A stretch of DNA of 64,000 bases, from NCBI GenBank assembly GCA_002104985.1, contig MCGO01000091.1, positions 1 to 64,000 of the forward strand, given 5' to 3'. Both the position numbers and the translations under genes were made by a program. The notes under the pieces were generated by a model that saw nothing but the letters and a program-made list of their open reading frames with translations, did no database searches and had not been told where the DNA came from. Shown here piece after piece: positions 1-64,000 of the stretch (position 1 is its first letter; each line of letters begins with the position of its first letter). Source of the stretch: Rhizoclosmatium globosum. Its lineage: Eukaryota; Chytridiomycota; Chytridiomycetes; Chytridiales; Chytriomycetaceae.

Positions 1-510
1 CAGTGTGAGTTTTGGTCGTTGCTTTGTTTCTTGTTGCTGTTTGTATGAGACCGCGACGGCGTGATGGACATTGGTTGGTGGAGGATGAACGTTCCAAGGG
101 TGGTTTCACAAGTTGTTTCGGCCGCTTGTGCACTTTGAAGACAAGGGGCGTCCATTGGCTCCACATTAAACAGCTTTAAATTGATATCTTGAGAATGAGG
201 GGAAAGGACATGATGGAAGGTACAAAAGGATAGACAGTTCTGGAGGAGAAGTCAGAGGAAGGCGATGAAAATCCCTTCAAGGTGGCGACAGATCGTCACT
301 TGCATTCCCCTTTTTTTATTCTTCTTTAATGAAGCCTTTCTCTTTCAATTTTCCATTGAATAAGCGGAGAGAGGAGAACAAGTCCATTATGCACCTCTTT
401 TTTTTGTTTTTTCTTTTGTGACTGTTTCCTTTGAGCCAACCAACCAACGAACCAACCAACACGCCAACCAAACCCTTTTCCATTCCAAACAACAAAGAAA
501 GAAAGCCACG
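1..510. other. Upstream region of NOL6, no supported gene
   Basis: I see no convincing coding exon here. The last 100 bases hold a run of CCAA/CCAAC tandem motifs (about 434-475) just before the NOL6 start, which may be 5' leader or promoter sequence. Similar CCAACC arrays recur inside introns of two other genes in this window (near 36320 and 46490). Confidence 0.5.
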
Positions 511-3500
511 ATGAAACACGGGCGCGACGAAGACGAAGACGAACAAGACGATGAGTCACCCGAGTTCGACAACTACGACGACATTGAAGAAGATGTTGAA
601 GACAGTGAAGAAGAAGAAGAAGACAACAACGAACAAGAACACAGCAAAAGAAGGCAAGACTTCATCAAATACTTCGTCAAATCAGAAGTTCCACCTTCCT
701 TCAAACGACGAAATCCAGAAACTGAAGGAAACAACAGACTTGTTCCAGTCGAATCTGTTCAGACTTCAGGTGCGATTGTCCTTGTTGTTGTTCTTTGTCG
801 TTATTTAATCCTCGTAATCTTGCCAGATCGATGAACTCATCAAAGAAGTCGCTCTCGACTACAACAAAACTGGAAACATCGACAAGGCCCTGCACGCACT
901 CAAAGCCGTCCTCGACTCTTGCAAAGACATCAAAGAACTCGACTTCAAACAGGCTACCCTCCTCCTCAAGAAACAGGGCGTCGCAATCCCCTTCCACCAG
1001 AAACCTGATCCAAATGCTATCAACTACAAGTTTGCTTTCAAAACTCCAGAAAAGGTTTTATTGCTGGCTCATACCTCGTCAAACTGTCGCCAAATCTAAA
1101 AATGGGTTTAATGTCGATGTTGCTGTTCAAATGCCAAGTGTAAGTCTTTTTTTGCTGTGTCTGTGTCTGTGGGTTAGGAATGACCAGGATTGTGTTTGGC
1201 GATGAGCGGAGGGAGGCACGACCGGAGCTTGTGTTATCAGTGAGTGGAGCGAACGAATTTTCGCGAAGCGGCGAATCTTTTGGGGAGGGAGGTACAATAG
1301 GAGCGCGTCACCTTTAAGCGAAGCTTTTGAACATAGTTAGCACGGCGAAAATGAGTGAGCGCAGCGAACATAGAAAAAGAAGCGTGAACGGAGTGAACGA
1401 ATGTTCGCGAAGCGAATTAGAGGAAGAGGGAGGTACAATAGGAGCGCGTCACCTTTAAGCGAAGCTCTTGAAAAAAGGTGAGCATGGGAAAAATACAAGA
1501 GAAAGCGAGGACGAACGGCTCAAGACATGCAGTTTTGGCAAAGTAACGAAATTAACCCTGTACCCATACAGTCCCTCTTCCAAGAAAAGGATCATGTCAA
1601 CAACAGATACTTTTACAAAAGATCCTACTACCTCGCAGTCATCGCAGCAGCTCTCCGCAAAAACCCCCAATTCTCAAACATTTCCTTTGAGCTCCTCAAC
1701 AAAGACCCTCGTCGACCTGTTATCGTAATTTCCTCAGATCCATCCCAAGATAAATCAACCGGATACGGTCACTTGGGTGGACCAGGCGGAGTCAAAATTC
1801 GTATTCTTCCCGTTATTGCTCCCGACTTGTTTGCAGTCCACAAATTGGCTCCAGGCCGAAACAACAACCGTCCCGCTGAAACTCCTGCTGACGCCGTCCT
1901 CCCCCCAACACCTCGATACAACTCATCCCTCCTCATGGATACAACACTTATCGCTCACCTCAATGCGCTGCACAAACAAGCTGCATCAACAGCGGCCTTC
2001 AAAGACGCTGTCATTCTTGGAAAAGTGTGGTTGAATCAGAGGGGTCTTGGGGACAGTGGGTTTACTGGATTCCTGTGGAGTATGATCATCTTGTACCTGA
2101 TGGGGAACGGAAACAAAAACAACAAGAGTACCAACGTGTTCTTGAGGGAGACGTTTAGTAGTTATCAGATTGTCAAGTTGACAATTGACTTTTTGGGTAA
2201 GAAACTGTTTCTGAAGGAATAGCAGAGTGTTGTATCTAACTTGATGGGCTTTCTCTACAGCTAACCATAACTTTGCCGAGGAGCCTCTGTTCATGACTCC
2301 AGATGGATTCCCTATTGCTCACCCAGATGTGAGTTTTTCTTCTTTAGATTTGAATTCCATATGCTCAAAATGTCGTTGTTTAGTTCACAGCAAAGTCTTT
2401 CAGCTCCCAGTTTGATATGGTCATCGTGGATGCCACCGGTCGTGTGAATCTCGCTGCTTTCGTGAACGCTTCGACATTGAACCATGTTCGTTATTCTCAT
2501 TAGTATGATTACATAAAATCCTCTAACAACTTTTTGCAGCTCCAATTCGAAGCCAGATCTAGCTTGAACCTCTTTAAGGAGCTTGGAAGCGACCGATTCG
2601 ATGCCTTATTTTTGAAAAACTTGACTGAACCTATTGGATACTACGATCTGATCCTCAGGTAAATGCGATGTTCTCCCTAGCAGTTAGAAGTGTACTGACC
2701 TTATTTCCAGAGTCGACAAGATCCCAGCCTCCTTTGCCGCTTACAAGAAAGCATCCACACAACTCGACTTCCCCTCAAAACGCCAATTCTTTGCCCACTT
2801 TGTCACCCGCCTCCTCAAACTCGCCATCAAATCACGTACCCACCTCATCCGCGTCTCCGACGTCTCCCCACCTTCATCCAATCACTGGAAAATCACTGAA
2901 TCTTTCCCCGAAGACGACGACACCTCCGCCGTATACATCGGGCTCGTCCTGAACCCCGAAACCGCATTCGAACTCGTCGAGCAAGGCCCCGCCAGCGGAG
3001 AAGACGGCAAACTCGTTGAAAACTTCAGGAGAATCTGGGGAACGCGGTCATCGTTGCGTCGTTTCAACGACGGAAGTATCGTTGAAAGTGTTGTTTGGGA
3101 CGAGACGGACGGAACACCTGAAGGAAAAGTCTTGATTACGGGACAGATGGCTCGATACCTGATTTGCAGACACGTGAGTGTCTCTGACGTAGACGTTTCG
3201 TTCTGGGGTGGCCAATTTGTAGAGCTGTTGAAAGAGTTTGGCGGGGATGAGAAGTTGGTGGATGTTGAGAAGCGGACGGGAACGTTCTCGGAGGCTGTTG
3301 AAGCGTTCAATGCGTTTTCAAAGGCGATTAAAGGGTTAGAAGGGATTCCGTTGGATGTTACGAATGTGGTTGCTTGTGATGCTGGGCTTCGGTATGCGAG
3401 TGTGTTTGTTCCTCAGCCGTCGTTTGCGGGAACTGAGACTGTTCGGTTGACGCCTATTTTGAAGGACCATTTGGAGGTGTTGATTGACTTTGAGTCGAGT

Positions 3501-4949
3501 AATAAGTGGCCGGATACTATCCCAGCTGTTCAGAATATGAAACTTGCCTTCTACATCAAGTTGGCGGAGTTGATTGCTGCTAATATGCCGGGCGCTTTGG
3601 CTACTGTGACAAAACCTGACAATTTGGATATGACGACTGGATACTTAAATGTTCGAATGCCGTCTGGATATTCATTCCGTGCAAGGTTAAGAACTGGTGT
3701 TGAAATTACCCTCGCGAACAAGTCATTGAAAATGGCTGCGGGAACTGGGGATTATGGAATTCATCAAGCTGCTGCTACTCGATTCCACAATGTTGATCGT
3801 GTTTACCGAGCAGTTGGTTCTCACTCTCATCGGTTCCAAAACGTACACTACCGATTCACACAGCTTTCAACAACTGTCCGGTTGGTGAAGAGGTGGTTGG
3901 CGGCACATTGGCTGGCTCCTCACTTTTCCGATGAGGCGATTGAGATTCTTGTGACGAAAGTGTTTGTTGAGTTCGCGCCATATCCAAGCCCCCCTGCCTG
4001 TGCATTTACTGGATTTATTCGAGTATTAGAGTTACTCTGGAAGTGGGACTTTGAAGGCGAGCCTTTGGTTGTTGAGTTTGAGAAGGGCGAAATCACAACG
4101 GAAAAGAGAACTCAGATCAACACTCTGTTCAGGGGTAAACCTGAAGAAAATGAAGAGGAACAGGAGGACCAGCATACAAACGGAGAAGCTCAAAAAGAAG
4201 TGAAGAAGAAGGTGGTCGTGTGTTTGGCTACTGTGGATGATGTTACAGGAAATTTCTGGACTCAGAATGGTCCTAGTTTGATTGTTCTGAAACGAGTCAA
4301 GCAACTTGCTAAGGCTTCGTTCAAACTATTGAAGGATGCTATCACTGCCGGAGACGACGCCGAAGTCGCTGTAAGTTTATTTAAATCATGTTTAATGCAT
4401 TCTAACTTCGTTCAGAAAATCTTTGTAACCCCTACAAATGGTTACGACTACCTCATTGAACTTGACGTGAGCAAACTCTCCAAGTACCACCATAACATTG
4501 CCTACGACGATTCGTTGCTCCCAAAAAGCAAAACAAAGTTCAAGAACTTGGCTGCCTTTGACAAAAACCCACTTCAAAGGTTCTTGGAAGAATTCAACCC
4601 AGTCCAAAACTACATTCACGACTTACAACATGCTTTCGGCGATACCATGTCGTTCTTTTATGATGTGAATGGAGGAAGCCAGATTGGTGTCTTGTTGAAC
4701 AAGAAGTTGGTGGTTCCATTACAGCCGTTCAAGGTGAACTTGCAGTACAGCTTCAAGTTTGTACCTGAAGAAGAGGACGCGCCTGTAGAAACAAAGAAAG
4801 GTAAAAAGGAGAAGGATGATGGTGGTAAGAAAAAGAAGGAGAAAAAGAAGAAGGCAATGGTTGTGCCAGATTACGCAGCGATTGGTGCTGAAATCGAGAG
4901 GTTGGGGTTGGGGTTGGTGACTTCTGTGTCAAGCTCGTTTAATGAGTAG
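511..4949 (+). CDS. NOL6: NOL6/Utp22 nucleolar RNA-associated protein (SSU processome, UTP-C)
   Basis: Nrap-family protein needed for early pre-18S rRNA processing; in yeast Utp22 forms UTP-C with Rrp7 in the nucleolus. Inferred exons are 511-769, 827-1139, 1572-2196, 2261-2328, 2384-2485, 2540-2658, 2711-4370 and 4416-4949; the last intron is 45 nt and in frame. Family signatures are the acidic N-terminus, an LFQSNLFRLQIDELIKEV-like segment, KSKNGFNVDVAVQMP, VDATGRVNLAAF and the long C-terminal Nrap region ending in a Lys/Glu-rich stretch. The frame is broken in three places as sequenced: between about 640 and 705, at the T-run 1056-1059, and at the A-run 1081-1083. Conserved protein continues across each, so consensus error is likely. 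The start is the first ATG of the acidic frame. An AATAAA lies just after the stop. Confidence 0.9.
1140..1571 (+). repeat. Long NOL6 intron carrying a 141-bp tandem duplication
   Basis: This 432-nt intron is several times longer than its neighbours. It contains two copies of a segment with GAGGGAGGTACAATAGGAGC followed by a shared GCGTCACCTTTAAGCGAAGC stretch, starting at 1285 and 1426, so the offset is 141 bp. Degenerate GAGCGAACG / GCGAAGCG words precede each copy. Confidence 0.75.
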
Positions 4950-5168
4950 TCAATAAACTCTTTGCTCTTATATAATTTTTCCTCAGCATACATGTTGTGA
5001 TTAGGATCTCGTGTGCCCTTTTCTCATGCAACTTGCTCCTCTGTTTGTAGGATTCACTTACGTTGCGAATGAGTTCGATTGGCTTGTTTTATATAAAGAA
5101 AGCATATGTGAGTGTAGTAAAACCGTGCAGCAGGGTTCGAGATTGTGGGTATTTCAGCTGATTGGATT

Positions 5169-6186
5169 TTATTCCGTAGGTGATAGACACTCTTGAAAGA
5201 TTGGGGGAAGTCGTTTGATTCTTTCATTAAGACTCTTTGAATCTGCAGATTCTAGATTATTTGATCCTTCAAGATCCACCGTCTCAACAAATCCACTCAA
5301 GTCCCCAGAATAGACAAACTTTGTCAAAGCAGAAAGCTCATCTCCAGGCTTCAAGTCTTCAGCCATCCCCTGATATCCCTCCAAAGGCTTGTAGTCCAAA
5401 CAGACAATAAAATGCTCATTACTGGAGGAGCGCGAGGAACGCGGTTTTGTGCACGTTACGGAACGGAAGAAGAGCTTCATTTGAGAGTACATGAAATCAA
5501 TGTCGCGTGCTTTGAACATTTTGGCCACAAATGCGCCACCAGGTGCAAGAAGCTCTGTTGAAATATTGAGTGCCTATTTTTTGGCAGATTAGAAGTGGTT
5601 TTATGGTGGTACAGGGATCCATCCTTACAGCCAGAATCAGTTGATCTTGCATATACTCGTCCATATCATGCAACCCCGTAACGTCAGGAGCCCCATCGCA
5701 CTGTTTTCAAGTCAAATAGTGTTCTACCACGCATTCAAGTTACTCACGACAACCAACTGGGCCAGCTGACCACCCAACTCCTTCTTGATCGCATCAGCTG
5801 TCTTCTTCTTTGTAATGTCGCCCTGGAGCTGGACCACGCCTGGAATCGGAGCCATTTGCTGCAAATCAACAGCGACAATCCGTGCTTTTCCAGGTGGATT
5901 CACACGTCCAATCTTCCGTTCGAGGACTTGGCTCCAGGAACCCGGGGCTGCGCACAGATCAACCACGTGCGTCACTTTGGAAAAGATGCGGAACTCTTCG
6001 TCTGTTTTTTGGTGGTTGTTTGTTTAGGGTTAGTGTAAAGATAGTAGCAGTGGTAGTTGGTAGTTAGGACTAACCAATCTGGAGCAGTTTGAATGCACTT
6101 CTTGCCCGCCAGCCTTGCTCTTTTGCCAATCGATAAAACACGTCTCGTTTGTCACGGCTTCGGCGGACTGCGGTGCCTGAGTTCAT
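5169..6186 (-). CDS. TRM7: TRM7/FTSJ1 tRNA 2'-O-ribose methyltransferase
   Basis: Cytosolic SAM-dependent methyltransferase that modifies the anticodon loop (positions 32 and 34) of selected tRNAs with TRM732/TRM734-type partners. Inferred exons on the minus strand are 6186-6075, 6001-5748, 5700-5629 and 5573-5169, all with GT-AG borders. Visible motifs: [20 protein letters not shown] near the start, the SAM motif [15 protein letters not shown], the catalytic block [29 protein letters not shown] with the catalytic lysine, and [17 protein letters not shown], which is typical of TRM7 rather than mitochondrial or bacterial FtsJ. About 300 residues, the normal size. The start is the ATG closest to the conserved DKRD block. 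The reading frame is intact. Confidence 0.92.
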
Positions 6187-6466
6187 TTGGTGGCAAGTGG
6201 TGTTGGTTTCTGAACAGGAAAAAAGAAAGAACGTGGTAATCTCCTCTTTCAAACTACCCGCCATCTCGATTTCATCATAAGCCATACAGGAAATACTTGC
6301 GGCTAGGGTTGAAGTTCTGCTCGCTGCCTTCAGATCGCTTTTCCCCAATAAAGTGCCTGCGACGGATGGCAAGCTTGATTTCAACTTACATGTCAGGGGC
6401 TTCCCCTCTTTAAACTGACAATTAATGACATGAATAATCCCTTCTATATCAATGATTTATCTATAA

Positions 6467-6937
6467 CTAGATGGAAAACATGGCATCAACACCACAACCA
6501 CAACGACAAGGACACTTTCGCTTTTGAACATACCGCATCTCTTGGTCGAAAACGAAAACTGGATTCAGAAGAGCGTATTCAATTCGTTTGATATGATAGA
6601 GGCCAATGTTGGTTTCTTGGGTTTCTCTGTCATTCAGCGGATAATATATAGGTCCAACAACAACGCCCTTTTCTTTTTGTACTTCGAGCTTGCCTGAAGA
6701 CAAGTGAAAGTATATAGGAGTGGATGAGATACTACATACGATTCAACGCATCAATTCATGCATTGCCTTGGACGCTGCGATAAATTCGTTGAGCCCGGGG
6801 TACGTCTTTGTAGCCAGTCTTTCGCTTACTGCCATCTCGATTGGCAGTGTTTCTGTAGTTATGATATCGCCTTTGAATTGTTGGTGTTCGTCTGCGACCG
6901 TCTTGAGGCAGTCTCAAACAGTGAGCAGCTGAGAGTC
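6467..6937 (-). CDS. Possible small unidentified gene
   Basis: Two open blocks on the minus strand look coding and can be joined in frame. One (about 6937-6748) reads TETLPIEMAVSERLATKTYP and continues to HELMR. The other (6693 down) reads KLEVQKEKGVVVGPIYYP and continues to QEMR. The joining intron would use a weak GTTGAA donor and a CAG acceptor. A further intron with a GTATGT donor may end the protein near 6520. I could not find a convincing first exon and do not recognise the family. The protein would be about 110-130 residues. The gene may be real but incomplete, or spurious. Confidence 0.3.
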
Positions 6938-7342
6938 GAGGCTCCAACTGAAGGTAGCATTTACTTCAATTGGAAGCGGTGGTGGCTGGTAGCGACGCTG
7001 TTTTAGCTTGTTTTAGTGGAGATACCTCTTTAGTATTTGTATTTTAATCGTCCCTCGTTCACTAACAGAGCCCCGTCCAGTAAGATCATCCCTCTTAGTC
7101 CCTCCTCTCTCACATTGCCTCACGCTCCTCTTCTAAAGTCTCCTGGAACAACGCACCTCTTCGATCGACACCATCTACCCTTTTGCTCGTCCTTGAGCCT
7201 TAACCTAGCATTTCTGCAACCAGTGTCTGAATCTATCTCTCTTCAATACTGGAGACAATCCTTTCTAATTCGTCTATTAGCTGAGCTCACACAAGTTCCT
7301 CTTCTTCCTGGAACATCTCCGTCTCATCCCTCGAAACCTCTG
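6938..7342. other. Intergenic region upstream of the TIR-NACHT-WD40 gene
   Basis: No supported gene. The stretch from about 7040 to 7340 is rich in CT and CTC words, as expected for a fungal promoter or 5' leader of the gene starting at 7343. Confidence 0.4.
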
Positions 7343-8955
7343 ATGGGCAACTACGCTTCCCGAACAGGTGTGTAATATACCTTCTTTCCTGCCTAATTTA
7401 CAACTCAGGGAACCCCGAATTGGTTGTCACTGTGCAACCGTATAATGACAATATGGCTCGAAAGACTATCGTTCTAACTGAAACAACTGTGGATTGTCTG
7501 AGAAACAAGGTGGGTTGTCGTACCGTCTCTTCATTCACTCTGACATTCCACACTTAAGATAATTGAAGTGTTCAGAGAGGATCAAGACTCCGCCCTCCAT
7601 ATCTACTACACGATTCTCAGAAAGTCCGCCAACAACCAATCACGATATCTGCTGTCCAGAAACGCCAATCTCGTCAACATATTTAATGAAGTCGAGACCT
7701 TACTGGAAAAGCAGAAACAACTACTCTTTGAGTACAATTCATCGTTTGTTGTAGTTATCAGTTCAAAGCATTCTGCTCAACCAGATGTTATTGTTGAGCT
7801 TGAAAAAGTCGATATTGTGGCAGAGCTCAAGGAGATGGTTTGCTTATAAACTGTTTTTCACTGGCTTCTGATACTTTTGTTGTGTTAGATTGTCAAACAT
7901 TTTGGAGTTGGTTCCAATGTGCGTATCTACTATCAGAACTCAGAAACTGACACAAAGACTATCATTAAAAATGAGAAATCACTTAAACTTGGCCTGATCA
8001 ACTCGGGTCGTGTTTTTTTGAGCTGTTAGAAACCAAGACTATTCCTGATGAGATCAAGTCGTCCACTTCTACTGCTATTTCAACCCTTACCCAGCGTGAT
8101 TCCAAGTCCTACAGAGACTTGGGCTTGTTTATTTCGTACAATTGGTCTACCAAGCAAAATGTCAATGCTGTGGTGAATAAGCTCAGTGTGCTCAAGCCTG
8201 ATCTCCCTATTTGGCGTGATACCGAAAAGATGGAGTCAGATATTTATGACTCGATGGGTTCTGGCATCGCTGGTTGTCAGGCTGTAGTGGCTTGTTTCTC
8301 GTTGGGATACTTGGTAAGAACCATCTCTGTGTGCACACTTTTATTCACTGTAATTGTAACACACAGGAATCGCCAAACTGCATGCTGGAACTTGGGTTTG
8401 CCCAAGATCTCAGAAAACCCATTATTCCAGTGTTCTTCTTTGAGGAAGGGGAGGATATTACAACTCTCAGACAGAAATACAGCAAGGCTTTTTTGATTAT
8501 TGCCAGCAAGAAATATTCTGACTTCAAGAGATGGGATGCACTGGATTCCAACTGGGAAGCTGCTTTTGATATTTTTGTCAAAGAAGTGGAGTGTGCTTTA
8601 AACAAGGTTGCCCTATCTGCTGTTGTGGTCCCCAAGAGTCCTTTGGAAGTTTGGCTTGTACCCGAGTCATTTGATGCTGATTTGGAGGCTTACACTTTGG
8701 AGTATGTTCCAGGAACCTGCTTGTGGATTGTTCCTGCACTTGAAGCCTGGACCCGAACAAAAGAGCGTGTCATGTACTTGAATGGAGGTGCTGGGACAGG
8801 AAAATCTCTTATTGTCTATAGTTTGACCAAGAACTTGCCTGGTAACTTTGTCATTGGCGCCCTGTTTATTTGCCGTTACAACAATGTTCAAAAAAGTGAC
8901 CCCATTGTTCTTGTGAGTACTATTGTGAGTAGTTTGTGTCTGTCTCTTGGTGGGG
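7343..8955 (+). pseudogene. TIR-NACHT-WD40 STAND receptor, 5' part, cut by a retrotransposon
   Basis: Exons are 7343-7367, 7409-7509, 7559-7837, 7889-8313 and 8367-8955. The protein starts MGNYASR, which fits the N-myristoylation pattern (Gly2, Ser6). Residues about 10-210 look like two ubiquitin-like folds (low certainty). A TIR domain follows (GLFISYNWSTKQNVN, then about 50 residues later SPNCMLELGFA); TIR NADases keep a glutamate in this last motif and it is present. Next come a NACHT-type P-loop (YLNGGAGTGKSLIVYSL) and then the insertion. The family (STAND NTPases) senses danger or non-self and oligomerises. Two lesions are visible. A T7 run at 8013-8019 breaks the frame between GRVF and ELLETK; exon 4 is 425 nt, one short of a codon multiple. 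The LTR begins at 8956 and supplies a TAG within five bases. The 3' half resumes at 18038. Confidence 0.88.
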
Positions 8956-9280
8956 TGTAGAAGGTGGTCAAGTTTAACCACAAACCACGAGAAAATGAGT
9001 AGAGAGTTCTGATTGGTGATGGTCTAGTTGAGTATGAAGACTTCAAGTAGACTGACGCGTTATTACAGATCAAAGCTAACCGATCACCAGCTATAGTCGT
9101 TCTATCTTACGCTATAGGCCTTTTGCTCTCTGAATGATTGGTCTTTGAAACTGAATGGCTATCACTGATCGACTTGATGGTCCAGCAATTTATTCAACTT
9201 TTCAATAACGATAACTAATTCAATAAAGCTCATTCTTAACTAATGCATGCTTTGACCCTTGAACAAAATCACCCTCCACA
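8956..9280 (-). repeat. 3' LTR of the Ty3/Gypsy element
   Basis: 325 bp, matching 17713-18037 base for base as far as I can compare by eye. In element sense it starts TGTGG and ends CTACA. The Pol stop codon lies four bases outside it. An AATAAA on the plus strand lies about 60 bases before its plus-strand end. Confidence 0.95.
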
Positions 9281-9284
9281 GTTT

Positions 9285-12200
9285 TCAATCGCTCAGTGCA
9301 ACGCTGAAAGTCGTCCCTTGACTTTCCCAACAACGAACCATTAGATTTTCGAAGACATCTTGCGGAAATGCTGAAGTGATTTGATCGGGTGATAAAGGAA
9401 GGCGATCAGTCAATTCAAGTATTGGAGCAGATAAGATGGCTTTGAGGATCGGATCAGAAGACTGTTGTGTTTCAGGATTGTCTTTGTACTTGGTTCTGAG
9501 TGGTTTCGGGAAAAATACTAGTCTGTCTCCTGTCACTGGTAAACGTAGTTGTTTTCCGTCCAATTCGCGTAGTAAGTAGCTCCCTTCACGAATATCTGTG
9601 ATTACGAACGGTCCTCCGAATGTTTTCTCAAGCTTCCTACCCCATTGACGATCGAGATTTGAGTTATAGATGAGTACCCAATCTCCGACTTCTAGTGTTT
9701 GTTTACGAAAACTGCTTCGGTGTTGACGATTGAAATCAAGACTGGCTTTTAAACGAGCGGCATCAAGACGTTCAATAGCTGTTGAGACAATGTATTGCTT
9801 ATTTTCGAATTGAAGCATGCGACTATTGAGTAAGTCTTCGGTTGACATTCCATCCTTCCAACACTGAGTGAAATAAGATTCTGCTGCAAACTCAATTGAA
9901 AATGATGGTTCCTGACCAAACATGATGTGATACGGCGAAAATCCGCGATTTCCAACAGTGATACGTTTAGCAAATAATGCCGGAACAACTTTCTCTGGCC
10001 AATCACGTACTTCCGTGCAAGCTTTTGCAATTGATTTGACTAATGGTGAATGCCCTCGCTCAACTGCGAGTGCTCTGTGATTATGAGGTGAAATAGCATG
10101 AATTTGAAACCCTAATTGCTTCCCGATCTCTTTAGCTTCACTTGATGAAAACTCTGCATTATCGACAAGAACAACCATAGGAAACCCGAGTCGCATAAAC
10201 ACATCATTCACGACCCAAGTCATCATTGGTAACATCAGTTTTCGTTTGAATGAATTCCCTTCCGGCCAACCACTACATTGGTCCTCCAGATGAAACAAAT
10301 ACCGCTTCGAGTTCTTACCCACTGGCATGACAATAATATCCGCCGACCAGACCATGCAAATAGTTTGCGCTGCTCTCGACGGCTTTGCTGGTTCAACAAT
10401 TCGCTTCTGTGCATGGAATAGACAAACTTCGCATTGGTCACAGAAATCTCGAACATCCTTTTGCATCCCTTTCCAATGATATCGACTCCGTAATTTTAAA
10501 TAAGTTGGATTCCACGAATAATGACCTCCGCCAATACCTCCGTGAGCTTCTTCCATCAATTTAACTTGAACATCTCGCTTACCAACAACTCTCCTAGGAA
10601 CATCACCTTCGGTCTCGCCTCTTCGATACAAATATCCGTTAAGTAAGAAATAGTCGGATGCCATCTCACGAGTACGGCGCTTTTGAAGATCTGAGACACC
10701 ATCTTTAAACGTACACGTTTCAAGCCACTGAACAATATCACTCATACGTTCATCGGATTCGAATTCAGATGTCTCGGCGAGAAAAATATTGGAGGCTTGA
10801 GTTGAACTGTGTGATTCTTGGAACATGTCTAACATGGCATCGATGGCATTTTCGACGTCTTCTGATTCATTTTGACCGTCGGCATGTGGCGGTGGTTTGC
10901 TGAACATCCTTGACACTCCGTCTGGAACACTGTGCTTCTTCCCTGGAACAACAACGAATTCAATTGGAAACGTATTGGCATAAATCACCCAACGCAACAT
11001 TGTACGATCGGCGATGGCTGGATTGTTAACTAAGCCCTTCAATCCTGTTGAATCAATTTCTACAATCAAACGAGGAACTCCATCGATCAAGAAATAAATC
11101 CGACGAAGGTTACGAACTAAAGCACATAACTCGAGCTTAATCTGGGAATATTTTCGTTCTGCTGCATTAAATAAACCTGACATCAACTGAATCAGATAAC
11201 GTTTCCCATTCTCATCTAATTGACACAACGATGCTCCTTCTCCCACTGTGTAAGCGTCGCAACTCAAAATAGGAGGTCGATTTTGGAGATCCGAAACGTC
11301 AAGATTGCGTCGAATTGGGTATGACTTCAGTGCGGCTTTCAAGTCTTCAAAAGCTTCAATCTGCGCTTGACCCCATTCCCATTGCTGCCCTTTGCGATAC
11401 AAAAAGAATAGAGGAAATGCTCTAACTGAAAACATAGGGATCCAGGACCTCCATACTGCGACTGTTTGCAAGAATGAGCGTAACTCACTCACTCCGGTCG
11501 GCTCTTTCCACTTGTCGATTGCATCTAATTTCTTAGGATTAGGCTCCCTTCCGTTCTGAGACAGAATGACACCAAGAGATAATATTTTCGGAACAAAGAG
11601 TTGGATTTTGTGTTTCCCACCGTGAATCGTGAGACCCGTTACTATTAATTTCTTGAGGATAGTTTCAAGCTTCTCCATGTGCTCAATGAAAAAGTTTCTA
11701 ACACCTGGATACTCTTTTGAGATAGTCATATCAGGTGGTTTACCGGAAAACACTAGAATGTCGTCGACGAACACTTCCGCCTCGCCTTCTTTGTGGAATA
11801 TCATACTCGAAACTCGCTGCGCGTTTGCTGGTGAATTGGTCCAACCCTGCGGTAAGCCAGTGATGCGCATCAATCCAATAGGTGTACGAATGGCAGTAAG
11901 ATCACGGTCACGTTCGTCGATTGGTATTTGATCGAAGAAGCTGATGCAGTCCACGCCAGAATAGATGTAAAATCCGGCGGCTCGGGCTGTCGATGCGTCC
12001 ATATTTGGTGGAATGCCCGAATCTCGTATAGTGACTTTGTTCAATATCTGAAGGTCTTGTATGAACCGGATACTCCCATCTTTCTTTGCGACAACAAACC
12101 AAGGTGATGCGTATGCGCCTATACTTGGTTCCATAACACCTTTTGCTAACTTTTCACGTAGAAATTCGAGTAACTTCTCGTAGTGGGCCATAGGAACCGG

Positions 12201-14384
12201 ACGTTCACGAACTTGCCATGGCTTATGAGGAACTGTGTTGATTCGAACTGGATCAAATAACCCTTCCTTTAGACGTCCACGTTCCGCCAAATCAAATGCA
12301 AACGCGTCGTCATATGGTTGAATCCGAGACTTTGCGTACTCAATTTCAGCTTCATTGATAAATCCCGGAAACTGCTCACGGGTGTACTTGAATAAATCTT
12401 CCATACGTTCTGGAGTCAATCTGCGCTCGTTCATAGGTTTCAATCTCGGCGGTGGACATAGATTTTGCATCTCCGTGCGCCACTTGTTTGGCTTGACTGA
12501 CGGCGGCAACTGAGTGTCAACTGGTCTAACCTTCTTATCCACAGTCTTTGCTTTGGTGAAACAACGTGCAACATTCTCTTCTGAGTCAAGATCCACTTCC
12601 GAGACAAAGTTCAAGTACGCATGATTCAAAAGAACTTCCTCCTTTCCGGTCAAGACATCTCCCATTAGTTTTCGCTCAACGAGATCAACGAGGTCATAAT
12701 TGCTGAGCTTCTTATACTCGGCACTAGCTGCGACTGTTGAAAACCCAAAAACTCGTTCGTCACTTCCAAGCTTCAACTTTGTATGTAAGTCCTTCTTTGA
12801 TCCATCCGCGTTGTAGAAGTTATCAATAGGATTAACGCTTATTTTGAAGGAGAAAGCTGTATGTTCTTGCGATTGGAAGTAATTTGATTCGAGTGTATCC
12901 AGCATTTTGATTGTCGCTTGCGGCATAGGGTGAGTATCATTACTATTTAGATTCGAAGGAGAACTCGCCTGAGGAGGAGCGCCTGCACAGACGGCGTTGT
13001 CTGGGGTATGAGAACCCATCGAGCAAGAGGGAGTTGCTAGAGCTACATGACTGGATCCCCCCGTCTCGACTGCAGGACTTGGTGATACATTTAATTCGAT
13101 CTCCTCAACGATAGGTTTCAAGACAGGTTCCCACGTGGGCCTCATAAAGACATCGTGAGTATCAATTTCTATTGGAATAAAAGGAGTACTCGCCTGAGGA
13201 GGGGCGCCTGCACAGACGGCGTTGTCTGGGGTGTAAGAACCCGTTGAGCAAGAGGGAGTAACTAGAGCTACAAGACTGGATCCCTCCGTCTCAACTGCAG
13301 GACTTTCGATGCTTTCAATGTCCCCCTCGAAGCTTTGACTGATTTTGTAGACTTCTTCTTGATCTGAAAGCATTAAAGCCGTGATTGATGATAGCACTGC
13401 TTCAACATCGTGCGACGCGACAAATATAGAATGATTTTGATGTTCAAGCACGTCCGCTAATACCTCCGAATCGTCGTCCTCGTCGTACATTTCTGATAAA
13501 TCCACGAAATTCAATAAATTCGGAACGAACAGATCGGAGACATAGTCGGATAAGTCAAAAGTAGTAATAACTGGAACGTGGTCTGAACCGTCAATCTCGT
13601 ATCCATGTCGGCTAGAAATAGGTAGTAAATTACGACTGCTGTGAATTCCATCGTATCGCATCCCAAGATTTCCTCTGCGGTTGTGATAAAACCAGGTAGT
13701 ATATTTCCCTGGTGAGTACGGATTGCAATAACGAAAAGAGTCGACCATAAGTTGCGATAAGGCCTTAGCCCAGTCGCGTTCAACTTCGCGAAACCCTGAG
13801 CTAATTAACGGAATGACGTCTTTGTGAATATCCAAGTATGATTCTGAAACGTTGAAGTCGGCACCAGTGATAATAGTGAGACCAAGCTGCTGTAGTTCGT
13901 CCATGCGGTAATAAAATGCGTTTTGAAACTTGTATTTGTAATCCAAACGATGGTCGTTGTTACGGCTGGCGTTCGGAAAATATCCGCACACTAAAACAAG
14001 AGAGTCAAAGTGAACTTCAATGTAACGGCCTTCCATGTCGGTGATATCCCATCCAGGAAACGTGTAAACTTCCTGGGTAGGTCCAAGTTGAAATATAGAT
14101 TGTCTGACAAGGATAGCGACTCCGTTTGATCCAAGGCCGCGTCCCATAATTTCATGTGGGTAGTCTGAGTAGTACGTGTCATGTGTGTCGAAAATTTCGT
14201 ATTCCTTTATGTTCAAGTTGTTGTAGATCTCTTCAAACGATCGTCGGCCAGTACGCGTCTCCTGCAAGAATAAAATATCTGCGGCTGCGAACGTGGTTTT
14301 GGCTGACGTAGACATCTTAGAGAACGCGTTACGAGTTGAGTTCTGGTTCCAAGACCAGACAGTGATATTGTTGAGATCAACCAT
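9285..14384 (-). CDS. pol: Pol polyprotein: APE-like endonuclease + RT + RNase H + integrase
   Basis: 1,699 codons without a stop. Residues 1-275 form an endonuclease/exonuclease/phosphatase domain: WSWNQNS (Asn), ILFLQETR (Glu), CGYFPN, GADFNVS (Asp/Asn), RYDGIH and GSDHVPV (Asp-His), i.e. every hallmark of exonuclease III/APE nucleases. A Ser/Pro/Ala linker (275-640) carries an internal 118-bp duplication. Reverse transcriptase spans about 690-930 (LPQGWTNSPANAQRV, FVDDILVF at about 871). RNase H begins near 1038 (LSCDAYTVGEG). An HHCC zinc finger lies near 1280, followed by the integrase core with Asp at about 1346 and 1406 and Glu near 1441, then a GPF-type module (EKTFGGPFVITDI) near 1600. 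The family makes cDNA in cytoplasmic particles and integrates it in the nucleus. The frame is the same as the protease ORF but separated by a stop and 258 nt; the start is the first ATG before the endonuclease, and the open frame extends upstream to about 14590. Confidence 0.93.
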   Translation of the reverse strand: MVDLNNITVWSWNQNSTRNAFSKMSTSAKTTFAAADILFLQETRTGRRSFEEIYNNLNIKEYEIFDTHDTYYSDYPHEIMGRGLGSNGVAILVRQSIFQLGPTQEVYTFPGWDITDMEGRYIEVHFDSLVLVCGYFPNASRNNDHRLDYKYKFQNAFYYRMDELQQLGLTIITGADFNVSESYLDIHKDVIPLISSGFREVERDWAKALSQLMVDSFRYCNPYSPGKYTTWFYHNRRGNLGMRYDGIHSSRNLLPISSRHGYEIDGSDHVPVITTFDLSDYVSDLFVPNLLNFVDLSEMYDEDDDSEVLADVLEHQNHSIFVASHDVEAVLSSITALMLSDQEEVYKISQSFEGDIESIESPAVETEGSSLVALVTPSCSTGSYTPDNAVCAGAPPQASTPFIPIEIDTHDVFMRPTWEPVLKPIVEEIELNVSPSPAVETGGSSHVALATPSCSMGSHTPDNAVCAGAPPQASSPSNLNSNDTHPMPQATIKMLDTLESNYFQSQEHTAFSFKISVNPIDNFYNADGSKKDLHTKLKLGSDERVFGFSTVAASAEYKKLSNYDLVDLVERKLMGDVLTGKEEVLLNHAYLNFVSEVDLDSEENVARCFTKAKTVDKKVRPVDTQLPPSVKPNKWRTEMQNLCPPPRLKPMNERRLTPERMEDLFKYTREQFPGFINEAEIEYAKSRIQPYDDAFAFDLAERGRLKEGLFDPVRINTVPHKPWQVRERPVPMAHYEKLLEFLREKLAKGVMEPSIGAYASPWFVVAKKDGSIRFIQDLQILNKVTIRDSGIPPNMDASTARAAGFYIYSGVDCISFFDQIPIDERDRDLTAIRTPIGLMRITGLPQGWTNSPANAQRVSSMIFHKEGEAEVFVDDILVFSGKPPDMTISKEYPGVRNFFIEHMEKLETILKKLIVTGLTIHGGKHKIQLFVPKILSLGVILSQNGREPNPKKLDAIDKWKEPTGVSELRSFLQTVAVWRSWIPMFSVRAFPLFFLYRKGQQWEWGQAQIEAFEDLKAALKSYPIRRNLDVSDLQNRPPILSCDAYTVGEGASLCQLDENGKRYLIQLMSGLFNAAERKYSQIKLELCALVRNLRRIYFLIDGVPRLIVEIDSTGLKGLVNNPAIADRTMLRWVIYANTFPIEFVVVPGKKHSVPDGVSRMFSKPPPHADGQNESEDVENAIDAMLDMFQESHSSTQASNIFLAETSEFESDERMSDIVQWLETCTFKDGVSDLQKRRTREMASDYFLLNGYLYRRGETEGDVPRRVVGKRDVQVKLMEEAHGGIGGGHYSWNPTYLKLRSRYHWKGMQKDVRDFCDQCEVCLFHAQKRIVEPAKPSRAAQTICMVWSADIIVMPVGKNSKRYLFHLEDQCSGWPEGNSFKRKLMLPMMTWVVNDVFMRLGFPMVVLVDNAEFSSSEAKEIGKQLGFQIHAISPHNHRALAVERGHSPLVKSIAKACTEVRDWPEKVVPALFAKRITVGNRGFSPYHIMFGQEPSFSIEFAAESYFTQCWKDGMSTEDLLNSRMLQFENKQYIVSTAIERLDAARLKASLDFNRQHRSSFRKQTLEVGDWVLIYNSNLDRQWGRKLEKTFGGPFVITDIREGSYLLRELDGKQLRLPVTGDRLVFFPKPLRTKYKDNPETQQSSDPILKAILSAPILELTDRLPLSPDQITSAFPQDVFENLMVRCWESQGTTFSVALSD
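12963..13305 (-). repeat. 118-bp direct duplication inside the Pol linker
   Basis: Two diverged copies at 12963-13080 and 13188-13305, offset 225 bp, keep the reading frame. Both encode a block with SPAVET.GSS..AL.TPSCS followed by TPDNAVCAGAPPQAS. They lie between the endonuclease and the reverse transcriptase. Confidence 0.85.
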
Positions 14385-14642
14385 TGAAGAATATCTCTTC
14401 TTAGATTGAAAAGTTGAATAACTTGGGCCACCCTCGATCCAAGCTGATGATACGATCGTACACCGCGCTGTCGGTTTCTGATCGGAGGTAGAACTTTCGC
14501 TGCTCTGTTGCAGTTGACTTGTTGCTCTCTGGCACGGATTGTCAATTTTCGGGAACTTCTCTAATTTATTTGTTTCTATCTGTTTTCACAACAAAATACC
14601 ACTAAATGATTGAATAACGACGGATAAGATGAAATTCGGAAT

Positions 14643-16529
14643 TTAGCGTGGCCAGTCTGGGATGACAAGCATGTCCTCAGCCTCCTGTGGTTCAGTGCGT
14701 TGTGGCTCAAGAATGTTGCGGTCGCTGGAATAACTGACAGTTTGATACTGAACACTGACAGAACCATCCTGAGAAGTAATCTTGGTCCACATATTGCCAC
14801 GATTATCCCAAGTAGAAGTGGCTTTGGTTGCTGCAACAAATGGCATTCCGAATAAAAGAGCAAATGGTGTTTTGACTCCCGCTGGACATATCCACGATTT
14901 CTGCCGAAGATTGATTCCACCATTGAGACCATACAAAGAGTCACGAATTAGACCATACATACGATCCCTACCACCTCCAGCGTGAAGCATAATGATCATT
15001 GCTCCTGTATCAATAGCACTGATGTTGGATGCGTCTCGAGCAAGATTGAAACTGAGGGCATTCATTTCAGATCCTTTATCCATAAGAACAATTTCAACAA
15101 CGAATTCCTTTTGGAATGTGACGTTGTAGAATCTTGGCGATGCAAACGTGGAATACTGGAGGGTGCGATCAAATGGGACTTCTGGCTCTTCAATGGCTGC
15201 GATCTTGAAAGAACCCGCGGTGAAACTAGAGATTGGCTTGTACCCTTCGATTGCACCGTGCCAAGACTGAGCGGTAAGATTACACAAATTCCCAAAAATG
15301 CGGTCAAGAGCGCTTTGGCCTCCCTCCTGTCGAGCGACCCAGTCGGTATTGAACTGCAACAATTGGATGACTCCCGTTGGCACGTTGTCGAGAGTTCCTG
15401 TGTCCATAAGCTTGCGCTGGATGAGTTGACAATCTGCTGTTGGCGTCTGGATGGTAGAAGTCATAACGGGCTCGTCGGATAGGACCTCGTGCGGAATCTT
15501 GTGAACTTTGAGATTATCCAACGAGAATTTCTGGACGGCTGGTGACAAAGCAAACAACTCGGCAAGAGTCATTGTGACAGTAGTACCTTGGAACACACGT
15601 TCACACACAAGCTTGGAATCAATGTTGGCAAGAATTCCTTTATGAGCGAAATGATACTTCTGAGCTGGCTTTGGGGATGGTTTTGGGTCGGCTAGTGGAA
15701 CTGGGGTCTTCATGGCTGTTGGAGTGATTGGTCGTTTCGGTGTGGGAGGTCGAACTGGTGGTGGATTTGGCGGCATAGCTGGATTCTGGAAACCTGGTGG
15801 CAATGGATTTGGAACGTTGAGTGGAACTGTGACTGGAACTGGCGTTGGAATGACTGGAACTGGCGTTGGAATGACATTCTGGAACGGCGCTTGTGGCATC
15901 TTGGCGTCACGAGTAGGCTGAACACGTTTCGGCGGCGGCTGCTTCGGATTCGAGTCAGTTTCTTCGAGCGCGCGTTTCGCAAAGACGTCGGCTTCGTCTT
16001 CGTTGGATCTGCTGCGAAGGTAGGAGACTTCTTCCGCGATTTGCTGACATGTGAAGAAACAGTCCTCTGAATTTTCGACTTCCTGAAGTAACGACGACCA
16101 GGCACAATCGGCTTCGGCATAACTGATGTCGCTCCCGCTCACAAGCTTCATAACTTCCTCGACTGGTCTGTAGCTCCCACTCTTGACTTCCAGAAATTTT
16201 GCGTCGTTGCCTTCAAACTCCAATGGATTAAATAAGACGTGCATAAGTTCGAATAGCAAGGCTCCCTCGCTGGACTGAGACGTAACTGTTGAATCCGACA
16301 TCATGAGAGTTTTGCTGCTACCAGATTGACCCTTCTTGGCTTGCTCTTCCTTCAGTTTCGCACTCATAAACGCTTCCCATCCGCCTTTACCGCGCATATC
16401 CGGAATCTGCTGACCACGTTCGGTACCATCGTCGAGACCACGAGTTTCTTTTCGAGACCGGCGCGGTTGATGAACGTGATTTCTTTCAATGGGTAGCCTT
16501 TCTTCTTCATTTGGTCGTAGATGTCGCAC
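14643..16529 (-). CDS. Retroelement second ORF with retropepsin-like protease domain
   Basis: 628 codons, overlapping the end of the Gag ORF by about 166 bases in the -1 frame. The N-terminal half is low complexity, with a Pro-rich segment (VIPTPVPVIPTPVPV and PPNPPPVRPPTP). The C-terminal third looks like the divergent aspartic protease of fungal Gypsy-type elements: VVEIVLMDKGSEMNALS (D-x-G-S type), an IDTGAMIIM segment, and LLFGMPF resembling the usual LLGRPF ending. The expected role is processing of Gag and Pol in particles. Expression probably needs ribosomal frameshifting from Gag, though I see no canonical slippery heptamer. The active-site triplet has Lys where Ser or Thr is usual, so activity is uncertain. 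Confidence 0.7.
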   Translation of the reverse strand: MRHLRPNEEERLPIERNHVHQPRRSRKETRGLDDGTERGQQIPDMRGKGGWEAFMSAKLKEEQAKKGQSGSSKTLMMSDSTVTSQSSEGALLFELMHVLFNPLEFEGNDAKFLEVKSGSYRPVEEVMKLVSGSDISYAEADCAWSSLLQEVENSEDCFFTCQQIAEEVSYLRSRSNEDEADVFAKRALEETDSNPKQPPPKRVQPTRDAKMPQAPFQNVIPTPVPVIPTPVPVTVPLNVPNPLPPGFQNPAMPPNPPPVRPPTPKRPITPTAMKTPVPLADPKPSPKPAQKYHFAHKGILANIDSKLVCERVFQGTTVTMTLAELFALSPAVQKFSLDNLKVHKIPHEVLSDEPVMTSTIQTPTADCQLIQRKLMDTGTLDNVPTGVIQLLQFNTDWVARQEGGQSALDRIFGNLCNLTAQSWHGAIEGYKPISSFTAGSFKIAAIEEPEVPFDRTLQYSTFASPRFYNVTFQKEFVVEIVLMDKGSEMNALSFNLARDASNISAIDTGAMIIMLHAGGGRDRMYGLIRDSLYGLNGGINLRQKSWICPAGVKTPFALLFGMPFVAATKATSTWDNRGNMWTKITSQDGSVSVQYQTVSYSSDRNILEPQRTEPQEAEDMLVIPDWPR

Positions 16530-17590
16530 TTGCCGAAACCATAGTGGATGGGTCTCTTCAACTCCTGGAGCTGCGCGACAGTCTTGTCACAACACAGGCA
16601 GGTCTGGTTTTCACGGCTCACTTGACGAGGGACTCCAAGCGGTGGTGTTATAGTAGATCCTGTAGAGGCACTGGCTGCGAGTTGCTGGAATGGAGGTACG
16701 GTGGCTGGTTCTGGAGTGATGTTCAAACCTTTCTTGAACAATTCTTTGACAGCTTGACTGACTCCGGCGACAGAATCCACAGGATATCCCTTCGCAACAA
16801 ACAATCTCAGCTTATCAAACTCGGCTGTCAACTCTTCTATGGCGGAGTCCTTAGTGACTTGGGTAACTGGTTGAGGACCGACAAGAAACGGACGTCGATT
16901 CGGGTTCTCAAGAGGCTTGACTGAAGGATTTGTGAACTTCTCAATCTGCTCGAAGAGACTGTTGGCATTTTCGACTTGTACATGAAACCCGTCCCAATCC
17001 GGATATTTGAGAAGTCCGTCCGTTGTTTTGAAGTTGTGCAATAATTCAGACGCGTGGTCGTCTTTAACTCCCGTGAGGAAGATTTCAATTAATAAACGAT
17101 CGTCTGGTTTGTTTTCCGGTTTCATGCGAACAATCAACGTCTCAAACTTGGCGAGGTAATCACGGATTTGGTCGTAGCCCTTAGTTTTGTGAAAGCTGGC
17201 TAATTCACGCAAGTGGCCAGTTTGAATGACAGTGTCGTATTTTGAATATGAGAATATGAGCCATTTCTTGAGCATGTTGAAATCCATGGGTTTGTATGTG
17301 AATGTGCTTTTGTGGCGGTTGATAAAATAGTCCATTGTGATTTCCTGCGAGGTTTCTTTAATGTTGTTGTCCTTATTGTAGGACTCCCGCTGCTTTATCT
17401 CGCTTCTCTGATTTGTGTCTTGATAGAGGAGACGGACACCTGCGTCAAAGCGCGAAACCATGAACTCTACTTTCTTGGCGTCTTCGCTGAATCCCACTGA
17501 TCCGCAGTAGGCTTCACAAGATTCGATAAACCAAGACACTTCCTTCCCATTGAAGAGAGGGACGTCGTGGAGAGGTGTGTTGTTGTGCAT
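16364..17590 (-). CDS. gag: Gag-like structural protein of the retrotransposon
   Basis: 408 codons starting MHNNTPLHDVPLFNGKEVSW, the opening style of Ty3/Gypsy Gag (LFNGKE, then SWFIESCEAYC). The middle holds the capsid-type region with LRELASFHKTKGYDQIRDYL. A cysteine cluster (CLCCD, then GKCD about 25 residues on) near residue 325 may be a degenerate nucleocapsid knuckle. It is the first ORF after the 5' LTR, preceded by a 122-base leader. The family packages element RNA into virus-like particles. Confidence 0.75.
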   Translation of the reverse strand: MHNNTPLHDVPLFNGKEVSWFIESCEAYCGSVGFSEDAKKVEFMVSRFDAGVRLLYQDTNQRSEIKQRESYNKDNNIKETSQEITMDYFINRHKSTFTYKPMDFNMLKKWLIFSYSKYDTVIQTGHLRELASFHKTKGYDQIRDYLAKFETLIVRMKPENKPDDRLLIEIFLTGVKDDHASELLHNFKTTDGLLKYPDWDGFHVQVENANSLFEQIEKFTNPSVKPLENPNRRPFLVGPQPVTQVTKDSAIEELTAEFDKLRLFVAKGYPVDSVAGVSQAVKELFKKGLNITPEPATVPPFQQLAASASTGSTITPPLGVPRQVSRENQTCLCCDKTVAQLQELKRPIHYGFGKCDIYDQMKKKGYPLKEITFINRAGLEKKLVVSTMVPNVVSRFRICAVKADGKRL

Positions 17591-17655
17591 ATTTTGATGA
17601 AATTGTTAGGATGTCCCGAACTGACAATTCCAGCCACCCGAGACAATTCAAAGTG

Positions 17656-17680
17656 ATAGTAGTAGTAGTAGTAGTAGTAG
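17656..17680. repeat. TAG/CTA trinucleotide microsatellite in the element leader
   Basis: About eight uninterrupted TAG units between the primer-binding site and the Gag start. As a young, length-variable tract it could serve to tell element copies apart. Confidence 0.9.
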
Positions 17681-17700
17681 CGCGTCCACCAATCTCCTTA

Positions 17701-17711
17701 TTTGGGTGCCA
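17701..17711 (-). promoter_or_regulatory. Putative tRNA primer-binding site
   Basis: One base downstream of the 5' LTR in element sense the strand reads TGGCACCCAAA. A TGG start is expected for pairing with the CCA end of a tRNA. I could not assign the tRNA species. Confidence 0.6.
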
Positions 17712-17712
17712 C

Positions 17713-18037
17713 TGTAGAAGGTGGTCAAGTTTAACCACAAACCACGAGAAAATGAGTAGAGAGTTCTGATTGGTGATGGTCTAGTTGAGTATGAAGACTT
17801 CAAGTAGACTGACGCGTTATTACAGATCAAAGCTAACCGATCACCAGCTATAGTCGTTCTATCTTACGCTATAGGCCTTTTGCTCTCTGAATGATTGGTC
17901 TTTGAAACTGAATGGCTATCACTGATCGACTTGATGGTCCAGCAATTTATTCAACTTTTCAATAACGATAACTAATTCAATAAAGCTCATTCTTAACTAA
18001 TGCATGCTTTGACCCTTGAACAAAATCACCCTCCACA
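17713..18037 (-). repeat. 5' LTR of the Ty3/Gypsy element
   Basis: 325 bp, same sequence as 8956-9280. In element orientation this is the promoter-bearing LTR. Its outer end touches the GGGG target duplication and the host exon. Confidence 0.95.
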
Positions 18038-21000
18038 GGGGCCTACAAGCAGTATGTGGAAGCAGAGATGGAGGAAGATCAAGCTCGTGTCAAAGACAAA
18101 AAACAAAGTCTTCTCAAAACTCCAGTTGACGCGTTCAAGGTGTTGGTGGTGGATGGTTTGAAAAAGTTGTCAGTCCCAGAATGGAAAACCAAAACTCTGT
18201 TGATTGTCATTGATGCCTTGGACGAACTCAACAAGGATACACGCCATTCTGTCCTGAAGATTTTGACAACACTGTGTCCCGAGCTCCCAGGCTTTGTCAA
18301 GATTGTCACAACAGGTCGTCCAGAACGCGACATTTACTATGCATTGCAAGGACTTAGCCCTTTTGTTTTGAGTCCCAGTGACAACAACAATGCAGCCGAT
18401 TTAAAAGTGTTTGTCAAGTACCGACTACAGGCTTTGTGGGGGGCAATTCAGCAAGGCACTGATGCAGAGAAGTGTTGTGAAGCTCTGGTGGAAAAGGCAG
18501 ATGGTCTTTTTATCTATGCTCGTAACGTCTGTGAATATATCAAGAAACAGAATTTGGAGCCCAAGCAATCTCTTGTTGATATACTAGCTCTTACGTCTGG
18601 ATCAGATAGTATTTATAGAGCCATTATTGAGCGTGAACTTCAAACCAACAGAGCAGAGAGACTGGCTCATTTCAAGTGCGTGTTTTCTGTTTTGTTCACT
18701 GCCCAAAGACCTTTGACCTTGGGGAGCTTAGCCAATATTGGCGGATTGGACATTCATGAAGTTGAATCTGTGGTTTCAGAGGTATTTACTTGTTGATGGC
18801 CATATCTTGGACTGACAGTTCTTAGTTCCGCTCAATCCTCAAAATTGAACATGGAGGGATTGTCTCTGCTATTCACAAGAGTGTGAAGGATTTTTTCACA
18901 GACTTCACTCGTTGTGGAGGAGAATTGTTTATCCAAGCTGTAGATGCCAGGATTGCTGTTTGTTGTCTCCAGATTTTGATTGGCAATTTGAGTCACAATA
19001 TGGCACATCTAGACCCCACAAAGTTTTACAGCAAAGATGAGCTGGCACAACTAACAGTTTTGAACGAAGATTTGCTGTATGCTGTATTGTTTTGGGCCTC
19101 TCACTTCAAACTTGGCTTCTCAAAGGCTTCAGTGGTTGATCAACAGGCAATCATCAAGTTACTGTACAAATTTTGTACCAAAACCCTCCCTTACTACCTT
19201 GAGGCACTTCTATTAGTTTCCAAATTGAATGATGTCTTTCCAATGGTTCACTCTGTTTCTGACATATTGTCTGGTTTCACTCACATAGAGGAAGTCAAGA
19301 CAGTGCTATCGTTGCTGAATGATCTGAAATTTGTGGCTGTCAATTTCCGTACCCAATTATTGGCAAGTCCACTCCAAGTCTACAACCATGCCTTAATCGC
19401 AGTGCCTCTAGAAACCAAGTATTACTGTCTGTTTCAGGGTCTTGCACCTGCCCGCATAACTATTGGTGCAGAAAAAGAGTGGAGTCCTTTCACACTTCTT
19501 GGCCACTCCAATAATGTGCGTTCAGTGGCATTCTCTCCTGACTCCCATACTGTGGTTTCTGGTTCAAGTGACAATACAGTCAAATTATGGTCAGTGGAAA
19601 CTGGGGAATGTGTCAAGACCCTTCTTGGGCATTCTGGCTGGGTGAATTCAGTGGCATTCTCACCTGACTCTAAGACTGTGGTTGCTGGATCAGCTGACAA
19701 GACAGTCAAATTGTGGTCTGTGGAAACTGGAGAATGTGTCAAGACCTTTGTTGGGCATTCTAGCAGTGTGGTTTCAGCGACATTCTCGCCTGACTCCAAA
19801 TTTGTGGTTTCTGGATCAGTTGACAAGACAGTCAAATTGTGGTCAGTGGAAACTGGAGAATGTGTCAAGACTCTTGTTGGGCATTCTGGCTGGGTGTTTT
19901 CAGTGGCATTCTCTCCTAACTCCAAGACTGTGGTTTCTGGATCAGCAGACAAGACAGTCAAATTGTGGTCTGTGGAAACTGGAGAATGTGTCAAGACCTT
20001 TGTTGGAAATGCTAGCAGGGTGATTTCAGTGGCATTCTCACCTGACTCCAAATTTGTGGTTTCTGGATCAGATGACAAGACAGTCAAATTGTGGTCAGTG
20101 GAAACTGGGGAACTCTCCAAGACTCTTGTTGGGCATTCTGGCTGGGTGTTTTCAGTGGCATTCTCTCCTAACTCCAAGACTGTGGTTTCTGGATCAGCAG
20201 ACAAGACTGTCAAATTGTGGTGTGTGGAAACTGGAGAATGTGTCAAGACCTTTGTTGGAAATGCTAGCAGGGTGAATTCAGTGGCATTCTCGCCTGACTC
20301 CAAATTTGTGGTTTCTGGATCAGATGACAAGACAGTCAAATTGTGGTCTGTAGATATAAGGGGACTCTCCAAGGCACTTAAAGGGCATTCTGAAGGAGTA
20401 AGGTCTGTGGCATTCTCACCTGACTCCATATTTGTGGTTTCTGGATCAAGTGACAATACAGTCAAATTATGGTCAGTGGAAACTGGGGAATGTGTCAAGA
20501 CCCTTGTTGGGCATTCTGGCTGGGTGAATTCAGTGGCATTCTCGCCTGACTCCAAGACTGTGGTTTCTGGCTCAGCAGACAAGACAATCAAATTGTGGTC
20601 TGTGGAAACTGGGGAACTCTTCAAGACCCTTGTTGGACATTCCAATAGTGTGACATCAGTGTCATTCTCACCTGACAGCAACACTGTGGTTTCTGGATCA
20701 GATGACAAGACAGTCAAATTGTGGTCCGTTGAAACTGGGGAATGCTCCAAGACCCTTGTTGGGCATACTTTATTTGTGAATTCAGTGGCATTCTCACCTG
20801 ACTCCATATTTGTGGTTTCTGGATCACGTGACAATACAGTCAAATTGTGGTTCGTGGAAACCGGGGAACTCTCCAAGACCCTTAAAGGGCATTCTGAAGG
20901 AGTAAAGTCAGTTACATTCTTGCCTGACAGCAAAACTGTGGTTTCTGGATCAGTTGACATGACAGTCAAATTATGGTCTGTGGAAACTGGGGAATGTCTT

Positions 21001-21192
21001 GAAACACGTGATTGGGATGGAAGCGATCTTAGAGACACATTCTTTCCCTCAGAGTTGACTGTTCAGGATGGTTGGATATGCCTTGACAAGATACTGTTGT
21101 ACTTCATTGGCCGAAGTATTAATGAATTTTCAGAGTCATCTGTTTCTTGGCACATGGCAAACAATGTATTTTGCCTTGCTCTCAGAAATTAG
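18038..21192 (+). pseudogene. TIR-NACHT-WD40 STAND receptor, 3' part
   Basis: Host exons 18038-18781 and 18826-21192. The frame continues that of the 5' part: codon GGG at 8952, then G at 8955 joined to CC at 18042, gives an uninterrupted codon. It starts AYKQYVEAEMEEDQ and carries the Walker B motif TLLIVIDALDELN, an RPERD sensor-like motif and a winged-helix-like region. A helical segment is followed by twelve WD40 repeats and a short tail ending VFCLALRN. With the 5' half the protein would be roughly 1,500 residues. As sequenced, no single transcript reads through without crossing 9 kb of transposon, so this allele is expected to be null unless the insert is spliced out. Confidence 0.88.
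19492..21003 (+). repeat. Twelve near-identical 126-bp WD40-coding repeats
   Basis: 1,512 bp made of exactly twelve 42-codon units, each resembling LVGHSGWV-SVAFSPDSKTVV followed by SGSADKTVKLWSVETGE. Unit pairs 4-5 and 6-7 are almost the same, and units 1-2 resemble 8-9, which points to recent two-repeat duplications. Differences concentrate just after GH and around the D-K/N-T position, as in NLR-type fungal WD40 arrays under diversifying exchange. Confidence 0.92.
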
Positions 21193-22808
21193 AAAGTGTG
21201 CAGTACTTTGGATGTTGAAAAATGTGTGGGAAAAGTCCAATAATGTTTTTTGTGGTTATTTTCAGAGTGTAGGTGTTGTTTTTCTTTTCAAATACAATTC
21301 ATTTTTATCAATAACTGGAGTTTTAGTAAAGATATTACATGGCGACGCCGATGCCGTTCTGGATCCTTAATATCAATTGAAGTTTAGGGGTTCTATACTG
21401 TTGGATTATAGTGATTAGGATGAGTCACCTTCATCCTGCAGGACAATAACCCCTGTGCAGGACAGTAACCCACAGGATGCTACCCCTGTGCAAGACAGTA
21501 ATTCCCTTGCAGGATGCTATTGTGAGGGGAGCCCCAAATGGATTTTGGGGATTTTGTTTCCTCCCCCTTTGTAAACCCAACCACTTCATTCAGATTCTTC
21601 CTTGCTACTCTGTCTAATTCATGTTAAAGAGGTAATAACATTGATATGCTATGCACTGATTAGCTTTATTGGCTCTTGTTGTTAGTTCATTGACCTGAAT
21701 CAAGCAACGACAACATCGGACTGTCAAACAAGCCTGTCAAAAGTACCTTCAACATCAAAAAGGTATGTTTACCTCTTCTAAATTACCCCAGCCCATCACT
21801 AACATCTTCTGCAGAGTATTTGTCCTGAAACAAACACTGCCACAAAAACTACCAGGTGCACAAGTCCCTGCATATTTCCACCATGCTTGCAACAAGAAGT
21901 TTATTTATTGTTGATCAAGTAGCTTGTCATTCAATGTGTTCCAGGATTGTTGTTCTTATGACACCAAAACATACTGCAACTCAAACCAGTTGTATCAGTT
22001 GTAAAGAAATAAAAAATAAAATTTAAACAATCAGCTGTAGTTTCTGAATGAAGTTGGTTGGTTTGCTTGCTGCACTTTATTACAGATTGGACCATCAGAA
22101 CTGCAAATATATGAGTATTACAAACAAGTAGAATACATACATTGTCTTTAGACCAGCTTTGCAGGTGTGGGAGGGTGGTGCAGGCAAAGGGGATGTAGCG
22201 GGGGTGGGACAGTATTGGTGGGACTGTAAAAGGTACATTTTCCAATTTTGGACAACCATCAAACGGCACCATCCAGACGAAGCGAAGGCACATGAAGTGG
22301 TGGGAACAGAAGCGAATAAAGAGATAGTACTGAATTTATTGGGTTCAAAGACCAAACTGGAAAATGTGTAGGTGTGGAAAACACCCGCAACATCGACAGC
22401 AAGATGGTAATGCACCCAAGAAAGCAGCAACAAGAGAACACCGGTGAGGCCTACGTAGAAGTAGGGCCCCACGTGTGGCGCCTAGCTGTGCTTGGGTGAT
22501 ACAAGCTGTGTGCGGGGAAAAACAAGAGACAGTGGAGTGGTGGGTGGGAGTCTCAAGTTTTTCGTCTGGAGATGGTAGCAGGAGCAGGAAGCGAGGGGAG
22601 GACGGAGTCGAGACAAGTTTTGTTTGCGAGGACTGGGATTGTCTCGGCAACTTGAAAAATTCTTGTCTTTGACGCGCCTCCCGCCCAGTCGACTTCCTTC
22701 CAGCCACGATGGCCCCACAAATCCCCACTGCGTAAACTTGCTTTAGGATTGGTATCAAAAATCACAATAACAAAATAACAATAGTAACTCATACACACTT
22801 CATTTCAA
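21193..22808. other. Gene-poor stretch between the STAND gene and RAV1
   Basis: No supported gene. At 21437-21519 there is a short imperfect array of CCTGTGCAGGACAGTAACCC-like units (about three copies). Minus-strand open frames near 22095-22760 encode leucine-rich peptides without recognisable domains or consistent splice structure, so I do not call them. Confidence 0.5.
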
Positions 22809-25800
22809 TCACATTTTACAACGCGAGAGACTTCCATCAGCACCACAGGTATAAACTCGGTTGCCATTCACTGAAATCTGCATCACTCCATAAGAAGACA
22901 TTCCCCCAGACTTCTCTGAATGCCCTGGGAACTTTCCATGCCGAGATAGCGCAGCATCATCAGAGCTCCAGTTATCGTTATTAAACATACTCAAGTCCCA
23001 GACTTTGATGTCTCCTCCTGCTGCTCCAGAAATCAACAACCCATTTTCTTCATCCACAAATAACGACTTGACAGTTGTGTCATGTGCTTTGAATGTCTTT
23101 CGATGCTTCATCTGTCTCACGTCAAAGATAACTAAATCTTTTTGTCAGAAACATACCACCAAATCATATGACAGGACTTACATATATCACCCTTCTTGCC
23201 TCCCGCAACAATTGATTGATACTTGTTTGTATGTGCAATAGAATAAGCTCCTCCTTCCGTCACATGGAAGCTCTTAACGCGTGTCTTATGGTATGGCAAC
23301 AATGTATCAAACAAACAAATGTTACTAGTGAGAAATGGTGGTTAAAATATGCTGTTAACCAACTGAAACAGCTAAACCTTCCATTCGACGATACACCAGC
23401 AGTCGCAATCAAAGACGACGAATTGATGAAAGCAAAGTCATTGGTTATGGCAGAATTGCATTGCAGAATTTGTGTAGGATTGAGTGACTGCTGCGTTGCA
23501 TCAAACTTCCACAATCGAAGTTCTCCCTTCGCATCGCTACATCCGAAACGTCCTCCAAAAGGATCAAAACGACATTTCGTGATCCGCGCACTAGTTCCAC
23601 TTGAGTACGAAACAAGGTCACCCTTTTGACCAAACTGGTATAATTTCACAATTGCTTCTGAGTTGCCATCGCCCACTCCAGCCAAATCTGAGCACAAAAG
23701 AGGATTAATTCGGACTGAATAGCCTAAGACTTTAGCTTACAATAATTTAGAGACGGATGAGCCTCAAGTGAAGACACAGCCAGGACTTCACGATGAACAC
23801 GTCGACCACTATCCAACTCAGAGTCTATAAGTTGAAAAAAGTAAGCCAAAAAATTCCTTGAAGTGACAATATACCTCTTCTTCGTAAGTCCATCATAGAG
23901 TCCTTAACTGCTTTTTGCAGAGAGTCGAAACTCAATGTTCTCTTCAAAGTCTCAGTTTCGACCAGCCGTTGGGGTTGGTTCTTTGGAGCGTCCAAGAATC
24001 GTTTGTGGGTCGATTTAATAGCCAAATCGTCAACCGATTCACGTCGCTTCGCAAGCACTTCGTCGCGCTAATGATATTATTAAGTTAACCTGGTTTGGAC
24101 ATACGGAGAGCCTTACTGAATGGAACCGAATAGACGTTTCCAGGTCAAATTCGACAATAGTCTCATGCGTGGCAACCGCAAACATATTGGGATCCATTGG
24201 GTTGATGGCAAATGTGCCTATAATATCTTTTGTACGGAATACAACTTCATAGCTGCTTTCGTCATATATTTGTATGGCGCGTTTTGTAGGACTTTCAGCT
24301 TCGGGTGTTTGAACAATATCCTCAGTGATAGGCTTGACTGCAGCAGCTTCGTTTTGATTCTCTTCCGTTGACTTTTCATTGTTTCCAGATATGATTAATG
24401 CGGCTAGCTTTTTGACGTTGGCTGTTCGTTTGATTAGGGACCAAACACCCTTGGCATAGTTGTTCAAAAGATATGTCGACATTTTCGCTGCACGCAGAAG
24501 ATTAATGAGAAGTAAAGCCATTATCTACTTACAAATCTTGAGTTTCATTGCGGTATTCCATTTCGATCGAACTTGCTGGTGCATTTCAAACAGCATAGCG
24601 GACAGTCGCGTCAAAACGACTTCCGACAAGAATCCATACGCTTCATCCACATTTCCGCCGTCTTTCAAATGGCGAACAAAGACTTGAAAGTCAAGACCGA
24701 TGTGTTGAAGCGCAATAGAAGATAGAAGCGTTTCAGCGAGAAGCGCCTTTTCGGCAGAGACTTCTCCATAATAATCATCGTCCGAATCATCTTCACTTTC
24801 TGAATCGGGTTGAATCTGAAAGAAAATTCAGCCAACCGGTCAAATATGCAAATAAATTCTCACAATAGGCTCTCGATGTGTCAGTAAGTCCAGAATTAAT
24901 GGCTTGAGGTTCTTCTTTTTCGCACCACCAACGAGGACTTCAAAAAATCGGTCGCTAAGTCCAACAATCCACCATAGTGACTTGAAGTCCTTCGTTTTGA
25001 TGGAACAGATAGAAAGCGCAAGGAAAGCAGTCGCAGCAGTTTGTGACATAACTGAGAGACTGATTGGACTAAAGCCAGAGTCTTCCCTCTCATACCATCG
25101 AATAATTGACCACAGTAGGCGCCTTTCGTTGATTAACATTCAATAAATTAGCTGCAGACATTAAACGAAACTTACTTCGAAAAATCTACGATGGGGTCCA
25201 CAGTTGTAGCATCGACGCGAGTAACACTGATAAATATTAAACTGGAAAGATGATTGGATCCCTCTATCAGTAAAGCGGAAAACCCAGTTGCAGTTCGATC
25301 ATTGGAAGCGAAACTGGGCAGCTCAACAAACGCCACAAAGGCATCCATTTCTTGGTAACGAGCCGTGATGGCAGAATCCATAATTTGAAGTGGCATCTCG
25401 ACACGATCCGCCAGCTTTTGGATACCACTTTGAAGAAGTTTGAAGTAATCCTTGAACACGGAATCCACAGTCAAGACATCCATGTTCAACGAGACGACAG
25501 CCATAGATTTGTACAATGAATGAATCATGCGAATCGCCAGTTTCCACTTTTGATAACGAATAGATTCACGGATTGATCCCACTTTGACTTTTTGTGTTTC
25601 ATTTAGCACGATTTCTACGGCAACTTCAACGGCTTCTTCAGCAGGCTGAGTCTTCCCACCATTCGCCTTCAATTCTGCGGCCGCAAGCTCGCGTTCTAGA
25701 AGTTCAAGCTCATCAGGCTCCTCATCCGCATTTTGTATCGATTTCTTGAATGCTTCATATTCATCCATAGAATCGGCAGGTTTTCTCTGTACAGGTTCGC

Positions 25801-28800
25801 CCCAATCCATACCCAATGATGATTGTTGGGCGACTGGCGCTCCCCAATCCATTCCTCCAGAAGGTACTTGCTGACTGACGGGTGCTCCCCAATCCATACC
25901 ACCGCTAGACGGTTGCTGACTGACAGGAGCACCCCAGTCCATGCCACCAGAGATTGGTTGTTGACTTACTGGAGCACCCCAATCCATGGTGCTCGATGCA
26001 GGTTTCTGACTTACGGGTGCTCCCCAGTCCATGGCACTGGATGTTGGTTGCTGACTGACAGGAGCTCCCCAGTCCATTGTGTTCGACGTTTGCTGTTGGC
26101 TCACAGGAGCACCCCAGTCAATAGCTGCATTTGTGCTGTTCGAATCAGTTGGGACAGCAGCTGAAGAATCAGTTTTAGTCGAAGTGGATTCGGCTTGTGG
26201 GGAGCTTTCAACAATAGCAGCTGCTGTAAGTTCTGAGACTTTTGTCAACATATCCAAGGCAAGGCCAGGACATCCCATGTTCTCATAAATAGTAGCACTG
26301 GCTGACATGAAGTGAAATTGTTGTAAAGCCGGGATTTTTTCAATGTGGAAGTTCTTTTGCAGGCGGTACTTCTTTTGCAAGTAGTTGTGAAGAACAACCA
26401 ACGGCGGATCAATAATATCTCTTTCTGGAAGAGACTCAGCGGCATCAGCGAAAGTATTAATTGGCATCTAACGTTTGAAACTATCAGTTCGTGTCACAAA
26501 TAGTCGGCTCCATACCATCGTCGATTTCAACGCCAGATCCTTATCTTTCAACAGAGTGTAAACCATACTAATGAGATACCGATCTCCCTCTTTGAAAGCC
26601 ACAGGTAGAATGTTGGTTTTCAGGGTTTCATCTAATGTTGGGCTTTCATCTCCTTCAAACAAACGACACAGCACAATGGCCAACTGAAGGTCCTTCAAGT
26701 GTTTCAAACACACATTCACGGCGTCTTTGAGTCGATCGGCGAGCAAGAAGAACGCGACAGCATATTCTAGCAGACACTTAAGGTCAGTGCACATCATGAA
26801 GTGGGACAAGTTACCATATCGTTGTTTTCCTAACAACGCGAACGCATTCTTCACAGCTGCCTTTTGCCATCGCTCTTCCGCAAAATCATTTGCCAAGAAC
26901 TTAAGCATCGCACCTTGTTCTGGATGAGAGGACGCAAGTTTCCACAAACCCAACAACACGTTCTTTTTCTTCAGGCAGATGTAAAACAGAGCACAGTCAA
27001 CAGGATCTTTGTCTTCTTTAGCCATATAGTGATTACGTGCGATAGCCTCGATTTGACGACGCTGATGGGGTGGTTAGGTCATGATACGAATAGTAAGCGT
27101 CAACCAACCAAAGCTTCAGTGTTCTTCAGCCAAAATCCCATTCCGAGTGATCGCACATCTTTCCATAGCGGTTTGCCTGAGAATATTTGTGACACAAAGT
27201 CAACCAAAAAGTCCTGTGAAGACATCAGCACCAACCACCAGCTAGGAAATCGCATACCTGTGAATCTGAATAGAACGCCCAAGAAATGTCTCTTGATCCC
27301 AAACAAACTGCATCTGAAACGCGCTCAGTAGCCACAAACAATCTCGCAAAAAACACGAATCGACTTCCGTTTTCATCGACACTCCGTTTCTGTTGCTCCA
27401 CTTGCACAAACGAACTCATAATAGCCAATAACCGTGCTTGATCCCCTTCTTCCAAGTGAGGTAATTTCAGTTTATACCCCATTTCCACCAAGAAATCTAA
27501 ATGTGCCTGGCCGAAACTTCCAATCTCTCGCGAGGTAGTTTCTTCGCCCACTTCAGCAAACAATTCATCGTAATTTGCACCCGTGGAATCTGCACTTCCT
27601 TCCTGTTCGAAGAACTTCCAGAGCACAGCCGGAACTTCACGCATCTTTCGGTCCGCGTCCGTCATCAATTTGACAAACTTGTGCACGAGAGAGAAAATGT
27701 ACTTAATAAAGTCGTATTTTCCCCAAATCAAGTGATGTACGAGGAGATTGGGGTGGTAATCAGGAAGGCGCCCATTGATTCGGGATACTACAGAGTGTAA
27801 ACTCGTAGGAACAGGTGGATCAGTTGTGGTGGAGTCGATGATAGTCAAGTCTTTCCATTTACTGAACACGGCAACTTTGGTGGTCAATGCGGCTGCCAGA
27901 GATCCGTTCTGAAGCCACATAATTGCATGCACTCTGTCCTCCCTGAGTTTATGTCAGAGACCATAGATCAAGTAAGTATACAATACTTACCAAGGAACAG
28001 TCATTTCAGCGATATGAATCCACTCTATATTCCCATTAAATGTCTTCAACCTGTCTTGACAAAATACATCTACACCAGATTGAGTCGCGACAGCAACGAG
28101 ACTTTGTCCATCCGTAGAAGCTGCAATATCCACATCAACTATTTCAGATGTCCATACTTTACTCCACGCTTTGATGTGTTCGGAATCCTCTATCCGTCCT
28201 TGCCAAATACTCAACTCCCATTCACCGTCATTCATTTTCCGGCTGCTGACAATGCGACCGAATAAGTCAGCCTTGACGGAAACGATTTCATCTCCGAGCA
28301 ACAAAGTTCCGGCTTCTACAAATTCAATTGTCCGATTTTCAAGTTCTAATCCCCATAATCGGCACACGCCCTGTCCATCCACTGTTCCAAACGTATGTGT
28401 CCCAATATGCGCTACAGGAGAAAATACAGCCGACAGCGTGTTGGTCGGGAAGGTCAGCTTTACAGGTTTTGTCCCAGTCGGAAGGCTAGACTCAAACAGT
28501 AACTGATTCGAAATATAACGAGAGCCTGAATTTATGTTTGTCAAAACTAGCGGTAAAGGGACTGAAAGGAAAATCATCTTCACCTTCAAAAACGACCTCC
28601 CAAACGTAAACCGAAAGATCTTCGTTTGACACACCAATCACCAAATACGATATAGTTGAATCAGTGTCAAGCGCGAAATGGTGAATGACTTGCAAAAACG
28701 TTATTGGACATAGCGGCGTGACTTGCTGTAACTCCGTGAGTTCTGGATCGTTCCCGACTGCAACGATCGTCTGCAGAGACACTTTGGATCCATCGCAAAT

Positions 28801-30859
28801 CACTGCAATTTCATCTTCTCAAACACAGGTTAACTCAATATGTCAAATTTCACACGAAACTCAACTGTTTGGAATCCATGCAACCAACACCGCCTCCCCA
28901 CCACCCTTTACTTTTTCATGCACAATCAAGTCCAGCCCTTCATTAACCCGAATCGCAACTTGCGGGACACTGACACGGTAAAAGTTGATTTCTCCTTCTA
29001 CACTCACGCTTGCAACGACAGGGAGACTGGGGTGTTCGCTGAACCGTTTAACTCGAGTCGTGTGTCCACACCATGAATGCTCCAGTCGGAGGTATGGGTT
29101 TGCCCATGGACTGCCAAAGAATTCGTCAAGATTCATGGAGTACAGGTTGAGGAGACCTGTTGTCGTTGATTTTGCGAGGATTGAGATTTGGGCTGGGAAG
29201 TAGATTGCTATGACAAGATATTTTGTTAATTAACAGAAAAAATGAGTGTGTGTGAAGCAGATACCAGAATTTTTGATACGCGCCGAATCGTAAAACACAT
29301 GCACTGTTCCCATGAAAGCTTCAAAATCTCCAGGGAGTACACCACTCTGTGTCTTGAGAATAACCATGACTTTTGGAACGCGTTGCGGGTGTCCGTCAAG
29401 ACCCTATAGCAGGTATTATAGTGATTCCTCACAAGAATCACGGGTTCCATACCTGTACTCCCCAGACAACAACTCCTCCTTCTCGTCCAACAGCAAAAAG
29501 TAGGTCAGGGTAATCTTTGATGGCAGCTGCACCTCTTCCCCGTTTCCCACTTCCTTTCGACTTTGAAGCGGCGCCTCCATCCTTCAATGCACCTTCAATG
29601 GCTTCAGAGACAGCGCTTCCTTGAACCCAATGAACACTTGTGGTTCCCAGTTCCGGCATGATGGAAGCGCGCATTTCAAATTCCGCATTGTTGTGTTGCC
29701 GTTTCCGGGCGGCGCTGTGAGTAACACTTGCTTTCGTATTGATTTGGCACCAAATGAGGGTGAGTGAAGATTGAGTGACGGTGAGGAGAGCATTGGCTGG
29801 TGGGCTTTCTCTTTGCAAATTCGCATCAAAGGTAAGTAAGAAGGTACATTTCAATGATAGTTTAAGGCTCACTTATTCGGCGCCTGATGCCTCCATTCGA
29901 AATTTGTGACGGGGGAAGTATGTGGGAGGTATAGAAAATCATATTGGAGGCCTTCTTTTGACGTGTGGGCTGGGTACCAAACTTTGACGAATCGATCGTT
30001 CTAGCACAGTGTGTGAGTCAGCGTCGCGTATCGTCGACAAAATAACATTCACCTTGGCAATAGATGCAAACAAAGATCCATCTGGAGAGAATTGGATCTT
30101 CTGGACAGGTTTCGGAGCCACCAACTTCCATTCCAGTGACATGTCGACAAACGTCTGTTCTGATTCGTGTTTCGCAATAGCCCAAACTGCGAAATGAGAA
30201 CCGCCAGTCAACAAATAATTCCCTATGATTCTCAGTGTCAGAGAGGCGTATGTTTGACAGATGGATGGGTAATACCGTCAGGACTCCAGTCAAGCGAACG
30301 TACACTTTCGCCAGCAACATTCGACTTCAAGTCCATCCAAAATATCCACGGACAAGAAGAGAAATCGGTTGCTGCACCAGAAGCAGTGTCTGCTTTGAAG
30401 AGCGATACAGTCGACCCATGGGCAACAGCGACCTAATCCAGGCATTCAGCTACTACTAATACGTTGCATCAAGTCCCTACAATTGCGTGACGGGACAGTG
30501 CTATAGAAGTGATGTGGATGTCGCTGGAAGAGGTGACTGAGAAGGACGCAGCAAAGGCCAGCGTTGGCAGCTGATGAACAAGGACCTGCGAGGCCACAGC
30601 CAAGAGCTAATTGATTGATTTTAAGAAGGTAGTTTTAAAGGTAGTTTTAAACAAGTTAATTTGGCTCAGTGAATGAATGCAGACTAGTTGCCAAACTAAC
30701 CACAAGGCCAAGGTGCGCATCAACAGCCACGGCACCGACTTTGGGACCAACTGTCTGGCGCAGTTGCATCCGGAATGGCTTTGCGGTCGGCCGTGACGGG
30801 GTGTCTGCTTTCTGAGGCCCGTCAATCGACGAACTGGAGGCATAGCGAGGAATGCCCAT
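22809..30859 (-). CDS. RAV1: RAV1/DMXL2 (rabconnectin-3 alpha), V-ATPase assembly factor
   Basis: Largest subunit of the RAVE complex, which promotes V1-Vo reassembly on endosomes and vacuoles; the metazoan counterpart is DMXL1/2. The gene has many short introns. The first exon starts MGIPRYASSSSIDG at 30859 and can be spliced to a block matching the DMXL N-terminal propeller (IVAVAHGSTVSLF, RSLDWSPDG, YLLTGGSHFAVWA). The middle holds the Rav1p_C domain (27932-26468: DPVDCALFYICLKKKNVLLG, LWKLASSHPEQGAMLKFLAND). Then comes an eight-copy DWGAPVSQQ repeat (26126-25797), helices, and a C-terminal second propeller (RVKSFHVTEGGAYSIA, GLLISGAAGGDIKVWDLS) ending at a TGA at 22809. Over 2,000 residues, the usual size for the family. 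I found no frame break, but not every exon border was checked. Confidence 0.9.
25797..26126 (-). repeat. DWGAPVSQQ peptide repeats in RAV1
   Basis: Eight tandem units of about 14 residues, each with a core DWGAPVSQQ or a close variant (the last is DWGEPVQRK), joined by Ser/Gly/Thr spacers. Each unit repeats a tryptophan-centred short motif, which suggests a multivalent binding stretch rather than a folded domain. Confidence 0.9.
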
Positions 30860-32247
30860 TTCAAAAGAGATTTGAATAAACGCGTTGATTCGGCATATTA
30901 AACGTAAAAATGAGATATAATACTTATTTATAGTAATATTAGAAGTACCCTTCTGCCGTCCCGCAGAACCATTAAGGCGCTGCAGGGGACATCCGGTGTA
31001 TACAACAGAAACTTTATTCCTCAATTTTATACTTAACCTCTGCATTCCTTTGGCCTCAAGGAAAGTGGCAGACCAATCAGCTAAGATCCTCACCCCATGA
31101 CGCACTAAGCCCCCACCGTGACCCTGCGTCAGGAAGGGCGAGGAGAGCTCAGAGATCGAAACGCGTTTGAAGAAACTTGACGTAATCCTGTCTCAGGCTG
31201 TTAGTATAAAGTAGTTATAGGATGTGCTGAAGTTTATAGTGTGGAAGGGGAACAATGAAATTCAACTGTACCTTAAAGTGTTTGACACTGAATACATATT
31301 CTCGTGGATATGGCCACAACAAAGCCCTGCTTAAAAGATTAAGGTGCTGGCAATTCATGTACGGTCATGAGGCACTTGCAGAGATTGGACGACTGTCAGG
31401 TTTTCTGGTGAAGTTTCTATTCTCCTTTTCCATCAAATCAAAAAATCTCCAGTAGCACTGCATTTCTTGATGATCAGTTTCTGCGACAGTAGCATTAGTG
31501 GGGCAAGAAAAGCTGATTCTGAACTAATATGAGCGCTGGAGTTTCGTAGAATAGGAATAAGATATGCAGCATAGTTTGGTGCAGATTTGAATCTGATTAT
31601 GCTGCTGCTCATGTGGTAAGGTAACAAAGAGAGGTCAACTGAATGCTCTGTGGCAGACTGAGTCTTGATATGCAGTTTGCAGGCCAATATAATTTCTGCA
31701 TTCACGGCAGCAGAATGCTTAAGTCTTTCGCAATAGGTTTCTGAGTGGCGCCTGGTTGGAAGGAATTCAAACCTCCCAGAGAATGCGCTGGCAAATCCGC
31801 GAGTTGCATAGAGAACCGGGCTACTTTGTTTAGTGTAATTTGGATACAGATAAGATGCGGAAGGTTTGGTGACAGCAGCGGGGGATGTTCTTTTGGAGTG
31901 GGTTCCTGTTAGGTCCTGAATGTGAGTAGGCATTGATCCGGCAGGCAGAGTTATCTCATTCCATTTTGTACTACTAATCAAATAAGTTTTTACCAAGTTA
32001 GTTGTCTTAGCTTGAGAGGTTTAAACCTGAATACCTTTTTCCAAGTTCCAGGAGCATCTTGTCCTGGAGTCCGAGACTTGCAATTTGGTTGGAAGTCCAA
32101 GAAGAGAGTTTTTTGGTTGAAGAAAAAAGAAGGGTGTATATGTTTGTACCTCTGCAGGTGGCAAACAGGTGGCGGAGAGTCAAAACAAACAAGAGCGGTC
32201 AAGGAAGAAGAATCTTGGAAAATCTCTGTGCCAATTAATATCCTTTA
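30860..32247. other. Intergenic region with one unassigned ORF
   Basis: About 1.4 kb between RAV1 and the BtuF/DPH6-like gene. The only sizeable open frame is 31996-31433 on the minus strand (187 codons, Ser/Ala-rich, no recognisable domain, no splice support). It could be an orphan gene or chance. No tRNA or other RNA gene is evident. Confidence 0.4.
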
Positions 32248-34358
32248 TTAGATATCCCACATGTCCACAAATAACACTTTGGTAAAGTATCCTTTTCCTC
32301 CAGGAAAAGCAGTTGTGTCCATTCGTTCCTGCGACAACATCCACCCATTTGCTTTCTCATCCCACCACTCACGTTTCTCTTCAAAGAAGAAATGAAAAGC
32401 TCCTTCAGCATCAGCAGCACCAGTTGCACATACTTTGGCGTCAATCTCTTCACAGAGCCTCCACATTCGTAACCTCAACTCAGCTTCTCCAATTCCCCAG
32501 TTTGGAAACCACAGGTCTCTACCAATACCCGCGAATGTACTCTCCCGCCATGCCTTAATCTCAGGTTCCTCCGCGTCGCCAAACACAACTTTGACAACGT
32601 TGGCCTTGAGATTTGCTTCCACCAACTCCAAGGCACCTTTCACAGCTGAAACGTACCCATCGTTTCCAGTTTCTGGAGAAACAGGTACAAGCACCACCGG
32701 TAAATTCAGCGAAAGTGCTTGTGCCGCGATATCCTGATTCTTGACGTTATGCATTGGCACAGTATTCGTTGACGGGTCAATCGTCGTCATCAAGACAACA
32801 CGTACACCTTCCCCACATATCTCCAACACACGCTCCAAAGCCATCAAAGAGTGTCGACCACCACTCCAAAACATTACCACAACTCCATCTTTCACAATAA
32901 CCTCTTTCCGACCTCGCAGCCCATCCAAATCACCCTTCTTTTTGTTTGGCGGTGATCCAAGAAACACTGTAGTTTTGAGATGGTTTCTTCTACGTGCAGG
33001 GTCTTTGACGCGTGAATGTCCATAAGGACAGTGACGACACGCGTTTCCACAACAGAGTTGCCGTTGATTGAGGTAATATTCTGTCATGACACTGTATCCA
33101 GACTTGGGGTCCGTGTAAAAGGCTTGTTTTTGGGCACATGCGAGTCGATGGCATTCTTCGATTTCAGGATCGAGTTGTGGTGGCGATGGTTTTATGGCGG
33201 GCGCAACAACAGAAACTGGAGTTGGCTTGTAGATTCGTGTGTCACACTGAACGACGGGAAAGTCTTTGCTTGGGACGGGAGTTTTGCGAAGCGTGTGAAT
33301 TAACCACTCCAAAGCGTCCAACAGTCTTGGAGTTGGGCGATGAAACATTGAGTTTCCGTCCACCACAAACACACGATTTTGTTGCACGGCAGCAAGTCGA
33401 TACCAAGATTCTTGTTGAATGAGTCTTGATTCTTTGAGCTCTTTCACGGACGTTGGAGAATCCAATCCACAAAGACATACAATCACCAGATCAATATCTG
33501 CTGTATCCAGTCCTTTCGCGAGATCCAGCATGACAGAATCAGGATGACGTCCACTCTTTCCAATCAATTCACCACCAGCCAACTTCACAAGTTCAGCCGT
33601 CCATCCACTCCCTAAAAAGAGAGGATCCATCCATTCAACCAAAACAACTCGTTGCGGCTTCGCAAGCGGGGTGATTTGTTTTCTGAGAGTCTCCAAACGA
33701 GCCTTGTTTTGAGCAATCAACAAGCCAGCTTCATACTCCATATCAAGCTCCTTTCCCAAGTACGCTATACTATGTTCCAAAGCGTCCATCAAAGTTTTCG
33801 AGTTTACAGAGACAATACGCGTGGATCCTTCACTCACGGCAGAACTCTTTCCGTCAATCCCACACGACATTTCCAGCGTCTCCAAATCAATTGAACACAC
33901 TTTACAAGTATCCTGTGCAACAATGACATCCGGCCTCAATTCCGCCATCTGCTTTTCATCGACGGTGTACAGCGAGTTCTCTGTCTCAAACACGGACTGG
34001 ACTTGTCTGTGCGTGTCAGCTGAGCTTGTGAATGCAGTTGTTCTTTGGGTTGTCAAGGCTGGGAGGGATGATGTGAAGGCCGGCGGGTAGTCACACTGGA
34101 TCGGAACACAACGGGTTGGCTGCCTACTGAGATGGAGGAGGAGAGGCTTACCTCGTGGGATCTGCCTACAAACTGAACTAGGCGGCCGGTGCGTGTGATG
34201 CCTGAAGGAACGGAACTTGGTTGAGCAACAGGCTGTGTGAAGCTGAACAAGCCAGCAATCCTGTGCCATTCAACCATCGATGGATTAGAAACGAGTACGA
34301 TTAAGGTACAGCATCATTACAGTTCGGTGGCAGATGGAAGTAGCGAGATGATCCGCAT
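32248..34358 (-). CDS. Three-part fusion: BtuF-like binding domain, Cys-rich module, DPH6-like PP-loop ATPase
   Basis: Exons 34358-34321, 34260-34152 and 34095-32248. The start is fixed by MRIISLLPSATEL, the classic opening of BtuF/FepB-type helical-backbone binding proteins. It is followed by VGRSHECDYPP (split by an intron), DVIVAQDTCKVC, LGSGWTAELVKLAGGELIG and a PTPRLLDALEWLI end (residues 1-380). A cysteine module CCGNACRHCPYGHSRVKDP resembling the DUF5522 motif follows. The last 220 residues match diphthine-ammonia-ligase-like ATP-binding proteins, with a PP-loop FWSGGRHSLMAL and RDLWFPNWG. The usual PP-loop is SGGKDS; here Lys and Asp are Arg and His, so catalysis is doubtful. No signal peptide is visible, so a cytosolic protein is likely. 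The ligand could be a corrinoid or other metallo-cofactor; this is inference. About 720 residues. Confidence 0.82.
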
Positions 34359-34546
34359 TGGCTGTCGGGTTGCTACGGATGCCATTTCCAATAAACTCTT
34401 GCACAGCGAAGGCTTGAAACTTAGAGAAGAACACATATTCTGACTCAATTACAGCAAACTGTTTGAGACTAATTAGAGTAAACATTGAAGTTTATTGTGC
34501 GAGCAAGATCATCTCAAAAACACCAAACGAAACCAACAAGACCACC

Positions 34547-36649
34547 TCAAAGCTCACGACCCATCTTCTTGTCCAATCTACAAATCGGGTTCTTTTGTAC
34601 CATATCAATGTTCACCTTGTGACCCAACAACTCTCTAATATCGTCGTATCCGTACTTGATCATTGTAGGTCTCTCAACACCCAATCCCCACGCAATCACA
34701 CTCACATCCTCAGGAAGTCCCATAGGTCTCAACATCTCCGGTCGGAACATTCCAGAGTTTCCAATCTCAACCCACTTGCCCAATCCATCGTGCCACGAGA
34801 AAATCTCCATCGACGGCTCCGTGTATGGGTTGAAGGCTGGCTTGAACTTGATCTTTGGAATACCAAGCTTTTGGAAGAAGGAGTGCAATGTTCCAATCAA
34901 GTCTCCAAGCGTCAATCCGCGGTCTGCAACGACACCTTCGAGTTGGTGGAATTCAGCCAAGTGGGTTGCGTCGGTGGTTTCGTTTCTGAAGACTCGGTCG
35001 ATGGAGAAGTATTTGACAGGGCGGAATTCCTTTTCTTGGGCGAGTTGGTAGAGCATGTTGGAGGAAATGGCGGTGGTGTGAGTACGAAGCAGGAGTTTCT
35101 CGGCTTCTTCTTCTTTCCAGTCCATAACGTATCCGATAGATCCGTAACCTCCCTCAGAGTGAACCTTCTTGACGCGCTCCAAGTAGTCACGTGGGTACTT
35201 GCGGTCTGTGGCTGGGTCTTTGAGGAAGAAAGTGTCGTGGGCGTCACGAGCTGGGTGTTGCTGCGGTTGGAAGAGAGCATCGAAGTTCCAGAAGGACGAG
35301 TCGACAAACTTGTTGGTTGGCATTTCGGTGAAACTAACGCAGATATTCGATAGTTAATAGTTGCCTCTAGTCACATGAAAGACTCCATACCCAAGCTCCA
35401 AGAAGATTTGACGGAATTCTTCACGAACTTTCATGAGTGGGTGCAAGTAACCTCCGCGTGGGACAACACCAGTAACTCCAGGAGCAAAGTTATATTTTTT
35501 GAACTGAGCAGTCTTCCACTCTCCAGACAAGATCATCTCCTGAGAAATATCGGTTTCTTCCTTAGCGAGAGTTGTTGTGAACTTTGGTCCCTTGACGACG
35601 TTGTAAGAGGAAGTCTTCCTAAAAACGTATTGCCGTATGTTAGACATCCCTTCTTCCCAGATTTCCCATCAACTAGCAAGCTCACTTTTTGTCAATCAGC
35701 TTCTTCTTTTTGTAGTCAGTCATGATCTTATCAGCAAGGACCTTTCCGTCTCTGATGGCAATCAACTCGTTGCGGGTAGAATCAACGACAGAGTCAGTCG
35801 CACGAGCGAAACCGGCAGCAGACTTTTTAATCCACTTGTTTTTGAATGCAGCGCCTTGGCCAAACTTGTAGCTTTCGCCGACAAGTTTCTGAGAGTTTGT
35901 GTTAGTTCAGATGAAGTGAAGATCTTGACTGCGAGCACAGCCTAATTCAGCCTTCTCCCTCCATTTCACGGGTTTCTAGACCATTTTCCTAGCTCTCTCC
36001 AGTCACTCTCGAGTCCAATACAGGTTTTCCGTTTTTGCACTTTGACACTATCATCCCACTCCAAACACCCTTCGTCCTGCATTCATTTCTTTCCCCAACA
36101 AATCAAGGACAACGCTCATTTTTTTTTCAATCAGAGCCACTGATCACGTTACCTGCAACTCTGGGATAGAGATACCGTCCTCGCCCTCAGGGATAGCATT
36201 GAAGACCATGACTTCGGGGGAACCGTGCTCGACAACCTTGTTTCCTTCCTCTGAAAGCAGCCAGTACTCAGCATCGAGGATAGTGAAGGAGACAACCTTT
36301 TAAAAGGATCAATAAACAACCAACCAACCAACCAACCAAAACAAACCTCGCGGGCAGTCAGACTGTTCAGGACACCAATCACCTGAAGCTGGTCGACTGG
36401 CTGGCCATTGAGACGCAGGGCAGCCGTGTCTTCAATAGCTCCGTGTGCATCGATTGTTGTGAGGATCAGGTCCTGGATTGCACTCATTGTTTCTTCTTTT
36501 GAGGTAGTTGGTGCTGCAGATTGCGAGGGTGTTGCTACTTTCTTTGCTGGTGCTGCTGCTGCTGCTTTAGGTGCTGGTGCTGGTGCTTGAGTACTCTTCG
36601 TCTTTGGTTCCCAGTGCCAGTTCGTCCACACAAACTCGTTTTGGCTCAT
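34547..36649 (-). CDS. FRS2: Cytosolic phenylalanine--tRNA ligase alpha subunit
   Basis: Class II synthetase catalytic subunit that charges tRNA-Phe in a tetramer with the beta subunit. Inferred exons are 36649-36347, 36296-36153, 35888-35686, 35618-35391 and 35333-34547. Conserved blocks include [95 protein letters not shown] and [17 protein letters not shown]. The last intron (GTATGG donor) restores LGFTEMP exactly. Unusual is the N-terminus: [20 protein letters not shown] followed by an Ala/Pro-rich linker before the winged-helix region, about 50 residues longer than the start of animal FARSA. The first intron contains a CCAA tandem array. Confidence 0.93.
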
Positions 36650-37082
36650 TGAAAAAAGTGAATCAATGAATCACGGCAGAAATAATTCCATTAATTCCTT
36701 AATTTAGTGATTAAGGTCTTTAAAGTTATAAAAGTATAAGTCTCAATATGAACTTCAGTGCAAGAGTCTGATCCATACAGGAGTAGCGCTTGAATTGCAT
36801 TTTAATGAATCTGGCTTCGTTTCACAGCACTTTTTTTTTGAGTCCATGAAATAGGCATCAGTTCATCTCACTTTGCAGGGCTAAGCCAATTTAAGTTATC
36901 TATTGGACCACGGCGTGAAAGGAGTCATGGTTGTGAACTTTTAAGACTACAAACGGCACTAATGATTATTCTCAAAGCCCATAAATACTGATTTAATAAT
37001 AAAGTATGAAGTGACGTCAGGAACGGATCGGAAGTCAAAAAACCGGAAGAAAATCATTGACGGCAAAGACATTTCATTTGAA
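36650..37082. promoter_or_regulatory. Divergent promoter region between FRS2 and the ABCC gene
   Basis: 433 bases between two genes pointing away from each other. AT-rich; a TATAAAAGTATA-like tract lies near 36729-36740. No coding exon seen. Confidence 0.4.
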
Positions 37083-40000
37083 ATGGGAACAACATCCAAA
37101 GCACCTGGTGCTTCAGATTCAACTGCTGAAGGCCCCGAGTCGCTGTCGAGCAAAACAGTTGTCAACAACTTGGCCGATTCCGATCCGGTGACCAACTCTT
37201 CTGAAGCGGCACCCTGGGCCTCGGCGTCCCTTGTTTCCCGCTTCTTGTTCCTCTGGATCACGCCAATTGTCAGAAAAGGATGGAAAGCTCCACTTCAAAC
37301 TTCGGATCTCTGGTCAAACCTTGGTCCCTCAATGGACGCTGAGACACTGGCCGATGCGTTCGACATTGAACTGCAAAAGGAGTTTGGAAAGAGGAAGGAA
37401 GGAGACAAGAAGGGCCGTGCTGTCAGAAGGGCAATGTGGACATTGTATTCATGGTCTGTTCTGGCTGGCTTTCTGAACCTGAGTTGTAACATGTGAGTAC
37501 TTGAATCTGTGCTTTCTTTGCTAACCCTTTCTTGTGTGGCAGTGTCTTGACCTTTTCGCCTCTTGTCACAAAGGCAATCATCAAGTTTGCCCAACGTCGA
37601 TACTCTGGAGACCCTGACGCCACACTGGGAGAAGGGTACAACACATTCCATTTATCCATCACACTCTTTTGCTTAAGCTGATGCCAGATTTTCCCTTGTA
37701 ATTGCACTCTTCCTCCTTCAACTGTTTGCTGGAATCGTAATGCCAAACTTTGTCAATGTAACCCAAACAGTCGGCTTAAAAGTACGAACCGCTCTCTCTG
37801 CTCTCATCTACAGAAAGTCTCTTCGCTTGTCTGCTGCCGCAAGAAGGGACTTTAGTTCGGGAAGAGTGATTTCCATGGTTGCTGTCGACTGTGCCAGAAT
37901 CGAGCTCTTCTTGATGTTTGCGAATGTAAGCTATTATTAAATTTAACAATGTAAGCTAATGTGCGTAGGTATGCTGGACATCCCCATTCAACATTTCTTT
38001 GATGCTCGGATTCCTATTCTCCCAAATCGGCTGGTCCGCTATTGTCGGCGTTGGAGTCCTCCTCCTGATCATCCCTCTTCAAGCACTCATTTACAGAACA
38101 ATGACAAAGGTCCGTGAAAGCGTTGCTCCACTCACAGACTCTCGTGTCAAAATCACCACAGAGATATTATCAGGAATCAGAATCATAAAGTTTTTCGCAT
38201 GGGAAGTCCCATTTCTCGAACGGATTGAAGCAATTCGTAACTCAGAAATGGCGCTTGTTCTAAAACGATCTATTTTCACTTCTTTGGGACAAACGGTTGC
38301 TTCTGTCACGCCAATGGTTGCCGCGTCTCTCTCTTTCGTTGTATATAGCACTCACTCGGAGTTGGACGCCGCGACAGTATTTTCGGCATTGAGTTGGTTC
38401 AGTATGCTTCAAGGGCCATTGTCGTTCTACCCACAACTGATTAATTCTTGGGCGGATTTTCATGTGGCGATTTCTCGAATCGAAGATTTTCTGTGCGCTC
38501 CTGAATTAGACGAACAGAGTCCAATCACTGACGACCCTGTGTATGCCATTCGGGTTCGCAATGCAGACTTTGTGTGGGAGTCCACAGAAGATGTTGTTGA
38601 GGAGAAAGAGTTTGTCGCTTCTGAAGTGTTGCAACTGTCAGCGATAGGAAAGAAATCCAAACTATCCGGACTTCGTAATGTGAATTTGAACATCAAACGT
38701 GGATCTTTCGTCGCAATTGTCGGTGCTGTGGGAAGTGGGAAAAGTTCCTTGTTGAACGCCATTCTTGGAGAAATGAAGCGATTGAAAGGAGAAGTCTTGT
38801 TTTCGGGAACTACAGGATACGCCCCGCAAAGTGCATGGATTCAAGTAAGCATTATTTCACTCCTGTAACAGCATGTTAACCAATATTTTAGAACGCGACA
38901 TTGAAAGAGAATATCCTCTTTGGTCAGCCGTACGACGAAGACCGGTACAAATCCACCATCCGCACATGTTGCTTAGAACCCGACCTTCGCGCCCTTCCCC
39001 AAGGAGATCAAACCGCTATCGGTGAGCGAGGTATCAACTTATCTGGAGGTCAAAAACAACGAGTCAACCTCGCCCGACTTGTCTATTCCGACCCCGACAT
39101 TGTTCTCATGGACGACCCTCTATCAGCCGTCGACGCACACGTCGGTCGAGCCCTCTACAGCAACTGTTTCCAAAATACTCTCAGATCCAAAACACGTATC
39201 CTCGTCACACATCAAGTCCACCTCCTCTCTTCCGAAATCGATCATGTGATTTTAATGAAGGACGGGGTTATTGTGGAGCAAGGCTCGTTTGATGAGTTGG
39301 TTTCGGTTCCAGGTGGTCAGTTTGCTCAGATGATGAGTAGCTTTGGGAATAAGGAGGAGGAATCCAAAAAAGAGGAGGATGAAGAAAAGAAAATCGATGT
39401 CGAAGAGACTAAAAAGACAGTCGCTGAAAAAGGTGTCGTTGTAGCTCCTGTAACCGGTGGTGCTGGAATGGCGATTGAGGAGCGAGAAACTGGTGCCGTT
39501 GCTCCTCGTGTTTGGTGGTCCTACATTGAAGCGATGGGTGGATATTCCTTCTTGATCATGGCCGCAACAGTCATTCTCTTAATGCAGGGCTCTGCTCTCA
39601 CGTCTAATTTGTGGCTTTCTTGGTGGGCTTCTGGGAAGTACAACTCGTCGTTGAACACTGCCAACTACATGGGAATTTATATCGGGCTTGGAGTTTTGAA
39701 CGTGATTGGTACGCTTTGCTTTGGATTGACTTTTGCGTTTGGCGCAACCAAAGCGGCAAGGAAGCTTCAGCATGAGGCGTTGAAGCGTGTGTTACGAGCA
39801 CCCACCAAGTTTTTCGGTCCGTCTTTTTGTTTTACTTTTTCGTTTATTTACTCATGCGGTTAATTAGATACAAATCCTCTTGGCAGAATTGTGAATCGGT
39901 TCTCGAAAGACCAAGATGTAGTTGACAACACACTACTTGCGAGTTTCGCTCAGTGTGTGAACAACTTCGGACAAGCCGTCACGATTTTTGCCCTGATCAT

Positions 40001-41358
40001 TGCGTCCACACCTCTCTTTGCAGCACCATTGGTTCCAACGTTGATTATTTACTACTACATTCAAAAGATTTATCGCTCAACAGCACGTGAACTCAAGAGA
40101 ATTGATTCAATTTCTCGGTCTCCACTGTACGCATCGTTTGGGGAAACTCTCACTGGACTTCCAACAATCCGTGCGTACCGCCAAGAAGCACGCTTCAAAA
40201 CGCAGAACATGACAACCACAAATTCAAACAACACCCCTTACTTTATTCTCTTCCAAACCCAAACTTGGTTTTCATTCCGCCTTGGAATCATCAGTTCCAT
40301 TCTTGTTTTCTTTGCAGCCGCGTTTGGAGTTTTGGGATCTTCTTGGCTTTCACCTGCTATTCTCGGACTGTCGTTGAATTATGCACTTCAGGTAACGAAC
40401 GTGTTGACGTTCGGGATCAGGCAATTTACAGATCTGGAGGTTGCCATGAACTCCGTGGAGCGGATGGATCATTATGCTCGCAACGTAGAAAATGAGGCAG
40501 ATGCGATTATTCCAGATAATCGACCACCTCTTGGATGGCCTCGCCGAGGCACTATTGAATTCAAGGACTTGGAAATGCGGTATTCTCCAGACCTACCCCT
40601 TGTTGTGAAAGGAGTTTCCTTCGAAATCAAGGATTCAGAGAAAGTAGGAATAGTTGGGCGAACGGGGTCTGGAAAGAGTAGTTTGTTGCAATCTCTGTTC
40701 CGAGTGGTGGAACCAACTGCTGGACAGATTTTGATTGATGGCGTTGACATCTGTACAATTGGGTTGACGGACTTACGGTCTGGGCTCGCAATTATCCCAC
40801 AAGATCCTATTCTGTTCACGGGAACATTCCGAACCAACTTGGACCCTTTCAAACAACACGAAGATTCCGAATTATGGGATGCATTAGATCGTGCTGGCTT
40901 AAAGAGCAAAGTGGCAGAAGGCTTGAACGGTTTGGAAGGGAAGGTTGATGATGGAGGTGAGAATTTATCTGTTGGACAGCGACAGCTTCTATGTTTGGCT
41001 AGGTGAGTAAACCATTCAAAGTTTCCAACGAAACTAACGCAATTTATAATACAGAGCAATGTTGAAAAAGCCTAAGATTCTTATTATGGATGAGGCCACC
41101 GCAAACGTGGACTTTTCGACGGATCAATTCATCCAAAAAGCCTTGCGTGAGCATTTCAAGGGTACAACACTACTAACTATTGCCCATCGACTGAATACCC
41201 TTATCGATTACGATCGGATTTTGGTGCTTGATGCAGGAGTTGTTGCTGAATATGCCTCTCCAAGAGAGTTGCTCATGAATCAAGATTCCAAGTTTTATGG
41301 AATGGTGTTGGAAACAGGGGCATCCAATTTGGCTTTATTGAAGGGTATGGTTTTGTAG
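37083..41358 (+). CDS. ABC transporter, ABCC (MRP) subfamily
   Basis: Full ABCC exporter of about 1,330 residues, expected to pump conjugated or organic anions at the plasma or vacuolar membrane. Exons 37083-37492, 37543-37635, 37688-37925, 37969-38844, 38892-39816, 39868-41002 and 41055-41358. The N-terminus lacks TMD0 (short ABCC form). TMD1 has the ABCC signature LSRFLFLWITPIV-like start and IKFFAWE. NBD1: Walker A GAVGSGKSSLL, signature LSGGQKQR, Walker B VLMDDPLSAVDAH. A charged Glu/Lys linker precedes TMD2. NBD2: GRTGSGKSSLLQ, LSVGQRQLLCLAR, ILIMDEATANVD. NBD1 has Asp where the catalytic Glu would be, as is normal in ABCC proteins. The first ATG in frame is 37083; upstream frame is closed by a stop. 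No frame break. Confidence 0.95.
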
Positions 41359-41423
41359 ATAACCAATAAATGCAAATCCACTTTTATACACTCCTTTATT
41401 AATTTCAATTCTAAATAAATGAC

Positions 41424-42161
41424 TTAAACACAGTACTTTCGAACATGTCTCTTTAAAGAATCAGACCGGCTAAAAAATGTTCCGCACTTGATACATTGGT
41501 GTGTCTTTTTCGAAGGTCCTGATGCATGGCTGGTGCTGTTATGACGATGGAGGTCATTGATCCTGCTGAATTTCACATAACAGATACCACATCGTATGAC
41601 GACAGGAAGTTTTGGGGCTTCTATTCTCCGACTCAATTTCACAGCCGTTGGTATACGTTGTTGATTAAGAGTGGAATCATGCCTTGTTCTTATCAATGTT
41701 TCTCGTGCTGATAACGACGAGGACGGAACGAGCGGAGGAATTGTTGGTTGAAAATTTTGTGGCTGAACACCATGCTGATAAGACTGTCCTGTGTGTCCAA
41801 GTTGATCAGCGTCCGCGAACCGTTTATTCAGATGGTTGTAGTATATTTGTGAGGATTGGTCATGATACTCGGGAGGCAATATGTTCGAGTGCAATACCCT
41901 TGGTGGTGGCGACCAATTTAAGGGTTCGAGCGGTGGAGTGGCGATGGGAGACAAGTGAGATGAAGGCATTGGGATGTGCATTCGTCTGGCATACTCCTTA
42001 TCTACCCATGCAAGTCCAGATGGATGCGAATGGATGGAGGTCTCCAGCTCCTTAAGTTTCTTTTGATGCTCAGCAAACTGATCTTGCAGAGACGGCAGTG
42101 ACCGACTTTCGTGGTGAACGCAGGCCTTGATTAAGTTCCAGACTGGAGGAAGAGTGTGCAT
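41424..42161 (-). CDS. C2H2 zinc-finger protein, probable transcription factor
   Basis: Single-exon gene of 245 codons. The only domain is a C-terminal pair of zinc fingers: CGICYVKFSRINDLHRHNSTSH, a C2H2 finger, then CIKCGTFFSRSDSLKRHVRKYC, which ends in Cys (C2HC). The rest is Pro/Ser/Gln-rich and probably disordered, typical of fungal C2H2 regulators. It probably acts in the nucleus; targets unknown. It lies tail to tail with the ABCC gene (66 bases apart). Confidence 0.8.
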   Translation of the reverse strand: MHTLPPVWNLIKACVHHESRSLPSLQDQFAEHQKKLKELETSIHSHPSGLAWVDKEYARRMHIPMPSSHLSPIATPPLEPLNWSPPPRVLHSNILPPEYHDQSSQIYYNHLNKRFADADQLGHTGQSYQHGVQPQNFQPTIPPLVPSSSLSARETLIRTRHDSTLNQQRIPTAVKLSRRIEAPKLPVVIRCGICYVKFSRINDLHRHNSTSHASGPSKKTHQCIKCGTFFSRSDSLKRHVRKYCV

Positions 42162-42590
42162 TCAAAATGATGGCAAATGCTGAAGGTGGCGTTTTTCGAA
42201 GTGAGGACCCAAATTTTCTGAGTTGGCTTGCACACGGGGCTGGCTGAAAATGGAGTCAATTATGACGCAATGAAGGCATGGAGGCGGGTTACACCAGCTT
42301 AATTGAGTGTCTTTTGCAGCTGTCTTGGTGCCTCCTTAATATGTTACGAGCAGGACACACTATCAAAAACGAGGCATACTTGTAAGTCCGTAACAGAAGG
42401 GTTTTGGAACTGAGAACGTCATCGCCACACTCAATATTGCCACTTTTTCATCAGCACGTGCAACTTTCATTTAATCAAACTGCAAAATAAGCTTGCATAA
42501 CGCACGGGATGACGCCACCGCCTCCTCCCTTCAAAAAGGCAGACCGATTCCCCTCCAAGATAACATCAAAAAAAAAGCAATCAGTTCGCA
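42162..42590. promoter_or_regulatory. Divergent promoter region between the zinc-finger and OPT genes
   Basis: 429 bases without a coding exon, flanked by gene starts on both sides. An A-rich tract precedes the OPT start codon. Confidence 0.4.
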
Positions 42591-45112
42591 ATGACAAAGA
42601 CTGCCGACATAGTTGCTGAAAAGGAGCATCAGCTCGACGATCTCAAGCACGAACACCCAGAGTTGGAGGATGACGTTGAAATCTCTGACATCAAGGAAGT
42701 CGAGGAGAGAATGTGAGTTACCGTCTCTTATTAATTTTGTTTCTCATCTGGTGTTGCCACCACAGTGACTTCATTGTGCCCCAAACCGATGATCCTTCAA
42801 CCCCTGCTTTCACCTTCCGTTCCGTCTTGCTTGGAACCATCTGGGTCACTCTCTTGTCTTTTGCCAACACCGCCCTCTCTTTCCGTACTGTTGCATTCGG
42901 TATCGGTGCGAACGTTGCATTGATTCTTTCTTACCCAATGGGTCTTTTTTTGGCTGCTGTCTTGCCAAAGTCCATCCCTCTTTTGAATCCAGGGCCATTC
43001 TCTTTGAAGGAGCACGTCTTGATTTACATCATGGCTTCTTGTGGAGGTGTGCCATACGGTATTGACAACGTTGTCGCCCAAGTCATGCCTGACTTGATGG
43101 GTAACGAGGACATCACCTTCCTCCACTCTCTCGGTTTTGTTTTCGTCACTCAGTTCCTTGGTTACGGTCTTTCTGGACTGACCCGTCGTTTCCTTGTTCG
43201 TCCAACTGCCATGTGGTGGCCAGGAAACTTGTCTACCATCGCTTTGTTCACCTCCTTCCACAAGGTCGAGACTGGTGAAATCGATGCTTCTACTCAGCGC
43301 TACACTACCAGTCGTTTCAAGGCTTTCTGGATCGCGTTTGCTGCCATGTTTGTTTGGACTTTCATTCCACAATACTTTGCCCAGACTTTGCAAGCCATTT
43401 CCCTTTTGTGTTTGATTGCTGGACGCGGTGATGGACCATCTGGAAAGTTGACACAGTTCAACGTTGCTGCTGGATCTGTTTAGTAAGTCACACCTGTTTT
43501 CCATCAACTCGATTTCTAATTACATTTCTTTCTTTCCAGCAACGGAGTCGGTGTCCTCGGTATTACTTTCGACTGGACTTACGTTGGTTCCTATGTCTTC
43601 ACTTCTCCATTCTGGGCCCTCCTTGTCAACTTTGGTGGTACTATCATCTTCCAATGGATCATTGCACCACTCTTATACGCCAACGATGTCTGGGGTCTTA
43701 ACCAAATTATCACTAAGGACACTGTTAACCGCAACCCACTCTTGAACACTCCACACTTGTTCGTTGGTAACGCTAACGGAACCAAGAGACAAGGAACTCG
43801 TGTCAAGCCAAACTACTTCTTCGACGCTACCAAGAACTACGACTTGAACATCACTGCCTACAACGATGTTGCTCCAGTTCACATTACCTCCTACTTTGCC
43901 CTCGTTTACGGTTGCTCCTTCTTGACCATCACCTCTGCCATCTCCCACGTTGGTCTCTGGTACGGAAAGGACATTTACCGTCAATCCATGAACGCGTTCC
44001 GTCAAATCCGTGATGAAGTTGATGCTCTTGACAAGCACGTCAAGTTGATGGAGGCTTACCCAGACGTTCCCGACTGGGCTTACCTTGCCTTCCTCGGATT
44101 CACCACTGTTGCTGCTCTTTTGGTTTCCATCTTCACTCCATTCAACATGCCATGGTGGGGTATTTTCTTCAACTTGTTCCTTTGCGCCATCTTCATCTTG
44201 CCATTCGGTATCGTCCCAGCCATCTCCGGTTTCGGATTGTACTTGAACGTTTTGACTGAGTTCGTTATTGGATTGATGATTCCAGGACAGACTGTTGCTG
44301 TCATGGCTTTCAAGTCCTGGGGAACCAACAACTTGATTCAGGCCCTTACCTTGACTCAGGACTTGAAGCTCGGTCAATACCTCCACATTCCTCCATACGC
44401 CATGGTTTTCGCTCAGTTCTGGGGTACATTCGTCAACGTTTTCGTGTCCTCTGCTGCCTGTTGGTTCATGATGTTTGGCTCCAAGGACTTGTTGCAAAAG
44501 GATGAATGGTGAGTTTTATCTTTGTGCACAAAATTGGTTGAAACTAAATTTTTATATGTCAGGCAATACAACGGTTACCAGACTTTCTACTCTGCTGGAG
44601 GAATTTGGGGTGCCATTGGTCCACAGCGTTTCTTCGGTATTGGATCTCTCTATGAAGGTCTCTTGTGGTGCTTCTTGATTGGATTCATCGCTCCATTCGG
44701 TCCATGGTTGGCTAACAGATACCTCTACAAGTCCAAGTACTGGCACTACGTCAACTTCTCCATCATCTTCACTATTGGTTCTGCTGGTTACCCACAAGTT
44801 TCCATCGTCGTTCCAGTCATTCTTACGTTTGTCGCTCAGTGGATCTTTGTCAAGAACAAGGAGTTCTACCAGAAGTACTTGTACGTTATTGGTTCCGGAT
44901 TTGATGCCGCTGGTGGTTTCGTTTCTTTGATTGTCTCGTTCTTGTTCTTTGCGGACATTAACCCACCAAACTGGATTCTTAACCCAAACACCGACAACGT
45001 CAAGTCTGATTGGTACTGTTACCCAGGATCATCTTGGGATGAGTACGACTGTGCCTACTACCTCAAAGCCGGTAAAACTAAGACTCCATCCGGCATTGTC
45101 TGCAAGAAGTAG
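42591..45112 (+). CDS. Oligopeptide transporter, OPT family
   Basis: Proton-coupled importer of small peptides or peptide-like siderophores at the plasma membrane. Exons 42591-42712, 42766-43482, 43540-44508 and 44563-45112, about 785 residues. An acidic cytosolic N-terminus is followed by roughly 14-16 hydrophobic segments. OPT hallmarks: FGIGANVALILSYPMG, NPGPFSLKEHVLIYIMASC, MWWPGNLSTIALFTSFH, FDWTYVGSYVFTSPFWA, FNMPWWGIFFNL, IPGQTVAVMAFKSWG and GAIGPQRFFGIGSLYEGLLW. The C-terminus (PSGIVCKK) is short. Codon use is strongly biased to C-ending codons, suggesting high expression. The frame is intact; an AATAAA lies about 60 bases past the stop. Confidence 0.96.
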
Positions 45113-45322
45113 ATTGTGAAAATTGTTGCTATAGAAAATGACAGTATGATTACAGTATGAATTTTATGAATAAAGTGTTTTTGGGAATATTTTGATGCAT
45201 ATCTGCAGAGCGTTGCTTGTTTCATTCTTCAACCCTCGAACTCTAAGAACTCCAGAAATAATGACAATGTGAAAAACGATACGAATAAAGTGTGTACTCA
45301 ATTTATTTAACGGAAAGGTAAT

Positions 45323-46911
<1,589 letters not shown>

Positions 46912-46963
46912 CGCCTCTTCTTTCTTTCTTTTTTTTTCTTTTACCCTTTTGTTTTGTGCTAAT
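46912..46963. promoter_or_regulatory. 52-bp divergent promoter shared by KRR1 and UTP25
   Basis: The whole space between two start codons on opposite strands. It is almost pure pyrimidine on the plus strand (TTCTTTCTTTTTTTTTC core). Since both products act in the SSU processome, shared control is plausible. Confidence 0.7.
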
Positions 46964-49380
46964 ATGATCCGCAATCCAAACAAGCTGGCCAAGAAGGGCG
47001 GCAAGGCAGCCAAACCAAAGGCAAAAGATGTATCGATTGTGCACGTTGAACGAAGAACTGGTTCCACGAACAAGGATTCGAATGGATCAAAAGGATCCTC
47101 AAACCACTTTGGCACACACTTTTCAAACGACCGCGATCTGCCCTCGTTTGAACCACCAAAACCAGTTGAAAAGAAGGAGGAAAAGCAGCTTGGATCGCTT
47201 GTCTTTCTCGAGTGTTCTGCGTTGAAGAAACAGCCTGAACCAACTTCTTCTTCTTCTTCTTCCAATGTCCAGTCGGTCCTTGCCAAACTTGCCTTCAAAG
47301 ACAGACTTGCTCCTCTTGCCGAATCCCTGGTCGAGTCGCTGTATCCCTCGGCCTCTTCTGCCGCCGCCCCAACCGACAAACAATCTCGAAAGCGAAAAGA
47401 ACCTTCCTCAGACTCTGCCCAAACTCAACTGCCTCCAATCACAAATGCTCTTTTACCTCTGCTTTCTTCCTACAAAGACATCCAGTCTGCTTCTGACAAT
47501 TTGACTTCAAAGGACGCCGAACAACAAGTCAGGCTCGCTTATTCCATCCATGCTGTCAACCACGTTTTTTGTACCAGAGACCGAATCCTCAAGAACACAA
47601 ACAAATTGAATTCTATTGCTGCTCAAGAGGCTGAAAAGGAGCGTTTACAGAAGGAGCTTTTGGCAAAGGAGAAGGGAAAACCTATGAAGCACGGAAAGTC
47701 CGAAAAGGATGAGAAATTGAGTGCTAATGGCAAGAAGGCTAAGGTTGCAGCTATTGAAGATCATGTAAACGATGATGGCGATGATGACGATGACGACGAC
47801 GTAGTCGACGACAAAGAAGAAGAAGATTGGGAAGATAATGATGAGGAAGACGACAAGGAGGATGACGACAAAGTCGATGAACAGAACGATGATGACTCGG
47901 AGGATGACGAAGGAAATCCAAACAAGTCAGGAGATACCATGCAAGTACCCCTCTTCAATACTTGAAAATAGGCATCCATAACTAAAAATTTATTAGTGAA
48001 TACCGCGACCAAGGTTTCACGCGTCCAAAAGTACTCATTCTCTTGCCACTCAAAAACTTGGCTTTCGATGTAATCAACCACATCCTCGCTCTCTCCGGTG
48101 CATCTCAAATCGAAAACAAATCTCGTTTCACTACCGAATTCACGCTCCCACCTGAAGAAGATGGTCTGGACCCATCCAAACCGCTCGACTTTCAACATGA
48201 CTTTCGTGGAAATATTGATGACTGTTTTCGTATTGGTATCAAGTTTTCTAGGAGGCATTTGAAGTTGTTTGCGGATTTTTATAGTGCGGATATTATTGTT
48301 GCGAGTCCTCTTGGTTTGAGAATGGTTGTTGGAGCGGAAGGGTGAGGCTTTTTTGCTTGCGTTTTCTTATGACTCCTTGAAGACCTTTTCTAACTCTTTG
48401 TTACAGAGACAAAGTCCGTGATTTTGACTTTTTGAGTTCGATTGAAATGGTAATTGTCGATCGCTGCGATATGCTCATGATGCAGAACTGGGACCACGTT
48501 CAGGTTTGTTCACTTATTTGCGATCCTTATGAAGACATTGTCCTGACACTTTAATGTATAGCATATTTTTAATCACTTGAACGTGACTCCAAAGGCTGCG
48601 CATGATTGCGACTTTGCGCGTATCAAGTCTTGGTATTTGGATGGTCGTGCGAACTTGGTCCGTCAAAACATTCTTCTTTCGCACTTCAGTGCACCAGAAA
48701 TCAATGCACTCATGAACAAGAGTTGTAAGAACGTTGATGGACGCATCAAGATTTCATCAACCTACGCCGGAAGTATTGGAGAAGTTGTTGTTCAAGTTCC
48801 ACAGGTACGCCCCAATTCTATTTCTCTCTAATTCATATGCCTGAACGTATCAATCTTCTATAAACAGATGTTCACAAAATTCCAATGCCCATCCTTGACA
48901 CACCACGATGATTCCCGTTTCACCCACTTTACCACCAAATTTCTCCCCAACCTCCTCCGCCCAGGTCAAGACCTCTCCCCAACCCTCCTTATCGTTCCTT
49001 CGTACCTCGACTTTGTACGTATCCGAAACCACCTCCACACCACCCGCATCCCCTTTGGCGAACTCTGCGAATACACACCACAACCCGACGTTTCGCGAAA
49101 CCGGTCCAACTTCTTCCACAAGAAGATTTCTCTCCTTGTTGTTACGGAGCGATTCCATTTCTACAGGCGGTACAAGATCCGAGGCGTTAAACAGGTGTTG
49201 TGGTACCAACTTCCTGAGTATGCGCATTTCTACCCGGAGGTTGTGAATGCAGTGGAGAAGGGGATGGATAGTAACGTCAAGGTTTTGTATAGCGTGTATG
49301 ATCGGTTACGGTTGGAGAGAATCGTTGGGACAGCGAGGGTTGCGAAAATGATGGAGAAGGATACTTTCATGTTTGCGTAG
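46964..49380 (+). CDS. UTP25: UTP25 (DEF) small-subunit processome protein
   Basis: Helicase-like nucleolar protein for 18S rRNA maturation, related to DEAD-box folds but lacking motor motifs. Exons 46964-47940, 47997-48341, 48407-48503, 48562-48804 and 48868-49380. The N-terminus is Lys-rich, then Ser-rich, then a long Asp/Glu tract ([20 protein letters not shown]). The conserved part has [98 protein letters not shown] and [20 protein letters not shown]. The first intron starts with GC (GCAAGT donor, TTAG acceptor); only this choice joins the frames, giving TIEYRDQGF. Confidence 0.94.
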
Positions 49381-49927
49381 GCGGTGTGGAAGATTGTATT
49401 TGAAAGAGAAATAAAGGAACCCACCGCACCCAAAACTTAGACACATATTTCAACAAGCTCGGAGACATTCGAAACTTGATCACAATTTCGCTACTCTCAA
49501 GAAGACATGATTTTCTTCAAATAGAAAGGAATGCATGGTGGAGTGTTTAAACTTAGACACACGTTATAACTGAAGTTCAGAAATACATGAAATCAAATTT
49601 CACATAAATTTGGTCACTGTTTTATAGTGTATTTCATCCAGTTAAACGACAGAAACAGCAAAGAGTGTATGTTATCTCCAAATGAATCAAGCCCATTTCA
49701 AAATACTCTCTTGCAGGCAATATATCGATAAAGTAATAGTGTAATGCTCTACATCGGTACTTACTCGTTTCATTCTATTCAGAGACGCATTTAAAGTGAT
49801 AAATGCCATCAGACACATTTCAACAGAAATCGAATCTCCAAGCTTTTGGAATTTGAGCCACAAAATCCAAAAAGATCTTTAAGACTCGCGGGTTTTCGCA
49901 CTCAGCAAAACGAACAAAAAAAACAAC
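49381..49927. other. Intergenic region, UTP25 3' end to surface-protein start
   Basis: No gene seen. An AAATAAAGG polyadenylation-like site lies at about 49410. The words AAACTTAGACACA recur at about 49434 and 49550, and a related CAGACACATTTCAACA near 49810; their meaning is unknown. Confidence 0.45.
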
Positions 49928-51887
49928 ATGCCAGGGTACACAGGTGCAGTTGTTACCGATGGGTGTCCCGCGGTGCCAAATGCTGGTGCCCTTCCAACCA
50001 CAGCAGTGGATGTGATGCTCCCAAAGGTCCAAACAGTGGTACGTGCTTGGCTTTTGAATGAACTTTGCATCGTTTTCCATATCTTCTCAATTCACAAATA
50101 CTGATTCAAACCTCGCGCTTACAAGGCTTTGAATGGCGGCCAAGCTCAAATCATCTACAGTGTCCCCAACTACGGTCAGACACTCTCTTTCCTTCCAGCC
50201 TCTTACACCTACACAACGACTGTTAACGGGGCGGCAACAACAATCTCGGCTTCGGCATGTGTTCCAACAATTTCCGCCTGGGGATACACTTACCAGCCCA
50301 CCGGTTTTACTGCAACCGCAACAACCACTGTTGTTGGAGGCACCACCTACAGTTACAACCAGCCTATAACCACGGCTTCTGGTGCATCTGTGACAGGTTG
50401 CTTTGTGACCGCATACATCAATGAAAATGCAGGATGCTTTTCAACTTTCACAACCACTTCTACTTCCACAATTAATGGAGTGGCTGCCACTTTCACGCCA
50501 GTCAACGCTTATGGGTGAGTACCTATTGCCAAATCAATCCTGACTTTGTCAATTTGTTGATGTCGAATTTAGAGCCATTGACCTTCAAGCTCAAACACTT
50601 GGGAAAGACACAAGTAATAGTCCCGTGATGCTTGAAGCCAACGACTTGTATCCTATTTCCGAGTTTTATCCGTACAAGGCCTCCACTGTCACACTTTCTG
50701 CTACAGGAATCGACACGACTCTTGGTATCACTCTCATTTCCGAGGATTTTTTCATCACCACTTCAACGGCTACTGGAGGCTCCGGAACGTTAAAATTCGT
50801 CCTTCAAGTAACTCCATCTGATACGAACTACATTGTTGCGTCTTTGACCTTGACCAAGGCTGGAACAGCGATTGGGAACACTCCATCATACATTACATCG
50901 GGTGGTACTGTTGCAAATCGATGGCTCTTTGACGGAATTCCTCAAGATTGTGGGGCTGCAGTTACATACATTGCAACTGCCAAGATTTGCAGAGGATCAA
51001 CCGCCACAGGGGCTACTCCTTCACAGAACGGACAATGTATCCAGAGTGCTCTTCAAACCAGCGGAGGTCAAGCAGACGCCACTTTCACTGTTATTTCCAC
51101 TTCCAACATTGTCGCTGATAAGTGTCAAATGAGTGTGTCTGTTGGTGCAATCGCAGATCTTTCCGTTACAATCCAGGATGTCACAAGTCCAAACCCAGCA
51201 TCGCCAGCCCTCTTCGCAACTGACACGTGGCAAATTACAATCAACTCCCCAACACTCCAAAATGGTGGCCAGTACATTTATGTGACGGGAGTAACTATCA
51301 ACGATGGTACCACCACCCTTACTTTGAGCGAAACTTGTTTCACCGAGGTGTTCAGCGGATACGGAGTCAACTCGTTCTCACTTCCAGCCAATATCATTAA
51401 CCCCGTAAAAACCGACGGCACAACTATTGGCGGATACGCCGACCTTCCTTCTGCTACCAAGCAGTTGTGTTCTGGAGCTGCGGATGCTACCAAATATCCT
51501 GGAATCTTATTGTCTGGCAAAACCACTAGTTTCAAGTACACCTTCACGTTTTCGCTCCAGTTTGATCAGACTGTGCCTCAAACTGTCCCTGGTTCTGCAA
51601 ACCGTCGTGACGATAATACCACCTCTTCGCTGCCAAAGATTGTTCGTACTGCCAGTCTTACGGCTGTTGTTCGTGTAGACACAACTAATGGCGGTGGTAA
51701 AACCTTGAATGCGACTGAGATTGGGGCGATCGGAGTTGGCGTTGCTGGTGCAATTGTCGCAGTTTGCGCCGTAGCGTTAGTTGTCGTTTGGAACAGACGT
51801 AGAAACATTGCAAAACGGGAATTGAGCTCTAAGACTGAGCTTGCAAGTGATTTGGCTGTGGATGGGAAAGTTGGCGAAGAAAACTGA
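49928..51887 (+). CDS. Single-pass surface glycoprotein candidate, Thr/Ser-rich
   Basis: Exons 49928-50038, 50126-50514 and 50573-51887, about 604 residues. I do not recognise the family. The ectodomain is rich in Thr, Ser, Gly and Ala with many beta-prone stretches (VPNYGQTLSFLPASYTYTTT) and scattered cysteines. Near the C-terminus lies one clear membrane segment (IGAIGVGVAGAIVAVCAVAL) followed by WNRRR and a short charged tail, so type I topology is likely. No signal peptide is obvious after the chosen ATG (MPGYTGAVVTDGCP), so a further 5' exon may be missing or export may be unconventional. It might act at the cell wall or in adhesion; that is inference. Confidence 0.72.
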
Positions 51888-51952
51888 GTCCCTGTGTTCC
51901 TTATTTGTTTTTTCATTGAGAGTAAAGTCATTATAAAGAAGTTATATTTCAA

Positions 51953-53668
51953 TCAATGGTCGATATAATATATGATAACTCTCCCTCTTTCTTCTGAACC
52001 TTTGGTCTTCACGATGGTGTCTGCAGCAATAGCATTGCGGTACAATTGAATCTTCATCACAAGAAGAAAGAAACACACAAGATGCATCATGGCGATTGAT
52101 GTATACGACGTTACATTCAACCACACTTGCTCCTCTGACCAGCCATATTGAATTATGGTTTTCGCGATAGTCGCCATCGAAATTACAAGGCAAGAAACAC
52201 TAGAAAGAATACCATATCGAGCTATAATACGAAATCGTGGAGCTATTTCCATTCCAGTAATTTTGGTTGCATTCATGAATTGGGCAAAACAAATAACATA
52301 GAAGAGATCCAGCAAAAACAAGGTTGCACTAGCAATACTCTGACATGTATATGTGACATAAAACGGAACTTGTCTCGTCTTGTTTATAAGAAGTATGGCA
52401 ACTGGAATAACTGGCGAAAATAGGAGGAATGGCGAAAAGAAAAGAGCCAATCGAAAAAATTTGAAGGATTTCGGCCATATTTGGAGCATCAGTTGTCTGC
52501 ATCGCAAAAAAGAAAAACACAGGTACGTTGTCGCCCACATAGCACGGCATATTTGAATAAGGAAATACGAGTGAATGCCACAAACACCTGGACCCATAAT
52601 GACATTGAAGCAGTCATACCATTGGGACAAGCTGCCAAAGTTGTGCAAAATCAAAAGCAAGCAAAGTATCAAGAAAGATATGTTGACTTGCGTACAAAGG
52701 CACTGTAGTGTTTTGATTCCTGTTGATTCTCGGATCTGTAGCCTCTCGAAATAACCGATGAATACCAAGAGACTAATAAAAAAGACGCAAGAAACTACAA
52801 GAAACGTATACGCTAAGTATAAATCTGATGGCTTGACGTTTCGGAGCTCGTTGAACGATCTACATTCTTTCATTGTTTGAACAGCAGAAGAATCCAACTC
52901 CGATGTGCTATAGATACAAGTGTATGCCTCAAGCAATTCCGTAGAATTTCTCACATGATAGCAAAGGTGGCGCATGAAATTTTGCTGAATATTGGGGGTC
53001 TGCGAATTGAGCCAAATGATTCCAGGTGCAGTGCAACCTCGGAGAATCTCATTTTGTACTTGATAAAACGTTGCATTAGAATATTGCTCAAGACAATTTG
53101 TTGTTACATTCACAACAGAAGGAGTTAGAGCGTATAATAGACTTGTTTCTGCAAAAGATACTAAGCCTGTAAAGTAACGCCTTAAATCTGTGATATTTCC
53201 TGTTACTGTACTTGAATGTAAGAGCATATATCCGTCACAGATCATCCAAATAATGTTTTTTTGAGTTTTAACGTTTGCAGACATAGTCCAAAATTGGAAT
53301 GGAGAAGAATCAACCGCATAATCGGTAAAAAGGGACTCAAGGTTAGTTACATTACGGGTTTTAAGGCATGACGCAATGTTTTCCCGCAAAAACGAACTGT
53401 TGGAAAACGTCGGCCTGGTTGAGATTGATGCAAACTCACTTTGTAGCATTTGCTGGTTCAAAGATGTATTTCTGCACAACGTCACAATTTCATCTCGTAT
53501 TGTTACTTGAGCTGGGGTGAGAGTGAGATTCATATTCAGGAAAAGGAACAATGCAAGAACCACTCGAACAATACTGAATAATGTGGACCATTTCCAACCA
53601 ATGGGATCCACTGATAAAAGGTTTGGTATAGAGTGAATATTGCAAACCCTTTTTCTTGAAGTTTGCAA
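51953..53668 (-). CDS. Seven-helix receptor-like membrane protein with glycosylated ectodomain
   Basis: Single exon, 571 codons. A hydrophobic N-terminal segment (SIVRVVLALFLFLNM) could be a signal peptide. An ectodomain of about 250 residues follows, with at least six N-glycosylation sequons and several cysteines. Then come seven hydrophobic helices: LYLAYTFLVVSCVFFISLLV, VNISFLILCLLLIL, GIHSYFLIQICRAMWATTYL, FFRLALFFSPFLLFSPVIPV, VTYTCQSIASATLFLLDLFY, YGILSSVSCLVISMATIAK and SYTSIAMMHLVCFFLLVMKI. This is the layout of a GPCR-like receptor, but no family motif (DRY, NPxxY) is visible, so assignment stays open. A decayed relative lies at 54671-55646 on the other strand. Confidence 0.8.
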   Translation of the reverse strand: MQTSRKRVCNIHSIPNLLSVDPIGWKWSTLFSIVRVVLALFLFLNMNLTLTPAQVTIRDEIVTLCRNTSLNQQMLQSEFASISTRPTFSNSSFLRENIASCLKTRNVTNLESLFTDYAVDSSPFQFWTMSANVKTQKNIIWMICDGYMLLHSSTVTGNITDLRRYFTGLVSFAETSLLYALTPSVVNVTTNCLEQYSNATFYQVQNEILRGCTAPGIIWLNSQTPNIQQNFMRHLCYHVRNSTELLEAYTCIYSTSELDSSAVQTMKECRSFNELRNVKPSDLYLAYTFLVVSCVFFISLLVFIGYFERLQIRESTGIKTLQCLCTQVNISFLILCLLLILHNFGSLSQWYDCFNVIMGPGVCGIHSYFLIQICRAMWATTYLCFSFLRCRQLMLQIWPKSFKFFRLALFFSPFLLFSPVIPVAILLINKTRQVPFYVTYTCQSIASATLFLLDLFYVICFAQFMNATKITGMEIAPRFRIIARYGILSSVSCLVISMATIAKTIIQYGWSEEQVWLNVTSYTSIAMMHLVCFFLLVMKIQLYRNAIAADTIVKTKGSEERGRVIIYYIDH

Positions 53669-53688
53669 TCATTCCCAATTTATTTGCC

Positions 53689-54549
53689 TCATTTTCTCGC
53701 ATTTACATAGAGTTGGTTGATTAGACCATTGTTTCCCAATGATTCCGAATTCAAAAAGCTTGGATATTCAGCCCAGTTCAACGGAACACGCGGAATAACA
53801 TTTTCAGAAGCCAATTCCGGCCACAAGGTCTTGATGCTGTCCAGTACGCCTTGAGCAAGGAGGCGATTACCCTCTTGTCCCAAATGCAATCGATCTTCTA
53901 CAGTCAAATGCTGCAAAGAAGCTGGATCAAATTCTGGTAAATCGTAGTTGCGACCTGGAACAAAGAGTGGCCAGGTGTCAAGAAGGCCAATTGATGTGTT
54001 TGATTGGGCCAGTTCGTGTCCAACTTCAGCACACGCCTCTCTGTAAGCTTTAACGCTGTCGAACTCGTATTCTTCCCAGCATTTTCGGGCAGCCAAAGGA
54101 GGCGGAGTGATCACCAGAACTTTAGTTTGGGGAGCCAAAGCCACAATCGTACCAACGATAGCACGCAGGTTTTCCTTGTACTTAGCAATTGGAACATGCT
54201 GATTCGACAAGCCTGGAAGAGTCGAGTCATTTGAGCCAAGCAGCAGCGTGACTAGTCGTGTGTTCTGAGTCACAATTGGGCGCAGAAGTGGGGCAACGAG
54301 CGGCCGCATCCAGTGTGTTGTGTAAGCGGAGAAGCCTCGTGCAATCACGTCCATTTTGCGTGTGTATTCAGTGGCCAGGAGCGTTGCCCAGCCATTGGGG
54401 GCGATCCCGTTCTGTTGTTTTCCACCTCATGTGTTAGTATTCGGAAGTCGCTGCGCAAGATATCGTACCTGAGTAAGCGAGTCTCCTACCAAGATGATTT
54501 GGTCATAGCTGAGATCTGGCTCCGTGGCCACCTTCTCGTTTTGATTCAT
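53689..54549 (-). CDS. IAH1: IAH1-like SGNH/GDSL esterase
   Basis: Small SGNH hydrolase related to yeast isoamyl-acetate esterase Iah1; it hydrolyses short-chain esters. Exons 54549-54469 and 54411-53689, about 267 residues. All four SGNH blocks are visible: IILVGDSLTQ (nucleophile Ser), ARGFSAYTTHW (Gly), VTLLLGSNDS (Asn), and DRLHLGQEGNRLLAQ (Asp and His). NGIAPNGWATLL after the splice is typical of the IAH1 branch. No signal peptide, so probably cytosolic. It lies between the intact and the decayed seven-helix genes. Confidence 0.9.
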
Positions 54550-54706
54550 AATTTTTGGCCAGTCATGAATTGGCAGATGAATTGGGAGGCACCTGTGATT
54601 ACCTGATCGTTCAGGAAGGGTATGGAATGCAATTCTTATTTGTTTATCGAAATTATTCTCCATTTAGCTTTTGGATTTTCAAAGCGGAAAGATCCCTTGC
54701 CTTGAA

Positions 54707-55646
54707 ATGAACGAGTCATCGTTCCCTTTTATGTTGGTTGCAAAGTACTTCCAAAGCGCGCTTTTGACGATAACTGTGCTAATATTTGGCGGCTTTGCTA
54801 CTTTAGTAGTACATGAAGCTCGACTCTACAACAATCCTATTGTAAATCCCTTCAATCTGCTTCTTTTGATACTCAACAGCACCATCCTTTCGATTCATAT
54901 AATTGAGATTAATATTTATTCTGGGCCAATGACTCCTTTACATTGGAAATTTGCTTGCCATGGAGACATCACAAGAAATAATGATAGTCGCGTACATTAA
55001 TTATATTTGGCTCCGTGGAAAACCAGTCTTTCAAGAGGTACTACCAAAATCCGTCTTTTACTTGGATTGGTTCGTGCGATTGTGTCCGGTATTGTATCTG
55101 ATAGCGCTGGTGTCAGACCAAGCCTGCGTTGGAGTTATACCTTGACAGACTCGACTTATCAAATTTGGGCTTTACTAAACGCAATTCTTGTGGCTGTGGC
55201 GACTCTCTTTGTAGTTCTCTTTGATGCGACTGTTGTTGTCACGTTGTCCTGTTTCTGAGCCACACAAAAGTGTCGCAAGCTGATAAAATCGATTCGCATT
55301 TCCAGATTATTGCACAGTATGGCATAGCATCAGCTTTATTCTGTACATCTCGTTTGCGTTCTACATGGTTCAAATCTGGACAGATTTAGGCCCTTTCAAC
55401 GTTTTCATACACCAAGCTGTAATTCTTTGTATAGATTTGGTGTTTTGGGTTCTCGTGGGTATGAAGTACGCATTGTTTCAAGACAAGAGAATTAGATCAC
55501 GAGTCAAAATATCAGGATTGCATGGCCCTGGAAGTTCAACCGCAAATGGAAACAGCCAAGTGAGAGTTGAAGGGAGCGTGGTTGGAAAAGCTTCAATCGT
55601 TTCTTCAACACCCATCACTGCAGCCTCCAAAGTTTCAACAACGTAG
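54707..55646 (+). pseudogene. Decayed seven-helix protein related to the 51953-53668 gene
   Basis: Coding-like segments change frame at least four times without splice signals: near 54960, 55140, 55245 and 55330. In order they give MNESSFPFMLVAKYF, then helices (SALLTITVLIFGGFATLVV, FNLLLLILNSTILSIHIIEI), then IVAYINYIWLRGKPVFQEVL, then WALLNAILVAVATLFVVLFD, a loop SQADKIDSHFQIIAQYGIAS, and last helices (ISFILYISFAFYMVQIWTD, FIHQAVILCIDLVFWVLVGM). The loop lines up with APRFRIIARYGILSS in the intact gene, so the two are homologous. The order and number of helices fit a seven-helix protein without the large ectodomain. Sequencing error cannot be excluded for single breaks, but four in 400 bases outside homopolymers favour decay. 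Confidence 0.7.
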
Positions 55647-55681
55647 AGACAAATTTTTATTTATAAAGTTAAGATATATAA

Positions 55682-56239
55682 TCAATGCCTCACTGTCCGT
55701 TCATGTCGTACCAAATCCTGACTTCTGCGAAATCGTTTTGTACAACAACCACCACCTCCTCGTTTTTGCAACCGACACAGGTATGGATATTCATCACTGT
55801 GGCTCACCCAATGGCTTTTCAAATAAGCCTTCTTGGTAAACGTTTTGAGGCACTGCGTGCATTCAAATGTCTTTGCTGTAGGTTGTTGAGAGTTTGGCAA
55901 TGGGATTTGCTGTGGTGTGTGATGTTTTGCAACAGATTTTGGACGGTGGTAGTGTACTTGGGACTTGTATGTCAGATTTTGATTCGTTTGAATAGCTGAT
56001 ACAGTAGTAGCGGGAGGGTTTGTGCTGTTCTTGTGATGACCAATTGTTGACACATTCTTCCTCCAACTCGTCTGAAAGGAGAAAGTTGATGGCCATTGGA
56101 TTTTGAATTGTTGAGGAGATGCTGACAGAGAAAGAGGAGTTATAACTTCCGATTCCATACTGGAGTACATGGCGGTGTTATGGTGACCCAGGTGAGCTGC
56201 TTGACGATGTAGCATTGGAGTTTCTGTTGGATTCATCAT
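55682..56239 (-). CDS. Second C2H2 zinc-finger protein
   Basis: Single exon, 185 codons. The N-terminal 120 residues are His/Ser/Thr/Gln-rich and probably disordered. A standard finger (CTQCLKTFTKKAYLKSHWVS, closing with H) is followed by an atypical one whose second cysteine is displaced by a glycine run (CRLQKRGGGGCCTKRFRR, then HERTVRH). The layout matches the other zinc-finger gene in this window, but the fingers differ, so they are not recent duplicates. Probable DNA-binding regulator. Confidence 0.75.
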   Translation of the reverse strand: MMNPTETPMLHRQAAHLGHHNTAMYSSMESEVITPLSLSASPQQFKIQWPSTFSFQTSWRKNVSTIGHHKNSTNPPATTVSAIQTNQNLTYKSQVHYHRPKSVAKHHTPQQIPLPNSQQPTAKTFECTQCLKTFTKKAYLKSHWVSHSDEYPYLCRLQKRGGGGCCTKRFRRSQDLVRHERTVRH

Positions 56240-56405
56240 TTCATGATTAATCGTGGGAAAGATGCACTGAGTCTGTCCAATGGTATGCTTAAATTTGAGT
56301 TTTTGTTGAACTCTGTAGCAAGGATTTTCAAAGCCTTTCGAACTTTATGCAACTGCCATCAAATAACAATTTGAGGCGATATTGTCATATTTGCTTACTA
56401 CATAA

Positions 56406-57594
56406 TCAACTAAATACAATCAACACCAAGATCAACACCAGAACAATAATGCATAAATTTGCCCTGTGGTCAGTCTTGTTACTTGCAATCACATCCCCAA
56501 CCCTATTATTTACGGTCCCTAATCGATTCTGTGTTCGTTCCACAGCCGCATCAGTTTGTTGGAGCAAATCCACGTGAAGGTCTAGTTCATCCCCTATTTG
56601 AAGGCCAATTTGTTTTTGTCGAAGAATAGCAGATGATAGAGCGTCGAGGTGGGCGTCTTGATCTGTCAGTATTGGACAATAAAATCAGAAAGCTCAAGGC
56701 TACCATCCAACCATGAATATCATTTCTGCTCCTTATCTACAATAGACCAAAACTTTCAAGTTCTGTTCAGTCAAAATTTTCAGAAATAGTCCATGCATTC
56801 TGTATCGCTCCGCCATTCCATGTCTCCAAGCGATTCTGTCCTACACTCGTCCCAAACCAAACACATACCGTCGAGCATTCGATTCTGCAACTGAACAAGT
56901 TCGCCAGTGTCCAAATGAGTGTGAGAATTGTGGTTATCATCGTCTTCGATTGAGAGTGAGAGAGAGTCTGCTGCGCCACGTGATGAGGAGGAGGAGGCAG
57001 CCTGTGGAAAGTGTGGTGTGGTGTTGGTGTTGCTGAAGACGTCTAGATTGGAGGAGTTGTTGCCTGGTTGGAAATAGAATTTGAATTGTGAGTCAGAGCA
57101 GAACAAGGCTATTAATGGCAAGAAACCGTGCTTGTTCCGGGTCTTGAAAGGCAGCATCGATGCGATCCACCTCTTTGACAGCGAGAGCAGTTCCTGTTCC
57201 CAGTCTCTGCGTCTGTTAAGTAAGAGAGTGTTTTAATAAGTGCCCTAGTGTGTCCCAGTGTCCTAGTCCTAGCAGAACAAGAAACACGAAACACAACACA
57301 CACCTTCCCGCCAACACGACACGTTCTCCGCTTTTCTGAGCAGCGATTCGAGGGCCGCCACCATTTCTTTCGCCGCGGCTTTTGATTGGTCGAGCCGCGC
57401 AAGAGCCGCCGCCGACTTTGAGGCCTTTGCTTCGAAGCCGAGCGACGTTGTTTCTTCGAGAACCTTCGAAGTTGCTCGGCTTGGCTGTTCCTGTTTTGGA
57501 GGGGGAGGTTGCTGGTTTGAGAATGACTGTTGCGAAGGTGAAGGTGAAGGGGTGTGCCAACCAGTCAAGGGCAAGTCTGTCTCCCATTCTTTTC
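56406..57594 (-). CDS. Qc-SNARE, syntaxin-8/Syn8-like
   Basis: Tail-anchored SNARE for endosome/late-Golgi fusion. The last exon (56662-56406) carries the SNARE helix (HLDALSSAILRQKQIGLQIG, then DELDLHVDLLQQTDAAVERT) and a terminal membrane anchor (IIVLVLILVLIVF). The preceding exon (from about 57063 to 56869) ends NRMLD and joins in frame as LDDQDAHLDAL, the expected Qc start. Exon 57594 to about 57300 encodes TGWHTPSPSPSQQ and a helix ending SLLRKAEN. A middle block (57190-57080, TALAVKEVDRIDAAF) belongs to the N-terminal bundle, but its 3' splice join is unresolved. The 5' end is also unresolved: an acceptor precedes 57594. At the ionic zero layer, where Qc-SNAREs have Gln, this protein appears to have His (ELDLHVDLL). 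Confidence 0.82.
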
Positions 57595-57850
57595 CTGAAC
57601 AAATAAATAAGAAAAAGAAAGAGAGGAGAACTCAATTCTAGTTGCCTTAACAAAGTCTCAATTATGTCTGTTCCTCGAATCTTGGGATGGAGAGTCACTT
57701 CAAGAAAACATTGTGAATGCAACTCAAACTAAACAGAAATCAAACCATTCAACACGTTAGCTTTGTTGTTTAAAATCACGTGATATCACAATGCCCTATT
57801 TCCTTTGTCCATTTCCTCCTTCAACAAAATAACTGCCACAAAAACAAAGA

Positions 57851-60041
57851 ATGACGACACAAGAGGCGTACAACGCGCCGCAAGACCCTTTAATTCTTCT
57901 TCGCCAGATATGGCCCCAAGAAACCCTTACGATGCTTCAAACGCGATTGCTCACTGCGTCAACCCTCCACCTGACCATTCCCATCCCCGCCAGACGCTAA
58001 TCACGGAATTGCCCCACCAAAACTCGTTTATCCTCCTCCAAACCACAAAGAGACTGTTGACGATCGAAACCGCCGTCGCTATGAAAACACGCGTGGAACT
58101 TTGGGTGGAAATGTGAATTTCGATGGAACGAAACGCGAAAAACCAATGATTAGTATGGAGCACTACAAATTGGCGGAAGAAAGTCGACGCTTAAATCAGA
58201 GTAATCCAGAACTAATCTATTTTGGGAGTGCAACCGGATATCAGCAACAACGGGAACGTGAGAGCTTCAGACACAAACCTGGAATCATGAGTGTATTATA
58301 CAGTGACTCGGATTCAAATCTGGAAAGAAAAAGAGTCATCAAGGATGAAATGGGTGAGAGCTAGTTTGTATTGTTTTTTTGTTCGGTCATTGTCTGACCG
58401 CTTTACACTCGACACCGAAAGCCAAATATGAACGGATGCAGACAGAGGAACGCGATAGACGCCTGCAACAAGAACGGCACCAGCAAGTTACTTGGAAATA
58501 TTTCCTCTGTCATCTTCTAATCTCATACTAGTCTCCTCCAAAAGATAATTGGCCCTTCGGAAAACATCTTGGTCACGGTTCAGACCATTTGACGTTCAAC
58601 CACGTCATTCCACTTCGCCAAGAGTATGATTCAATTTATTTCTGCTGATATATTAAAGTTTTATTTCCAAGGAAATTGCCATGCGCGAGCAGGAAAAGAA
58701 GTTGGCTATGGCGTATGCTAAAGAACTTGGTACATTTCAATTATAATTTCCGACAGATTTTTATGATACTAATCAATCAATGAAGACAATCAAATTGAAA
58801 ATGACCGCAAGTACAGAGAACAAATGAAAAAGTCCATGCCTGTTCGAGATGTAAAAAATCTTTTTTAACCTCACAGCTTACATACAACAATAGGATGAAC
58901 AAACATGGATGTTTCATCACAACACATGCCTGGACGTCGCCCGAAAGTCCCCTTTGAGCCTCCTCGTGATTCCGCCACAGATTTGATTAGCCATGTACCT
59001 CATAATCATCAACTTCAAGCGGATAAGTCTCGGAAACTGAGACCTCCTTGCAGAGGAGAGGAAGACGTATTTCCTTCAATCATGGTACACCTTTGTATCC
59101 TTCAAGAGTACAAGCATTAATGCATTTACAGATCAGTACAATAAAAGCCACCCACCCCAACCTGATAGGCCGTTACCTCCTGTAAGTAAATTTTTATGGC
59201 ACATCTGAATAGAAACTAACACATTTGCCTCAAGGTGGAACCGACATCACTTGTCCTTGGAAGCAACAAAGACAGGTAAAATTATGTCCTTGCCATTTTA
59301 TTCAAATGTTCACTCCTCATAATAGGAGAGTTTCATTTCCTGATGAAAAACTCTACCATGAACCTCAATTTGGACGGCGAAAATTCCTCCTAAACTCAAC
59401 AAATGAAGAGCAGAAAATGGCAGAGCACGAAATGAAGCTGATGCGTGATTATCAAGGTATTGGATTTTGTATAAGTTAGGTCTGAAGGTTTTACTTAATG
59501 ATAAAACAGAAAAGGAGCTGCGATTGCGTCGCGAGATGGAGCAGAAGGAACGAGAAGAAGCGTTCTCGCAAGGGAAAGCAGTTGAGTGTCTTTTTTTTTG
59601 CTCATTTTGGCGAAGAAACTCGTTATTAATATCTAGCACAGTTTGCTCACAGTTATCCTTGGAAATGGGGAGACCATGGTGGCCAGAACCCTCACCACAA
59701 AGTGACGGATATTCTTCAACACAAGGTTCGGAAAGCGATCAAAAAGATTTGCTACTAACAGACGAAAAAAAAGGAACCGCTTGATCGCAACAAAGCCTTA
59801 CAATACCAGGCCGACCTGACGCCATGGTCCGTCATAAAAGGGATAATTACCAGAAAGAAAAGCAGCGAGAAGTTGAGCTTTGGAATAGAGTAGGATATTT
59901 CTGGACTCCTTTGTAGAAATACTGAAAATATGAACAGCACAACCAAAACTCGTTTGAAAACGCTTTGGGAAAAAACGCCATCATGGTGGGCCACGTCATC
60001 AAGCACTACATCCAAAAGGACCTGCATTTGGCTCGTTGTAA
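57851..60041 (+). CDS. Coiled-coil protein, possibly ciliary/centrosomal (CSPP1-like)
   Basis: A chain of short exons between about 57851 and 60041 that I can only partly join. Clear coding blocks: LVYPPPNHKETVDDRNRRRY onward to SMEHYKLAEESRRLNQSNPE (57990-58350), KYERMQTEERDRRLQQERHQ (about 58425-58485), DNWPFGKHLGHGSDHLTFNH (about 58545), EIAMREQEKKLAMAYAKEL (58675-58730), ENDRKYREQMKKSMPVRD (58798 on), and KELRLRREMEQKEREEAFSQ (59513 on). The last exon ends PKGPAFGSL at 60041. Heptad-rich Glu/Lys/Arg helices alternate with aromatic-Gly motifs (WPFGKHLGHG, YPWKWGDHGG, RFGKKRHHGG), reminiscent of the PFG-x-GGGAP motifs of CSPP1/CCDC66-type axonemal proteins. That likeness is weak. The start codon is a guess. 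Confidence 0.5.
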
Positions 60042-60179
60042 GCTTAAGTAAGGAGGCTGTATGTGATTGAGTCTTAACATGTTTTTATGTTTTTACGGTT
60101 TTACGGTTTTTTGGAATATGAGTTATTATTATGTGTGATTTAGATTTCCTAACACTAAGCATTATAAAAACACTTTAAT

Positions 60180-63100
60180 ACCGCGTTTGCTTCACTTCTG
60201 CCATTTGTGCTCGAATCGCTGCCTCGTCTTCACTTGCTTGCATTCGCAACAATGCCTCCTCTTCCAAATCTTCATCTTCATCCTCCTCCACTTCATACTC
60301 TTCATACTCCTCTTCTCACTCTCCATCACTTCAATTTGTCCACTCTCATTTGCTGTAATCTCAATTCCTGCCTTCTTTTCCTTCAATTCCTCAACGCCAC
60401 TGCCGACTTCTCCACTCTCCTCTCCTGTTACTTCAACACCACTTTCAATCTTGGCTTGTGTATTCATATCCGAAACAGCTTCGGGCAAATGCGTTCTCCA
60501 CACTTTCCAAAACTCCTGCTCTTCCACTACTCCACTGGTCTCTTTCGTCACTGGAGGAAACACGTGATCCGCAATTTCATTCAACTTGTCATATGAAGAC
60601 TTGTAGTTTTTGGTAAACTCAAGCTTCACTTCTCCACTTGGATCAATGGTGAAAATACGTGACAACGGTATTTCAACTGCACGGTAACTCTGAACATCCG
60701 TGATGCGATTTCCAAAACCTGCATAGAAAGGTGATGCGTTCGGTCCAAATAGACGTTTGATGTCACGCAAACAGCTGATTTTGAATTCTTCTGGTCGCCT
60801 TTGGATTACTTCACGATGGAATGCTGCAAATATCGGTCCGGGACATCACAATCGGTCCTTCTGGAAGTTGGAACTTGCCCTGTTCTACTTTTTTAAGATA
60901 ATCGCGAGTATAGTTCGCTTGCCCAATTGCCCGTGAGGTCAAGTACAGGATTTGGTATCCGTTCTTGTGAATGTTGGTGTACAACGAAGCCACTCCAGAG
61001 TGGGTCCATCTTGTCCAACCATTGTAAACACATGCCCCAGCACGTCAGACCTGTCACGTGTTCAGTATAAACTCCACTTCATCAGAAAAACAAAAGTAAT
61101 AGTTTAAAGGAAACGTACTTTGTGATGGTTCCATCCACGTCTGAAATAACTACACGAGTATCGTGCTCCCACAAAAAATTTTACTCGTGCAAGTTGCAGT
61201 CCTTGTAGTCGACTGGTGACGGTGAAACTGATTGTGTTCACACCTGGCTGAAGGTTCAATCCCTTCAACTGATCACTGCTCATTCGAAGAGACTTGACGT
61301 ATCGAGTTGGGAGCGTGTTTCGCTCGCGTTCTTCATCCAAGCTTTGTTGCGATGCGGCATCTAGTTCGCTTGGTGGCCTACGCTCAATTTCACGCGGGGC
61401 AGGTACAGGTGTCGTTGGAGTTGCGACAGGAGTGCTACGAGAGAACCAACCTCGCATAAAGCCACCGGTACTGCTTGCAGCAGCAGCGGCTGCCGCTTTT
61501 TTTGTTGCTTCCGCAGCAGCTCCAGCTTCGGCAATGACCTTTTCGTTCAAGCCACTTGCTGTAACTAAAGCTCGAACTTGATCTTCTGGAAGTCCCTTCC
61601 CAAACGCAGCAATAGAAGTCAAAACGGGAAGTACGACCGATGGATCGTAATAATGACCTTGTATACGCACAACTAGGTTTGGGTTTGTAAAATGTGTCGA
61701 GAATGTGTCCGAAGTAATTTGATGTTTCGAAAAGAGAGCGTCCGGAGTTTCTTGTGTGGGTGCTGTTGACGTGGTAACAGTTGGAGAGGCAGTTTGGGCA
61801 GGTGTGGTAGGTTGTACGATGGAAGTCGGAAGCGATATTTTAGGAGATACAGGGGAAGTTGGAGGAGCTGCGACAGTGCTTACTATTGGTTGGGTAGTTT
61901 GTGGTTGGGATGCATAGTAAAGTGCCAGCGCAAGAGCAGGTTTTCCGCAGAGACTGAGTTCCATGGGAGGAAGAGCTGATGTGGGTCCAGAAAGAAGGCC
62001 AAGAGGACCGGTGGATACTACATCTGATGCAATAGGAGAGATAGGAGAGGAGGGTGGGACGTATGGAGTTGTCTTAATTTTCAGCCGAATTAGCAAACCA
62101 CCAAGTTAAAAAAAGAGCTACACTCATTCTTGACTCCATATTAGAAATTAGCGAAGGACTACTCGCTCTTAATGAAGGTGGCTTATCAGGGCTAGCCATC
62201 TGATCCGTTAATGAACTCAAGTAGTTGTCCACCTTCTCGTCAATCGTGACAGCTGGACCCATTCCTGCTTGTACAGGGCTGTTCATCAAACACTTTGTTC
62301 TCCACGCAACAAGGCAGTTGTCAAACTGGAAACGATGGTTTCACAGGAATGGGGATTTTTTCGTGTACAAGACCTTCGGCTGGATTTGTTTTTTCCACTT
62401 CATTGTCGTTTACTGCAATCGCAACCGAGTCAGATACGGAGTCAAGAAGATTGGCGGCAGAGACCCCGCATTCGCGCCTCCGTCTCGGATGAGAAGTCAT
62501 TCGATTGTTTTTCGCCATCTTTCTTTTTAGGAAGGCCTCCCCAGTTCCACTGCCAGCCTGGCGATCCGACCGGGTGTGGTTGTGGGTTTGTGGAGTTTGA
62601 GAGATCTTTGGCGTCAGTCGAGTCACTGCGAAGAATTAATTACGCCTGGAGATGAATTAACACTAACTTGATGTTGATAGCCATAACTTGGTCCTCAAGA
62701 GGTTTGTTGGTTAAGGAATCCTTTCTGCAGGTGGTATGGGTGTAGGGCTCTTCCCTCCTACAGAAAAGATGTTAATTAAGTCATCGCTTTATGTTCCAGC
62801 ACGATCGAAAGAGGTTAAGGTCATGATGGCTTCCAGTTTAGTTTCGTCAAACAACACATGGGCTTCAACACCATTTTCAACCAATCCCAACCACTTCCTC
62901 GCTCATAAAAGCTTCCAATATGTTATGCTATGTAATCTAACTGAAAGAGCGGCTACGTACGATCAGGCAGTTCAAATGCATCCACTGGCCCAGCACCCTA
63001 ATCCAGAGCCCGTTAGATCGCCCCACTAATAACAGCAAAGCAAACACACACACCGCCGGAAACGCAGTACTGCCCTTCATAATTGGACTTGTTGCATATT

Positions 63101-63546
63101 CTGAGGGAGCAGGATCGTCTCTGTCCATCTCAACGACAAAGAAGGCTTCTCCGGCCTCGCCAACCTTCATTGGAATATCGATTGGGGCATTGTTGACAGT
63201 GATAAGCACCTAGATTGCGCACGAGACAGGTAGGGGAAATCCAATCCAGAGGGATTGCCGAAGCGATCGCCAGCGCCTCCCTCGCTGCTGCCTCACTTCT
63301 ACTCCAACAAGTCCCGAACAAGTCCCTGCGCTTCAAATTACCTTCTTTTCTGCCGGCCGAATCAACACAAGTTTTCCAAATCGAACGTGGAACGGCGAAC
63401 ACGACAAGTTTCCCTCTTTGTCGCGAACAACCACAATGTCAATTGCCCCAGAGAGCGTTGCAGGATTGATTTCAATGAACGACGTGAGAGTCTGTGATTA
63501 GAAGCTTAATGCACTTGTCGCATAGTTGGTATCGTACCTTCCACAT
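60180..63546 (-). CDS. PAH1: Lipin/Pah1 phosphatidate phosphatase, frame broken in several places
   Basis: Mg-dependent enzyme turning phosphatidate into diacylglycerol at the ER/nuclear membrane. The N-lipin domain is split over exons near 63546-63538 (MWK), 63491-63342 ([39 protein letters not shown]) and 63209 down ([20 protein letters not shown], then AFFVVEMD). [14 protein letters not shown] motif near 62560 is typical of lipins. The C-lipin domain (61750-60400) holds the catalytic DVDGT motif ([12 protein letters not shown], about 61145-61119), [33 protein letters not shown] and [20 protein letters not shown]. The tail is acidic. Single-base frame breaks appear at about 62460-62468, the A6 run 61173-61178, 61001-61017, 60822-60846 and 60300-60323. 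Exons between 62640 and 63100 are unresolved. Confidence 0.85.
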
Positions 63547-64000
63547 GTTTTCTTTGCAACTTTTTCATCCGACTGTGCCGCTCGGAAAATCAACTTGGAA
63601 AGAGGCAGAATTCATTTCGAATTAACATCTTCGAAACAAAGTAGGGATCTGGACGTATATGTTTTTTGCAAGTTGAGGTCTAAGAGATGCCTTGTTGAAT
63701 GTAGCAAAATAAATCAAGAAGATGGGGATAAAATGAGATGCAAAAAAAGGCCGCAATGGCAGAGAATGCAAAGATTAAAGTTTTCAATGCTTGAACTATC
63801 AACTTTAGAGAGCCATTATGACGAATATAGGTTGGAAGGAGCAGAAAGGAAAAAGCAGGAAACGGACTATCTAATTTGTGTAGAATATGCGTTCCATTTA
63901 TGAGAGATGAGATTGTTTGACTGATTTGGCGGGAATTCTATTTTTCCACTTGCTGACGAAAATCTTGGGTTGGATGCCAAATTGAGAAGAATCGAAATAT
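63547..64000. other. Window end, upstream of lipin, no supported gene
   Basis: A plus-strand open frame (63526-63903, 125 codons, Lys/Arg/Glu-rich) overlaps the first lipin exon and has no recognisable domain; I do not call it. The region probably contains lipin 5' leader or promoter sequence. Confidence 0.4.

Follow-up and report, generated by a model that had tools for sequence, protein, structure and literature searches.

An exonuclease III-type nuclease domain in the Pol proteins of Ty3/Gypsy retrotransposons of Rhizoclosmatium globosum

Why should an LTR retrotransposon equipped with its own integrase also carry an EEP nuclease, and of which kind is this nuclease? The question is raised by a locus of the chytrid Rhizoclosmatium globosum, for which we analysed a stretch of 64,000 nucleotides (contig MCGO01000091.1, positions 1 to 64,000; hereafter the window). 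An open frame of 1766 codons contains a 1699-codon Pol ORF without a stop, for which an earlier note on this DNA had given the exact coordinates (9285-14384); the ORF lies on the minus strand.

The window element and the identity of its nuclease

The window element is an intact-looking Ty3/Gypsy LTR retrotransposon with identical LTRs, sitting in a host gene (Table 1). The LTRs are 326 bp long with TG..CA ends, and the last base of the repeat (G on the plus strand) may be an internal or an LTR base; the GGGG target duplication is 3 bp, not 4, when the common G at 18038 is assigned to the LTR. After removal of the element and one GGGG, the host gene reads as one uninterrupted frame, which, together with the identity of the LTRs, points to a clean and recent insertion. 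One base beyond the 5' LTR, the sequence begins with TGG and is a putative primer binding site, without a tRNA match. ORF1 and ORF2 overlap in different frames at 16364-16529; ORF2 (628 aa) gave no Pfam match, and its IDTGA is, we assume, an aspartic protease-like motif. A single long ORF lies upstream of Pol in two relatives (L041 and L043), as opposed to the overlapping pair in the window, for which a frameshift and a mutation are both candidates. Elsewhere in the window, the WD40-like ORF comprises 12 repeats at 126-bp spacing (61-100% alike), and six 75-bp copies at 45-bp spacing (25823-26122) lie in another ORF (25172-26467) with MDWGAPV-type protein repeats.

Table 1. Features of the window element and of the surrounding host sequence
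Feature	Position	Strand	Basis or remark
Interrupted host gene, 5' part	8274..8955	+	open frame across flanks; NACHT-type by reading only
Target-site duplication GGGG	left 8952..8955, right 18038-18041	.	flanks read on both sides
3' LTR	8956..9281	-	exact 326-bp repeat, identical to 5' LTR
Pol ORF, 1699 aa: EEP, linker, RT, RNase H, H2C2, integrase	9285..14384	-	Pfam scan
Integrase catalytic core, D1349 D1408 E1442	10050..10352	-	Pfam and alignment
Integrase H2C2 zinc-binding domain, residues 1272-1322	10419..10571	-	Pfam
RNase H, residues 1004-1135	10980..11375	-	Pfam; acidic residues, presumably catalytic, visible in alignment
Reverse transcriptase, residues 766-940, FVDD at 872-875	11565..12089	-	Pfam
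151-bp duplicated stretch within EEP-RT linker	12930..13305 (12930-13080, 13155-13305)	-	86%
Exonuclease III/APE1-type nuclease domain, Pol residues 1-285	13530..14384	-	
ORF2, 628 aa	14643..16529	-	IDTGA at residues 506-510; second DTG at 376
ORF1, Gag-like, 408 aa	16364..17590	-	weak Retrotrans_gag match, E=0.06, under cut-off
Candidate primer binding site TGGCACCCAAATAAGG	17696..17711	-	one base after 5' LTR
5' LTR	17713..18038	-	exact 326-bp repeat
Interrupted host gene, 3' part	18042..18796	+	continuation of same open frame
WD40-like repeat ORF downstream of host gene	18883-21192		WD40-like by reading only

The Pfam scan of Pol detected Exo_endo_phos at residues 11-269 (E=2.7e-11), RVT_1 at 766-940 (E=1.2e-16), RT_RNaseH_2 at 1004-1102 (E=2.3e-15), Integrase_H2C2 at 1272-1322 (E=1.6e-14) and rve at 1345-1435 (E=2.3e-5), the last scoring 25 bits, under its own 32.6-bit cut-off. 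The order RT-RNase H-H2C2-DDE integrase, with the DDE residues intact, is that of Ty3/Gypsy elements (Metaviridae), with which the window element also shares the LTRs and a Gag-like ORF, and Ty3 was the best solved relative of the RT region (7q5b, 4ol8); the difference is the extra exonuclease III-type domain in Pol. The scan and the LTRs thus confirmed the earlier description of an LTR-element Pol that is typical in its RT, RNase H and integrase but has an EEP nuclease fused in frame. The six active-site motifs named there were all found in this frame.

The earlier note had, however, ascribed such domains to LINE-type elements, and in this respect the assignment had to be changed. By score, the window nuclease belongs to the exonuclease III/APE1 family, whose members serve in cellular DNA repair, and not to the LINE kind: it reached 116.3 bits with the NCBIfam xth model (TIGR00633; cut-off 99.05), its best cellular match gave 69.7 bits against 12.0 bits for the best LINE match, and no LINE endonuclease matched it up to E=1. 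Furthermore, the cellular enzymes were favoured for all 13 Gypsy domains compared (51.1-105.5 bits, as against 3.6-22.2 bits for LINE), two prokaryote rows that branch apart (L083 and L085) having been left out of this comparison. A LINE origin was thus rejected on the scores. Among the matches listed, the best solved relatives of the window domain are ExoIII and APE1, with which the predicted fold agrees, and the 50 PDB comparison matches listed include no L1 endonuclease. For L049, a LINE-type ORF of the same genome, the first match was indeed the L1 endonuclease. What the window element has in common with APE-type LINE proteins such as L1 is an EEP-fold nuclease within an RT-bearing retroelement protein, whereas it differs in the EEP subfamily by score, in its LTRs and in its DDE integrase.

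Two slots and two lineages of the fusion

We searched the genome by profile (56.9 Mb, 420 contigs); the repeat counts are lower bounds and refer to places, some of which are pieces of one element or broken copies, and not to working elements. The xth model found 67 places, 35 of them above the cut-off, the domain of L041 lying below it at 68.7 bits. With 60 H2C2 and 66 RNase H places as references, an xth place was present within 6 kb on the same strand at 48 and 50 of them, respectively. As for the slot, the domain sits between RNase H and integrase at 42 xth places and before RNase H at seven, which represent the window family and two others; the remainder have only an integrase nearby (3), only a distant RNase H (1) or stand alone (14). 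Among the Gypsy integrase places that the profiles detected in this genome, the EEP fusion is thus the majority state, and it occurs in two alternative slots. The earlier view that the layout is unusual for LTR elements held as regards the literature searched, in which no published Gypsy family with it was found, but not as regards this genome.

A second place, on another contig, is 100% identical over the nuclease domain, and further families carry the domain at 37-43% identity, in long Pol frames where scanned; the fusion therefore goes beyond chance. The Pfam order EEP-RT-RNase H-H2C2 was observed in L041, L043, L044 and the database protein P0001, and RT-RNase H-EEP-H2C2 in L039, L040, L042 and L045; as far as the frames examined reach, L026, L028 and L032 gave RNase H-EEP-H2C2 with a partial RT, and L024 and L025 gave RT-RNase H-EEP. 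The rve core had no Pfam match in L039, L040, L042 and L044, and the integrase catalytic positions of the first three are visible in the alignment. No relict second EEP was detected in the RNase H-integrase spacer of the window element, L041, L043 or P0001. LTR pairs were read for L041 (388 bp, one mismatch), L039 on C383 (483 bp, identical, found only beyond its first 10-kb stretch) and L026 on C130 (~1,370 bp, 99.3%), and the first 10-kb stretches of L040, L042 and L044 contained no LTRs. Three group I elements have short target duplications, GGGG in the window and ACGC and GTAA in two relatives, which measure 4 bp with an LTR of TG...CA and 3 bp when the base common to both LTR copies beside TG is assigned to the LTR; the target duplication of Ty3, in contrast, is 5 bp. 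C130 (group II), the fourth element with both LTRs read, showed no target duplication.

Several individual places deserve mention. L044 (C368:92001-102000) is a second copy of the window family, 98.9% alike over 6.7 kb, and lies beside a partial inverted copy. L043 (C146) represents a family with N-terminal EEP in which the RT is very divergent (LQDD, long branch) but the EEP catalytic set is complete; it probably has relatives on C347 and C411. Next to the internal-EEP element of L042, a 528-aa ORF (8415-9998, minus strand) gave a weak Exo_endo_phos match (E=0.003). Three of the 14 lone-EEP places were examined: L049 is LINE-like, with an EEP ORF followed by an RVT_1 ORF, L050 has an EEP with no RT detected, and L011 is an inverted fragment of the window family.

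Among database proteins, the unnamed ENA entries P0001 and P0004 show the N-terminal EEP layout of the window. A protein search returned one relative, and the group II domain as a protein query matched only PolA-xth fusions; the RT-RH-EEP region of L039 gave 189 matches, 120 of them listed. A profile search of 122 proteins (listed matches, possibly incomplete sequences) detected no Gypsy EEP outside P0001 and P0004. In P0118, a Gypsy Pol, a SET domain occupies the slot of the internal EEP, between RNase H and H2C2, and two chromodomain Gypsy proteins contain a dUTPase, placed before the protease in P0091 and between protease and RT in P0106. Prokaryote contigs contributed 35 xth loci, 18 of which entered the EEP tree, and the viral scan for xth gave four loci.

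In the RT-RNase H tree (36 rows, with which a 15-row tree agrees), the window forms a clade of N-terminal-EEP rows with L041, P0001, P0004 and L043 (100/99), and the internal-EEP rows L039, L040 and L042 (100/100) adjoin this clade. These eight EEP rows form a clade (89/89) within a radiation of 25 rows (100/100), of which the remaining 17, including Riccia, Tilletia and Rhodofomes, are without EEP in the protein as available. A second EEP lineage, with L024, L032 and L045, is placed elsewhere (100/100); L043 and L047 are long branches in this tree. By the RT trees, the nuclease thus occurs in two separate Gypsy lineages. The EEP tree (39 rows) was rooted on LINE rows, which did not make up one side of a branch, and it recovers group I (7 rows, 99/99) and group II (6 rows, 100/100) each as one clade, with the Gypsy domains outside the clade of 19 cellular rows. 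Without LINE rooting, the Gypsy domains fall between LINE and cellular rows, and this tree alone does not decide between a LINE and a cellular origin.

In the EEP tree, the internal-EEP rows of group I hold together as one clade (100/99), whereas those with N-terminal EEP do not, with L043 as the first branch; as read from both trees, one slot change is required in this group. The inner slot is common to groups I and II, but the first position of the N-terminal L043 (93/88 for the rest) would favour the N-terminal slot as the earlier one within group I. As for the capture itself, the joint clade of groups I and II (67/59), both with T266 and K185, favours one origin, whereas two captures or a transfer are favoured by the scores, with which each of the 13 Gypsy domains matches a cellular enzyme better than it matches the other Gypsy group, and by the EEP-less lineages that separate the two groups in the RT tree.

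Conserved residues and the predicted role of the nuclease

The window domain contains all of the catalytic residues N68, E96, Y171, D210, N212, D283, D308 and H309 (APE1 numbering). Seven of these, E96 to H309, are kept in all 13 Gypsy domains, as is W267, and N68 is kept in all 12 readable ones. The Gypsy domains thus resemble ExoIII/APE1 enzymes in predicted fold, in catalytic residues and, for the window, in an xth score above the cut-off, but they are fused to Pol and carry Thr for Phe266 and Lys for Arg185 throughout (13/13); position 266 is aromatic in all five cellular rows shown, one of which also has the Lys. Group I differs further in lacking Trp280, which is replaced by M, A or F in 7/7 (Phe, still aromatic, in three) and retained in 6/6 of group II. 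The APE1-like aromatic abasic pocket (F266, W280) is therefore absent from the window domain, which has T and M. According to the available part of PMC5785985, this pocket varies among ExoIII family members, APE1 F266A removes 3' mismatches ~20-fold (burst) to 50-fold (steady state) faster, and W280A has mixed effects, the burst being about halved and the steady state raised about fivefold. Substrate preference is thus unreadable from the sequence, as Thr266 can only be likened to the Ala mutant and W280, the mutation of which is mixed in effect, is changed in group I.

Of the 29 domain comparisons, 26 had saturated synonymous sites, yet EEP dN was as low as 0.107 (L028/L032) and 0.201 (L025/L026), which argues for a protein under selection; the close pair L031/L036 gave a dN/dS of 0.49. 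EEP dN exceeded RT-RNase H dN in seven of the nine pairs with both (0.685 vs 0.315 for window/L041; 0.201 vs 0.075 for L025/L026) and was about equal in two (L032/L045 and L028/L045).

To our knowledge, reverse transcriptases lack proofreading, and LTR elements are thought to leave the repair of their cDNA to the host. We propose that the domain is a captured exonuclease III-type nuclease, predicted to be active, which probably cleans, repairs or proofreads the element's own cDNA. Working next to the RT and the RNase H, it would trim or proofread the 3' ends of the cDNA and open ends that are abasic or damaged, and clean linear cDNA would then pass to the integrase, the integration step being that of the DDE enzyme. 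This proposal draws on the fact that both slots adjoin RT-RNase H and, by analogy, on the use of the internal slot by the lentiviral dUTPase and on the loss of Phe266 in 13/13, which recalls APE1 F266A; against it, not all domains exceed the xth cut-off, and the EEP evolves faster than RT-RNase H in most pairs (dN, above). In group I, 3'-end cleaning or proofreading would by the same analogy be the first choice, with abasic-site repair a close second, while in group II, where W280 is kept, abasic-site repair may perhaps come first. A bolder form, which we consider rather doubtful, is a built-in proofreading exonuclease of the RT: an ExoIII/APE1 domain with a pocket widened by Thr in place of Phe266 and tethered to RT-RNase H would remove mismatched or blocked 3' ends while the cDNA is being synthesised, and two Gypsy lineages may have gained it independently at the same Pol slot.

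A narrower version of this proposal, which overlaps with it, is an element-borne base excision repair, in which the domain mainly repairs abasic sites left by uracil removal from cDNA. ExoIII/APE1 family membership, the inner slot shared with the lentiviral dUTPase, the dUTPases of other Gypsy proteins (P0091, P0106) and the W280 retained in 6/6 of group II agree with it, but the loss of F266 in 13/13 and the change of W280 in 7/7 of group I speak against a strict abasic pocket in the group of the window, and we regard it as possible though not the likelier course. A further point against our main proposal is that nicking of abasic cDNA by the domain could also destroy this cDNA; the involvement of an AP endonuclease in the degradation of edited HIV-1 DNA appears in a title cited in PMC2427051.

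A role on RNA, in which the domain would be an additional RNase H-like enzyme or a 3'-RNA nuclease serving to remove primers or to break down host or genomic RNA, would fit the cleavage of RNA in RNA/DNA hybrids by some ExoIII-family enzymes. It is unlikely, however, since Pol contains an RNase H of its own, the acidic residues of which are in place. EEP nucleases nick target DNA in LINEs, and the N-terminal EEP before RT resembles the LINE order, as does the APE-RT order reported, in the part of PMC5911963 seen, for non-LTR TRE elements. The idea, already raised in the earlier note, that nicking offers a second, target-primed entry route nevertheless fits poorly with the short target duplications of three elements, with complete LTRs that have precise ends and with the intact integrase residues of the window; moreover, the domain is ExoIII/APE1-like (cellular above LINE score in 13/13) and follows RNase H in 42 places while preceding RT in seven, so that we consider this route quite improbable. 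Attack on the DNA of the host or of rivals is very improbable, as is a module that binds or targets DNA without catalysis: no observation here links the domain to host DNA, and the retention of the complete catalytic set across divergent families speaks against a role without catalysis. The chance of an artefact, be it a nested LINE piece, a chimeric assembly or a chance open frame, is negligible, as the family has a further Pol on a different contig and the same order recurs in several divergent families and two database proteins; the same Pol frame in these excludes the nested LINE fragment envisaged earlier.

Related systems and implications

No Gypsy family described as carrying an EEP or exonuclease III domain was found in the literature searched on the fusion or the host group, most subscription journals and Repbase being outside this search, and the fusion was accordingly not encountered there as a standard Gypsy feature. 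The parts seen of PMC3248453, PMC10799480, PMC9926174, PMC5911963, PMC5890265 and PMC9289625 do not mention such a domain in a Gypsy element; in the same excerpts, Exo_endo_phos is tied to LINEs (PMC10799480) and apurinic endonuclease domains are reported in chytrid LINEs (PMC9926174). Parallels, as far as the text of both sources was available, are KnitGypsy-Dnmt3, a Gypsy lineage with a captured methyltransferase (PMC5890265), and an orchid Gypsy with a captured AlkB, an RNA demethylase (PMC9289625), in which, as in the window, a cellular enzyme is fixed in a Gypsy lineage, the enzyme in the window being instead of the exonuclease III type. In non-primate lentiviruses, according to the portion of PMC4531489 consulted, the dUTPase sits between RNase H and integrase and, like the internal EEP, is an extra enzyme for the quality of the DNA copy in that place; it differs from the EEP in being a nucleotide hydrolase and not a nuclease.

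With Gypsy lineages that have their own ExoIII-type nuclease beside RT-RNase H, self-editing or repair of the DNA copy by a retroelement becomes directly testable. The RNase H-integrase junction appears as a slot for extra enzymes, namely the lentiviral dUTPase, the SET domain of P0118 and the ExoIII-type domain described here, and the latter is able to switch between two Pol slots with its catalytic residues kept. Annotation that equates EEP plus RT with a LINE could misfile such elements. Another fusion of a polymerase with ExoIII was observed in the database proteins P0002 and P0003, in which an exonuclease III domain is joined to DNA polymerase I domains.
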